NCBI GenBank assembly: GCA_022661535.1
Contig: JAKULF010000003.1
Coordinates: 2,666,001 to 2,730,000 of the forward strand
Source: Eutypa lata
Taxonomy: Eukaryota; Ascomycota; Sordariomycetes; Xylariales; Diatrypaceae
Length of the DNA: 64,000 nucleotides
Direction: 5' to 3'
Shown here: in pieces, positions 1 through 64,000 of the stretch
Position numbering within the stretch: position 1 is the stretch's first letter
Layout: each line of letters opens with the position of its first letter
Notes under the pieces: generated by a model
The model's input: the letters and a program-made list of their open reading frames with translations, nothing else
Database searches by the model: none
Told to the model about the DNA's origin: nothing
Translations under genes and position numbers: made by a program

Positions 1-3000
1 CCGGCTCTGTGTGTGCACTAACTACGGGGAAAAGGTGGCGTGAGGTGAGGGAGGGTCGATGGATGGGAGGCCCGGAGGGAGGGTAGGGTGTGGTAGGGTG
101 TGTGCGGGTGTGTGTGGGTAGGTAGGTTGGGGGATGGGTGTTTTGGATGGTGATCTGACAAGTTCTCACAACTATATGCATACAAACGTGCATGGTTAGT
201 CACCTCACACCTACGCACTCTTGATTTCGTTGTCTCGGGATGAAGCCAAGATGGGCAGACCAGGGTCATGATGATGAGGTCAAGTACGGTAAGACAAGGC
301 ATGGCAAGATATCGAAGAACAAGGCATGGCATGGCGTGGCAAGGTATGCATATCAAGGTGAGCGGAGCGTATCCTCCCTGCCTACTTATCTCCTCCCCTA
401 CCGCGTACCTATGCGTACCTACATACGCACCTACTGTATCTACGTACGTACGTGCGTACATCATGATGAATAGCATGAACAATGATCAATGATGCGTGCC
501 GACTGACCGGTTGTTCCTACATACGATAGGAAGAGACCATCGCTCGTGAGTGGACCGGCCAGCAAAGCGAAACGAGCATATCATCAGCTTCACTTATTCA
601 CTTGAGTATTCTCTGCACGGGATATTGCATTAGCCTCCGCCACATATGCTAAGTAAGATGGCAGGAAAAAGCAACGCGAATCGCATGGCGCATGCTTGGT
701 CCAGCTGCGCGGGTAGGCCCCGACGACACATGGGAAAATAGCTCGGGCGATAGTCTTGTCTTGGTTCTTACTAGCCCCGTGTGGTATAGTTAGTTCGTTC
801 GTCTTCATCTTCAGCGGCGGCGGCGGCGGCGGCAGTGGCAGCAGCGGCAGCAGTAGTTAAGAAGCATCACCAGAAAAGCAAGCGGCAGGTAAGAGCTGTT
901 TCAGCTACTGTAGCCACCTAGCTACCTAGCTACATATAGTAATTAGCTATGAAGGTAGCTATCTGGTTATGTATTCGTATGTGGGTAGCTGGATAGCTAA
1001 GTAAGTAAGTATGTAAGTATGTATCTATGTAGGTGAGATGTATGCATCATGATGATCGCCGCGCTGTACCGTGTATGCAACAACGTGAGTACGCGTCCCC
1101 ATAGATAAGTAGCAGTAGTTATATGCCGGTAGGAAAGTAAGTAGCCTTGCTCTCTCCCATGTAGGTATGTAGAAGCTCTTGCAGATAGCTCATATGTATG
1201 TCCTTGATGTAATACATAATATATAGCGATGATAGCGGCGGCAGCCCCGGACAGCTTTGTATTGTTGGAGAAAAGCAATCCAATGACAGACGCCCCTTCC
1301 AGGGGTCCCCTTCTTGGTACCACATTGATTGTATCACCGCTCCGCTGCTGCGATCTAACGTAACTAACTAACTATGTAGGTGGCAGCTGGGTGGTACCTA
1401 CATGCCCAGGCTAGATTTATTCTATAATAAGCAACCGTCTTTCTCATATATATATACTGTACCTACAATCCGCATATATCTATCCAATAGACATAACTAC
1501 ACCGCAGCGATGTACAGGGGAGCCCCGAGACACCCACCATTGCATACTGCGAGCGCACGTTATAGGCAATTGATTGTCAGTCTGTGCCCCCTTCTTAGGT
1601 CCCCGCCGAAAGTGGTTCGCCTTTGCAGTTGCCATTGGTATTTTGTAAGTTGTTATTAGTTATTGACAGGTACTGCTTGTAGTTCAATTATCTGATACGT
1701 ATGTATGTAAGTCATGTCACATATGTGGTTATCTCTGTCCCACTGGAGCCCTCTCTGTTTACATATGTAGATATGGCCTGTTTTGGGGGGATCTGCTGTA
1801 ATGCCTACATAGCAGCTGACGATGAAGCTGTGCCTGTGGTGTAACAGGGGGGTCTATGTGAGTATCATACACACGTACGCACATGCACTCACACTCACAC
1901 TCACGCACATAACTACATACGTACATACATGTTCCTGCGATGATCGACAGCATCACCATCACCGTCGTCGCCCAGTACATATGCCTGCACCCACTTTTTT
2001 CGCCCCGAGCATGAGGATACGCAGATGAGAGAGGGATTCAGTAAGCAGGGACTTTCGGTTATCTCCCATTACGCTATACCACTATGCCCACATACCGACC
2101 ATACATTACTACATATCGTACATAACCAGATAGACATATTGCCATCAGCTACCTAGGTACGTGTCATCCTGACGTGGTGCGTACAGCATTCAGAGTAGCA
2201 GCCAGAGACGAGTTAGGTTTAGGCAGAGAGGGAACCAACCAGCCAGCCAGCCAGCCACCTACCACCGTCTATCAGACTTAAGGTAGCATGTTTGGCCGGC
2301 CCCACGGTCTCAGCAAGATAGTCATGAACTTACATGGCTGGCAAGCCGAACTGGAAGCCAGAAAGAGGCACAGCTACCGTGGTTCGTGCCGAGTTCGACG
2401 CGTGCCGATGCGATTAGTAAGTCATACAAGGAGCTAGAGGTACATACGCACATACATAGCTACATAGGCAGGGCTGGGAGGCAGCGAGCTAAACTAGACA
2501 GGTACAGCATCATGCAATGTCGTTGGGAGGGGACGACTTGGCGGGCTTAACCAAAAGAGAGAGCTCGGGGTGAGTGAGTGGGTAGGTGAGCGCCATGGGT
2601 AGGTAGGTAGATAGAAAGAGGACCGAATACCGAGCGGCTAGATAGACTAACTACATAGTTACCAAAGGTTACCTATGTATGTAGTAGTAGATAAGGATGC
2701 TATTTTCACTGTTTCAAACCATGGATCGCATTCGCTCCTCCAAACCCAACAAGGTGGTACAAACAATATGACTAACTCCATACATACGTACCTCGAACTG
2801 AAAGGCAAAAATGAAATAACTAGCGGGAAAGAGGCTATCGCGCTAGGAGCGGCAAACGGGACCCAGAATCTCGTTTTTCGCGACCCTGACCCCGGGCGAC
2901 GATGGATGAACGACATGGGTATACATGGGGCCCTGCCCTGTCCTCTGGGGCGGTGGGTATTACCTTTTGGACATGGGGCAAGGCGCAAGGCCAGGCAAGG

Positions 3001-3412
3001 TGTCCCCCATCGGCACCGGCGCCCTCACGAACAGGGTACAATTCCTGCCTGTATCCTCGGTATCGTTTGTATGGGTACACATATGTATGGGATTGCATCT
3101 CAATATTGAAGTTACAAGGTGTAGACTAACTACCTATGTACGATAGTTACAAGGGAACGGGGAATCTTACATACTACGTACATACCTACATACTTGTGTG
3201 CCTGGAATGAGCGCGATACGCGAGCGAGCGAAGGAACTACTCTAGCTCGCTACATATGTAGGTACGAGACGAACCGCACATACACATATGTATATAAGTT
3301 GTATATAAGTAACTAGGATTTATAACAAGAAAAGTATGTATCTAGATGATAGATTCCTTGTTTGAAGCTGCAAGGTGAAAAAAATGATACTACGTTATAC
3401 GTTAGGTAAGTA

Positions 3413-3441
3413 ATGACTACCTAGGTAGGTATGTAGGTATT
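3413..3441. repeat. TACCTAGGTA-type palindromic word cluster
   Basis: A short run alternating CTACC, TAGGTAGG and TATGTAGG contains the palindrome ACCTAGGT, so it can fold into a small hairpin. Related words recur in nearly every intergenic spacer of the window (11.88-12.0, 22.49-22.57, 36.05-36.76, 49.25-49.31, 55.15-55.48 and 58.16-58.21 kb) and are almost absent from exons. Confidence 0.55.
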
Positions 3442-4622
3442 GCATCTACATGTGGTTATGCGCTATCTCATCGCGGGGTAAGAACAGGTAAGTAACAACA
3501 TTGTATCATGTAGTTATCTGACCCTTTGCCCTATCTCTCTCACATCCTTTACCGTCCCCTCACCGGCGGTCACCACCCTCTCTCCTCGTCATCTCACCTT
3601 GATGGCCTGAACAAACGGCCAGGGGGGGAGGGGAGGGGATAGCTTACATACTTCTTACCCAGCCTACCTAAGCGGAGGATGACAGTCTAGTCCATGCGCA
3701 GCAGCAGTAGCAGCAGCAGCAATAGTGAATAGCGGTAACGCGGGGCACTTTTTTGGCACTTTTATTTGTAGGTAGCGGTCTTCGCGCTCTCATCATGCAA
3801 AGTCAACCGAGAAGGGAATGGAACACTCACTCACTCATCGAGGCAAACGGAGCAAGTTCATGCTTAGGTATGTATGTAAGAACATTTCCCTCCCTTGCCA
3901 CATGCAAATCCGTGTATACAGAAAGCTAGCGGTCTTTCGGCTCTTGGTGCTTGCTTGCTTGCTTGCTTTGTTCGGTCCTGGTTTGGATCCGCCCCGGGCT
4001 GGGGTGTTAAGGTTAATAGTCAGTTTTTGGGGCCGTTCGCCAGCCGGGACCAGGTTAAACTTGCATACCTACGTACTTATCTATCTACTTACTCACCTAG
4101 TACAGTCAGTACCTTAGGTAGATGTAAATATGTATGTATGTATCTGGGCCATCTATATATGTAGGTAGCTTATGCGGTGCCCCAACCAAAAGAAAGCCAA
4201 GCATTGACGATCCCGTCATCCCTTAGTTATATCAAGCATGTAGGTAGTATGTAGGTATGTACATATCTTGACTACCTATGTACCGCACTGCACCGCTCTT
4301 GGCAAGGAACCCCGACGTCAGCGCAGCGGGGCGGAGGAGGGAGGAGGAGGGAGGAGGAACTACGACGACCCAAACGGAGCCAGCCGAACCGCCCTCAGAT
4401 CCGTCTTTTCTGGTTTGATGGAGCTCGCATACATATGTACATACATACGTACTTACACATACCCCAGATAGAATGAAATTGTTGCTACTAACTATTGCCT
4501 ACGTGATTACATCCTTACTTATACATAGTCCTATATTGATGGAGAATAAGCATGAATCAGATAGCCTAGGAACATGCATATCGCATGATTGTTGATGATA
4601 ACATAATCGATAATGTGGGCGC

Positions 4623-4642
4623 GTGGTGGTGGTGGTGGTGGT
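4623..4642. repeat. TGG trinucleotide microsatellite
   Basis: Seven or so consecutive TGG units lie in non-coding spacer. Nothing suggests they are translated. Confidence 0.8.
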
Positions 4643-5363
4643 CCTCATCACCTAGGTCAAGGCTATGTAAGTATGCATCCATATAAACTACAACCTGGCT
4701 ACGCCGTGCATACATACTTAGTATGCCGGTTGATTCATCTTTGCTGTCATATATCATAAAAAAATGACCCCCGTGGTTCTGCCACCACACCACTAGACCG
4801 AATCTGAGCATATAATAACTAGACCTTGGTTATAGCGGTGTACAGCTCTGATAGGGTATGATGAGATAACACATCATCCCACTAGCATTATCTCCTAAAT
4901 TGCTATAGTTCCCCAGGTCAGCCGTCCAACTCCAGAGAACCGACGGTGCCGAACAGACGCCCAACTTGAAAGGGTATAGCAAATATGCAAATATGCAAAT
5001 ATGATATCGTACATCGTAAAGGCGCATCGTGAAACACAAATAAATCGACACGGAAGATCACTGTGGATCCCTGATCCTAGCGATCCATCCGGAGCAAGTG
5101 GGGAGGACCTTTTAACTTATTGACCCCAATGGGAGCGGACCCAAACTTCAGACTCAACCCTTTCGAGGTGATCCCCCCGTGCACCTGGTGAAGTATCGCC
5201 ATCCAGCTGACCATCTTCGCCTAGATAAGATTCATGGAGCCAACTCGCTCACAGATGTGGCGTGATAAGAAAATCGGCAAGGGCCGCGTAACCATCGCGG
5301 GCTTCATATAACCATCAGTAGACAATTAAGTTAGTCGAGCCCTAGTAATTCGGCTGCAGGAAC

Positions 5364-7348
5364 TTAATACAGCGACTGGAAGACGCTGTTGATAGATGAT
5401 TTATCATATTTGACGTATTTGCCCTTGCCCTTGTCGACTTCGTGATATCGATCCCAGAAGCGGTTGTAGAGGGGCTCGAGCATCTGCTGCATATCCTTGG
5501 CGAACATCTGCCGGACTTCCCGCTCCATGCTGTACGTTTTGTGTCTCGCAACAAGCTCGTCGAAGCTTGTGTTGAAGACCTGGAACTTCTGCTTGATGCT
5601 TTCCTTGTCCTTGCTATTGAGTCCCTTCACAATGGAGGCGGACTCGGATGACCCGGATGGCGGCCGTTGCGCTCGGCTTGTATGGATCACGTCAAACAAG
5701 TGAATCGAGATTTCTTTACAACTTTCCGAGTAGAACGATTTCGCCTTCTTACGCCAACCCTCCAACCCACTAAGCCTACCCTCCAGAAGGGACTTGAGGT
5801 CGGAGTCCCGAATCATGCGTTCGATGATGGTGACGCAGTTTGCAATGAAGACGCCGAGAACCGACTTGCCCTTTAGGAGCATTCTTGCCTTTTGGTCGAG
5901 CGACGTCATCAACGTGTCTATGGTGTCGGTACAGTAGTGCGCGAAGATCTCCTTTCCATCCGCGCCAATGTCGAACGACGCTAGGCTAGGGATTGTATCC
6001 GTGTTGCTGCTAGAGCTCGCTCCCGACTTCCACCCGCCGTCACCAAGAGAAATCATTATGTTCGAGATGGGGCGGAGAAAGTCGATCATGGTCTGCAAGC
6101 GTTTCATGGTCTCTGAGACTATGGGCATAGGGGCACCATCCGATGGCAAAGCCTGGATACTTGAGACTCTGCGTTGCGTATCGTCCAAGAGCTCGCGCAG
6201 CGAGGATTTAGCCGTCTCACGTACGGGTTTCAATGCAGCCCATAGCGTAGCCTTTAGCTCACCCGTTCGCGCTTCTAGATTGCTCGATAGACTAGACATG
6301 ATTTCTGTTATCTCGTAGGCAAGGTTGCAGTCGGTACTTAGGTGAGCCTTGATATGATTGTTGAGCTCTCGAATGGTTCGGGTCATCTCGGATAACGGAG
6401 CTTGACAGGTGGTCTGGAAGACTGGTCCCCAATCTTGGCGCAGGAAGATGCTGCAGATATTCTCGTGTTCGGCCAGGAAAATGCCCTCCATAGCCCGTGC
6501 ATACATGCCGATACCATTCGTCCCTGCCCGATATATGGCATCGGGGCTCTTCTTCTTAGCCGTATTGACACTGGCATAGGCCAAGTTTACCAGCGTCTGC
6601 GATAAATAAGGACCACGAACTTCGGCATAGATCTTGACAAGGGGGCTCTCCGAAGAAGATTTACCCGATACATAAGAGTTCATCAACGCTAACTGACTGA
6701 TGTTGTTTGGCGATATGAGAGGAAAGGGAATGTTCTTCGTGATGAAATTCAGGGGCTCGACAGACCGCGGCGTCTCGGCCCGAAGCATCTTATCAAATGA
6801 GTTTTCTAGCTGTGTGTTTCCGAGGACAATCAAACGCTGCAGGTCGGTTATAGTTTGTTGATTCGCGCGTAAGTTCGAGGCCTTCATGTCTCCTAGTGCT
6901 TTGTTCAGGCGCTTTATCGAGTTCAAGTAGTTGGACAAGCCGGCCTTCTCGGGTCCTTGACGTATTATGGCTTCTTCATCGTTCTTCGAATCGGCTGGTT
7001 GGCGGAGTCGTTCTATGGCCCCGAGAACCGAATCGATATCTATGTAACACGGAGGTTATTAGTAACAATATCTATAGGTTTCCAATAGCGCGATGCAAGG
7101 TGAAGTGAGGCCAAAGAAAGCCAGCAGTACTCACTATTCCCTAAGACTTGTAGCCTCTTGGTCTCCCCATTAAGAGGACCAGAGACATCCCGTACACTCT
7201 TTCCAGTGGCCTCCAATCTCCCAAGGCACGCCTGTATCTTCTTGTTTAACTGTATTGTCTTCTCTAGTCGCGAATTAAGAACGTCAACTTCCGCGCGAGT
7301 CTCTTCATCGGCGGCATGGCGCGTGCCACCAGTCAGGCCAACGGCCAT
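5364..7348 (-). CDS. EXO70: Exocyst complex subunit EXO70
   Basis: EXO70 is an exocyst subunit that tethers secretory vesicles to the plasma membrane at growing tips, through Rho-type GTPases and phosphoinositides. Two exons fit: 7348-7135 and 7039-5364, with a 95-bp intron (GTGAGT donor, ACTAAT branch region, ATAG acceptor). They join in frame to give 629 residues, the usual length for fungal EXO70. The N-terminal third is predicted coiled coil. The long helical C-terminal part follows, ending in the basic segment KGKGKYVKYDKSSINSVF, where this family carries its membrane-binding surface. The ATG at 7348 is the first in the conserved helical N-terminus. Family membership is recognised from the overall pattern; interaction partners are inferred. 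Confidence 0.9.
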
Positions 7349-8396
7349 GATGTCTACTAGTGTATGTTGTTAACAGGACTCGGGGATGGCGACTATGATA
7401 GCGGGTGAATTAGTATGTCGTAGAAAAAAGGAAGAAGAGTCAGAAGTGATGGACCTTCCTGACGCTGGTGAGGTTTCGGGTTACGTATGAAGTATGGAGA
7501 CAATACGCTATGTACCCAACCATTGTTAGTGTGCTGTATTGTAGGCGCATGCAAGCACTAACTACATATGTAGCTCTAACTACATAGTATGTAAGTAAGC
7601 ATGCAACTATGATCTGGGGAAATGTGGCTGAGCTTTTTACTCCTATTGTCTGGTTGAGGCTGGGTTCATGCTTAGGTAAGTAAGATTCGGGAGATTGTGG
7701 GTCCTTTCGGCTATTTCCGCTTAGGAATACCCGCTTTAACGAAAGGAAAGTACCGGACCGGGTCCCCTATCATCCCCAACAAGTCGGGTGTTCCGCTATC
7801 AGCCTACCCGACTTATTGCTACATATTCCAGGGTTGTGTGATATCAGGCAATGCGAATTAAAAGGTCAGTTAACCCGATTTCCAAGCCAAGAGTCGACGT
7901 ATCATTCGATATCTAGACAAGGGTATATATGATACCTCGAGCTAGGTAGTTATTTGACAATGAATTCGTCCATGTGCAGATACGTCTGAAGAGGTCATGT
8001 TCTGGTTGGATGGTGGTGTTATGCAGTTGGTTGTTTCTTGGTTGTCATGCATATGAGGAGAATCCGTGCTTACGCTTTGATGCTCTTATAACTACTCCTG
8101 ATGTTGTACGAGCTAAAAATCCTTTCAAGAAAAGAAAGAAACCAGAGAATCCATCTGTTATGTTTAGCTTAGACCATCTCGTATTCATCTAGCTATAATT
8201 GCTTCTCTATTGATACTTCCTTACACATGCATATATACATTTTATAGATCTTCATGAAACCAATCCGGCTTCGTCGAGTATAAAAAGAAGCCCTCTCCCC
8301 TTGTTTGTGACAAACGTCCTGTATCGCTTTAAGACTACCTGGGACACATGGTACACATCCATTAAGTGGCACTGAAGACTTGCTCAGTAATTGAAG
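7349..8396. other. Spacer upstream of EXO70
   Basis: This holds the EXO70 promoter side and unassigned sequence. A 72-codon plus-strand frame at 7974-8192 begins with a basic/hydrophobic stretch resembling a signal peptide (WMVVLCSWLFLGCHA) followed by a lysine-rich tail. Nothing else supports it as a gene. TACATA words recur near 7560-7600. Confidence 0.45.
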
Positions 8397-8690
8397 CTAA
8401 TGACTATATCTAGGCCCAACTTTTGGAACTTTACTTCGAGCTCGGTGGCATTTTAGCAATGAAAGCGGCATTGATTCCACCTTCTTGCCGTTGACAATAG
8501 GGGTTACATAAAGAGATGTGGTCAGCATTCCTATATCGAATGCAGTATAAGATGTTCTCGGGGCAAGTCTTGGACCACCCAAAACACCCATCGTATTACC
8601 ATTATACGAGCCGCAATTAGAGATAAGGATATCCTCCCTCTGAGCTACCCATTCGAAGAGAAGCATTGGAGCTATGATAAAACTATTCAT
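8397..8690 (-). CDS. Small uncharacterised ORF directly after the aminotransferase
   Basis: This is a 97-residue open frame whose ATG overlaps the stop codon of the aminotransferase (TAATG arrangement). I do not recognise the protein. The middle has well-behaved composition (GGPRLAPRTSYTAFDIG, then VTPIVNGKK) and looks more protein-like than the random frames nearby. It could be a real small gene, a decayed fragment of a once longer gene, or simply 3' UTR. Fungal genes are rarely translated as operons, so independent translation from the overlapping ATG is unlikely without its own promoter. Confidence 0.25.
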   Translation of the reverse strand: MNSFIIAPMLLFEWVAQREDILISNCGSYNGNTMGVLGGPRLAPRTSYTAFDIGMLTTSLYVTPIVNGKKVESMPLSLLKCHRARSKVPKVGPRYSH

Positions 8691-10331
8691 TATTTCGACG
8701 ACGCGAAGTAATCGTTGATCAGCCGGTGAACACGACTCGCAATGTCTTCAATCTCGGCTGCCGTCGTATTGTAGGCTGGCGAAATGATTATATGATCGCC
8801 GTTGATACCATCAACCGTTCCCGCGGAAGGGTAGACAGCGATGCAGTAAGGCTCCCTCAAGCCGAATTCTGCTACGCCGAGGGCCACACCAGCAGAGGAG
8901 GGGAAAGGCCGTTTAGTCGGTTTATCCGCGACAAATTCGATGCCCCAGAAGAGACCGCGACCGCGGATGTTGCCGACGTTGGGGTGCTCAGACAGGAGCT
9001 CATGAAGCCTTGTCGAGAGCAGAGAACCCATGCTGGCCACGTTTTGCACGAGGTTCTCTTTCCCGATGATTTTGTGCACCTCGAGTGCCGCCGCGCAGGC
9101 TACCGGGTGGCCCTGGTATGTGTGCCCGTGTACGAAGGCGCTTTTACCGGGTCAAGTCTGTCAGTTGTTGGAGGAAGCAAAGGGTATATACCGGATCTTC
9201 GCTCACCCACTGCCTTTCATGAACACGTCGACAACTCGCTTGTTAAGAAGGAGTCCCGCAATCGGTTGATACCCCCCTCCCAAGCACTTGCCGATCGTCT
9301 GGATGTCGGGAACGATGCCCTCTTGCTCCCAGGCATGCATGGTACCCGTCCGGCCAATTCCGCACATCTACAATAGTCGGGTAAGCTTGAACTAATATAG
9401 TTGTCCCCGTTGATGAGTATTCAACTTTCAAGACCAAGGGTGGGGTGTACTGAGACCTCGTATACTCACCACCTCGTCTAGTATTAGCAAGGCACCATAT
9501 TTATCACAGACAGCTCGCATAGCCTGGAAGTACCCAGCAACAGCGGGAACACATCCAAGTGCCTGATAGTGTTAGCTCAGACCGTGTGGAGCTATCACAT
9601 GTTTAGAAACCACTCACGGCTCCCACAACGGGCTCTGCTACAAACGCACACACGGTTTCGGGGCCCAGCCTTTGGAACTCCTTGTCCAATTCATCTGCTA
9701 GCCGCGACACGTATTCTTCATCCGACTCATCGGGTCTTTGGTGTCGATAAGGGAAGCAAGGCGATACTTTCGATATGTTATCGAGCAGCATCGGCTCGAA
9801 CTTTGCTCTGCGGCCGGCGTGGCCTCCCATGGAGAGAGAGCCGAGGGTGGTCCCGTGATAGGATTGATCCCGTGCGATGAAGCGTGTTCGGCCTGGTTCT
9901 GGTGGGTCTTTCTCGAGGAACATCTGTCTCGCCAGCTTCATGGCTGCTTCCATCGCTTCGGAACCTTGGGGGCCATTTAGTTGCGAACGATAAAGAGGCC
10001 GTGCGGACAGCTGTCACTGACCTGAATTTACGATGTATGCACGACTCATCTGGCCATCAGTTGAGTTGACCAACTCCCGACAGAGTTCTTCGCATGCATC
10101 CGTCGTGTAAAAGGTTGTCGTGGCATACTCGACTTTGTTCAGCTGAGCTACTATGGCTTGTCGAACCCTGCTATCGCCATGCCCAATACAGGAGACCGCC
10201 GCTCCCCCAGAGGCGTCGAGTATTCTACGGTTGTCACTCAGGATCAGATAGCTTCCCTCACCCCCAACCACGCGAGGAAATTCCTCGTGGAGATTCCGAT
10301 GAAGAACGGCCGAGGAGTTTGGGCTAGACAT
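8690..10331 (-). CDS. Class-III PLP-dependent aminotransferase
   Basis: This is a fold-type I, class-III (omega/GABA-type) aminotransferase. Five exons join in frame: 10331-10022, 9964-9618, 9562-9470, 9367-9207 and 9140-8690, for 453 residues, a normal length. Family landmarks are the LDASGGAAVSCIGHG start, NSGSEAMEAAMKLAR, the SYHG cofactor segment, LILDEV (Asp248, pyridine nitrogen), the PLP lysine in TIGKCLGGGY (Lys277) and HGHTYQGHPVACAAALEV. Catalytic residues are intact, so it should be active, but the amine substrate cannot be read from sequence. The start at 10331 begins the conserved SSPNSSAVLHR segment. An in-frame ATG at 10394 would add 21 residues including a glutamine run. The last intron uses an AAAAG acceptor, chosen because other choices break the frame. 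Confidence 0.88.
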
Positions 10332-10343
10332 CTTTTGCGCCGA

Positions 10344-10364
10344 CTGCTGCTGCTGCTGCTGCTG
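10344..10364. repeat. TGC/GCA trinucleotide tract (polyGln if translated)
   Basis: On the minus strand this tract reads as CAG/CAA codons between two candidate start codons (10394 and 10331) of the aminotransferase. It encodes a short glutamine run only if the upstream ATG is used. Confidence 0.7.
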
Positions 10365-11379
10365 TCGTTGTTCTTGAAGGAGGAGATTCCCCATTGACGC
10401 AACAGAACTATGGTCTGTCACAACTGATTCGGATAATGAGGTAAGTTTAAGGTTGTCGGTGAAGGGCCGTTTGGTCGGATATTTACGGCTCACAAGGCTA
10501 TCAGGCGCTAGTTCGTTAGCAACAAACACGCAACTATCCGGAACTAACGTCTCTATACAAAAGGTGGGTTCCGTATCGGATTCAAGTCTATTCAGACGAC
10601 TAAAAAAGCCTATGAAGAAAAGAAAAAACCTAAAAACTTCAGTGTTATATACATACATACTCGGTTGACAACCCTTTGACACCGCCGGAGCAGGGGCATG
10701 TCAAGGACCATCCTATAATCGGCCGCAGGGATCAGGTAATCCCCCCGATCCACAAGCTTATGGTATCACGAGCTGTTAACTAGCTTAGGTGGGGGGGGAG
10801 GGATTCAATGTTGCTTTCCGGATCCAATCCCTATAAGACCTCGGAGCAAGGGACGCGGGCTCGTTGGATACAGAGTTGTCGCTTCGTCATAGACGTACGC
10901 AGACGAAACCGGCGTTGATTCGGGCACAAATCTCGGCTTTCCCACTTACAGTCTCCCCCCATGTCGGGCTCGCAGTTATTGGGCGGATCCACCACGCCCG
11001 ACGCTGTGCTAACTTAGCTGAAGCTACTTGCCTACTACATACCTACATACTGTCGTGTCACAAAAGTCCACGCTCGATAACCACGAATAAGAAATTTACA
11101 GGACCAGCTTCGACCTAACACTGGTTAAGGTATTCACGTGCAATAAGTGTTCATTCCAGTCCCTCCGCGCCATGGTGTATCCGCTGGCCCTTGCGGGAAA
11201 CCGTCCAAGTACTACAATACACTAGAGTGGAGATTAGCCAAAACACAGGTAGTTGCTGTATGTGAGTAATGCCAAAACTTGCTTGACGGTATGAATAACA
11301 CATAAAGCGAGGGAATCTATGATTTATCATTAAATATCTACCCAGAATAAGCCATCGACTTAACAAATATCCATTTATA

Positions 11380-11900
11380 AGGTTAAGATTTATAACAGCT
11401 TATTATATTGAAGTATCTGGACATTCACGCATACACCGGCGGGTAAGACGGTTACTTTGTATTTATTTAAAGACGGGCAGAAGACGGGATAGCTAGCTCT
11501 CGGCATGCCGACTGGGTTGGTGTCTTCCCTTCCCGAAGTCTGCTTTATTCTAGATATAGTCTAGTTTCGTCTACTTGAGTCGGCTAAGAATCTCATCTAA
11601 TCGGCATCCAGGGTTCATCTGGTCATCGGGTTCTCCAGCGGGGCCGCGCTAACTCGCTAGCTACATTTATAAATGGAGATCAAAGTAAGGTAAGTATCGT
11701 ATATTCCAAGGTCATTTCCCTGTTATTCTTAAGAAATATACATACTTTATATTATACTTGCATCTAAAGTTTAATATTAAGAGGAGCTATATTTATTATA
11801 ATAGTGAATAAATAATTATTCAACAGCTTAATTAAACAAGTAGAAAGATTAAGCTGTTATACTAGTAGGCATCTATAGGTAGGTACGAATATATAGCTAA
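11380..11900. other. AT-rich island
   Basis: The base composition is visibly more AT-rich than the flanks, with TA-dinucleotide enrichment. I see no coding frame, terminal repeat or target-site duplication. A RIP-decayed repeat is one explanation among others. Confidence 0.4.
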
Positions 11901-11974
11901 CTACCTACCTAAGTAAGTATGTATAATTTTCTGAAAGAAGGGATAACCATATGCACGTATATACCTGCATGTAT

Positions 11975-11999
11975 GTAGGTAGGTAGGTAGGTAGGTAGG
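11975..11999. repeat. GGTA/GTAG tetranucleotide microsatellite
   Basis: About six tandem GTAG units follow an ATGTATGTA run. It belongs to the same word family that fills other spacers. Confidence 0.8.
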
Positions 12000-13115
12000 C
12001 ATGGGTAGTATCCACCTGTCTCATCTTGTACCTACCATTCCTGGGCCATGACAGCTTTGAAGCCGATGCAGGTTTCGGGTTTGCTTCTGCTACAAACGTA
12101 TGGCATGGGCCTAGTCACTACGCTATAGGCAGGTTCCTGCAGATTTCGTTCAAGCCACGGTACGATATTGGCCTTCTCAGTCGGCCGTCTCCGCGGGTAA
12201 CTCCCTGCGAGCAAGAGAGAGACAAGCAGACGTCTTATACGGATAGAGTCTTCTTGGCAAGCTCCCTTCGCTATACTGTCCCAGCTCAGCCGTGAACTGA
12301 GACACAGAATGACAAGAGTCATGCAATGGACAATGAAAGGGGGTCACTGACCGAGATTCTGGCTCCCACAGTTCGCATGAGGCATTCAACAGGATCGAAC
12401 GGTGCCATCGTCGAATCAGAATAGACAGCGGTCCCTCCTGCGCAACAACCCTTTCGCTCTACGCGAGCTTATTGGATACACGTAGATAATATAGCTTCTC
12501 TTATTGCAGCCGGTCGAACCCTACTTACTACCCTCTTAAGTAGCGGAGTGGAAGGCTATTCGTCGATAAGCAGGTGGTTAGGTAGTATTGGTCGCTTCCC
12601 CGGTGCTCCCCTCCCGAAGCCTTCCTCTCGCAGCATATAGGGGGTTAGGCAGCTTCTTAGTAATCTACATTTAGTATAGTATAGTATAGTCAGATATGCA
12701 GGTAGGCCATTATTTAACACCATTGGAAAAGGAACGATCACCGGCAGCTGCATAGATGTGTGTGACTTTCCGCCTGTTTAAAGGTTTTATGGTCGCATAA
12801 CGCGCTATCTTTTCAGTCTCGTCTTACTTCATGGTCGGTTCGCTACGATTTTACCGAAGGTCCTTCTCTGATATCCTAGCGGTCACTGACATTACTGGCA
12901 GGCATGAAAGTAGAAACGACTATGTCCATCGGGCTGACCGGTCGTCTTCACCACCTGCATAGCCGAACATAAGCGCTCTTACGATTGATTACAACATGTG
13001 ATTAGAACACCAACTAGTAGGAAATGGGCCACCACCCTCATCATCGTTCGTGGATTAAAGTTTCTCCTTGACTGATCGAGAATTTTATTGCTTATCACCC
13101 CCTGCCAGAATGACA

Positions 13116-16100
13116 TCAACTGGAATCTTGCTGCGGAAGACTACTGACACCGCTTCCGAAGACTTCATCCTTCCTTTGCTTCCGATCCCAGACGATTACA
13201 CCGTCACTCTTCCGCTTGAAATATTCGATGCGGTGTTGTGGGATAAACTCCTCGTCCGTCTGCTCCGCCTTCCACTGGTCGAGGGCGCGCTCCATGATTC
13301 CTAGGAAACGGTCCTCATACCCGACAACGTAGTCGCTGCTATCCATCTCTGGGTCCCACCGTAAACGGCTGATCACATCGGCCGACGAGCGAAATTTGCC
13401 GGCATATGCTGGACGGTTTGGGAGGGTGTCAGGGACAGGTTTCTTCTTCCTCTTGCTTGTCGTCTCCATATCACTGTCTAACGTGTCCTCTAGAGGCTCT
13501 GCCTCGTCCTCGTCCTCTTCATCTTCAGACTCGTCATCACCAATGGTGTATTTGCCCCATTCACGACTGTCTAGTCGCAAGTTGCTAACCTCTGTTTGTT
13601 TGGCAAGTGATGCGCTCATCCAGCAGAACTTAGAATCAAAATATTTCTCATCCCCTCGTATCTGTCCTTCGAATTTCTCCAGGACTGTCCGAAGCGTGCC
13701 CATCATGACTTTTACTTCATCTTTTGCTACCGCCTGTTCAGTTAGGCCCTCCAACCGATCGAGACCAATCAGGTAAGAACCCTGATAATCATTAGCCTCT
13801 TCGGTCGTATTCCGGTCTACGAAACGAGCAGGCCAAATTCTGGCGTGTATATTTGGTAGCCGTCGATTAAGGTCTATCACGTCGTTAGCGCTTCATAGTT
13901 TCGAATTACCGAAAAGTGTAAAATAGAGAAAAGAGGAAGACGAATAGAATGTAAAGATGAAAACTTTGTTAAAGCAGCTCCCCCGAAAAGAAGAATGAAA
14001 AAGCGTGAATGTAAATGTCAGCGCAGATATAGGCGAAATACAAACTTACCGACTAAGAGCATCACGCACCGCGACTCCAACCAGCCGACAAAGCCGCTTC
14101 CCTTGGCAAGCGACACGCCCCAGAACTGGGCATCGATCCTCACATAGGTCTTGTAGGATTTGAGGAACTCAGCCCCGCTAGACTGAGACCCCGACTCCGC
14201 GAAGTCCTTGCCACCGTCACCGCCGAGGAACCTAGACCACGTCATCTCGTCGCTTGGCGACGACAAGAGGGTACTCGCGCGCTTTAGCTCCTCCGAGATG
14301 GTGCGCACGGACGGAAGCGATGCCGTGAGCGCCACGTTGAGGCTGGGCCCGTGGAAGCCCAGGATCACCATGGGCTCGCGGGCGGTCCTCATGTAGCGCA
14401 ACCGCTTGTTGTGGAAGAACGGATCGAACACCATGCGGGTCGCCCAGTCGAAGCGCGCGTAGTGATCGAAGAAGGTCGTGATAATAGTCGGGATGGAAAC
14501 GACGGTCTGACCGCCGCCGGATATTAGCAGTTTGCAGACGCGCGACAGGAGGATGGCGATGTGGATCCCTCCCAGATATCCGAACTTGGCGGCGTAGATG
14601 CCTCGCTGCTTGGCCCAGCATTTGATCTGTTTTGTAAAAATAAGTTAGTGTGTTATTTTCCATCATATCTCGTAGAAGGTTCTATAAAAGAGCGAGAAAG
14701 ATAAGACATTAGCTTGTTTTTAGTACTTACAAACTGGTATGCTACCTTGAAGGCGGCGAAGTCTGGGACCGTCCTGCGGAGGTAGTAGAGATCGCGAGCC
14801 GGCTTTAATTTGGCTAGGATCTGTGTAGAGAGGCTGAAGACGGGATCGGCCGGCGGAAGATGCGTCGCATATGGCCATGTCTCTGCGATGAACGTCGAAG
14901 GGCAGTACTGCAAATCCATCCGGATCCCTTGAACTTCAAGCTCGAGCATGGTCCCGGAATGGGCTTTCACGCGGCGGAGAACCCTGACACCTCTCGCTGC
15001 CGCCTTGCGTAGCCTCTGAGCTGCTAACGTGAAGAAGGTTTTGGGGCTAATGGGCCCTATGCAGAGGCAGTCGATGTCTGACGACGAAGTCCAGACACCA
15101 AGACCGTACGAGCCGACAGGCACAACCACGAACACCGGCTTTCCCCGAATCTGGCCGGACCCGCCGTCCTCAAGAATGACTTCCTTCAGCAGATTTAAAG
15201 CTGCTTCTCTTCCGTTGATATCCTCCCCGGAGGGAAATACGTTTCGTTCCATAAGACACTCTCGCAGCTGCGAGACGTCTCCTAAAGCGCCTGGGGCCGA
15301 TTTGGATTCCACTGGAACCAGCAATTTGCTGTTGCCGTCCGTCGAGTTAACCTCAGCCTGTGAAGTAAACTTCAGCAAGCACCTAACTCCCCAGTGGTCA
15401 CTACCGTACGATGTTTGCTCCTCAGTCTGGGCTGCATTATCTAATAGCCCCTTAATCTTTCCGAACATAGTGAAGCGAGAAACAGCGAACAGGTCTTCTC
15501 CTTTGACTAGAATTCTGTCGTATCGTTGTGGCCGGTTGTTAAACCCACTTCCAACAATCTCTGCAGCTAGTTCATTGACAATCGGGTCGAAGGTAGCTCC
15601 CTCTTCGCCTTCATAGGCTTCGCTTAGGTGCCTTTGATCTTGTTCAAAGCTTGAGTCGCCATGGTGCACGCGAGCATATGACCATGCATCAACGAGTCCA
15701 GCCTCAGATATCATAGTTTCTAAGGCTGCGAGGTAGCTTGCTGTTTGTGACGAGATCGCCTTCTTCTTGAGCGCGGCATTGATGGTGTAAGCGCTAGTTG
15801 TGATATTGAAATCACCAGCTACTATCCACGGATTCTGAGGGTAGGATTGGGAGAGATACTTAAGTATTGCTTGTAGCTCAAGCTTTTTATTGGCTACAGA
15901 GCCATCCGTAAGACCACAAGTCAGATGGACTGTTGACAGAATAGCAGGAAGAAACCCATTCTCGTTAGGCTTCCCGATATTGTCAAACCGGACTATGACT
16001 GAACCCTTATGGCGCCTTCGAAACGTTATCCAGTCCCATGAAAAGGACCACTTGCTGAATACTACGGTATTGAGGTGACTCGGTAGAGGTTCGATATCAA

Positions 16101-17148
16101 GTTGTTCGGGCGGCCCGCAGGAGACAAATTGATATTCCTGCCGGATTCCATCGTCTCGTAATAAGTACGATAGAAAGCTATCTGTGACTTCTTCCAACAC
16201 GAGAACATCTGAAGTAGCTGACCTATCCAGTAAGTTCCGTATAATGATGGGATATCGACTCTGCGATGGAGGATACTTGAATTCTGCTAAAACGTTATAG
16301 CTGGCGACTATTAAAGACTGTGGCAAAGACACCTCTGTATGTTGTGATGATGCTACTGCTGCTGCTGCTGCTGCTGCTGCTGATGGATATATCTTCCACT
16401 TTTCATCAGATGGAGAATACACATAAGGCATCCTACCTGGTAGGCTGATATCTGCTATAACGTCATGCTCTACATCTATAACTTGAGCTAACGTTTCTGG
16501 CTCGTGAAAGGGGGTGGGTACGTTCAATGGAGATATTGATAAAGTCGTTAAATCGATGGTGCCCCAAAGTTTCATCTGACTAGTGGCGTTCCCATCAATG
16601 TGCATCCGCTCGCGAATTAAGATGTGAATTTCTTCAACTTCCCATTTGATAGTGGGGAGCAGTTCGGCCTTTTCGTATAGGAACTTATGGGATGAAGAGT
16701 TGAGGTCCTCGCTTTGCCCGATGGTCATGTGCATTTGATACGATCCCGGACTTTGCCCTAAAACACGCAAAATGCGCTCTCTGAGCTCAGCAAGTCTTGA
16801 AGACCGGGCTGGATCTTTGTCGCAGATGAATATCGTGTTGCCGTGCCGATGAGGAAATATGCCTGCTTCGCCTAACTGGACAAGTAATTTAGAGTCCTCG
16901 CTCTCTTGTCTCCAGGTTTTTAATTCCGATAAGATCGATTCTAATGCCGACGATAGGCTATCTATCCCAACAAAGGGGTACACAATGTTGATATGAGGCG
17001 GCCATTTCTCGTATGCCTTGGTGTCATAGAGCATCCGTAGCCGATTAACGGATGGCCATAGATGTTTAGGTGGTATTAGGCATAATGCCGTGTCGTAAGA
17101 GCTAGTAGGAGATCCTACAGACGTTGAGGACCCCTCTGTGGCCGCCAT
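13116..17148 (-). CDS. 2H phosphodiesterase - EEP nuclease - PAP-like nucleotidyltransferase - MJ1316 multidomain RNA-end protein
   Basis: Predicted RNA-end processing or repair enzyme of 1,250 residues. Exons 17148-14731, 14626-14050 and 13873-13116 join in frame. Domains in order: a 2H phosphodiesterase (about 20-230) with His motifs HINI (His52; Asn replaces the usual Thr/Ser) and HMTI (His140); polyalanine near 257-265; an endonuclease/exonuclease/phosphatase domain (about 278-595) with SYNVLAE, LEEV, GDFN, YDRILVK and SDHWG; a poly(A)-polymerase-like nucleotidyltransferase (about 635 on) with GSYGLGVW, Asp691/Asp693 in SDIDCL and Asp745 in RMDLQY; the PAP central region (IKCWAKQRGIY, LGGIHIAILL); an acidic linker; and a C-terminal MJ1316/DUF504 domain ending in IEYFKRKSDGVIVWDRK. 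EEP and transferase catalytic residues are intact. MJ1316 is predicted in the literature to recognise cyclic-phosphate RNA ends. The combined role is inference. Confidence 0.85.
14627..14730 (-). repeat. Introner-like intron, copy A (intron 1 of the 2H/EEP/NTase gene)
   Basis: This phase-0 intron of exactly 104 bp separates the VAYQF and IKCWAKQ segments of the nucleotidyltransferase. Its donor is GTAAGTACTA, it has a CACTAAC branch region about 18 bases from the 3' end, and its acceptor is ACAG. Aligned without gaps to the intron at 23170-23273 it matches at 83 of 104 positions by my count, including the non-splice core ACCTTCTAC. Unrelated introns do not keep such similarity, so the two are likely copies of one introner-like element. 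No target-site duplication is evident in the flanking exons. Confidence 0.8.
16351..16383. repeat. TGC/GCA tract encoding polyalanine
   Basis: It lies inside exon 1 of the RNA-end protein and encodes about eight alanines in the linker between the 2H and EEP domains. Length variation here should be tolerated. Confidence 0.85.
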
Positions 17149-18288
17149 AATCGTTTCGCTGTCGTATCCTTCCTGTGGTTAGGCGTAGAAAACCCAGGGT
17201 TATAGGCGTAAAATTTGGGTGAGCTTAGAGGGTATGAAGTTGTGATACAGCCAAGTGAGATAGTACTATGGTGTGGACGTTAGGTCTTCAATGCTTCCCT
17301 GATTGGTATATGGAAATATTAATCGATAATGAGTATTCCTTAGAAAATTCTCACGTGGTAGATTCCGTCTTTTGGTGCAAAGGTACCTAAGTAGATAACA
17401 AAACCAATATCACAGAGCAAATAAAGTATAAGTATCTAGACACTGCCCGTGTTTAAGTATCGTGCAGACGAAACAACGGGCGGGCTACACTTATCATTTA
17501 GTTTGCTCGCTATCGAACAACATGCAGCGGGTGCGGCTGAAAAAAGGCTTAGTTAGAAATTAGTGCTTCTAATTACTTAGACACCTCGTAACCTAGTGGC
17601 TCATACCGAATATGAATCATAGGTAGGTGAATGAGTAAACCTTTACGATCCGTGAATACTATGTAGTTGGCAGTGGGCTTCTCCCGATTTGGCGACTTTA
17701 AAAGGTCCGGCGTGAGTCACTAAACGTAGCTACATACATGTAGGTGGGCAGGTGGGTAACAGTAACGTCAAACCACTATAAGGAAACAAGCTAGGCGCCT
17801 GGCAGGCGCTAATCTTGGCAACTCACTAGTTAACTAAGTAGGCGATCAGGGGCATAATTCCTAGGAACACGAACATACCTACACATTAAAGCCATACATC
17901 TGTAATTAATAATAAAAGAATCAAAAGGGGAATTGCTACTTTTTTACTAAGTCACAAACCACTATCTACGTAATTGCTTCCTAGATAACATGTAGAAAGT
18001 ATCTTGCTGTTCTATTCTAAAGACCCCCCGTTGACCCAGGTACTTAGATAGCTCTACCAAATTGTACACACAGCAATGGAGAGTGAGTACCTAGAATTAT
18101 AATGTACACTCGAAAGATTGCGTCAAGAATGAATCGCCCCAAACATGTCTACCATGGCATTATACAAATGGGGAATGGAGAGGGGATGTATGTCCTGCAA
18201 TTCTAATTATATCCTTTTCATTCGTCATGGACTGCCCCCATAGGTTGCCACGATCAGCCGCACCGATACGAATGCGATTTGATCGGGT
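17149..18288. other. Spacer between RNA-end protein and desaturase
   Basis: No supported gene. It holds the upstream region of the 13-17 kb gene and the 3' side of the desaturase. Short TAGGTA/TACATA words occur near 17620-17760, and there is AT-rich sequence around 17860-17990. Confidence 0.55.
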
Positions 18289-19927
18289 TCAAGATCGCAT
18301 GACCTTCGCCGGGCTCGGCATTTTACCAGGACGATACCACAAAACGCCGGTTTCATCATTGACTCCGGCATTGGCATCGGCATTTCCATTATTGTCCTTG
18401 TTGCTATTCTCGCACTGTTTATGGTAGAGATGCTACAATGTTGTCAATAAGGGGTTTTTATTGTGAATGAGAGAACGGAGACTTACCGCCCGATGTGTTT
18501 TCTCGGCGTCCGGCTCAACCCACTGGCATTGCGTGAACGCTACCCAGAGCGCCCCCCAGTAAGAGCCCTTGTCTGTGTGGTAGTAATCCCCGAGAAGCGG
18601 CCTAATGGCGTCCGTGGCCTCTTGTGCGTGGTAATGCGGGATGCGGCTATGTCTCGTGTTAGTAATATGGTCTAGGCTCTGCCGTTGCTCTACCGTCGCT
18701 CTGCCATCGCTCTAAACGCCGTCGACTTACGGAAAGAGGTGGTGTATCACATGAAGGTCGATGATGTGATGGAACATATGTCTCAGAACGAATCCAGGAT
18801 CTCGGTCGACAGTGGCAAGCGCGCCGCGGAGGTACGTCCAACTCTCCGGGGTGTACTTAGGCAGAGATGGAGAGGTGTGGTGAAGATAGGTAATCATGAC
18901 TATGGATGTACGTATTAGATGATGATAAACCTCAGAAGAATTCTGAACAACGGGGAAAATACTATACGTACCGATCCAGTGGTTGACCCACATCCAGGGG
19001 AGAACGTAAGTCCAAGCTACCGTCCAGAATCCGAACCGCTGCGCGGCAAGGTAGAGGACATAGCAGACAGTGGCAATGCCCAAGTCGGAGGCGAAGATCC
19101 TCCAAAACTCATGCTCGCGGAACAGAGAGCTCGAGGGGACATAGTGGCTGTTATCCCACCAGCCCCTGGACTTCCGGGGCGAGCTGCTGGGCCCAGCCGT
19201 GATGTGGGTCAGGAGGTACCAGGGCCAGCCGACGAGCTGCTGGAGGACGATGCGCAGCAGGACGACGGCGGGCGCATCCTCGACGAGGTGGTCCACGTCC
19301 AGGTCGGCGCTGGCGCTGGCGCTCCCCCGCAGGAGCTCGCGGTACTCGGCCTTGGTCGGCGGCACGTAGTTGAGGTCGGTCGCCACGTTGTTGGCGAACT
19401 GGTGGTGGCGGGCGTGGCTGGACCGCCACGCGAAGTACGGCAGCATGAGGGCCGAGTGCACGGCGAAGCCGACCGAGTTCGCGACGAGGGGCTGGCCCGG
19501 CGCGAACGAGCCGTGCCCGCACTCGTGCGCGAGGACCCAGAGCCCGGTGAGGGCCACGCTGGCGAGGAACGGGTACGCGCCGTAGCAGACCAGGAACCGA
19601 GCCCAGGGGTAGTGGGCGGCGGCGAGGCGCGATTCCAGGGCGAGGGCGGCGGCGAGGAGCGCTAGGAAGACCGCTAGGTCGCGGGCTAGGAACCCGAGAG
19701 AGCGGGTGGTGGAGGGCTTGAAGCAGTGCGCGGGAATCTGGTCGCGCAGCGTCTTGATGTCGATGTTGATCTTCTTGCCGTCGACGTTTCCCTCAATTTC
19801 CTAACCGGCCGCCGTCAATACATGTTTATTGTACCCAGCAACCACTCTTGGGAATGGGGGCGGATAGACTCACTCCTCCTTCCACAAGCTCCCCATGTAT
19901 AGTTTCGGTAGTGTACAAGGTACTCAT
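18289..19927 (-). CDS. Delta-12-type membrane fatty acid desaturase
   Basis: This is a membrane-bound di-iron desaturase, expected in the endoplasmic reticulum, that inserts a double bond into oleate-like acyl chains. Five exons join in frame: 19927-19874, 19800-18972, 18899-18731, 18646-18487 and 18432-18289, for 451 residues, slightly short for fungal delta-12 enzymes (about 470). The three histidine boxes are intact: HECGH (110-114), HARHH (147-151) and HVIHH (344-348). The C-terminus has the family's PRIPHYHAQEAT and GVLWYR patterns. The N-terminus is unusually short: exon 1 encodes only 18 residues before the conserved INIDIKTLRDQIPAHCF segment. The start at 19927 is the best frame-compatible ATG but is the least certain part. 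Codons in exon 2 are markedly GC-rich. Delta-12 versus omega-3 activity cannot be settled here. Confidence 0.88.
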
Positions 19928-21006
19928 CTTGATAATGCCTCGAAAGCTAATAGGTAGGAGTCCGTAAATAAGAGTCCTCAAGTACCTGAAGGCCCACTCT
20001 TTGTCCAACGTCAAATATTCTTATCTTCCGCAAAACCTTACCCTGCGAGCTTAAAAATATTGGACTCGTATATTGGCGACAGACGTAGTAATGAGGATAT
20101 GCGCTCTAAAGATACTGACAACAACACTTCCAAGTTGTGGAACGGGATTTATGAACTCACGATATCCTACAAGGGGAGACTCTTATAATAGATGACATAG
20201 TCTACTACTTAACCTAAAGACCACCTACTAGCTTATATATTTGTTTGTACATATAAAGGAGGGGAGATAGGCGGTCTGAGAACAGTCGAACTCTTGATCC
20301 TACCTGTTTTTCACCACGAGCTAAATTATTTCCGATTGAAACTATTGACTCACTAAAACAAGTGAGAAGAGTTCGTCAGGCGGTCACGAGCAAGCCACGG
20401 TTAACCAAACTTAGTGCACCGTCTAACATGGGTTGTGATTCAATAACTGGTGTAATACATAGAAGGCTAGACTTCGTTGGTGACTCCAGAGGCAGTCTCT
20501 AGGCTAAGCCAGCCCCATCATGATCAAGTCAGGGGGGAAAGAGTGTCTAGAAGCGGAATTTCCCCCTCTTTTCCCCTGACATCGTATGCCCTACCCGCTA
20601 CAGGATCTCTGTCCTATAGTGTTTACGAGATCCCAAGGTTGAGGCTCTTTCAGCCCTTGTCTGTATCATGAACGCATCACAAGCCACGAGACAAGGATTG
20701 GGCGTTCTTGGGTTGTACGATCTTGCGTTCCCCTTGAGGGTAAGTAGATCGGACTAGATCCTCAACATTCTAAATGATCGAGAACAAGTAAAAGCCCCAC
20801 AGAAATTTTCGAAGAATTATTGATTAGTAGTTTACCCACAAACCCAACGTTCCGTCATAAGCCTCCCAAGCCATGAAATAGTATCGAGAACAATGTCTTA
20901 CCCGTGATCTCGTGTAACGTTGTGGCTACACCTCGCCGATGCGCCCCATGATTCGTAGAGATATTCGTAGAGATATTCGGCTGCCTTGGCCGTAGGTCTC
21001 TAGTCT
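19928..21006. other. Spacer upstream of the desaturase
   Basis: No supported gene. Frames are short. A small direct duplication of a 12-base word (ATTCGTAGAGAT) occurs near 20951-20980. Nothing else stands out. Confidence 0.55.
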
Positions 21007-22098
21007 CTAGTAGTCCGTGCCCCAGTCGACAGTGGGAGTTTCCTTCCCGAGACCTTCCATGATGTATTCGAGTTTATCCTCGTTCGTCACCCAACCGTGT
21101 CTCTTGGTGGCGACGGCGTATCTAATAATATCTTTCCACTCAGCCCACCAGGTCTTCTCCGACTGTATGATGTATTGGCGATTGGGATCGTTGCCCGTGG
21201 ACGAAGCGAACGGCCAGACGACTTTGACGACCTCGTATTTGTTCTTCCCCGAGAATAGCGAAGTCACGCTAGTGAAGAACTTGTTCACCTTGTCGGGGTT
21301 CTGAACAATGACTTTGGCATGCGAGATGGGGAACTGAACCGTCACTACTCCCTTGTACTCCGTCGAAGCGACAAGACTGCGGAGTTGTCCCTCGATCCAG
21401 TTGAGGTCGAGATTCGCCACCACCCGTTCAACCATAAACGTCTTAATACTAGCAGGATCCTTGACGAACCGGTCACACCAATCCTCAAGGCCAGCGTCTG
21501 GACCGAGATCGGGCTTTAGTGCTGGGTGGTGACCCCCGCGACAAGCCATCTCGTCCTGGTTGACACAGCGTAGGTAGTCCATCCGCTTGTTGGGATCATC
21601 AGGAACTAGTAAGCTCATCAAGTTCATCTTGACGGAGAAATCAATCTTATGACCGCGGTTGCCCTGGACAAGGATGTAGGGCTTCGGCGGCACTTTGGCA
21701 AGATTCCGAATCAGAGACGCGAGTGCGGCGGCGTTCTCAGACAGATACGAGGCTTTACTCGTGATGGTCGTCTTATCTGAGGACAGCTCAAATAGAGGCG
21801 GCAAATATTGGCGATAGTCGAGAACTGGGAGTCCCGGGTAGTACTGCGGCCCGTTCCCGCGCTGGCCTTGTCGCTGGGGGTTTGACGTAGGCCCCGAGTA
21901 AGGAGGCGGTTTATGCGGGTGTGTACTGCCGCCGCCGCCGCTACTACTGCCGACTGCCGCATCTTCTGCTGTAGATGTTATTGGGGGAGGGTGACTTGAT
22001 TCAGGCGAATCTGATGGTCGATGAACAGGCCCTGCTGATCGGGCGGCCTTATCCCCCAACACAGATGTTTGGTTTTCCATGCTGAACAATATTCTCAT
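21007..22098 (-). CDS. Uncharacterised proline/glycine-rich N-terminus protein
   Basis: Single-exon frame of 363 residues that I do not recognise. The first 85 or so residues are low complexity (Ser, Pro, Gly, Gln; SSGGGGSTHPHKPPPYSG), which suggests disorder. The rest looks globular and conserved in style, with segments such as KPYILVQGNRGHKIDFSV, MDYLRCVNQDEMACRGG and VVTVQFPISHAKVIV, and a tryptophan-rich C-terminus (SEKTWWAEWKDIIRYA). No signal peptide or membrane segment is visible. An ATG six codons in (22080, MENQTSVL) is an alternative start. It sits just downstream of the Zn2Cys6 regulator on the same strand, but nothing ties them functionally. Confidence 0.7.
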   Translation of the reverse strand: MRILFSMENQTSVLGDKAARSAGPVHRPSDSPESSHPPPITSTAEDAAVGSSSGGGGSTHPHKPPPYSGPTSNPQRQGQRGNGPQYYPGLPVLDYRQYLPPLFELSSDKTTITSKASYLSENAAALASLIRNLAKVPPKPYILVQGNRGHKIDFSVKMNLMSLLVPDDPNKRMDYLRCVNQDEMACRGGHHPALKPDLGPDAGLEDWCDRFVKDPASIKTFMVERVVANLDLNWIEGQLRSLVASTEYKGVVTVQFPISHAKVIVQNPDKVNKFFTSVTSLFSGKNKYEVVKVVWPFASSTGNDPNRQYIIQSEKTWWAEWKDIIRYAVATKRHGWVTNEDKLEYIMEGLGKETPTVDWGTDY

Positions 22099-22736
22099 TC
22101 GCTAGCTTTGGCGATGTCTCAAAGATGCGAATGAATCCAGTGAAACAGATTAGTTAGTGATGCTCTAGTTAGTTAAGATACTTACGTAGTAAATACTACT
22201 TATGTAGGCAGGCAGTTTAAAAGTAAGACCCTTCCAAGAGCTGAAAGAGTGTCCCACCTTCTAATTAACGTCAGCGAAAGAAGGCAGACGCTGACCAGGT
22301 GCCCGGGTGCCCGGATGCCTCACTATGGGATAGTGGATAGCTGACTTGGTGGCGGAGTAAAAGAAAGCTTATTTGCCCATTCTCCTTTGGTGTTATGTTA
22401 CCCAGCCACATGGATTGTACGAATATCATCCGATTGGCCGAACTAATGTTTATAACAGTTACCTACCCCTACCTATCAAGAACTACCTGCCAGCGCCTGC
22501 CTACTGCCTACTAACTAACTACCTACATACATGCACTAGTGCTACGTACATAAATAGTTAGTTAGCCCGTCACCTTACATACATGTATGTTTCATTTCAG
22601 AGTCCTCTAGCTGATGTCTCTACAGTCACGCGGATATATTGCAAACCCGCAAAGTATAGCCTGTAATTCGTTGCTGGGGTAGTAATCGTGCAATCCATCT
22701 GAGACTACTTTACTTTCTTTAACCAATTGGCAGTCC
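22099..22736. other. Spacer with TACCTA words
   Basis: No supported gene. Near 22485-22570 it carries a dense run of CTACCTAC, TACATAC and AGTTAGTTAG words. The 5' part is the upstream region of the 363-residue protein gene. Confidence 0.55.
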
Positions 22737-25311
22737 TTACAGAATATCTCCGTTGAACATCCAGCTTGTCGGTTCCATGTCGACGAAATCGAATTGTACG
22801 TCAGACATCTGAGATCCATTGTTAGACAGCCAAGCCTGAGGGGGGGTGTTTCGCATTTTTCAGCCTACGTACCATGAAATCCCAATTGTCGGTAACCTGA
22901 GAGGGCGTACCCAAAGGAATCTGGTCAAGCTCATCTACAGTTTTCTGGGCTACCTCTCCTTCAAGTATCGACAGGCATTTCTTCACGGCTTCTTCCATGA
23001 CCTTGCTTAATATCTCCGGAAGTTCCTCGTCCCTAGTGCCTTTCATGAGCTCTTTGATCTGCGTATTGATCAAAGAATGAACAAAGTAGCCTTTGATATT
23101 GGTTTCTCCGTTTTCGATGCTCTGCAATGTCATTAACTCTGTTTCGTCTAGTATGGCAAGAAGATCGGACTATTTAGTACAAGCAAGTTAGTGTATCATT
23201 TTTCATTGTATATTGTAGAAGGTTGTATAACAGAACGAGAAAGGTAGGACATCAACCAGTTTTTAGTACTTACACGTAATGGTACCGGGCTAAGTCCCCT
23301 TTCGTCTAACTGAGCTTTGAGTTCTCCAGCTACAGTAAGAAACGCCTGGATTGTTATGATACGGAAGAATCCAGAGCCATTGATCGAGAGACGGGTCAAA
23401 TCGTCTTGCTCTAGCGAGGCTACATCGCTGCGAGGTTGAGTAGCCATGATTGAAGAGGACGGAAATACTGCACACCAGATCTTGACTGAGGTCTCAACCG
23501 CTACTTTTCTAGAAAATGCGTAACATGTCCCGCGTAATGATGGGCTGAAAAATGGAAGATGAAGAGCGATGAGGTAACGGTACATGATGACTTCTATTGC
23601 ACGTATTTCAAATTTAGGGACTAATGTCCTTATGCTCGAATCATGGCTCTGCAGGGCTCGCCTAAGGATCTTAAATGAAGCCCTAAACTGTTCGTCAAGT
23701 CGAAGAGTTTCTTCATATGTGCCATTGGACCCGAGGTCGTTCAAGAATTTGACGATTGCAAGCCGGACCGGGAACGTCTTACGAAGAGCTATTGCGACAG
23801 AGATATTCGTATAAGCGCCTTCTGGTTTCGGCGTGGGATTGTCGACTATGAGCTGGTCGTCATCAAAATTTCCTGGGGGCTTAGTATCGAAATCACTAAG
23901 GGAGATGAGTGGAGGCCCTCCTGAAGTGATGCTTGGCTGTAGAGCTATCTCAAGAATCGTGTTCCATACCCTTCGCCTCATTTCAGAAGCAAAATTTGAT
24001 CTTGTAGGTAGACTTGCTGGATCTCTATGCAGTCCCATACACATTGCTACTCGGATCAATGCGCCCGCGTGGATCCAGTTTGACTCCTCGCCAACACCTG
24101 TTGATTCTCGAGCGAGAAAAAGTAGGATGTTGCTCTGCAGGGACTGGACGTTTAATAACCTTGGCTTGAAATCGGGGTCTGCCAGCCAGGCCTGCCCTTC
24201 ATATACCCAGTGAATCGCCAATGTGCGCAAAGAGAATTTCTCGTCGTATATGGCAGCCCCGATAGCAAGCACCAGTTTAAGTTGAACGAGAAACGCTACA
24301 TCAGGCTCGCTATCTGCTGCCCAAATCGCTTCGTAGTCCCTCCTGAAAGTAGGAATATGGAGGACTCGATATACCTTTTCAGCTGTCCGAAGGTAGCAGT
24401 CCACTAGCTTGTCAGTAACGTCCTTCGAAGGAAGGCTGCTACTTGGACCTACGGGCCATGGAGGTGCCCGCTGGGATTTGATGATCCTTGCTAACGATTT
24501 GCATTTAGCCATACCAGAAGAAGCATGCATTATCCCCTCTCGTTGACGGGAATCCAGCATCTCTATTATGTGGAAAATGTCGCCGACCTAGGCAACGTTG
24601 GGATTTTGATTAAATGATATTCAATGATGTTCAACGAGTAACACGAAGACTCACAGCGGTAGCTCCATTGATCCAGTGGCTCTGTCCAAATAGGCGGGTT
24701 TTCTGTGTTATGCTACGGCTAATAGCCCGTGCCTCGCCAGGTAAACGAGTTTCGTGAAGGATGTGGAGATGTCCACTGATAGATGAAGAAAATGTTTCTA
24801 TGTTGGAGCCCCTAGGTTGAGAGGAAGATTCGACGGGAAGGTCATGAGTCAATTTAGACAGTTGCTCTTCGAGTTCCCTTATTTTCTCCTTCATAGACTG
24901 CACATCCCAGGCGGAAGCCTGGCTAGTAGGTGTCGATTTACCCGTTAGACTAGTCCTTGGCGGACTTAGTTCATAGCCCGGAGCAGTCGATCGAGTGCTA
25001 GTGCTAGAAGTCTGGCCGGAAGACACCGAGTCCTGCGGCTCATCCGATTTTCGGGCCGGAGCAAGATCAGCCGCCCGTTGCCGCGGGGGCTGGGAGGAGA
25101 AGTTTTCATAGATACAGCTCGCTTCTCTGGACCGCAGGCAATTGCTACAAGGGGTTTCCCGATTGCATCGGATTTTGCGTCGCCTGCAAACGGTGCAAGA
25201 ACTACGAGACTTTCAGTATCAGCACGAAAACACCGACTGGACAGCTGGCTATACTTACACGGCCGGTCTTCTACGTCGACGCTCGGGTTCCTGACGATCG
25301 GCTTCGGCCAT
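22737..25311 (-). CDS. Zn2Cys6 fungal-specific transcription factor
   Basis: Predicted nuclear DNA-binding regulator of 760 residues. Five exons join in frame: 25311-25259, 25201-24655, 24587-23274, 23169-22873 and 22808-22737. The zinc binuclear cluster lies right after the first splice junction with cysteines 20, 23, 30, 36, 39 and 47 (C-x2-C-x6-C-x5-C-x2-C-x7-C) and basic residues RRRKIRC. A coiled-coil-like segment follows (MKEKIRELEEQLSKL), then a fungal-specific transcription factor domain (about 230-500; FRRDYEAIW, VAMCMGLHRDP, RRRVWNTILE). The C-terminus is acidic/aromatic (VQFDFVDMEP), a possible activation region. Intron 3 is an introner-like element. The gene is divergent from the MFS transporter at 25805, a layout often seen for a pathway regulator and its transporter. 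Target genes are inferred only. Confidence 0.88.
23170..23273 (-). repeat. Introner-like intron, copy B (intron 3 of the Zn2Cys6 regulator)
   Basis: A phase-0 intron of exactly 104 bp with donor GTAAGTACTA, CACTAAC branch region and ATAG acceptor. It is about 80 percent identical, gap-free, to the intron at 14627-14730 in an unrelated gene. The splice junctions are supported by frame continuity (SPVPLR joined to SDLLAILDETELM). If retained, both introns add a near-identical peptide and then a stop codon at almost the same place. Confidence 0.8.
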
Positions 25312-25804
25312 AACTGGATGCTCTAAGGACCGAGGAAAGTTTCAGACCCTTACCCACTATAGATTCGCTTAAAGTATATTCGAAAGTATCACAGCTAATC
25401 AATTCAACGTGTGATCAGCAAGTGTGAAGGAGATAAATAATCGCGGGGAATTGAATAAGTATATCGGTTTGTCCGAGTAAGCATCTGCACTATGTACATC
25501 GCCGCAATATGCCGAACTTTTCTAATATCTGATTGGCTGAATATCCCGACTCCGAATCGGCGGAGATACCACAAGAGACATCGCCCGATTTCTATGACAG
25601 ACAGCGAAAGTAAATAAACGAAACGAAGAGTCTACAAATGTCCTCATCTACAATTTTTCTAATATATAATCAAACTCGGACCCACCTGGTTCTCGTTCAT
25701 GATGCATTGTCCCCAAGAAGCCAACATAGTACTGGAGTCTAGTACAGTAATCCTACAACGAAGCCCCTGGGACCAGTATAATATTCTTCAGATTTTCCGA
25801 TAAA
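25312..25804. promoter_or_regulatory. Divergent intergenic region with CGG/CCG palindromes
   Basis: The 493 bp between the start codons of the Zn2Cys6 regulator and the MFS transporter contain two palindromes of CGG/CCG half-sites: CGG-N5-CCG at 25465-25475 and CCG-N3-CGG at 25552-25560, the latter inside TCCGAATCGGCGGA. Zn2Cys6 dimers typically bind paired CGG triplets, so these are candidate operators for auto-regulation and transporter control. This is inference from motif and position. Confidence 0.45.
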
Positions 25805-27337
25805 ATGGCTGTTGGGAAAACGGAGTACGATGTTTCAGGAGAAGCTGAGGAACAGAAGTCAACCGGTACCGGGGTATCCACCCCGGAAGAGACAAGCGCC
25901 GATTTTGAACCGGCGCCGGACGGAGGCCTGCGGGCTTGGCTCGTCGCGCTGGGAGCCAACTTCATCTTCTTCACAGCCCTGGGCTACGCAAGCTCATTCG
26001 GGGTCTTCCAAGAATACTACATGCAGCACCAGCTGAGCGGGGATTCGCCGGATAAGATCGCCTGGATCGGATCTCTATCGTCTTTCCTCCAGTTCGCAAC
26101 GGGCGCCTTCGCAGGACCTGCGTTTGACCGCTTCGGACCATGGGTAGGTGTATTTTTTTTGAAGCTAAATCATAGAAATATAAGCTATCTAGTCTATCTA
26201 CTGAAGATTCATATAGATTCTACGGCCGGCTACAATTCTCTACCTCTTTGCTATCATGATGACGAGCCTATGCTCTAAGTATTGGCAATTCAGTAAGCAA
26301 CCCCTAAATTAAGGTGTACCTATCTTTTTGGGGCCTGTCTTGAGCCTTCTTAATTTGTTGAGGGGGATTTTTCCCGCTTCAACAAGTCCTACAACCCTTG
26401 GAGTACTACCGAAGTTACGCAGGGAAAGGGGTTTCTAACTTTAAACCGTGCAGTGCTTGCGCAATCGGTCCTGTTGGGTATATCCACGGGTTTAATGGTC
26501 CTACCGGCCCTAGCCGCCGTGTCGCAATACTTCGACAAGAAGCGCGCAGCGGCCCTGGGCATCGCCGTCTCCGGTTCTTCGCTCGGGGGCATCCTCTTCC
26601 CCATCGTGCTGTCCAAGATGCTGAATAGCTCCGATCTTGGATTTGGGTGGTCGGTGCGGATCCTCGGCTTCGTGATGCTGCCGTTCCTGCTCTTCGCGTG
26701 CGCCGCCGTCGACGCCCGCCTCCCACCACGGCCGACTACTTTCTTCATCGTCGCGGCGTTCCGGCAGACGAATTTTGTCCTCCTCGTCGCCGCTTCCTTT
26801 TTCATGTACATCGGCATGTGGACGCCCCTATTCTATCTCCCGACCTACGCCGTGGCCAAGGGCATGGATCCGACGCTCGCCTCGTACATGCTAGCAATCT
26901 TGAACGCAGCATCTACTTTCGGTCGCATCGTCCCCGGCGTGCTGGCAGATAAGTTCGGTCGCATTAACGCCTTTGCTATTGGGGGTATAGCCACCGGGAT
27001 CGTGATCTGCTGCCTCTCTGAGACGGAAACTGCCGCGGGCATCGTCGTCTACTCGATATTCGTTGGCTTCGCCTCAGGAACCATCATCTCGGGCTCCTCG
27101 GCGGCTTTCAGCTTGTGCCCCAAGAATCCTCAGGAGTTCGGAACCTACATGGGCATGGGGATGGCTATTTGCTCATTTGCGGTCTTGATAGGGCCTCCTG
27201 TCAACGGGAAGCTCATCGATACTTATGGTGGTTTCTTTGAAGCGTCCATATTTAGTGGTATTATGTGCGTGATTGGAGGCCTTATTGCATTCTCGAGCAA
27301 GTGTACGACTAGCCAAGGCCTCCTAGGGAGGGTATAG
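25805..27337 (+). CDS. MFS transporter, monocarboxylate-porter type
   Basis: Predicted plasma-membrane transporter of the major facilitator superfamily, close to the fungal monocarboxylate transporter-like group. Three exons join in frame: 25805-26143, 26217-26292 and 26454-27337, for 432 residues and about 12 predicted membrane segments. The N-terminus is acidic and cytosolic, then APDGGLRAWLVALGANF, the pattern that opens this group (PDGG-W-V). The motif GPAFDRFGPW corresponds to the loop 2-3 signature. The second half has KFGRINAFAIGG. The substrate cannot be read; carboxylates or secreted metabolites are typical of relatives. Intron 2 (161 bp) is long for this window. The gene diverges from a Zn2Cys6 regulator, suggesting co-regulation. 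Confidence 0.85.
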
Positions 27338-29333
27338 TGATTGTGTTCTTGTGACGGAACAGAATGTAAAGACTATACCGCTACACCACTCAGGCAGGCA
27401 GTGGAATGTTGTTAGCTTGGAAGCTAACCATATTGCATTGCCTTATATAGTTGCCATTTAATACAGTTGCAGTTCCCCGTGTATTACCCCCCTACTTTTT
27501 TCTTTATCGATATTCCTTACTCTGTACTGTTACCATTTTCATTTGCGAGTTTTAGATATAGACAGGTAACTGGTACGAATATAACCACATTGGAGACTAC
27601 AAGAGCATCTTTGAACAGTAGAAACTTCGGTTTTTTTTTACTTTTTAAAGTCGTCAATGCATTCCTTAAGCTCATTGATCTCCCCGGGCTTTATTACTTC
27701 ACCTAAGACTGCGGTAAATAAAGCCCACAATCACAGACCTAATCCACATTTAAGCCTCAGGATTTCGGTAATAGTGAGTATCCTGTCGCAGTCTCCTTTG
27801 CATTTATTTAAAGGGTTTCCAAGGACCCCCGGTTGCCCAAACCTACCCCTAAGGTTCGAAGGCAGACCATGTTGTGTCTGCTATAGCGAGGTCCGTATTG
27901 AGAGGTCATCGCTGGGGCTGGAGGGGTTCTGACATGTCTCCTCGATAGCCCCATTGTCATCACAGATGCTGGATGCTGAGTTATAGATCTTACATGTCAT
28001 TGAAGAGCCCTATTCCGCATCCAACGAACTGAACAACAGAGCCTGCAAGACTCACTGCTGCTAATGCTCCCATAACTTCGACTTTTAGGCAGTACATTTC
28101 GCATACAGGGTATAGGGATAGTGAGGCTCGCTACGAAGTAGACGGCATTAGAAAAATAAGCTCCGGCACACAGCCTTAGCGATGACGTTATACGTCAGCA
28201 TAAACTCAAGCCGTCGTTTAAGCGTTTCGATATTGATGACAGCAAATAGATGTATTGCAAGGAGGTACTCCCTATATAACATATAAAGGTCTTAGATGTT
28301 TAGACTTCGCCTTTCTCTATGGGTGATGTTACGTACGTATCCTTAAGGGGTCTAGATTGGTGACTATCCAATCTCCTATATATCACTCGTATCGATGTCA
28401 TGCAATTCATAATGAGAGAGCTTCTGTACTAGGCACCGTGTCCCATAGAGCCATGGGGACTTGGTAATGTTATGTCCATAGGCGAGGGAGGCATAGCCAG
28501 TTTGGTCACCCTAATATCATCGCCGGAGACGACCGTTGTAGCTACCTCATTGGAGGTGGCATCCCGGGAGTAGCAGGTAAATGCTGGCAACCTAATGGAG
28601 GGATTATTCAGCAAAGCGTAACAGTTCATCCTATGGTTTAGTTACATTATGTGAGATGTAGACAGAAACTCGGCGAAAACTTGACCTGAGATCACCACTC
28701 ACGCCTCCAAATGAACGTTTCCATAATGTGATGGTAAGCGTTCTTATTTAAGTCGAATAGTTGGTTGCTAGAGTGGCTTTCAAGAAAGGCTTGTTCCGCT
28801 CTCTGGTAGTGATGGTAGGCTGTTGACAAAGTGATCCTGACAGACCTTGAAGCCAACTTGCCATCTATGATATGACTGAACTCTTGAGTGACCATTGACA
28901 TTTATATTTATTTGCGTTGAGTATATATATTTTAAGTTGTTACGCGCCTCATGTTGAGAACGAAGGGCACCGATGCTCGTAGGGATATGGGGGACCTCGG
29001 TGCCTTCCTTGAGGCTCTAAGCCTCCTCATCAAAATACTATTTTAATAGCCAAAGACAATGAAAAATCTCATAAAAATGAACTTGCGCTCCCAATGCAAA
29101 ACCGTAAATCATACAGGGTATAGAGGCGTAGGCCTATAATATCGACAGGTATATGGCGTTGACATATATAAAGAGTTTCATATCGCACAGGCGACGGCCG
29201 TCGAAGAGGGGTAGAGGTTTCGGTATAGAGGAGTTCTACCAATACAGTTGCCAAGTTGGTGGGCATACTCTAGTCTAAACCGCTCAGTCGGGTGTAAGGG
29301 AGCCAACTCCGTACTAAGCGCGAAGAATTGGAA
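27338..29333. other. Spacer with short frames and a hairpin
   Basis: No firm gene. Two adjacent minus-strand frames (28692-28901, 70 codons; 28429-28629, 67 codons) look mildly protein-like. A GTGAGT donor ends the first and a CATAG acceptor precedes the second, but joining them puts a stop codon straight after the junction. A near-perfect inverted repeat lies at 27686-27726. Confidence 0.45.
27686..27726. repeat. Inverted repeat / hairpin
   Basis: The left arm GGGCTTTATTAC (27686-27697) pairs with the right arm GTAAATAAAGCCC (27714-27726), with one bulged base and a 16-base loop. It sits about 350 bp downstream of the MFS transporter. It could be a transcript 3'-end structure or chance. Confidence 0.5.
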
Positions 29334-30576
29334 CTAAATGAACCGACCACGCATCACAAGACGACGCCAGACGGCTTCTTCATCTTCATCTTGATGAATA
29401 GATCCGGCAGGGGTAGGATCTATAGGTTCTGGATTCTCGCAGAGCTCCAAGAAATCCTGGGCCATTCCATCCCCAGGTACAAACCCAAGATTTAGCAAGG
29501 TATCAGTAGGCGTGGAGTCGAACCTAAGCATGGTTAGAACAGAGTTGTTATGGGGAAAGAAATTAACCTAATAGATATAGGTTTAAAGCACAAAATACGT
29601 ACCAGTGGAAGGAGTCAGTTGTATCAGCATCAAAGCCCCCTCGATCCAAGGACTGGGATATAGAGCGTTCTGACCTTTGCACCTGTGGTGAACTATGTGT
29701 CGATGCTTTCGAGTTTGATCTATCATTGGGTGCGCCGCTGTCTTGAGTATGCTGTTGAAGAATACTATCATATCCGTTGGTGAAGTCGTGTCCAAAGGGA
29801 GCGCTCGGAACCATGGATTGCGCGGTTGGTGAGGGCTGAAAACTGATGTTGCCAAAAACTGTCTGGGGCGAGTCTGCAATGTGCCCATGGCTCCGGGCCT
29901 GGTCGATGTGAGACGTGCGCTTTCTAACCTCGTCACTCTGAAGATAGATATCGCCGGGGTTTTGAGGGGCACCATGGGGATTCACGATGCTCGAGCTAGT
30001 TGGAGAAATCGACGATAGTAACGACCCCACTGTATTCGATATCGGCCCAGGTACATCGACTTGGATGGCCGGATTCGAGGACTGAGACTTGGGTGTGAGA
30101 TCACAGTGAACTTGATGCGAAAGCATAGGAGGCTGTTCGTCTATGGGAGGGAGCATCAAGTCCGGTGACTCTCCGTGCTGTAGGAACCGTCCGAGGCGGC
30201 TCTCATTGAAACGACTCACTAGTTCCGTCTGGTTTTCACTATTTTTGAAGTATTCGTAATTTGAGACGCCTGTATTGCCATAAGTACCGCCTCGGAGAAC
30301 TTGCAGCACTAAATCCTCGAGATCCGGCCTTGCCTGGAGGACTATGCTCCACAAACGTTCACCGTTCTGGCCCGTGTAGCCGCTCCTGGGACCTCGTTTA
30401 CGCACAGGTCTATTATAAGTGCACTCGGTGCCGGCACGCTCACAGACGCTGCATTTAGGGATGGCATTGTCGCAAGGCTGATGTTGTGAGTTGCAGCGGT
30501 CACAAGCGCGACTCGCCTTGCGCTTCTTCGACAGGCGCTTGCCGTCATCACTCTCGCCATCACTCATAGCCTCCAC
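29334..30576 (-). CDS. Short Zn2Cys6 transcription factor
   Basis: Predicted DNA-binding regulator of 387 residues. Exons 30576-29603 and 29523-29334 join in frame across a 79-bp intron (GTACGT donor, CTTAG acceptor). The zinc cluster uses cysteines 25, 28, 35, 42, 45 and 52 (C-x2-C-x6-C-x6-C-x2-C-x6-C), preceded by the basic KRLSKKRKASRA and followed by KRGPRSGYTGQNGERLW, which I would expect to be the linker. The rest is Ser/Pro/Gln-rich and probably disordered; the C-terminus is acidic (HQDEDEEAVWRRL). I see no fungal-specific middle homology domain, so it is either a short-type regulator or lacks downstream exons. It diverges from the QutR-like gene with 1,064 bp between their starts. Target genes unknown. 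Confidence 0.8.
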
Positions 30577-31640
30577 TGTGGTGTGTGTACCTTACGTGCT
30601 GCCCTCTCTAACCCCCTTTTTGAATTCAGCCCAGGCGGTACAAGGAGCGGAGTTCAATATTTACTCCTCAAACTGACAGCACAGATGATATAACCCCGAA
30701 CATTTGAGGCAATTTTGCTTCTCAATTCAAATACCGCCTATGGTCTCCACATCTCGAAGGTGCGCCCTTTGTATAACTAAAAGAATTGAATAAATGCGCC
30801 CGGGGTTTCCTTACTTGCTGCTGAATGATGTCGATGTCGAAGCCAATCTTGAGATGAGCCAAGGCAGTACGAAGTACAGTATAAATGGCTGGGCTAATCC
30901 TCGGCTACCTACCTCTAGCAGCTCTAGGTACCTAAATAGTATTATTACTAATCCAAAGTGATGTGGCTGGTAAAAAAGACTCGTGGCACTAACTAAATAA
31001 GGAGACTAACTAAGCCGTTTCAAGAAAGGAATGTGGCACCACCTGGGCATTCATTACCTAACTGACCGGGTAATATCTCCCCTGTTTGCCGATGAGCTTG
31101 CCGTGTTACCTCTATTACTCGGCAGCTGTGTGGCCCTTTGTACAACCCCATCATATCATTCATTGCTAAGCATGGACTGATCTAGGGCACCATGGTATGA
31201 TGACGGACTATCTTCATTTATGTCTTTTATCTTAAGAGAAGAAGTTGCCCCCCTAGAGTCAGATGGACCGATTCCATTCTGATGGGTTAGGTATTCACAA
31301 AATAACGAATAGCTCTATTTAATAATCGAAACTGAAGTCGGCTTTGCCGCCTAGTTCTCGAAAAGATAAATGAAGAAGAAGAAACACAGTATCCGTATAT
31401 TTGGAAACGAACTTCTCTCTCCTCGCTTCTCTCCCGTCTTGTGAGACTGGAGAAAGAACTTTAGTGCGTCAAGCTTGGGTCAACCGGGTAGCCTAGTTGG
31501 TCAAGGCGGAGAACAAGTTAAGACAGCGTGAGTTGGATTTCGGTGAATTGGACTTCACCTTGGAGGAAGAAAAAGCCAGAAAGCCTAAGAAGGCTTTAGA
31601 GACCTTAAACAACACAATATAGCGAGGGACAGCCGCCAAG
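30577..31640. other. Divergent intergenic region between the Zn2Cys6 regulator and the QutR-like gene
   Basis: Upstream regions of both genes. No gene and no clear palindromic CGG pair. A TACCTACCTCTAG...CTAGGTACCTA inverted arrangement occurs near 30907-30935. Confidence 0.5.
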
Positions 31641-34273
31641 ATGTCGACTACACTTTCTACGGTTATTTCTCCCGAGGGCATAAGCTCACCAGCCAAGCCG
31701 ATGAAAGCAAACCACCGAATCTTTCACCCAGACGCCTCGATAATCCTCGTAGGATGCCGGGGTGCTGGAAAGCGAACTCTCGGCTTCATCGCAGCCAAGC
31801 ACCTCGGGCGGCGTCTTCTCACTGAAGAACACTGTTTTGAACAGGCCGTTGCATGCAGTAGGGTCAGCTTCCTCCAAAAATATGGAAGAGATGCTTTGAA
31901 CGAACAGATGGCCCGGGTCCTTGCTCGGACCATCGGACTGAATCGAAATCACTGCGTCATAGAATGCGGAACGGGAACTTTATCTACGGAGACCCAAGCA
32001 ATCCTGCTGGCTTGTACTGAAACAAACCCGGTGATATACATCCACCGCAGCAAGGAAGACCTGTATCACTTGTTGAAGCTGTCCCCGAACGACGTGGAAC
32101 GCCTGCTAGCTGCTGATCAGAAGCATCGTGATTTTTCAAATCTTGAATATTACAATCTCCTAGACTCCAGCGGGGAGGAGGAAATTCCATCTCAAACAAC
32201 CCTCCGCTCAACACTCATGTCATCCGCTAGGTTAATACGAGCGAGGCAGGATTTCATAAACTTCCTAGACTTGATTATGGGTCATACCTTAACTCGATCC
32301 TGGATGGAGAATCCGTTTTCTATCAATGCAATACCGCCAGAGCACCGGTCTCATACCTTCGCTCTTCACCTGCGCCTTTCTACTCTGCTAGACCCTGAAA
32401 CAGATTTGGACAAGCTAGAATCTTCAGCAGAAATGGTAGAGCTCATAATCGACACCTGGCCGGATCATATACTCGGTATCATTTCAACGCAGGTGGCTTT
32501 AATACGCCGTAAATTGGATGTTCCGATCATCTACAATGTCGAGGAGAATCCGAGAGAGGAGCGTCGACGACCACAGGAGGAAAGAGATGCCACGGACCTC
32601 AAGCTACTGTTGCATGGTCTGCGACTAGGGGTTGAATACCTAAGCCTCGACATGGAAAGAAATTATGACCTAGTCTCGCATGTTCTTGATATGCGCGGGC
32701 GAACTAAAATCATTGGCAACTATGTGGCCAGGGGCTTTGGAGCACCACAATGGAACGACAATATCTACCTTGAACGGTTCCTAAGAGCCCAGTCTCTTGG
32801 CTGTCATATCGTGCGTATTGGTAGGTTCTGTGCAGGTGATAAGTCCAGTGAAAACTGGCGAATTTTCATCAACAAGATCAAAGCGCTGCCAGAACCGAAG
32901 CCTGTTATCATAGCCTATGACTTTTCCGTACTCGGGGCTGTCAGTGCCTTTCAAAACCAATCTTTCAATCCTGCCAGCCATAACAGTCTCAGGAGCTCTT
33001 CCCGGGAATGGCTAGCCGGCGTGCAGACGTCTCGAGGAGCTATGCGCCTCATGTTCCGTCAGGGTCTACTACAACCCCTGAATTTCTATACCTTAGGCTC
33101 TAATGTCTATTACTCAGCTTCGCCCGCAATGCATCGAGCAGCATATGAGCATTACAGTAAGTCCACCCTCAGGAGCCTTACATCAGGCCGACCAATCCTT
33201 CGACCACTTCACTTCATATAACACGGAAATAAAAAAAACGTAACCCGAATGATACCAATGATGCTTGGGTCAAGCTAACCCCAATTGTCATAGTGATGCC
33301 GCACACCTTCGACGCGAGACAATGCAAATCAATCGAAGAGGTTGATTGGCTCCGATCTGGCCACAGTTTTGGTGGTGCTTCATTGACTGCTCCCTTCAAG
33401 GTTGCGATCATGTCTCGCTGTGATTACCTTAGCTCTCACGCCACAGCTATTGGCGCAGTGAACACTCTTCTGCCACTTCGCGGCAAAACATCCTCGATTG
33501 TGGACCATGCCAATGCCCGGAACACGGCTGGAACCGCAACTAAGTTCTACGGCAATAATACTGACTGGAGTTCCATCGTCACTTGTTTGCGGCGCTCGAT
33601 CAGTCCTAGAAATTCCGTTCAGCCGTCCCGCACTACCGGATTGGTTATTGGAGCTGGAGGGATGGCTCGTGCTGCGATCTACGCTTTGATTAAGCTAGGT
33701 TGCCGGAATATATTCATTTACAACAGAACAGGGCCAAACGCGGAGCGCGTGGCGGAGCATTTCAACAAGTACGCACGAGAGCAAGAGCTCTTGGCGCGGC
33801 ATAATGTAGACGGCCGAGTGTGTCACGTTCTTGATTCTCCTTCGCAGCAATGGCCAGATGGTTATCAGCAGCCTACGATGGTTTTGTCCTGCATTCCGGC
33901 TTCTGGCACCGACGATGCACCACCCGTCGATTTCAGGATGCCGCCTCAATGGTTGAAAAGCCAAACTGGCGGCGTAGTTGTCGAGGTATGTAAAGTTCAT
34001 TCTACGTCCGGCTTGAGACTTTCTTTCTAACATGACGTCACATCATAGCTAGCTTACGAGCCTCTTATAACCCCCCTGGTCAAGCACATACGTCACGTCA
34101 GGGAGCAGGGAAACCATACCTGGGTCATCGTCGATGGACTAGAGGTTGTAAGCGAAATGGCTATGGAGGCCTTCGAACTCATGACAGGCCGCAGGGCACC
34201 CCGGGCCTTGATGCGAAATGTATGCAATGAGACTTGGGAGAGACAATGTGCCCCTTTCCAGGCCCAGAGATAA
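31641..34273 (+). CDS. qutR: Quinate repressor-like protein (QutR / QA-1S family)
   Basis: A homologue of the repressor that controls quinate/shikimate catabolism, a family derived from the last three domains of the AROM protein. Exons 31641-33156, 33294-33985 and 34049-34273 join in frame for 810 residues, somewhat shorter than the roughly 900 of described members. Order: shikimate-kinase-like domain (GCRGAGKRT, residues 38-46), type I 3-dehydroquinase-like domain, shikimate-dehydrogenase-like domain (SASPAMHR, GASLTAPFK, NTDW, GLVIGAGGMARAAIYAL). The dehydroquinase-like part seems to lack the catalytic His (GNYV where enzymes have SYHD) and the Schiff-base Lys (HIVRIGR), which fits a regulatory pseudoenzyme. 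It should act by binding the activator QutA, but no quinate-pathway enzyme or activator gene is in this window. Confidence 0.85.
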
Positions 34274-34759
34274 ACCGCCATTCTGTCCTTGATAGCTCGG
34301 TACAGCCGTGTCTGGGTGACATAGGCTCAAGTACCGGTCTTTTGCTCCAAGTGTTGAGGGCAGTTTCCGCATCATCGAGCTGGTATTACACAGCGTTTTG
34401 GACAGGTTATCAAGCTTCTAGAGAAGGTGCGTAATGGCAACCAATTGGTGCAGAGTTGTACTGGCGCCCAGGATAGAGGGTTCAGTGGATGAATGACTAG
34501 AAGGTAAGGCTGGAAAGTCATATTTACTGATGGGCTCTGCAACCTTTTCGGCGCCATTATCAGGCTCGATACCCTCTCTTCATCTTTTCAACCATATACT
34601 AACAGTCTTAGCCATAGACTTATAGTAAGAACTATGGTATTCAATTACGCAAGAGCCTGTATTATTTGGTGATCCGGGATATAGAGTTCAAAGTAGGGAC
34701 ACTGGGGGGGAGTTAATAGAAGGGGGAGAAGGAAGGGAAGGGTGCAAAAAAAGAAGACT
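34274..34759. other. Spacer downstream of the QutR-like gene
   Basis: No gene seen. It includes a G-rich purine stretch near 34705-34745 immediately next to the tRNA-like sequence. Confidence 0.5.
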
Positions 34760-34866
34760 GGCCGCGGCAGGAATCGAACTCTGCCCCTCTCTCAGCAGGT
34801 GAAAGAAGTAGTAAAGATATAACGAGAAGTGTTTGTGAGAGTGTGCAGCCATTACACCACGCAGCC
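34760..34866 (-). tRNA. tRNA-like sequence, probable tRNA pseudogene
   Basis: Read on the minus strand it starts GGCTGCG and ends CGCGGCC, a full 7-bp acceptor stem with one wobble. It has a good D arm and A box (TGGTGTAATGG), a B-box-like AGTTCGATTCC, and a T run just downstream (TTTTTTT at about 34745-34752) suitable for RNA polymerase III termination. The anticodon stem CTCTC/GAGAG can pair around an intron-sized insertion, but no loop with U33 can be built, and the T stem appears broken by an extra A. I therefore read it as degenerate and assign no anticodon. Confidence 0.45.
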
Positions 34867-35848
34867 TTAGGGGTTTACCATTCGATTTAGATATATAAAG
34901 CAGCCGCTTAGTGTTCTAGCGGTCGTTACGAGTATAAGGTTTAACGTCGGAACACCTAAGGTATAAAGATAACTCAATCCGTGCACGATGCTATGCAGAA
35001 CGAGAGAAATTCTACTCAAACAGACCTTACCAAGAGCGACCTTACTAATGCTTGTTTGACCAATAAGGTGAAGTCACACTTAGTTAGACAAGCCTGTATA
35101 TGACAAACTCACCAGAGCAGCCGGGCGATAGGACACGACGCGAAAGATACATCGTAGGAGGCTGCTAAATAATCCAAGGTGTAATAAGACCCCATAAGAG
35201 TACTCGAACATACATGACGGAGAGGTTTGGAGGGTCTTGATTGACGGCTCGACCGAAAGTATCTATCTAATTACTGAATGAGGCTGCCCCTATTCCCGGC
35301 GAAAAAGGATCTCCTTTTAGTATCCTATCTCCATACAATCGCTTCTCTACGATACCTATTCCTCAGTTCAACTTGACAGAGTTGATCTCTCAGTACGCTA
35401 GTGATCGCGAAGTTCGATAGGCTGCCAGTCCTCAAGAGCTTCCGCTTAGTTAAATATGACGATCACGTTGTCGCACATAAACTACAGTTCTTTTAATTCT
35501 CGTTGACCATGGATCTGTTATCTAGTAGATGAGACTCTGGCACATACATTCTATTGAATCCCCCAAGCTTGATTGGATGGATTGGATTATGTTTCACTGC
35601 ACTTTTAGGCCACGCGAGCTGCGTCCCTCCAGCTTACTTTCATAGCAACCAATCGTCGCACAAGCCGGTTTTAGAGAAGCTACACTTCGACTTCGGTGTC
35701 GCCATACTCGCCGGAGAAAAAAAGTCCAGCGCTTCCGACCCACGCCCCCCGGAGTTCGGTTAGGGAACCCCGGGATGAAAAGAAGAAAACAAAGCAAAAT
35801 GAATGCGCAAATGTTGCACGTCAACGGGAAAAAGAAAAAAGAAAACTT
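34867..35848. other. Spacer between the tRNA-like sequence and tRNA-Tyr
   Basis: No gene seen. Frames near 35554-35824 are short and overlap on both strands. Transfer-RNA neighbourhoods often attract retroelements, but no terminal repeat is visible. Confidence 0.5.
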
Positions 35849-35940
35849 CCCTCGGGCCGGAATCGAACCGGCGACATTTCGATTACAAGATTTTTACAAC
35901 AATTACAGTCGAACGCGATAACCATCTACACCACCAAGGG
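35849..35940 (-). tRNA. tRNA-Tyr (GTA anticodon) with 19-nt intron
   Basis: On the minus strand the 92-nt sequence folds as a canonical cloverleaf. The acceptor stem is CCCTTGG/CCGAGGG with the C1-G72 pair expected of eukaryotic tRNA-Tyr. The D arm starts GTGTAGATGG. The anticodon stem TTCGA/TCGAA encloses loop CTGTAA+A (anticodon GTA), with a 19-nt intron after position 37. The T stem is GCCGG/CCGGC around loop TTCGATT. A and B boxes match consensus, and a T-rich terminator (TTTTCTTTTTT) follows the 3' end. Removing the intron leaves 73 nt. Tyr tRNA genes in fungi normally carry such an intron. Confidence 0.85.
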
Positions 35941-37598
35941 AGGTTGTGGTCCATCTTCGGATAGAAGTGGATATCTTCATCTTCGCACTAGAAAGGGTTT
36001 TCAAGTACGGCTAGCACTAGAATGTAACTAGGTGCCGTGAATAATAGGTACTGAAATAGGTAGGTAGGTAAGCTAGACCTAATTGTTGATTACAAACAAG
36101 TCCCGACTCTTCGACGGAAAGGACAAGAGAAAGAGTACTACCTACTAAGGGGCAAAACTCACGATAGCTAGAGATACTGATCAGAAAACAATAGTTACTT
36201 GATGTTCCACTCCTTGGCCAGTTAATCAACTCCTCACTCCACTCCACTTTCCATCGACGGATTTTGTAGCTTCATCATTCCGGCGCCTAGCCACTCTAAT
36301 CCAGGTACTTGACGCTCCGGAGCATAAAGTAGCTGTGGAGGCTATCGCCGTGCCGTCGCTACGATGGAGCCGGAGGAACAACGCCCAAGAAGCAGGAAGC
36401 GGGCGAGAGTGGGAATGACGCTGCGGCCGACCGCAACGAAATGCTGTGTCTAGTCCGTTCCATCCCTAATAAGACATCTTGCACATAGGTACTGGCTCCA
36501 GAGCAACGACCTCCAATCGTTCACACACCAGATAACAATATTCTACACGTTCATAGCCTTCGGTGGACTTAACGCAGGATCGGCTTTATAATCTCACTGA
36601 AATGTATAACTAGTCAGATTCATTGCAACTAATCACTTCGGTTCTGATCGCTAACTATTTGTTTGATGCGAAGTGTATGCGTCCTGACATAACTTAGGTC
36701 AGTATCAAGAATAGAAAGGTTGATATATACCTATGTACCTACCTATGTAGGTATATGTCAGCCAGTTGTTGAATTCAGTGGATACCTCCCCCAACGGGAT
36801 GAGGAGATACGGTGATTTCATGCTTACATAATCCACGCACGAACCGTAGAAATCCACACATAATTGATATGCCACTCAAAAAGCCAGTCTCCTCAATGCA
36901 AAAGCACACCCTTTTTCTGCACACCCTCCATGAGGACTACACATTGGAATTCTAAGTGCATATTTGTTTTATGACGCAATTATATCACATACGGAAAACA
37001 GTAGTCAAGTGCATCAAAAAAATTCATTCGCTCTTATATTAAACTAAGCACCAAGGCTATTATTTATCTATGCAACTCCCATCAAGAGGCCATGCCCGAC
37101 CCATTCTACTCTCTGACCGCCATTACCTAAATTTAAAGGATTGCGCAGAGCACATATTATGTCAAAACCGAGTATGTATGCCAATGTCATGGCTAGCTAG
37201 CTAATGTATAAAATAAGTCTACCCATGTATAATGAATGCAATGAATGAGAAGAAGTCTATTACAAACATCCCTCTGCCGGTACTGTCGCTCTCCCGAACG
37301 CTCAGGAGGAAAGAAGAAAAGCCAAATTCATGCCAGTCGTGTCCGATTGCGAATCAGAGAAGAAGAAGTCAAAACAAACTCTAAACCCTTTGTCGTCGCC
37401 GAAATCCTCGACCCGAAACTTCACACCCACCGCTCCGAACTCCGAAGATATGAGCGAATGCTCTGTATGTAGAAGTGTACATGAGGAAATCACAAGAGCT
37501 AGGGAACAGTACAGCCAAGAAGAAAAGACATAGTGAACTCAAGTGAGTCGTGCCCGGTGCAGAAGCCCGGTAGGGTAGGCTCGATTTGGTCCTTGGTT
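35941..37598. other. Spacer with TAGGTA palindromes
   Basis: No supported gene. A palindromic cluster TATACCTATGTACC...TGTAGGTATA lies at about 36725-36758, and GTAGGTAGGTA at about 36058-36070. AT-rich sequence occurs around 36990-37080. Frames at 37245-37533 are Lys/Ser/Thr-rich and lack any family signature. Confidence 0.5.
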
Positions 37599-38280
37599 TT
37601 AGACCAGCTCAAAGCCCTCGTCCTCGATGAGCCCCGGCTCCTCTGCGATGGCGTGGGGACTCTGCCGCCGAAGGTCGCGCCGAGCCTTCCGGCCCTTGAG
37701 AGCTTCCCCGTTCGCATCCAAGATCTCATACTCTTTCTCGACGAACTTCTCCGTCTCCCTCGGGTTCGTCTTGAAGAATACGTCGAGCGATAGTGGCTTG
37801 CCGGGTGTCTCGGCCCTATCGAAACTGTATAGGACGTTATCCGAACCGTTCATTCGCCGCTCCTCGAGGGAAGGCAGCATGTCATGGATGGATCGCGAGG
37901 TGTTGGAGGGGTCGCTCAATTCCGTCAAAGCGTCACATTTGGCACGTGAATGGCTCTGTGGAATGTCGTGCGCGATGCGCGCATTCCTCGGCTTGACTAT
38001 GTTGTGTGACTGGAACCGACCGCTATAAGGTTGAGTCAATGCCCATGCTTAACAAAATCGAGGTTTTCCTGTCTAGGTCAACTTACTGCGAGAGTCTCTT
38101 GTCGGGTCGGATCTTTTCCCGTTGACTTTCACTACCGGTTAGGAATACGTCAGGGTTCCAAATGCTGTATTGCACTCCCGGGGAGGGCCGCGATCCCAAA
38201 GACCACTTCGCCTTGTGCTCCTTGAATCGCTTCGAGGATTGGGTGGCACTTCGGAAATCCTTGGTCTGCTCAAAAGCCAT
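37599..38280 (-). CDS. Uncharacterised small conserved-looking protein
   Basis: Two exons, 38280-38087 and 38022-37599, join in frame across a 64-bp intron (GTAAGT donor, TATAG acceptor) to give 205 residues. I do not recognise a named family. The N-terminus (MAFEQTKDFRSATQSSKRF) is basic and polar. The C-terminal part has a striking charged segment (FFKTNPRETEKFVEKEYE, then GEALKGRKARRDLRR) and ends acidic (IEDEGFELV). There is no signal peptide or membrane segment, so it is probably cytosolic or nuclear. The start at 38280 is the first ATG from which the sequence looks coding; an upstream in-frame ATG at 38364 exists. Confidence 0.65.
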
Positions 38281-41200
38281 GTTGTTACACGGTGGAAGAA
38301 ACGTTTGGGGATTATCTAAAGATATGGTGGATATAAACGATGACGTCTGCTCAGAATACACCAATTTCCGTTGCAGGTGGTCTTATACCGTTGAGACCCT
38401 CTTTGTTCTTGGTCGGAGCCTTAGGATGATGCGGTTGACAAGACTAACTCGACAGAATAACTTAGAAGTGTATGGGAGATGAAAGAGGCTAAACTCTTTA
38501 CAATGGCGATGCACAGTTAGAGGAAGATACTACGAGGTAGGGTTGATGGTGAATTAAGCAACTCGAAGAAATGGTTGAGAATAGATGGTCTATAGGTTGG
38601 TAAGGAAGAGGAATGACGGCAAAGGGGGATCACTGGGGTGTTCTGGAAAGGAGGATATCGGGTCACACGGCGGCTATGTCGATGAGGTAATGACGGTCTT
38701 GTGCTGGTTGCTCAACTGGCTGCTTGCAAGGGGCTGAAGGGGGAAAGCGCCTTTGTCTTGTAAGTGAATGAAGTGTTTGAGTAAGCAGCAGGTGCAGCGC
38801 AAAGTCAGGTGCAAGAGGCTTTGTTTCTTAGTTGAGCAACAAAGAGTCTTCGGCTTCAGGTATTGCTCATTGGCCGATGACTCAGACGATGATGACCCGG
38901 TCGTTAATTAGATCTAGGTTGTCGATTGCAATGCAGCCAACCGTTCGGCAACCTTATCGATAACGGCAATGCGATGCGATGGATGAGACCGATGACGTTG
39001 GAAGGTTTGGTGTGGAGGATCTGCAGGAATGCGGTTTTCCAAGCAAAAAGCACTGTTATAATATATACACACACAAAGACAACCTGAATAAAGCTACGGA
39101 GGATTTAATGTTTGACGTATGTAGTTATTTCCTGTTGTTTGTTGGGTCCTGATGAGAAAGGGGGAAGAGAAGACGAAGAGGACAAGGACGGACTGAAGCA
39201 CGTCTTCCGAGGTCGCGGGCCAGTCTCTTATCATCGCGTCAGGCTATACTCTAATTGCACACATACTTTACCACTGCACTATTCATAGACTAATAAGGAG
39301 ATGTGTATTACTAGCACCCGGTTATTAATCATAGGTAACGAAATAGGAACCCCGAGCCTACATACATGAGATGAGACCTTCTCTTCGTCCTTTTCTCCGG
39401 TGTCGTCGTTACTTCTACGTACTAGATAGTAGGTTATTGCCGGACAGTGGCAGTGATAACGTGCGCGGTTTGGTTGGCTATGCTATCTCTCATGACCTAC
39501 GATAGGACTTTGGGGGGGGTTACGTATTTGTCTACCCAGTGCTAATCATGGACGATAAGAACGCCGCCGCCTTCCATTTCGGCTTTTGATTGTGTGGGTA
39601 ACGGCGGGTGTTAAGTCGTTGGTAACAGACCTCTGGGCAATCAACTCTTATATTAGTTAGTTACAACGATCTGGTACCTATGTTGACTTGCTTGGTTTCC
39701 ATGTATAACTTCTGTTGGGGAATTTATGCTTTGCTTGTCCAGGTTAAGTACTTATCCAGCGCTAGCTACATAGCATAACCAAAATCACAGGGGCCCAGTT
39801 TCGAAGTTAACACCAAGTGGTGATGAAGACAGTCGCCTGACCAACCAACATGGAGCTATTGCTCTCTCCAGATCAACTTTCCACGTTCCAGGATCTCGGC
39901 CCTGCTTTGGATCACTGCCCGTGTCATCATCGGCGCAATGCCATTTGCTTCGAGCTTGTTTCGGCGAGTGCCCTCCCCAATCGTGTCCATACAGTGCATA
40001 AGAAACTTAAAGTTCCCTAAAAGAGATACCTATGTATGAACTGGATTGGATGTCTATCGGTTGGCGCGTCTAGTAATTACATACAGAATAATTACGAAGT
40101 ACTCGACGAAGTCCACTATCACCCTCCAAAGTTAAAATACTGGCTTGCCCCTCCTCCTCCTCCTCCTCCTCCTTTCGCAAAGTCGCGTCGAATGGGGTAT
40201 CCCGATGCCGTGCAATTGCGCATGGACGAATCAGAGTCCACATCCTATTCATGTGTGAGAAGGGAACAGTTGCAATCGCTAGGCACACCAAGACCATTTC
40301 TAGGCTGATTCATAGCAGATAGGCAAGTCTCCCTTCCCTACCGGGATATTTACATATGCATATGCAGGCACTTTAAGCATCAGAGAGCCTCGCAACCTAC
40401 CTCTAGGACTCTTGGGTTGAGAGCCTACATACCTAAGCGCTCGGGACTAGAGGTAGATGCCAGAATTAGGCCACGTGTAAAGACATAAATCACTAAAATA
40501 GCCGATATCATCAGATATCAATTTACAGCTACATTATCTACACTACTTACCTATAGCATATGCATACTTCATATGTACTTCAATGTTCGTATATGGCAAT
40601 GAATCGTCGAATAATGAAGACCCTCGGGTGATCGGGAAGGTGGGGCTAATCGTTCACATTACGTGCGTTTGAACCGTAGCATTGGACCCCTGAGTGGGCC
40701 ATCGATAACGCATGACGATAAGCCTAAAACATGGTGGCTTATCAGTAAGATAGGCAGATATTACAGCTGACTCCCTCCCCTCCGACTCCCTCCCTCACTT
40801 ATGATTCCCTGACGTAGGTGCTGTAGGAGAAAGTCAAGGGACTTATACGCGGGGTTCAAGACGTGTCCGTATAGTACAGCCCACCCTACCCTTCCTTATC
40901 TCTATCAAAAATGGGGTTGTAGCGTCAACTGGTCCCCTTCCTTCAGCTCCGTCTGTACGTAATTAGACGATGTCGTCCAAAGTAGCAGGTCAGCGCTTCC
41001 GCTTCCGCTAACTAATAGATGCACAACACTAAGAGCCTCTTGATAGTTCCTGCACCCCCATCCAAGCTAACATGGGACTACTTCTTGATTCAAGTTCTTG
41101 TCACTTTATTCCTGCTTACTATGCCCAGGCATCTGCGGTGGTCATAGATAGGCGGTGCAATACCAGTAGTAGATTTGGAGGAGCTAGCCTAGAGAACCAG

Positions 41201-42727
41201 CTAGACGTGTCACAGCTCCGAATAGACGACGTCGACAGCACGTGGCACAGTCAGTGGGTTCGGGACGACTCGGACATCAGCGAAACGTCTTTACTTAACC
41301 TGCCCCAGTGCCCCAGTACAGCAGAGGGCTACGAGGAGGGGCTGTGAAAGGCTTTGGTACACTATTTTAGGATCATACCTAACTAATGTACGTATTCATT
41401 AACTTGTAAGCGCTCACTTAGACCTGTTTCTTGGCGGCCTTGTTCACTCATGTGACACCCACCACCAATCACGAAGCTAGCCAACCTCTACTGCCTATAG
41501 CTTTAGATGTCGTCATCACCCTGACCAGTCAGACAATGGGGAATTTTAACTGTGTAACCTGACTTAGTATTATGTCATAGACTTGGCTCTTGGAAACGAT
41601 GCTAGAAGGTTCCGCTACAGACTACTGTTCCAGATTATCTTCCTAGAAGTCTCTATCAGGTTATATAGCTTTATTCAAATCCCAAATGTATAGTTCTCCA
41701 GGTTGATAGATACGGAGCAAATCCCTATAATTGATCTTTCTACTAGTGCCTAGAAACGATGAGTCTTCTAGTTAGGAGTGGTGTTAAAGGATAGTTGATA
41801 GATTTTTCAGACAAAGGACAAACAATATTGCAATACCATTCAATGTCTACTCAATACAAAAGAATATATACAGACACGCCATATCAACCAACGTTCTTAA
41901 GATATTGTGACTTCCATAATATTAGCGCAATATCACGCTGGTTACAGCTGGCTAACTTTACAACCTTTTGATGAATGAATGTTCCCTATGTCGTGTAAAT
42001 TGAATATAATGAATTGTAAGTCAACCTTACAACAGCAGTAAGAATAGATTGCTTCGTTCAGCACGAAAATTCATGGTGCCGAAAAAGGTGTATATGTTTT
42101 ACTTCCTAGCATATCTAGTAGGTCTTCCCAGACTTATAAGGAAAGAAGTATTAGACTTAATAACTCCTAGGATCTATCAAAATCTCTCTGGAATATCGAA
42201 AAGACCATATGGAAATACAGCAGGAGGTGTGCTGCATTAGCTACCTAGCTATGATTAGTAGTAAAATTGCAACTAGTCCATTTGTTAATTCTTGATATAT
42301 ACTGAAGGCAAGATAGGAGGATATTTATATCTCAGCTCATGCAACGAGATAATATCATTCAAGTTAATATTACACGTGGGCTTAAACCAGTCATCGATGG
42401 TATAGGCAGACATACTCCTGAACGCTTTAATAGTACCACGGTGGACTCCATAAAGGCGCATTAAGATACAGTCACGTTATGGTGTATCACAGAGTTATAG
42501 CTAGGAGATAGAGTGTAGGGAGGGTGGTATGGGGGGAATAGGTATGAATGACCATTGATGCTTGTCTCACTATACTTCATAGGGGGGACTTCGCCCCCTT
42601 TTTATAGGTTGCCGGGGCTCGCCGCTCAATTTCCGCTTTATACCCTGATCAATACACCAGACAAAAAATAACGAAGATGGTATTGCCAAACAATAGAACG
42701 TTGTTTGAGCTTACTGCGCTCTCCTCC
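38281..42727. other. Long gene-poor spacer, AT-rich on the right
   Basis: No supported gene over 4.4 kb. Frames at 40036-40308 and 41072-41347 (about 90 codons each) have no recognisable motif, and the first spans a TCC microsatellite. From roughly 41580 to 42500 the DNA becomes AT-rich; a 63-codon frame at 42049-42240 in it may be a relic. The 1 kb left of 39.3 kb is the upstream region of the small protein gene. Confidence 0.45.
40150..40173. repeat. TCC trinucleotide microsatellite
   Basis: Eight or so tandem TCC units in non-coding spacer. Confidence 0.8.
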
Positions 42728-43851
42728 TTACGCTGCTTCCAACTCCAGCTTTATATACTCATCCACCGTAGTGGGTTCTCTCCCTAGCAGCCACCGCAAC
42801 ACATTCGGGCTGCCCCTGAGCCCACGATGGTTATAGAACAGAATCAACCTCTCCATACCATCCCTGCAAATATCGGGCCGCGGGTCTCCCTCTGCGGCCC
42901 CCTTCCCATCATACAGGTACTGGATGCCGAGGCTGACGCCCTCCTCATAGCTCGGCTTCCTCACCTCGACGGTCCTCCCGATGGCGCGGCCGATGGCGCG
43001 CGCGATCTCCGCGTCGCTGACCGGCAGCGTCGAGCACAGCGGGTACTGGGCGAGGTAGTGGGCCTCGCGCCCGACGAGGACCGTGGCCGCGGCCTCGGCC
43101 AGGTCGCGGAGCGCGATGACGCTGTTGGGGGTCTCCGGGTCCCACATGCGCTCGAAGACGGGGCGGTCCTGCGCCGCCAGCGCGCGCACGGGGTACTCGA
43201 GGAAGTTGGTCGGCTGCAGCACCGTGTAGGGGAGCGGGCTCAGGAACAGCCGCTCCTCGACGTAGCTCTTCAGGTCGTGCTGCATCAGCATGCGGTGCTG
43301 CGTCGTGTGCACGCTGCTGAACACGAAGTGCGCGAAGGCGCTGCCCGGGCGCGCCGCCTCCGCCGCCGCCGCGTCCACCATGTTGAACCCGATCTCCTTC
43401 TCGCGCGAGCTGAGCGATGGGCCCTTCGCAATTCTCGGAGTTAGTTAGTCATATAAGAAATAATTATTCTTACCTACCTACCTATTCGGGAGGTTGCAGC
43501 AACTGTCTAGAGATTCTGGACGCACTTGAGATGGTATTTGCCAGAGACAAAGAATACTCGAGATAGGCTAAGAAAAAAAAGAAGAAAGAAAGAAAGAAAG
43601 AAAATAGGACTCCGAGAACTTACCACGTGGTACACGGAGGTGGCGCCGCGGAGGAGCCCCGCGCATGCCGCCGCCGACGCCAGGTCCACCTGCACCACCT
43701 CCGCGTCCGGGTACTTCTCCCGGAGCCGGGCGGCGGAGGACTCGGAGTGCGCGGCGAGGCGCAGCTGGAACTTCCCCTTGTTGTAAAGGAGGGGTAGCAG
43801 GTACGAGCACTGTTTGCCGCTTGGGCAGGTGACGACGAGGATCTCACTCAT
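42728..43851 (-). CDS. NmrA-like NAD(P)-binding family protein
   Basis: Atypical short-chain-dehydrogenase fold protein of the NmrA-like/NAD(P)-binding group, which includes redox-sensing regulators and reductases. Exons 43851-43624 and 43423-42728 join in frame across a 200-bp intron to give 307 residues, normal for the family. The N-terminal strand and dinucleotide region reads ILVVTCPSGKQCSYLLPLL, so the classical GxxGxxG is poorly kept (PSGKQCS). Then follow VVQVDLASAAACAGLLRGATSVYHV, VLQPTNFLEYPV and IALRDLAEAAATVLV, all typical positions. A tyrosine-lysine active-site pair is not obvious, which fits a sensor or divergent reductase. Exons are strikingly GC-rich, whereas the intron and 5' leader are GAAA/TTTC tracts. 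Substrate unknown. Confidence 0.82.
43571..43604. repeat. GAAA microsatellite in the NmrA-like intron
   Basis: A plus-strand purine tract (A-run then GAAA units) lies inside the single intron of the NmrA-like gene. In the transcript it is a U/C tract, complementary to the purine tract in the 5' leader. Confidence 0.8.
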
Positions 43852-44624
43852 TGTTTTTTTTTTCTTTCTTTCTTTCCGTTGTGTTGCTATATTTATGTAG
43901 GTAGGTACTGCTTGTTGATGGTTTGGTTTGGTTGCCTCCGTAAGAACTTTAAAAATGAATTGCAATGCCGATCATACTTGTGTTACCATAATCAACGGAT
44001 TATGGGCTTCCTTATTATAGGCAAATTGCTACTTTGCTCTAATGGTTCACGGACTTTAACCAGTCGGGAATAATAAACCCGTCTCTTCATGACGTGTGTT
44101 TGATGTCGTTGTCGTATGCCTGACGAATCGGATTTAACAATTAAAGCGAGAAGAGCGGCCGCCGGCGTATATCGTGTGGAGAGCTCCTATGGGTTCTCTC
44201 AATGGCAGGAAGAGCCAACATAACATTGGCTGACGTGAGGCATGAAATAGCTGTTAGCAACCAAGACCCCCTCACTTCTAGGCGACTTTTAATGGTAGGG
44301 GTAAATGTGGTATCACAAGGGAGACTGCGGCATTAGGACTGTTCTTGCGTCTCAAAATACACTGCAGCGACTCGCATAGGACTAGAACCTGAAGCAGCCT
44401 AGCTAGAGACGCGCGACGAGGGGCCAAGGGGATAAAAGCGAGTGAGTGTCTTCCGTGTTTCATCCTGCTTCATTTGATGGATGCTCATTTATAAACTCGA
44501 GAACTATATACATGCAACAATAACAGCAACAGCAGCAGCAGAGGTACGACTGCCATCCAAACCTCCCCCGGTCGGAATAAGTAAATAAGCAGCTTCGTCG
44601 CAGCTTGGCCGATCGACTAATCTA
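43852..44624. other. Spacer between the NmrA-like and AA9 genes
   Basis: The NmrA-like promoter side and the AA9 3' side. No gene is seen. Frames are below 65 codons. Confidence 0.5.
43854..43877. repeat. T/TTTC tract in the NmrA-like 5' leader
   Basis: A pyrimidine tract on the plus strand that begins two bases upstream of the start codon. In the transcript it reads as GAAA repeats followed by an A run immediately before AUG. Confidence 0.8.
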
Positions 44625-45824
44625 TTAACCGCTGTAGACGGGCGGGCCCGGAATGGTGTACGAGGTGAAGTCGTTGCCCCAGATGTCGACGAGGATGCCA
44701 GGGTCGCTGGCGCTGTAAGCACCCGGGAAGGAGACGCCCTCCGGGTTCGCGGAGCCGCCACCGGAGACGGTGATTTGCTGTGTTCGATTTGTCAGTCAAG
44801 AGCCCCAAGAGTAGGTGGTAAATGAACAAGAGTTGATCATAACAACAACGAAATGCATCTCACGTTCCTCCCTGCTTACGGGAGACGTCAAGGCGGGAGG
44901 AGGGGGAACAGGGGGTACTCACGTAGCAAGACATGTAGAACTGAGCGCCGCCGGCCTGGCCGGCAGTGTGAAGGGCGATAGTCTCCGCACGAAGGAGGTA
45001 GTCGCCGTCAGCAATATCGGACGGGATGGTGAGCTCCTGCTTTCCGCAGCCCTCGTTGATGACGTCGTTGCCCCAGGTGTCCGTAGCGGCGTCGTATCCG
45101 CTCTCGAAGATCTTGAACCAGGGCGTCGAGCCGTCCGCAGAGGTGGCGTCGTCTACCTTGGTCATGTAGACTCTGTAATGCCCAAGGGTTAGCTTGTAGG
45201 TTATCCCCTTTTAATGTAGATAGCCGAAGCGACTACATATATAGTCGAGAAGGGAGTTTCGAGGCCCATGTTTTAGGTACCTAGGAGCGAGAGAACTCCT
45301 CCCGTTTGACACAGAGAAATGACACTTACATGACGGGTCCGAAGTGGTTGCCGCCGATGCCCTCGTTCGAGCAGCTCCGGTCACCCGGCTGCTGGTGCAT
45401 CTCGACAGTGATGGTGGATCCGGCTTCGAGGCATGTTAGCCAACAAACACAACATCTTTCGTTGTTCACGGGAAGGGAAATGGTAGGCACGACTCCTACA
45501 TACCGGGAACGCTGCACACGCCCTCGGCCGGTGACGGGTTGGCATTGCAGACAATATCCTGGCCAGTCACAGAGGTGACTGGGTTGTTGTTACCCTGTGA
45601 CATGAGTTCATCATTAGTATAGAAGTTCCACCATGGTAAACACCAAGTTTCTTCCCCCTCCCCCTTTTTTGTTGTTGTTGCTGCATCGGTTGAAGACATA
45701 CCGGAGCCCTGACGCAGGTGCCTGCCTCATCCTCGCTACCAACCCAGAGTTCCTGGAACGTCGCGTGGCCGAGAGCGGTGGAGGCTAACGCCGATGCGGT
45801 GAGGGCGACAGAGAAGGTCTTCAT
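44625..45824 (-). CDS. Secreted AA9 lytic polysaccharide monooxygenase
   Basis: Copper enzyme that oxidatively cleaves cellulose or related beta-glucans outside the cell. Five exons join in frame: 45824-45702, 45594-45504, 45423-45330, 45172-44923 and 44777-44625, for 236 residues and no carbohydrate-binding module. Residues 1-19 (MKTFSVALTASALASTALG) are a signal peptide whose removal exposes His20 as the N-terminal histidine. With His98 in GGNHFGPV it forms the copper brace, and Tyr182 in AQFYMSCY is the axial tyrosine; the spacing is as expected for AA9. Conserved PGDRSC and GPP near the C-terminus also fit. Cellulose versus xyloglucan specificity and C1/C4 preference cannot be read. The upstream region has possible CreA sites, consistent with carbon repression. 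Confidence 0.92.
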
Positions 45825-46060
45825 TTTCTTTTCTTTTCCTCTCTCTTGGCTGGTAGTTTGTAGTAGCGTAGGTCGATTTTCTTCTTGGTGTCAGCTCAGG
45901 GGTGCAGATCAAAACGCTCACTCCTTGCTCTCGGGCTGGGGTCGAGGTTCATATATGAGTCTGTCTCCCTCTCTCTCTCTCTAAGAGAACCCAGTTGCCA
46001 CTTGGTAGGAGGGAGGAGCGCTCGACGAGGACCCCCCGGCGCCATCTCGGGCTGTATGTC
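45825..46060 (-). promoter_or_regulatory. Putative AA9 promoter region
   Basis: Upstream of the AA9 start lie a TATA-like ATATATG at about 45950-45957, a TC-rich stretch at 45963-45982, and two hexamers matching the CreA consensus SYGGRG: CTGGGG at 45936-45941 and CCGGGG on the minus strand at 46034-46039. These short matches occur often by chance; only the context makes them plausible. Confidence 0.35.
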
Positions 46061-48294
46061 ACCTCCGCATGATAATATATTCTGGTTCGGTACTTGAAGT
46101 ATATTGCGCCTCTATGGGGAACTAGTTTTGGGCGTAGCGGCGTAATGGCATAGTATTAGCATTGTTTCCTACATATTGGTGGGTCCTGTTCTATCGAAAC
46201 TGTCCCCTAGACGTTGTGGAAGAGGCGGTACGAAGGAGTGTGTAAAAACCCCTTGGTGGCTCGTCGTAGTGGGGATAGACGGGATTTCGGGAAGAAAGGT
46301 CCATTTGGGAAGACCGTTTCCCGGGCCCAAAACGAACAGGATCGTGACGATCTCAGCATGCTTACGGGAAGCGTGCCCTTCGGGGCTGTTCGTGGCGCGT
46401 ATGGGGATTCGACGACATGGTTCGACGTGGAGATCCAGATAGATGAATCTTACCCACGAGATCCTAGCACGGAACTTCGTAGGAGTTACTGCTTAAGTGC
46501 CAGCATCGCTATGCTTGATTGGATGTTTACAAAGAAAGATCGTCATGGTGCATGGGGTTGAGCGGCTGGGTCAATTTATCCGGAGAAGTGCTACCGAGCT
46601 GGACTTGGCAACTCAAAAGGCAACAACGCGTATAACAGCATCGCCTCTTGATTAATATGTGATTTTAAACTTGCTGTATCTAAAGTCTTATCTAAGTCGC
46701 GGTTTGAGAGATTAAAACTACAATAATGCCACCATAAGGACCTAAGAAGTAAAGGCTAGGTATGAGATGAACCGAATTCACCTCATGACGTAGAACGATT
46801 CCTACATGGAAACAATGAACGTCAAGTATGGAACCAAAGGGGATGATTAAACAGAAAGCAGACAAATATTTACAAATATACATATTCAAGTGGTTAAGGG
46901 CATAGTGACTCCTACGCACGACATCATAAAGACTAGAGGCAATTGGGGAATACCTTCATCATTTCGAAATAAATCCTCAGTAATATAAATTTAAAAAAAA
47001 AACACGGTCAGGGAAAAATATAAAAAAGACCTCATCGCCTGCTGCTAGCTCACAAGAAAACTATAGATTCTAAGCGTAACGATCTCGGCTCTTTTTAACC
47101 CGCACCTATAGTAAGGGGGGATTCGGTAGTTTCTAGAATTATCAGACGCAAGTAATGCCTGTCTAATAAATGTGTGGTCTAAATATTACCCCTTTCTGTT
47201 GAGAACATATGCAGTCTCCTATTTTTAGCTATGACTGACCTGGAAGAGTATGTCGACGTGGTATTATCCGAACATAAAAATGTAGGATCTGAGATCTACA
47301 GCATATGCGGGATGGTAAAACATTCTAATACAATGGAACATATAAAGGGACTTAATGTGTCCTTCCCCCCTTAGCTAGCTTAAATAACATAAACAGCTGT
47401 TAGAAAATCACCGAAGATAGTTTTATCGGTTACCCCTATTCACTATATAAATCATATTGGAACGTTTTACTGGTGCGAAATTCTACTTAAAGGGGTGCCC
47501 CCTTTAATGTTGTGCTGCAACCCGATATAAACGAGGATATCAATCATTGAACTAGGGGTTCAGACTACTATTTTATTATGGACTCTTGATCAAGGGATAC
47601 ACACCTTGGGTTGTGTTGTCACAAGCGTTCAGTTAGGGCGCAGACCGGAAAGTGGTAGCATGCTGCTTCCCTGGGAAGAAAGAAATAGACTGACCTTTTT
47701 AAGGACCCCATCCTTTTGGCAGAGCGAACGAATGAACGCACGAATACCTTCCTCTGAGGCTCCTATTGGGGACGACTGGGCTCTATGTCTAGATGTCGTG
47801 ATGATGTGGACTACGTACGGTGTTAACGCGAACTGCGTCGCATACAAGATATCATTCACGTTTTGGATCTCACTGCATTGGATTCCGTTCTGGCTAGTCA
47901 TCCGCACTGGCATGCTGGAAAAATGACGACGTCGGAGCTACAAAAACACCCATATCGTGCAAGGTTCATCACAGATTGAATCTTTAAAGAAGAAGAAATG
48001 TATCTCATCGAACGGTATTGGATTCCGAGCCTATGGAGACCTAGATCTATGAGAGGTACCCGAAATCGGGCAACACGCATTGACAAGCCATCGTGAAATC
48101 GTGAGGTCCTCCGTTGAGGGGGGAAGTTAATGGGGGGTATCGAAATCTGTAGTGCCAGGGGGGGTTCCAACTACCCCCTTTCTCGGCTCCTCTCCGTTGC
48201 CGCTATTTAGGGCCCTCTTCCTTTTTTCTTTCTTCAGGACCCTAGCCCCCCTCACCCCTAGCTCCCACAAGAACTAGCTAGCTAGCTAGCTAAC
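46061..48294. other. Gene-poor spacer with AT-rich part
   Basis: No supported gene. Opposed frames at 46176-46561 and 47606-47926 (up to 115 codons) have no family signature. From about 46640 to 47580 the DNA is AT-rich with many short A/T runs, compatible with decayed repeat DNA. A TAGC repeat (CTAGCTAGCTAGCTAGC) lies just beyond the thioredoxin stop, near 48273-48292. Confidence 0.45.
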
Positions 48295-49068
48295 TTATTT
48301 GTTCTTCTGGAGCAGCTGGAGAAGAACATTGGGGTTGGCGCCGACGAGCTCGTCGGCCTTCTCGCCGTCCTTGAAGATCATGAAGGTGGGCATGGCGCGG
48401 ATGCCGAGCTCCTGGCTGAGCTCGGGCAGGTCGTCGACGTCAATCTTGGCGAAGAAGATGTCCTTGAACTGCTCGTCATTCGAGTGCCTATAGTAAGGAG
48501 AGAAAAGAATGAAGGGTCAGCAAAATTGTTCGTGTACCTTTTGTAGAAAGCATAGTAAGGGTTGCGCCATTAAGAGATGGTCGCGGGGCGTAGTGGTGCA
48601 TAGTATAGTATGAAAACAATGGTGTTCATGCCGTGCAAACATTCCATTCAAGATATTTGCGCAATCTCAGACATGGCGCTGTTTGGGAGGAATGGAATGG
48701 GTGGTCGAATGTGAAGTGCAAAGAGCGCGACTTACTTGGCGAGGATGGGGGCGATAGCCTTGCAAGGACCGCACCAAGTAGCGAAGCAGTCAAGCATGAC
48801 AATCTTGTTGTCCTTAATGGCCTGCTTGAACTCGTCGGTGCTACATTGGGAAATTTCAGTTAGTGGTTTACGTTTTCAATGCATTCAAAGAGTGTAGGCA
48901 GATGACGATGGTGATGCTGCTATGCGTTAAGTGGGCGGGGTAGCTCCGGCCGGCGGCGCCTGTACAGTTTCTTGTTCCCTTTTTTCTTTCTTTCAGGGAG
49001 GGGCTGGAGGGGCAACGACAACAAGAACAGGAGAATGCAACTCACGTCTGGAGGTTGTGGACAGTCAT
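48295..49068 (-). CDS. trx: Thioredoxin
   Basis: Small cytosolic disulfide reductase that donates electrons to peroxiredoxins, ribonucleotide reductase and methionine sulfoxide reductase after reduction by thioredoxin reductase. Three exons join in frame: 49068-49046, 48840-48736 and 48487-48295, for 106 residues, the standard length. The active site is WCGPCK (Cys31 and Cys34), preceded by the buried Asp25 and followed by the cis-proline loop RAMPTF. There is no targeting extension, so the cytosolic or nuclear form is expected. The tiny first exon (7.7 codons, MTVHNLQT) is supported by a GTGAGT donor and exact frame continuity. Confidence 0.93.
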
Positions 49069-51128
49069 CTTGGGTGATGTGGTATGAAATGGTCGTTGAT
49101 GTCTTCGTAAGGTTGTGAGAAGAGGTGTTCGGTTTAACGGCAAGGTTTGTCTGAGTGTAGACTGTGTTGCGCGGACGAAGAAGTTTGTTGACATGAAGAA
49201 GGAAAAATGGACGCAATGCCGTCAAGGTGTGGTGGGTTTTTAATAAATGTAGAGCTAGGTAGGTGGTACAAATTATAGGTATTAGGTATGTAGGTATGTA
49301 GGTTATGAGTAGTATCTTTGTAATCTACTTAGACAAATCACGACTTAGTAAGGCTGGGTAGGTACATTCAGATGTTTTACAATAGGCAAATTTAGATAAG
49401 TCAAACAAATGGCGAGACAAGATGGCGAATCGACTTATCAGATGTAAGTATAAGGGCGCTTGTATTGTAGACCAAAAATACCTAGGCGATGTCGCAATTC
49501 TTTTTACAAGCAGACAAGGTGGGAATAGGAATAGTCAATGGAAAGCACCGAGAGAAAGGTCGGTTTCTACATGAGGCAGGCTAAACCACTATGGCTACGA
49601 GTATGGGAGATCTGTCATGCATGTGCGGCCCATCAGCCCCATGATGTAAGCAGCAGTAGATTTGTAAGGCACTTTTTTGTTTCGATGACGCGATAGTTAA
49701 CACTTTGTGTCCCGATATCCGAAGAGACGTGCGGGTATAGGGCGCAAAATATACATAGGTACCTCTTTAGCATACCGGTCCATCCGTCTGTAGTAGCAAG
49801 TGTTTGGAAACTTTATTTATACATATTCTTGTTTCCATATCGAAATCCGATGGAGGTCAGAATGCACGTAACATTAAGTATAAGTTAGAAGGAATGAAGT
49901 AATATGTTTGCCCATTCATTGTAATGAGAGTGATATCATCAGATTTGTGTAACCTAATGACGTTAGAAACGTAAAATGCTAATGAACCTTAGACCAATGA
50001 ACTGGTCCTTTAACGAGCCGAGGCTTCGTCGTGGCAACTTTGCGATGGCCCTCTACATAATGAATATTTTGGCATGTTTAAGCAATCACTGTCGCGAGGC
50101 ACTTCGCCAGTTTGAACTTGAAGAAAGAGTAAATCATCACGATTACGCGAGCTCATGGCTTGCATACGAGGGTATTGAATAACCTGCCTGACCCTGAACT
50201 CTTTTACTGGTATACACATAGGTACCTTCCTTTGCTCCTACTTCCTTGGTAAGAGACTCCCTCCCATAACGCTCTCTCTACATTTTCCTGAATCCACCCA
50301 TCCCATAATATCCCAAGGCGCAGTCGTTCGCATATCCCATACAAATGCGCTTCTATCTAAGAAAGTGGTATAAAACATCCCCTCCGAACAGATAACTAGT
50401 GCCCTCTGTCCCGCCGGAATCTTCGGCAGCACAAGGCAGGCTTCTCGAAAATGTGGCCCGGGGAAACGCCTAACAGTCGCGATGAGCGGAGGCCTGTTAT
50501 GGGTCAAGGGCTTACTCCGGGCCGGAGAGAGCGTGGTATCAATAAATCAACCCTGCTAACGCTGAAACCACAACGCTTTTGGTATCACAATATATGAGAA
50601 ATAAAAACTAAAAAATGAAAAAACAAGACCCCCTACTCCATTCCATGTCCCGCAGAACGAGCCGGGAGTCGCGAAACCGTATCTTACATGTAGGTGAATA
50701 GGCAACGGATAGCACAGCAAATCCGGCAAAGCGATACGAGGCATCTAGATAAGTGCGTATCCATGTGAAATTAGTGAGGTGACTGCAATATTGACAGTAG
50801 TTTACGACGACAAATAGCCGAACCAGGAGAAGCTTGATTTTCCGATTTTCAACTTTTTTTAGGGGTTCGGGTTATGAAAGGTGCAAGGAAATTTGTAAAT
50901 GAGTGAATAAGGTCGGTGCTCTTGAGAAGGAAGGAAAAGTTCAGTGAATGTATCGAGTTAGATGTAGCGTTAGGTAGCTTTAGTGACAAAGGGAAAAATG
51001 TCGTCAAGGACGTGTAGATTAGCTTCTCCTGGTTCAACAAAGTGCTGTCATTTATACCGTCAATCATGCTGTCAACCATCACTATTGTAAGTTAGTGATC
51101 GCTTGCTCGGTAACTTCTCATGAGGAAG
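49069..51128. other. Spacer upstream of thioredoxin
   Basis: The thioredoxin promoter plus unassigned DNA. GTAGGTA/TATGTAGG words cluster at 49254-49310. Short frames at 49976-50182, 50238-50507 and 50849-51082 overlap others and show no family signal. No gene is supported. Confidence 0.5.
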
Positions 51129-53585
51129 CTACTGAATGCCCTGCTCGAAAGCACCCCTCTTGTTCTCACCGGATGGTCGTGGTGAGAGATCAAGAAGCTT
51201 TGCGCTACCGGCACTAAAATTTCGTACGTGCCCCTTGTTAAGAAGGACGCTTCTCGCTCTTTGTGGCTCAACTGGCGAAACACCCTCTTCGAACGTGCCT
51301 TCATCGCTAGATTTCGCGCTAGACTTTTCGATATCCTTTTCATCTTCGAAAGACTGGAGCAATAGCCCTTCTCGACTTCTCATAGTCTCGCGATGATGCA
51401 TTACCGTTGGAATGTGGCCTACCTCTCCCCACCGAGCATCGTGCCCATCTTCCTCGTCGCTGCTTGGTCGAGCTTCTCCAGTCGAGCTGCGACGCAGCTC
51501 GGCAGGAACAACGCTATTTAAATACTCATCATCGGCGATTGCTTCATCAGTTCGCCCCGAAGAATCTGAATTGCCCGAGGGGATCCGTTGCGCTTGCAAA
51601 GAGCTGCGTAAGCCGGCTGAAGCCCTCTTGGGAGCAACTCGACCAGATAACCACGACGCTTCAGAATCAATAGATGCTAATGACATAGACTGTGGTGCTG
51701 GCGAAGATTGCATCTCGTCTCGGTGGAATGAGCTGGGGGTCGCGCGCATGATCTCCTGAGATCGGCGAACCGAAGTCGGAGTGTCGTATCGCATTTGAGT
51801 ATCGTCGTGGATGATAGGCAAGGGTTCGGCAGGTATGTGTTCGGCTTCAGGGGAGGCTACACGTGAATCCGGAGGAGATAACGGTAATTCCGGTAAGTCC
51901 TCTCGGAAACGAGACATGGTACGCTTTGGAATCCCTCCGCTCACCCGTCGAGGTACATAACTGGCCGGTGGCTGGGGTGGCGGATTCGCGAGCATGGAGT
52001 CTCGAGACGTGTTCGAGAAAGACGATGGACCGGAGCCTCGCCTATTCTTGCCTCCCCATCTAAACAATGACATCCATGGCCTAGATGACCCGCTGTCAGA
52101 TGTTCTACCACCGCCAGACTCAGCGTCCTCTGCCTTTAGTGATATGGATGGTGGTGAGTTAGTTTCTATCTTTTCCACGCCGGTCTGTCTTGGTGATCTG
52201 GATCGACGCTTCTTGGACCGAATAAAATTCATGAGTCCCGGGCTACTTGGGCGAGGTGAGGAGGGATCCTGCTTTGTAGATTCAGGTTTACGCTCATGTT
52301 CATGCTGAAGAACTTCAATGTTTGTAGACGACTGGGCTGGAATGCTGTCAGTACGATAAAAGTTATCTAGAGGTGACGGGGCATCCTCTCGGTTGACTGG
52401 AGGAGCCTCAGGTGACGCTTCCTTGCTGCGTTGTCGAGGAGAGTCATGTGAAGGCCGCCTCTTCGATGATGTTACAACGGCTGATGTGCTATCCGGCCCT
52501 GTTGTAGGCAGTTCGCGACCGAGAACCCCCCTCTCAAGATTTTGAGGTGGAGGGGTACCACCTCTGGTAGCCTCGGTCTCTTGTCGCCGTTGCTTCTCTG
52601 CCCTTCTTGCTAGCCGTCTTTCTACTCGCTCGCGTTCTTTCTCTTTCTTCTTTTCTCTCCTTCGTTTATCTCGTTCCATCAGCTCTCTAAGATCTGATGC
52701 ATCCAAGTCATCCGCCAAATCATCGATTCTCCTCGAAGCCTTCAATGCCGACTCGGGTAATGGTTCTCGCTCAGAAAGTTTCTTCCTCGATGATGGCGAT
52801 CGTATCGGCCCCGAGGTATTCGCCGGCCCATAAATTGGATGTGAGGAGTACCGTAATGTCGGGCGGGGAGCCAATGCATCGAATGCAGATACTTTCCAAG
52901 ATACTTGTTCCGAATCCGAAGACATCGACGTATCGATAGACTCCGGGACCGGGAGCGAAATATCGGAAGACGGGTGCTCATCCCAACTTCTGTGAAAGGC
53001 CCTCTTTGCGCGAACGCTTTCTCTCTTCATTGGGCGTCCTGCAGTCCAAGTGTCGGTGGCAGGACGCACCGGCATGAATTGACTCATAGCCTTAATCTCG
53101 GCCTCACGATCATGGTCTTCTTTCCGTCGCTTACTCGATTTTTTTCGAGGTAATTGCTGGCCACTTTTCCGCTTGTTCCCGGAGTTGTCGTGGTGTAAGG
53201 TTGGGACTCTAGGTATGGACCCATCACCATTAAGTAAAGGAGACTCGCCCCTGTTCCTATAACCTCTATCCATGATAGTGGGGAGGGACCCAGGGGGTAA
53301 AGATGCGACCGGTTGCTTCTTAGCTCTAGCGATACCTATTGAGTCCTGACGTCCCGGAGAGAAACTATATGCGCGACTTCTTCGACGGTGAAGCTTATTG
53401 GTGGTGCCACGTCTCTCTACTGGTTGGTCCGCGTTTGCCATTACAGTATCAGGTTCGGTCTGCGCCCGATTCGGTAGTTGGCCTTGACGGCCCCGGCTTT
53501 TGGTATCGACGTCGGGAGCAATTGGAGCGGTACGAGATCGTTTGCGCGACCCCTTTCGCCGGAATGGCCACATGGCCATTTTCAC
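51129..53585 (-). CDS. Large disordered basic protein, uncharacterised
   Basis: Single-exon frame of 818 residues that I do not recognise. It opens MKMAMWPFRRKGSRKRSR; the third Met (before WPFRRKG) may be the true start. Composition is dominated by Ser, Arg, Pro, Glu and Lys, with many SP/SPR and RRxS phospho-site-like motifs and bipartite basic clusters (KRKSGQQLPRKKSSKRRK) that could be nuclear localisation signals. A strongly charged helical or coiled-coil segment lies near residues 300-350 (LRELMERDKRRREKKKEKER). No catalytic domain or membrane segment is visible. A scaffold or nuclear/cell-cortex role is possible, but only as speculation. The intact frame of this length, with few rare codons, argues strongly that it is a real gene. 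Confidence 0.8.
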   Translation of the reverse strand: MKMAMWPFRRKGSRKRSRTAPIAPDVDTKSRGRQGQLPNRAQTEPDTVMANADQPVERRGTTNKLHRRRSRAYSFSPGRQDSIGIARAKKQPVASLPPGSLPTIMDRGYRNRGESPLLNGDGSIPRVPTLHHDNSGNKRKSGQQLPRKKSSKRRKEDHDREAEIKAMSQFMPVRPATDTWTAGRPMKRESVRAKRAFHRSWDEHPSSDISLPVPESIDTSMSSDSEQVSWKVSAFDALAPRPTLRYSSHPIYGPANTSGPIRSPSSRKKLSEREPLPESALKASRRIDDLADDLDASDLRELMERDKRRREKKKEKERERVERRLARRAEKQRRQETEATRGGTPPPQNLERGVLGRELPTTGPDSTSAVVTSSKRRPSHDSPRQRSKEASPEAPPVNREDAPSPLDNFYRTDSIPAQSSTNIEVLQHEHERKPESTKQDPSSPRPSSPGLMNFIRSKKRRSRSPRQTGVEKIETNSPPSISLKAEDAESGGGRTSDSGSSRPWMSLFRWGGKNRRGSGPSSFSNTSRDSMLANPPPQPPASYVPRRVSGGIPKRTMSRFREDLPELPLSPPDSRVASPEAEHIPAEPLPIIHDDTQMRYDTPTSVRRSQEIMRATPSSFHRDEMQSSPAPQSMSLASIDSEASWLSGRVAPKRASAGLRSSLQAQRIPSGNSDSSGRTDEAIADDEYLNSVVPAELRRSSTGEARPSSDEEDGHDARWGEVGHIPTVMHHRETMRSREGLLLQSFEDEKDIEKSSAKSSDEGTFEEGVSPVEPQRARSVLLNKGHVRNFSAGSAKLLDLSPRPSGENKRGAFEQGIQ

Positions 53586-56500
53586 ATATACGCGTGTGTT
53601 TGCTCAAGTCTGCGACGTATCCTTTGTCCTAGGGGCTAATTTAGCGAGGCTATGTCGCAGCGCTCGCCTAACAACTACCGTTTTCCGTATCGGTTGATGA
53701 TCTGTATAATATGATTATCGCCATTGGCGCGGATCGGGTTAAATCATCAAGACGAAGAAGGCCAGTAGTCGCAGAAAGAACAAATGCTCGAAAAATCAGT
53801 GCTGCGAAATTGCGTGTAGATGTTTATCGACCAAGTCGACTATAACTAGCGGCGTTTCTCATCGACTAGGATTCCATAATAGTGTCTTCAGATGGGCACG
53901 AAAGACAACGTAATCGGCGCGCGAAATGGTCGAGGTGTCTGTAGTTGATAAAAGGATTAGATTAGAGCCGAATTACCGCAACGAAATCGAAGTCGACCCT
54001 GTGGATAACCCAGGTGGATGGAAGTGGAGGGTGGCGTAAGATGTAAGGAAATCCGTCTCCGTATGGATTAAACCGAGAGTGCCGTTGCTCATACGGTTAT
54101 GTATATTGTTCTTACTGCGTACCCAGCGCGAGTAGATTGATCCGAGGAAAGGGTTTAGATGTTGGTAAGAAAGCGTGTTGGAATGTGGCAGGTTCAGAAT
54201 TGGGGTTCTTGTTTCATCAGACCTGTCGCTTCAGGTTGTCAATGAAGAGAAAATGCAAGTGTGGCGGAAAGGAAGGTAACAACATTGGGGCTGGCGCTGG
54301 CGCTGGTGCTTTGTGCTTTGGTGTAATGGGGGGGAGATGATGGGTTGAAGGTATCGAAGCTATGGAGGTGCTGGGGGGTACATGTACTCCGTATGTGCGT
54401 GTGTAGATGTATGTATGTATGTATTGTATGTACATATAGATATATGCAGGAGGGGGATGTTCAGATACCTACGTGATGTGGATGTGGATTCTTCAACTTG
54501 GCACATACACATACACTATCTACTTACATTCAAAGTTGCATGAGCATCTAGGATATGTATGGCCTATGCAGTCAGGCAGTATGTAAATTATGGCTGTATG
54601 TAAGAGAACCTTCTTACGATTGGGAGTTGAGGAAAGAAACGTCAGCAGAGTTGTAGAGCTAATATAATAAGGGAACCGGAAGAGTAATAAGTAAAATGAA
54701 CAAGCAACGAATCGTCACTGGAGCTGAGGGTCTGGTTGGGTCTAGGACATGGGCCTACGGGAAATCGATGACTGCCATTGAATCATCAGCCACTTCCTCC
54801 CTCCCTCATTCACTAACCCCATCACACTTATCCCTCATTGTGTACGTACATGCATGTATAATGTATAATGTATCTGTACTCCATCCCGACTCGCCTCTTG
54901 TCCAATGAAAAGGTCTCTTAGAGGCTTACCAGCCGTCAACCGGATTAAACAATCTTTAAAAATCCGTATAATCGAATAATAGTACCTAGCACATCTTAAA
55001 CACAAATCATAGATATGTTTTGCTTGATATGCGTAGAATATACAATATGCAGGACATTAATTTATGGTTAACTAGTATAAAACCTACATTAATAGTTACA
55101 TTTACAGGACTCATGCTTGATATAGACCCGTTGAAAGAAGAGGCCATGGTGGGTAGTTATAAGTAGGTAGGCAGGTAGGTAATCAATAGTTTGAAGATAT
55201 TGCCGTTGTCAACAACTCTCATTAAACTATCGTATTTAATTCTCCCGAAAGTTATCCGATCTTAAGGTTCACGGCACGTTGCAGTAGTAGATTTTTTTTA
55301 ATAACCAAACTGCTAACTTAAAAGACGAAGGAAACAGCTCTATTAGCAATATCGGTGACGTCTGAGTACAAGGGTATGTAAGTAATGTATGTATGTAGAG
55401 ATGTAGAGATGTAGGTAGTCGGTATGTGGGCATTATTTGTACAGGTACCTACGAGTATACGTACATGTAGGTAATAAATGCGCATTAATAGAGGCGTAAC
55501 GGACCACGCCTTGCTTCATCCCTTGTCCGCAGTCCTTCTAAAGCCAGGGTAAACCTCTAATAATAAATCTCCGTAACCGTTGCAAGTCATTGTTCGGTAT
55601 CTCTGGCATTAAGGGAAGTCGGTGCGAGTAGTGCGCTGTGTTTCCAACGTCCCCTGAAAAATTCACTGTTGCAGAATTGTGCGTACAGCATCTAAAAGCA
55701 CTACCGACGTTTGTTTTAGGATAGCGGGGATATATATATACGAAGTACATGTATGCATCAGTCTCTCTGTCTCTCAGTATACATGTAGCTAACCAACCTA
55801 ATTGTACTTGCGCAGTAATGTAGGTAGGAAAGCGGGTGCAATTGATAATATTAACAGATACATATAGTTCACCACTAGGCGTACCTACCTAGTCTGCTAG
55901 TTATTCCTTTTCTACCTAGGTATGTAACTATACAATGTCCTTTCCCAGGCCTGCCAGGTTGCCAGCTGCACCGGCTTGTTACCCAGTCTTCCTATAAGTT
56001 ACCTAACCTACTTTTGAGACCGCGAACTCATCAGCTCATTAACGACTGTTCTATTCGCTCTAGTCTCCTGATGCGTACCCGCCGGGTTTGCTTAAAAGCA
56101 TTTTCAGTCTTTTCAATTTGTTTCAATTTGTGTAATCAGTCCCCACTATCAACTTTTTTACCTACTATAAGCCGAATCACCTATTAAACACCACATACCT
56201 AGTTAGGTGGTGGCATGAAAAGCTTCAGCGTACCAGAATAGAAGCCAAGAAGCTAAGACCGGGACAACTCCCTAAACAGGGTTTGCTAACGTTGAGCTAA
56301 ACTCTGGATAGTTAAGATTGATACTTCTACCAATACCGTACCTGGGAGCTCGCGGCAGACCATCAAATCCATGTCAAACCGAAGCTAAAATTTCCCCGGC
56401 GGGCGCTGCTGCGGGATCACATTACCGTGTAGTAGTAATAACGTCTAGTTAGTACGAAGTGGAACGTTCTCAATTAGAGAGAAGTTCGTATTCAAGATAT

Positions 56501-58730
56501 GGAGAGTCATGTAGCCGAAGCTATCGACGTGAACTCTGTATTCCTCGGCGAGACGTACATTATCAGTATCAAAAACCATCTTGCCATCACTCTTATCGGG
56601 AATACATAGTTATTCACCCACAGAACCTGCCTGCCTACCCGCTTCGATCGGCCGTGCCTGAACGTGTCGAGCCCAACGCTGTGCTGTGGCGCACCCATTG
56701 CAGTACCGGGCATTTAATTGGATAGACCCCCAGTTTCGAGTCCAAGCTTAGGGAGGACTAGTAAGTGATCGACGATCCACAGAGGCCTCGCCACTGTTCG
56801 TTCCTTGGTCCCTACCTTGTCTCCCAGGTCTCCATCCTCAAATTATGACGTTGGTAGAGGTCGATTAGGGCTGATTAGTGCAAAGAAGCTTGTTGATCAT
56901 CCGCCTTTGCAAGATTCTCTCTGATGTCAACGCAAACCCTAACCGAATATCGGACTTTTCAATGGAAGCATCGGAGTGATGGAGTCTTGTGCTTATCTAT
57001 CTCTTGCATGAATCGCGAAGCCCTCGTGGGTATCATATAACGTCCCAGTGGTGTCTGTCAGACTGACACGTAGGACGCTGTACTACCGACATAGCATATT
57101 TCCCCCCTACCGAATGCACGTCGCCTGCAGTCTCCTCTGGGAGCGATGAGTCTGGAGCCATCCCTAAAGCGGTGGTGGACTAGTGGTTGAATTTGCTTTT
57201 GGCCCTCTTGGCAAGCCAAGCACAGCGACAGGACACAAGCGCTCAGGCGCTCTCCCCAGCTTCTATTTTCTGTTTGATGCAACGTGTGCCACATCCCATA
57301 TCAACCACGTTGCCTAGCCGCAGATTTTTAGCTCAAGTCATCGATATATCTCTGCTTGATTTCGGCCACATATCCAATCGATTGCTGGTCTCTCCTCTGA
57401 ACAGAAATGCTCGCTTTTCGAGACTAAATACGCACGGGGCAGCTTGTGGGCAACGTTTGTCATCGGGATCGACCTTGGCTTTAAAGTCTAAAACCTTAGC
57501 TGCCCAACCTCTTTGCTAACATTAGACGAACTGGTTAGGGTGAACTTTGGTGGCCTCAGACTGTGCGTTACTCAGTGGTTTGCCGTACGTAGTATTCTAA
57601 GAATGTTTGAAGTCCGATACTGAGGAGAGAAGGGAGGCATTTGCCATTGGACTGTTGGTGTGCTGCAAAAGTTCATTTGCATTAGCCTAGGGATGCTTGT
57701 TGAATTCAAAAGGGCAACATGACTTGCAGCATTATGATGGATCTATTAGGTATGTAGTTGCGTGGAGTCAACAAAATCTCGCTTGTCTATGTACATATGT
57801 AAATTTTCAAGGTGCATACACATTACCTTCTGTAATATGCAGGCTCATGCTGAAAATTCCTGCGGGAAAAAAGCAAGTTCAAATATACGAGCCTAGCGAG
57901 CATACTTAGTCACTCAACACACACTTTCATAGGACAAGACTTCATATTCCGACGGCGCCATAGGGGGTTTGGTTTCAGATATTCAACATGCACAGGTGTT
58001 TAAAGCCGTCTGAATGGCTACTAGCCCCGCGTAAAAGGAGAGGTATATCTCAGGTGAAATGCACCCGACGCCATAATATTAGATTCTGACAGCCGGCTTT
58101 GGAACTTTAAGTGGCATCTAGAATAGGGGCATGCATTAGGATCGACTTAGATATAGTCGTATCCTACATACATAGGTACCTAGGTTACGTGGTTACCTAC
58201 GTATGTGAATATCTTCTATCTACGCCACATAGCTTAACTCCTGGTTACGGAAGGACTGTTGTGTCAGCCGCAAGCAAATCCTTTGACAAGAAGGAATATC
58301 CCGAGTGATCGAACGAGAAGAGAAAAAGTGTTACTGCTTCATAAATTCTATGTAAATCATTAACACCACCACCACCAGCTTGAGAGAGATATTGTGCAGC
58401 ATAAATTGTTACACGATGTAAAGAATCTATGTAACTACATAGTAGGTATTTATGTGGAACTGTGCGTAGGCAGGCAAACGATTGCCTACTTATGTAATCA
58501 AATCAATTAGCGTGTTGTCCCCCCAACAATCGATAATCCCTGCCATTTGTCACATGGAAGAAGAGCATTGTGTTTATCGACGCCAAAGGGGCTTGTTATC
58601 TTTTTCAACATAAGAGTATCGCATCGCATCAATATCGACGTTTACCTAAAAATCACGACAACAACGCGAATAAACCCGATCGCAAGCGAGGTGACTACAA
58701 TTCGAAAGAAACACAGTAACAGCAGCAAAC
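53586..58730. other. Long gene-free spacer
   Basis: No supported gene in over 5 kb. It contains a GCTGGC hexamer run near 54290-54310, TATG/TGTA repeats near 54408-54440, TAGGTAGG words near 55160-55180, and TATGTA/GTAGAGAT repeats near 55380-55420. Frames at 56459-56725 and 57187-57519 are without motif. The final 200 bp is the NUF2 upstream region. Confidence 0.5.
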
Positions 58731-60209
58731 ATGGCGTACAACGGACGAATGTCAATCGTTCCGCCATCGCAGCAGGGGGGCCCATCGTCGTCGCGCAACG
58801 CGCGCAGCAGCAAGAAGGAAGATGATGCAGACGCGCTGATGCGGCTACCAGACAAGGAGATTGCGGGATGCATCACGGAGATCGGGGTGCCGTTCACGGT
58901 GGCGGACCTGCAGAAGCCGAACCCGGTGCAGGTGCAGATGGTGTTCGAGTGGTGCGCCGAGCTGCTGATGAACGTGACGCGCGGGTCGGTCGAGCCCGCC
59001 ATGCGCGCCGCCGCCGAGGAGGTCTGCGGCGAGTACAGCGAGAACATCGTCCCGCCCGACGCCCGCAACCTGCTGGGCTTCTACGCCACCCTGCGCCGCC
59101 TGCTGCTCGAGTGCGGCATCGCCGACTTCAGCTTCAACGACCTGTACCGGCCCACGCGCGAGCGGCTCGTCAAGATCTTCAGCTACCTCATCAACTTCTT
59201 CCGCTTCCGCATGAGCCACATCGACGTCATCGAGGAGCAGCTCGGCAAGGGCGAGAAGGCCAAGGACCGCATCGAGTCCCTGTACGGCCAGAACCAGGAC
59301 ATGGAGGCCCGCCTCGAGGAGATGAAGCACAACCGCCGCGCCATGGAGGCCCAGGTCCGCGAGAAGACTGCCCGCAACGAGGAGCTCAAGAAGACCCTGC
59401 TCGAGCTCCGCCGCAACCAGGAGAAGGTCGCCGCGCGCCTCGAGGAGGCTAAGGCCAAGAAGGGCGACTTGGCGCAGCGGCTCGAGCAAAAGACCCATGA
59501 CAAGGTGCTTTTGAAGCAGGAGAGTAATAAGCTACGGCCGTACACCCTACAGAGTCCCTCGGCGCTGCAGACCAGTTTGTCTGAGTTGAACAACACGCTC
59601 AACGCGGACAAGGCGCACATCGACTCCCTCGACCGACGAGCGAGGGCACTGCAGACCTCGACGGATTCCTTCGGCGTGGTGTCAACCGACGTCGCGTCGT
59701 GTATCAAGTTGCTCGACGAGATCCAGACGGAGCTGGCCAAGGAGGACGACGAGAATGCCAGAAACGCGAAGCAGAGAGACGCGCTATCGGAGCGCGGTAA
59801 CAACGTGAGAGAAGTCGAGCGAACAGAGGCGCTCCTGCAGCGACAGTTAAGCAAATGGAACGAGAGGACAGAGAAGCTTCGAGAGCAGAGCCGCGAGAAA
59901 GCACACGAGGCGAAAGAGAAGATGGAAGAACTCCGGGCCCTGCACAAGAAGCTTACCGAAGAGCGGTCGGCGAAGGGCACCGAGATCGAAAGACGGAGGG
60001 TCCGTATCGAACAAACCGAGAAGAAGGTAAGTCTACTGGAATATAAAATGTCTCTTTCATGCATAGACTATGTTGCTAACAAGAACGCTCGCTAGATGCT
60101 CGATCTCAAAGAGAACATCGAGAACGAGGTACACAGCGCGTATGACGAGTACTTGAAGATGGAGTCACATATCAAGTTGTACATCAAGGAGATGGAACAG
60201 GCTATTTGA
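58731..60209 (+). CDS. NUF2: Kinetochore protein NUF2 (NDC80 complex)
   Basis: Subunit of the NDC80 complex, which couples kinetochores to spindle microtubules and feeds the spindle checkpoint. Exons 58731-60026 and 60096-60209 join in frame across a 69-bp intron to give 469 residues, the usual length. The disordered N-terminus (about 1-35) precedes the calponin-homology-type head (about 36-155: [54 protein letters not shown]). From about residue 160 to the end it is coiled coil, for pairing with NDC80 and then SPC24/SPC25. The last exon ([20 protein letters not shown]) completes the coil. Exon 1 is very GC-rich at third codon positions. It is convergent with the neighbour ending at 60427. 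Confidence 0.92.
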
Positions 60210-60426
60210 GTGAAGCTGTCTTTTTGTCTTGGTTTTTTCTTTCTTTCTTATTAATGCATTGTCATGAGTCTACGAGAATGATACCACGGTCGGCGTTGCG
60301 GTGTATCAATCAGTCAGGGTTACGGGAAGGGGCTGCATCTGTGTATAGAAGAAAAGCGCATTGCTTGTACGATGAGATGTTCCAATAGCATTAATATGCA
60401 TTGCATTTATGAAGCTACGATGGACA

Positions 60427-61227
60427 CTACGGTGGGCAGTCTCCCATTGCTGTATCTTGATTCTCATCGGCGTCGACATTGGCGTGGGCATCGGTATCCG
60501 TATCCTGTTCCCACTCGCTGCGTTGAAACCGGAACCATCGCATAAGAACCCTCCCTACTTCGACGGTCCGCCCAGACCATCCGCCATCCTCCGAATCGAG
60601 GCCGAACCTTCGCCCGCCACTGCTCAGGATAGGCACCGTCTCCTTCAGGACTTGCTCCAGCCGGGTTCCGTACCCTTCCTTCCGCGGCTCGACCACAGTG
60701 ATATCCCACGATAGCCGGTGTCCTAGATCGACCAAGGCCGCCGCGGAGTTGCCCAGACCCTGTGCGCTCCACTCACTAGTGTCGCGGTGCAGGTCCAGGA
60801 ACCCGTACAGGAGGAGGTGTGGCGATTTCTTCTGCCCAGCGAACCTGGCGGGCGGCGCAACCACCTTAGAATTCCCGGTGGAGAAGACGGAAAGGTATGC
60901 GCGGAGATGCGTGGCCGTGGGGGTGTAGATGGTGCGTATGTGTCTTGATACGGCGACCTGGTATATAGGGGAACAAAGCAAACGGTGCTTGACATGGTCG
61001 TCGTCACTCCTCATGGCCTGCTGTTCTAGATTTGGGTTATCGCCTTGTTCACCAGAGCTTGGAGTTGAAGGTAGATCATGGCCCCGGATATCGTCGATCA
61101 GTGACGAAAGGAAGTCTGATCGTGAAGAACATATGATCAAGGTTGTAGGATGCGCATGGTGGTCTAGGACATAGCTCAGGAACTCGGATGGTAGTGCCGG
61201 CGAGAGCAATGTGCACGACGGAGACAT
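60427..61227 (-). CDS. Uncharacterised protein convergent with NUF2
   Basis: Single-exon frame of 266 residues, not recognised with confidence. The body alternates hydrophobic strands and helices (LIICSSRSDFLSSLIDDI, RHIRTIYTPTATHLRAYLSVF, PHLLLYGFLDLHRDTSEWSA, ISWDITVVEPR-like) in a way that recalls a RecA/Elongator-type alpha-beta fold without a P-loop. This resemblance is only a guess. The C-terminus is acidic and probably disordered (DTDTDAHANVDADENQDT). No signal peptide is visible. It ends 217 bp from the NUF2 stop. Confidence 0.65.
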   Translation of the reverse strand: MSPSCTLLSPALPSEFLSYVLDHHAHPTTLIICSSRSDFLSSLIDDIRGHDLPSTPSSGEQGDNPNLEQQAMRSDDDHVKHRLLCSPIYQVAVSRHIRTIYTPTATHLRAYLSVFSTGNSKVVAPPARFAGQKKSPHLLLYGFLDLHRDTSEWSAQGLGNSAAALVDLGHRLSWDITVVEPRKEGYGTRLEQVLKETVPILSSGGRRFGLDSEDGGWSGRTVEVGRVLMRWFRFQRSEWEQDTDTDAHANVDADENQDTAMGDCPP

Positions 61228-61817
61228 AGATAGACAAATGAATCGTCGGTCTTAAGAAGACCACTGGGTGATATCACACTACGCATTTGCATCAGAAATT
61301 GTTCTACAAAGATGGTGTCATGATTTTCTTACTTGACTGTAATGTATACAAGATGCTATTTCAAACAAATGTATGCACCTCAAAGATTAGGCTCACATGA
61401 AGCTGGTATGTCTGCAGGTATCTCATAAGTATACGGATAATTAGTATTCCTGTTGCTACATGATATTTCTATTATTTGAGTATGTATTCGTTCTCACTAA
61501 CGTTACCTTCAAAGTGTTGTATTGGGTATCTCAACTCTCAAGTCTTTCATTGGGTAGGAGCTCCTCAGTCTCCTGTATGTAGAAGGGCTCATGTGCTATG
61601 CCCCGCCAAATTGCGGATATTTGGAACATTGGAAGGCGCTGTACGAAAGTATCAGCCCCGCTAAAGCTCTAGGTCAGGTACAATTCCGTACCTACGGATC
61701 ACCATCCAGTTTGCACTAAACAACTTGCCTTTGAGGCGACGTCACTCCTGAACTCCTTCACCACTTTCTCTCTCGTGACAGCAGCTTTAAGCTGACTGCA
61801 CGCTTTATAGAAAGGAA
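61228..61817. other. Divergent intergenic region left of the AP-3 beta gene
   Basis: Upstream regions of the 266-residue protein gene and the AP-3 beta gene. No gene or clear motif is seen. Confidence 0.5.
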
Positions 61818-64000
61818 ATGGAGTCAATATCCCGAATATCAACCTTGCTTGAGAGCGGTACGAGTCTTATCTCTCTTATGTATATATATCTTTCGTGTAT
61901 ACTGACTTTGAGCATGCGATAGCTCGGGAGCTTACCCTCGACGCCGCTCACGCTGCTCGGAGTTCACGAAGTACCACCACTCGGTCTCTACCCACTGCCC
62001 AACTCAAGAAGCTTCTAGACAGCCGCAATGACCGCGAAGTGCTTGACGGGCTACGACGTGTCATATCTGTACGATTCATGCTGCCACCAGTTCAGGACCA
62101 TTGCCTCGAAGCTCTTAGCTAACTTCTCTATCCAAAGATGATGTACCGCGAACAACGAACCCTTCCTTTCTTCTCCTCCGTCGTCAAGAATGTCGCCTCG
62201 CCCAATTTCGAGATCAAGAAGCTTGTGTACATATATCTCATTCACCATGCCGAGCAGGAACCGGATCTTGCATTGCTCTCCATCAACACCATCCAGAAGT
62301 CACTGTCCGATGCGAACCCGCAAGTCCGAGCTCTTGCCCTACGCACTATGTCCGGCATCCGAGTGCCTGTCATTAGCCAGATTGTGTCGTTAGCAATCAA
62401 GAAGGGAGTCGGGGACATGTCTCCTCACGTACGTAAGGCCGCAGCACTGTCGATACCAAAGTGCTACCGGTTGGAGCCAAATACTCTACCTCAACTCCTT
62501 GAGTATTTGACAACGCTTCTCGGAGACAAACAATACTTTGTTGCAGGGGCTGCCGTTTCAGCTTTCATGGAGATATGCCCAGAGCGCATAGACTTGATTC
62601 ATAAACACTATAGGAGTCTCGTCAAAAAGATTGTTGATATGGATGAGTGGAGCCAGCTCGCCACGTTGAGAATGATGACTCTCTATGCTCGGAAGTGCTT
62701 CCCGAGGCGGACACGTAGCGTCAAGTCCAAAGAAAAAGACAAAGCGGTAGATCTCCAAGACTTCTACGGGGAGAATACGTCAGAGCCCGCATCGGATGGC
62801 GAGAAGGTCGTGGTCTTAGATCCAGATCTTGTCCTGTTGCTTAACGGGATCAAGCCGCTTTTGCAAAGTAGAAATTCTGGGGTCGTCGTTGCAGTGGCAC
62901 GGTGTTATGCCGATTTAGGCACACCCGAATACATCAAGTCTGCCGTTGGTCCTCTGACCGCTTTACTTCGAGGAGCTCAGGATATCCAGCAAATCGCTCT
63001 CTATAATGTTGTGTCCATCTGCCTAACTCAGCCGGAGTCTTTTGCCAAATATGCATCTCACTTTCTCGTCCGAGCAACTGATCCTGCTCCGGTCTGGGAA
63101 CTAAAACTTGAAGTCCTAACGCTTATCTTTCCCCATAGCCCATTGCACACAAAGAGTCTTATTTTAAACGAGCTTGAGCATTTCTCTCGGGGTACAAATA
63201 AATCTCTCGTACGTGAGGCAGTACGAGCTATTGGTCGCTGTGCGCTGGCAGATTCAACCACTGCATCCCGCTGCATGCGCCTCCTATTGGGACAAATAAC
63301 GAGCCTCGACGGGACGCTCGCGGCCGAGTCGCTCACCGTGATCCGACACCTCATCCAACAAGATCCAGATGCGCACTGGGGGACGGTTGTACGCTTAGCG
63401 AAGAACCTAGATTCCGCGACCGACCCCCAAGCGCGCGCAACCATCATATGGCTCGTGGGCGAGTTCGCTGGTATCAATGGCGAGAACAACATTGCTGCCG
63501 ACGTTCTACGGATCCTCCTCAAGGGGTTCGCTGACGAGTCCGAGATCGCGAAGCGCCAGGTCGTGCTACTCGCCGCGAAAGTCTATTTACATCACATCAA
63601 CAGGCAGGCCGAGGCACAGGAACAGAAGAAACAACAGCCAAAGTCCCCTGAAGATGAGGGTGGCGATGATGAGGCACCGCCGTCGCCTCCACCCCCCATC
63701 ACGGACGACCACCCCGTCGCCCGCCTATGGAATTATGTCATCCTGCTAGTCCGTTACGACACGTCTTATGATCTACGCGACCGCGCGCGCCTCTACAAGG
63801 CATTGCTTGGCGTCCCGCAGCTCGCCACCCTCATGCTCCTAGCGCCCAAGCCGGCGCCCCAGGCGCCAAGCCCGTCCGAGACCCGCAAGGGGTTTGCCCT
63901 CGGTTCCTCGTCTCTAGTGCTCGCGGGTGGCGGCGGCGTGCACGGCATCCGCGGCTACGAGTCGCTGCCCGAGTGGGTCGAGGAGGGCCAGGAGCCGGAC
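61818..64000 (+). CDS. APL6: AP-3 adaptor complex beta subunit (5' part)
   Basis: Large beta-adaptin subunit of AP-3, which sorts cargo from the Golgi/endosome to the vacuole. The window ends inside the gene. Exons 61818-61857, 61923-62068 and 62138 to beyond 64000 join in frame, giving 683 codons so far. The adaptin trunk of helical repeats is clear: QLKKLLDSRNDREVLDGLRR, LPFFSSVVKNVASPNFEIKK, LVYIYLIHHAEQEPDLALLS, MSPHVRKAAALSIPKCYRL, VVVAVARCYADLG. An acidic, proline-rich insertion (EDEGGDDEAPPSPPPP) lies near residues 610-625, as in other AP-3 beta proteins. The short first exon (13 codons) is supported by frame continuity. The appendage end lies outside the window, so its presence cannot be judged. 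Confidence 0.9.

Follow-up and report, generated by a model that had tools for sequence, protein, structure and literature searches.

The window, a 64,000-nucleotide stretch of Eutypa lata DNA, carries on its minus strand two genes that are each interrupted by a 104-nt intron of similar sequence. Gene 1 encodes a 2H-phosphoesterase/EEP/poly(A)-polymerase fusion, with homologues that contain PF13563, PF03372, PF04928 and PF20750. The other gene, referred to as the regulator, encodes a fungal transcription factor carrying PF04082. The relevant features are the following.

14731..17148, minus strand: 5' exon of gene 1, 806 codons from the ATG
14627..14730, minus strand: introner copy 1, 104 nt and phase 0, interrupting the EEP/poly(A)-polymerase fusion gene
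14725..14730, minus strand: predicted 5' splice site of copy 1, GTAAGT, from sequence
14709..14722, minus strand: 5' arm of the copy 1 palindrome (sense positions 9-22), from the self reverse-complement alignment and predicted fold
14634..14648, minus strand: 3' arm of the copy 1 palindrome, starting with the branch site CTAAC (14644-14648)
14627..14629, minus strand: predicted 3' splice site of copy 1, CAG, from sequence
14050..14626, minus strand: gene 1 exon after copy 1, ending at the donor of the next, ordinary intron
23274..24587, minus strand: regulator exon, open frame upstream of copy 2
23170..23273, minus strand: introner copy 2, 104 nt and phase 0, interrupting the fungal transcription factor gene (PF04082)
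23268..23273, minus strand: predicted 5' splice site of copy 2, GTAAGT, from sequence
23187..23191, minus strand: predicted branch site of copy 2, CTAAC, from sequence
23170..23172, minus strand: predicted 3' splice site of copy 2, TAG, from sequence
22825..23169, minus strand: regulator open frame downstream of copy 2, with a far end that overruns the exon into the next intron

In gene 1, exon 14731-17148 is open to KVAYQF and the frame resumes with IKCWAKQRG past copy 1, which itself has a stop in each of the three reading frames. The regulator frame passes across copy 2 from ...SPVPLR to SDLLAILDE.... The reading frames join across each intron in phase 0, in agreement with an earlier note on this DNA that had described both as phase-0, minus-strand introns of 104 bp. 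That note had also counted 83 of 104 identical bases in an ungapped alignment, and an exact recount gives the same figure; transitions make up 15 of the 21 differences. The resemblance is not confined to splice signals. With six bases trimmed from the start and four from the end, 74 of 94 positions are identical, compared to 43 for the best of 2000 single-base shuffles, and ACCTTCTAC and CTTTCTCG occur in both copies. The domain content of the two proteins differs, which bears out the claim that the host genes are not homologous. In an Rfam scan of the window, neither intron matched a family at threshold, and a tRNA was the only match.

The two window introns are almost certainly copies of one introner family. 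The earlier note had held that this idea would fail if the genome contained no further copies, but at least 111 members were located, on 19 of the 29 contigs of the E. lata genome (89 in a first set, 19 added to it, and three found last, which enter no statistic). The family profile was built from sense copies only. All four copy-finding pattern scans gave 0 matches with reversed-pattern controls, and 37 of the 40 matches of the core-pattern scan were members already located, so that the set appears near complete for close copies. A further 28 matches to the palindrome arms were fetched, of which 19 fit the profile and nine do not; eight of these nine are very AT-rich (5-19% GC), have no profile match and were rejected as members. 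In L136 (C24:397954; 40% GC), only the first 28 consensus bases are present, 26 of them matching.

The members resemble complete introns in the coding sequence of unrelated genes. They are mainly 103-110 nt long, with a CTAAC branch site and a donor that is mainly GTAAGT (68 of 89 copies; GTGAGT in 12, GTACGT in four, others in five). Conservation over 81 copies, which were selected by similarity, is 0.84-0.91 in middle stretches and 0.90 in the branch region; the likeness thus spans the whole intron, core words included, as the earlier note had maintained. It ends at the splice sites. The 300-nt flanks of four of the closest pairs are no more alike than those of random pairs, and in the closest pair with unrelated flanks 103 of 104 bases are identical. 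The introner reading is based on the existence of a family, its presence in unrelated genes, its seamless ends, and relatives without the intron, among them a near-identical frame. That the copies are spliced, and by which route they were copied, we infer from sequence; likewise, it is their distribution that makes them appear mobile.

Novelty of the position was examined at three of the 111 sites, namely the two window introns and cwh43. P0001, an open frame from a public assembly, is identical to gene 1 at 1002 of 1007 residues, lacks the 14627 intron and continues into the next, ordinary intron of gene 1. Among the 120 matches listed for gene 1, all 35 metagenome-only open frames are unbroken across the site. 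Of these, 18, including P0001, also read into the next intron and therefore represent unspliced DNA; five others (P0089, P0090, P0099, P0101, P0110) continue like spliced exon and are excluded from the 18. The regulator site is crossed without a break by 57 of 59 metagenome-only frames. The exceptions are P0222 and P0121, which is identical to the regulator at 451 of 454 residues and reads straight into the 23170 intron. At least one regulator frame, P0230, looks spliced. At the cwh43 site (C24:1189464), all 17 frames run across, with spliced and unspliced frames not separable. The cwh43 protein search found no near-identical strain and is therefore silent on polymorphism. Orthologues sharing both introns, the other outcome that had been named as fatal to the introner idea, were thus not what the frames at the two window sites showed.

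Intron gain in E. lata seems to be very recent, because a near-identical copy of gene 1 is apparently without the 14627 intron. This frame and the 103/104 copy pair agree with the earlier suggestion of an active or recently active family. P0001 could in principle reflect secondary loss of the intron in its strain rather than gain in the strain of the window. Residue 805, which adjoins the codon bordering the intron, is a derived L in P0001, and Q in the window and in the alignments of all six relatives inspected. Nevertheless, loss is quite unlikely. The 34 other metagenome-only frames all cross the site, 17 of them demonstrably unspliced, so that the wider clade is without the intron, and a loss would require first gain and then loss inside 0.5% protein divergence.

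The family consensus is nearly palindromic. It is 67% identical to its own reverse complement from end to end, with TATAGAACCTTCTACA at the centre and a 13-base perfect match between the arms that starts at position 9; among the outermost eight bases, donor included, only four positions match their counterparts. Single copies average 48% identity to their own reverse complement, and 41 of 87 exceed a z of 2. In fold prediction, the consensus is more stable than its shuffles (z -3.7 sense, -5.9 antisense), but the sense fold z is -1.66 for the copy at 14627 and +0.84 for that at 23170. The predicted hairpin stability raised in the earlier note is thus strong in the consensus and does not extend to each copy. 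Copies nearer the consensus are more symmetric. As the consensus itself is symmetric, this trend shows only an ancestral, decaying symmetry and not a role.

It is highly improbable that the two window introns are old and owe their likeness to gene conversion or to a function shared by their RNA, such as that of a structured RNA. The fold of the consensus would be in keeping with such a function, but relatives have no intron at either window site, the introns match no Rfam family at threshold, and individual copies such as the one at 23170 lose the fold while keeping the splice signals. The symmetry would also suit a non-autonomous, MITE-like DNA transposon with inverted repeats over the whole element and incidental splice signals, the genic insertions of which behave as introns. 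The arm match and the conservation of the entire element fit this explanation, as does the single copy that lies in the opposite orientation to its host frame (L111, see below). Moreover, Gozashti et al. 2022 (PMC9860276) make the case that introners for the most part move as DNA. We consider such a transposon possible, yet doubtful, in view of the poorly matched outer eight bases and of the insertion sites.

Target-site duplications, which the earlier note had proposed to look for, were not found in 86 copies: exact 3-nt flank repeats occur in two (1.3 in shuffles) and 5-nt repeats in none (0.1 in shuffles), and slight excesses of 2-nt repeats (9 vs 5.9) and of shared 6-mers within 10 nt (2 vs 0.7) lie inside the shuffle range. 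At 94 of 99 copies, a reading frame stays open over 60 nt or more on both sides in a single phase; on the flipped strand this holds for 63 of 99, and for random points in the same loci the figure is 51%. Pfam domains in the sense frame were detected in 29 of 40 flank pieces, 27 of them above the curated cut-off. No copy lies clearly outside genes among the at least 111 located, although non-genic copies may be under-sampled by a similarity search with intronic queries, and only one of 111 was recognised as antisense. A codon-usage score derived from 13 open frames of the window proved too weak as a classifier of flanks, being positive on both sides in 50 of 89 copies; sense scored above antisense in 77 of 89.

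The junctions exhibit a strand-specific Y|A preference, for which p-values are exploratory since the data that suggested it also served to test it. C|A junctions number 15 and the reverse-complementary T|G only one, of 84. A symmetric DNA element should treat both alike, and such a preference is thus not what it predicts. One junction-composition count used 81 of 89 copies, leaving out two segmental duplicates, two stwintron halves, three copies with unclear ends and one with a misassigned acceptor; one Y|A count used 87 of 89, with segmental duplicates and stwintron halves included. The larger junction set comprises 99 of 108 copies, without three duplicates, two stwintron halves, three unclear cases and L111, and includes L123 and L135, the donors of which are uncertain. 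A longer element sharing both family ends was not recognised in pattern scans that did not aim at complete coverage of such elements.

Two members depart from the usual arrangement. L098 (C2:3701529-3701738) has the [D1,2] stwintron form, with a donor split between G1 and T2. The G is at position 260, the internal intron at 261-364 (104 nt), and the external intron consists of G260 and 365-469 (106 nt); both are family members. The flanks are open on both sides with junction codon ATA, and retention would introduce several stops. L098 thus fits a predicted [D1,2] stwintron of two family members, removal of which would restore the frame. When directly adjoining copies were sought by pattern, 27 matches were obtained against 10 in the control, and only the one at C2:3701619 is free of mismatches. 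A generic strict stwintron pattern was discarded, as its two matches were no excess over three in the reversed control.

L111 (C6:552290) lies antisense to its host frame, in which it appears to act as an intron through mirror-image splice signals. Read in reverse complement, the branch site (ACTAAC) becomes a donor, GTTAGT, and the 5' arm (CTAAAAACAAGTTAAT) yields a branch site and acceptor (ATTAACTTGTTTTTAG). On both sides, the family sequence stops within three bases of the mirror signals, which would leave an intron of 79 nt. A Pfam search of the flanks of L111 and L098 gave no match. The end of L111 near the mirror signals could indicate that the moved unit is set by splicing rather than by DNA ends. 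It is conceivable, though rather unlikely, that the palindrome makes a two-way intron that inserts on an RNA or RNA-like strand at YpA, and that nesting in the donor creates stwintrons. The two-way reading is weakened in that the match extends three bases beyond the mirror signal on either side and that a mirror branch-like motif is present in only 32 of 81 copies.

Taken as a whole, the data are probably best described by an introner family that spread through spliced intron RNA; for the RNA route as such, we have a slight preference. Each copy would be a complete spliceosomal intron that brings along all its splice signals (donor, branch site, acceptor), and could thus land nearly anywhere in transcribed coding sequence and be spliced out. 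The excised RNA, perhaps shielded by its near-palindromic hairpin, would be the spreading agent, and would enter another gene seamlessly, either through reverse splicing or through being ligated into a break and then converted to DNA. A part of the hairpin in the spread is likewise only presumed. A palindrome would be expected of a DNA element and is not required by the RNA route, and the antisense L111 would not be a direct product of this route.

How new spliceosomal introns originate has long been an open question, for which living examples are scarce. More than 100 copies of one intron, some of them very recent, together with an intron-less near-identical gene, permit before/after comparison at single sites. 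As tangible signatures, the Y|A junctions, the stwintron L098 and the antisense L111 may help to separate RNA-borne from DNA-borne insertion.

Introner-like elements of Capnodiales were reportedly described by van der Burgt et al. in 2012, and an origin of introners from DNA transposons by Huff et al. in 2016. By description, the E. lata family has in common with the Capnodiales elements (Collemare et al. 2015, PMC4457414) multicopy near-identical introns, predicted hairpins, fungal host genes and species-specific content. In contrast to the AG/GY site preference attributed to van der Burgt et al. in PMC8469720, AG precedes the intron in only three of 86 E. lata copies. Terminal inverted repeats are shared with DNA-transposon introners, but the E. 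lata family has no target-site duplication and borrows no splice site from one. According to Gozashti et al. (PMC9860276), ascomycete families are without inverted repeats and without duplications; the E. lata family thus has repeats unseen by these authors.

The closest known system was described by Fekete et al. 2021 (PMC8469720) in Hypoxylon CO27-5/EC38 and consists of symmetrical canonical introns, two examples of which are 93 nt long and which derive from sister stwintrons by internal deletion; one type-2 cropped intron has about 73.5% inverted-repeat identity. Both systems belong to the Xylariales, have long imperfect inverted repeats that meet at a central palindrome, and occupy new positions seamlessly, with no target-site duplication and no phase bias. 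Inverted repeats of about 45-55 nt meeting mid-intron, which define type 2 in Hypoxylon, are also present in the E. lata consensus (67%). The end motifs are akin by eye, which is not a homology test (GUAUAAAAAC and GUUUUUAUAC in Hypoxylon, PMC12403724; GUACUAAAAAC and GUUUUUACUAA in E. lata, respectively). The central palindromes differ (TTTCTAGAAA in Hypoxylon, AGAACCTTCT in E. lata), so that the E. lata family departs from the Hypoxylon definition in this respect. Copy number is 10 in Hypoxylon CO27-5 and at least 111 located in E. lata, where canonical copies dominate and one stwintron was found, whereas the Hypoxylon introns stem from stwintrons. The passages from PMC8469720 report no junction pattern for Hypoxylon. 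Unusual in the E. lata family are the strand-specific Y|A junctions, the one [D1,2] stwintron and the one antisense copy. The [D1,2] form is shared with the sister stwintrons that Fekete et al. 2025 (PMC12403724) report from Hypoxylaceae and Xylariaceae, 288 in 14 species, compared to one among the 111 members here.

The two window introns are, as the earlier note had claimed, both 104 bp long, both on the minus strand and both in phase 0, and they align without gaps with 83 of 104 bases identical. Their host genes are indeed unrelated.

14627-14730, minus strand: copy 1, in a gene that fuses a 2H-phosphoesterase, an EEP nuclease and a poly(A)-polymerase domain
23170-23273, minus strand: copy 2, in a fungal transcription factor gene with a PF04082 domain (the regulator)

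The insertion point of copy 1 lies in a strongly conserved protein stretch, between KVAYQF and IKCWAKQRGIYAAKFGYLGG. Among the matches listed, the nearest named relatives of the three host proteins searched come from Monosporascus (77%), Diatrype stigma (71%) and Diatrype stigma (79%), which places the fungus in Xylariales, close to both genera. The window also contains a tRNA gene (35848-35940, minus strand), which is 93 nt long by Rfam match and hence perhaps intron-bearing.

A search of the host genome (54.5 Mb, 29 contigs) bore out the predicted multicopy introner family, locating at least 111 members on 19 contigs. Using the first intron, three other copies and patterns as queries, we found 89 distinct members; a palindrome-arm pattern added 19 and a core pattern 3 more, and reversed-pattern controls gave no matches in all four copy-finding pattern scans. 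As 37 of the 40 matches in the final (core) scan were members found before, nearly all close copies are counted; further, more diverged copies probably exist. The members include three pairs of segmental duplicates (contigs C6 and C11), and one stwintron, an intron nested in an intron, accounts for two of the 111. A 28-base piece of the family 5' end (L136, C24:397954 onward; 26 bases matching), with the rest of the element absent, was excluded. Eight stretches (L119, L120, L124, L128, L129, L132-L134) were rejected as chance arm-pattern matches of 5-19% GC; they look like regions of repeat-induced mutation.

In 89 copies, the donor is mostly GTAAGT (68) or GTGAGT (12), the branch site CTAAC (70) or CTGAC (9), and the acceptor, as assigned, TAG (40), AAG (27), CAG (21) or GAG (1). 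Most copies measure 103-110, those found later, which are more diverged, span 82-147, and A or T runs are inserted at several places within copies. Some copies carry 8 to 12 A directly before the acceptor G (for example L079, L028, L053, L125 and L131); in others, the arms hold extended stretches of A or T that alter intron length and leave the family sequence intact. Aligned with its reverse complement, the 104-base consensus is identical at 67% of positions, including an unbroken 13-base match starting at position 9; among the eight outermost bases, donor included, 4 match their mirror counterparts. As to the hairpin stability that the earlier note had proposed to check, the predicted fold of the consensus is stronger than those of its shuffles (z -3.7 for the sense RNA, -5.9 for the antisense). 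The window introns themselves fold weakly in sense RNA (z -1.66 for copy 1, +0.84 for copy 2). Single copies are less symmetric (mean self reverse-complement identity 48%; z exceeds 2 in 41 of 87), and their symmetry falls with distance from the consensus (Spearman 0.49, p 2e-6). As the consensus itself is symmetric, this correlation reflects the decay of ancestral symmetry and is not evidence of function.

The copies appear to sit in coding sequence. In 94 of 99 copies, a frame stays open for 60 nt or more on both sides in a shared phase; the same holds for 63 of 99 when the strand is reversed and for 51% of points drawn at random from these loci. For 40 of the 47 long-flanked copies outside the window, the longer flank piece was compared with Pfam: 29 have a sense-frame domain at E 0.001 or better (27 above the curated cut-off), and 11 have none. 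More than 20 families are represented, among them F-box, PGAP2IP, polyketide-synthase-like, P450, acyl-CoA oxidase, GMC oxidoreductase and OPT transporter. Intron phases are even (25, 21 and 18 among the 64 of 81 copies to which a crude open-frame rule assigns a clear phase).

That the family was recently active, as the earlier note proposed, is supported by a 103/104-identical pair with unrelated flanks and by an intron-less frame near-identical to the fusion protein. Four of the closest copy pairs are identical at 103/104, 99/105, 98/104 and 96/104 positions, and their 300-nt flanks are no more alike than random pairs. The frame, P0001, matches the first host protein at 1002 of 1007 aligned residues and runs unbroken over the 14627 site. 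Its C-terminus continues into the next intron, like the translated window DNA (CVMLLVGKFVFRLYLR), and is thus unspliced; it is listed on two contigs, the longest of 26308 bases, too long for a transcript. There appears therefore to be a near-identical genome without copy 1. The frame P0121, identical to the regulator at 451 of 454 residues, ends in ...PVPLRVSTKNWLMSYLSRSVIQPSTIYNEK, which is what the window gives when translated on into the 23170 intron, so that its source has this intron; P0001 and P0121, compared as proteins rather than DNA, possibly come from different strains. Among the matches listed, all 34 other metagenome-only frames cross the first site without the intron, 17 of them continuing into the next intron and hence unspliced. 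At the second site, 57 of 58 run across; these are intron-less orthologues of the sort that the earlier note had proposed to look for. One point calls for caution: it is P0001 that carries the sole substitution close to the copy 1 site, Q805L, and since the residue is Q in all six relatives read, it is derived there.

The last exon base is C or T in 60 of 81 copies (p 1.3e-4 against flank composition) and the first base after the intron is A in 35 of 81 (p 1.9e-5), with no other position within 15 nt at p < 0.001. In a set of 87, both features combine at 26 junctions, where 8.9 would be expected. The preference is strand-asymmetric (p 7e-4). A set of 59 ordinary intron candidates from these loci, selected for a splice-signal pattern and for open flanks, behaves otherwise: there, G and A precede the intron (p 7e-5 for the difference before the intron, 0.02 after it). 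G precedes 9 of 15 copies ending in GCAG, against 10 of 84 others (p 1.4e-4). In contrast to this family, Xylariales stwintrons are described without nucleotide bias by Fekete et al. 2025 (PMC12403724).

Two copies are singular.

C2:3701529-3701738 (L098): G, then a 104-nt member ending GCAG, then the rest of a second member, TAAGTACTAG...TAAATAG
C6:552290 (L111): family sequence antisense to an open frame

L098 has the structure of a [D1,2] stwintron whose inner and outer introns are both introners; removal of both joins two open frames through codon ATA. In L111, the frame (...FDCTRQ, then DRRMTLEGWEGFV...) flanks a 79-nt stretch, GTTAGT...ATTAACTTGTTTTTAG (391-469), and the family match (388-472) overruns it by three bases at each end. 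The candidate donor mirrors the family's branch site; the candidate branch site and acceptor mirror the 5' arm. Mirror donor and acceptor occur together in 45 of 81 sense copies, a mirror branch-like motif in 32 of 81. Pfam gave no match for either gene, so that the exon reading at both is that of the open frames alone.

Most likely, the family spreads by insertion of excised intron RNA, which fits the seamless splice-site ends, sense orientation in transcribed coding sequence and strand-specific junctions. The RNA might be ligated into DNA breaks, as proposed by Fekete et al. (PMC12403724), or enter by reverse splicing, an older proposal discussed in PMC8469720; symmetry may help it to survive or pair. 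The antisense copy L111 is foreseen by neither model. The inverted repeats would suit a DNA transposon, but most other marks are missing: the flanking duplications that the earlier note had proposed to look for were not found at the copies' flanks, there is no borrowed splice site, the sampled copies include no clear non-genic ones, and no longer relative sharing both ends was recognised in the pattern scans.

Elements of this kind are already known. None of the introner or stwintron papers found concerns Diatrypaceae or Monosporascus by title or abstract, and Diatryp, Eutypa and Monosporascus do not occur in PMC12403724 or PMC9024468; the survey PMC9860276 may have detected the family earlier. 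What sets this family apart is its size for a palindromic canonical one, the base preference at its junctions, a stwintron made of one introner inside another, and a copy lying antisense.

Two loci carry two copies each: an OPT transporter gene (L029/L039, C18:745264 and 745577, 313 bases apart) and an aminotransferase-domain stretch (L043, C18:972248 and 972709, 461 bases apart). The duplicated sites L063/L064, L074/L075 and L112/L118 lie in reversed order at C6:1194569-1527422 and C11:3093256-3425625, nearly equally spaced (180 and 152 kb) and with 99.8-100% identity over up to 3.1 kb each. This suggests that some 333 kb or more is duplicated as one block, either by a recent event or as a product of assembly.
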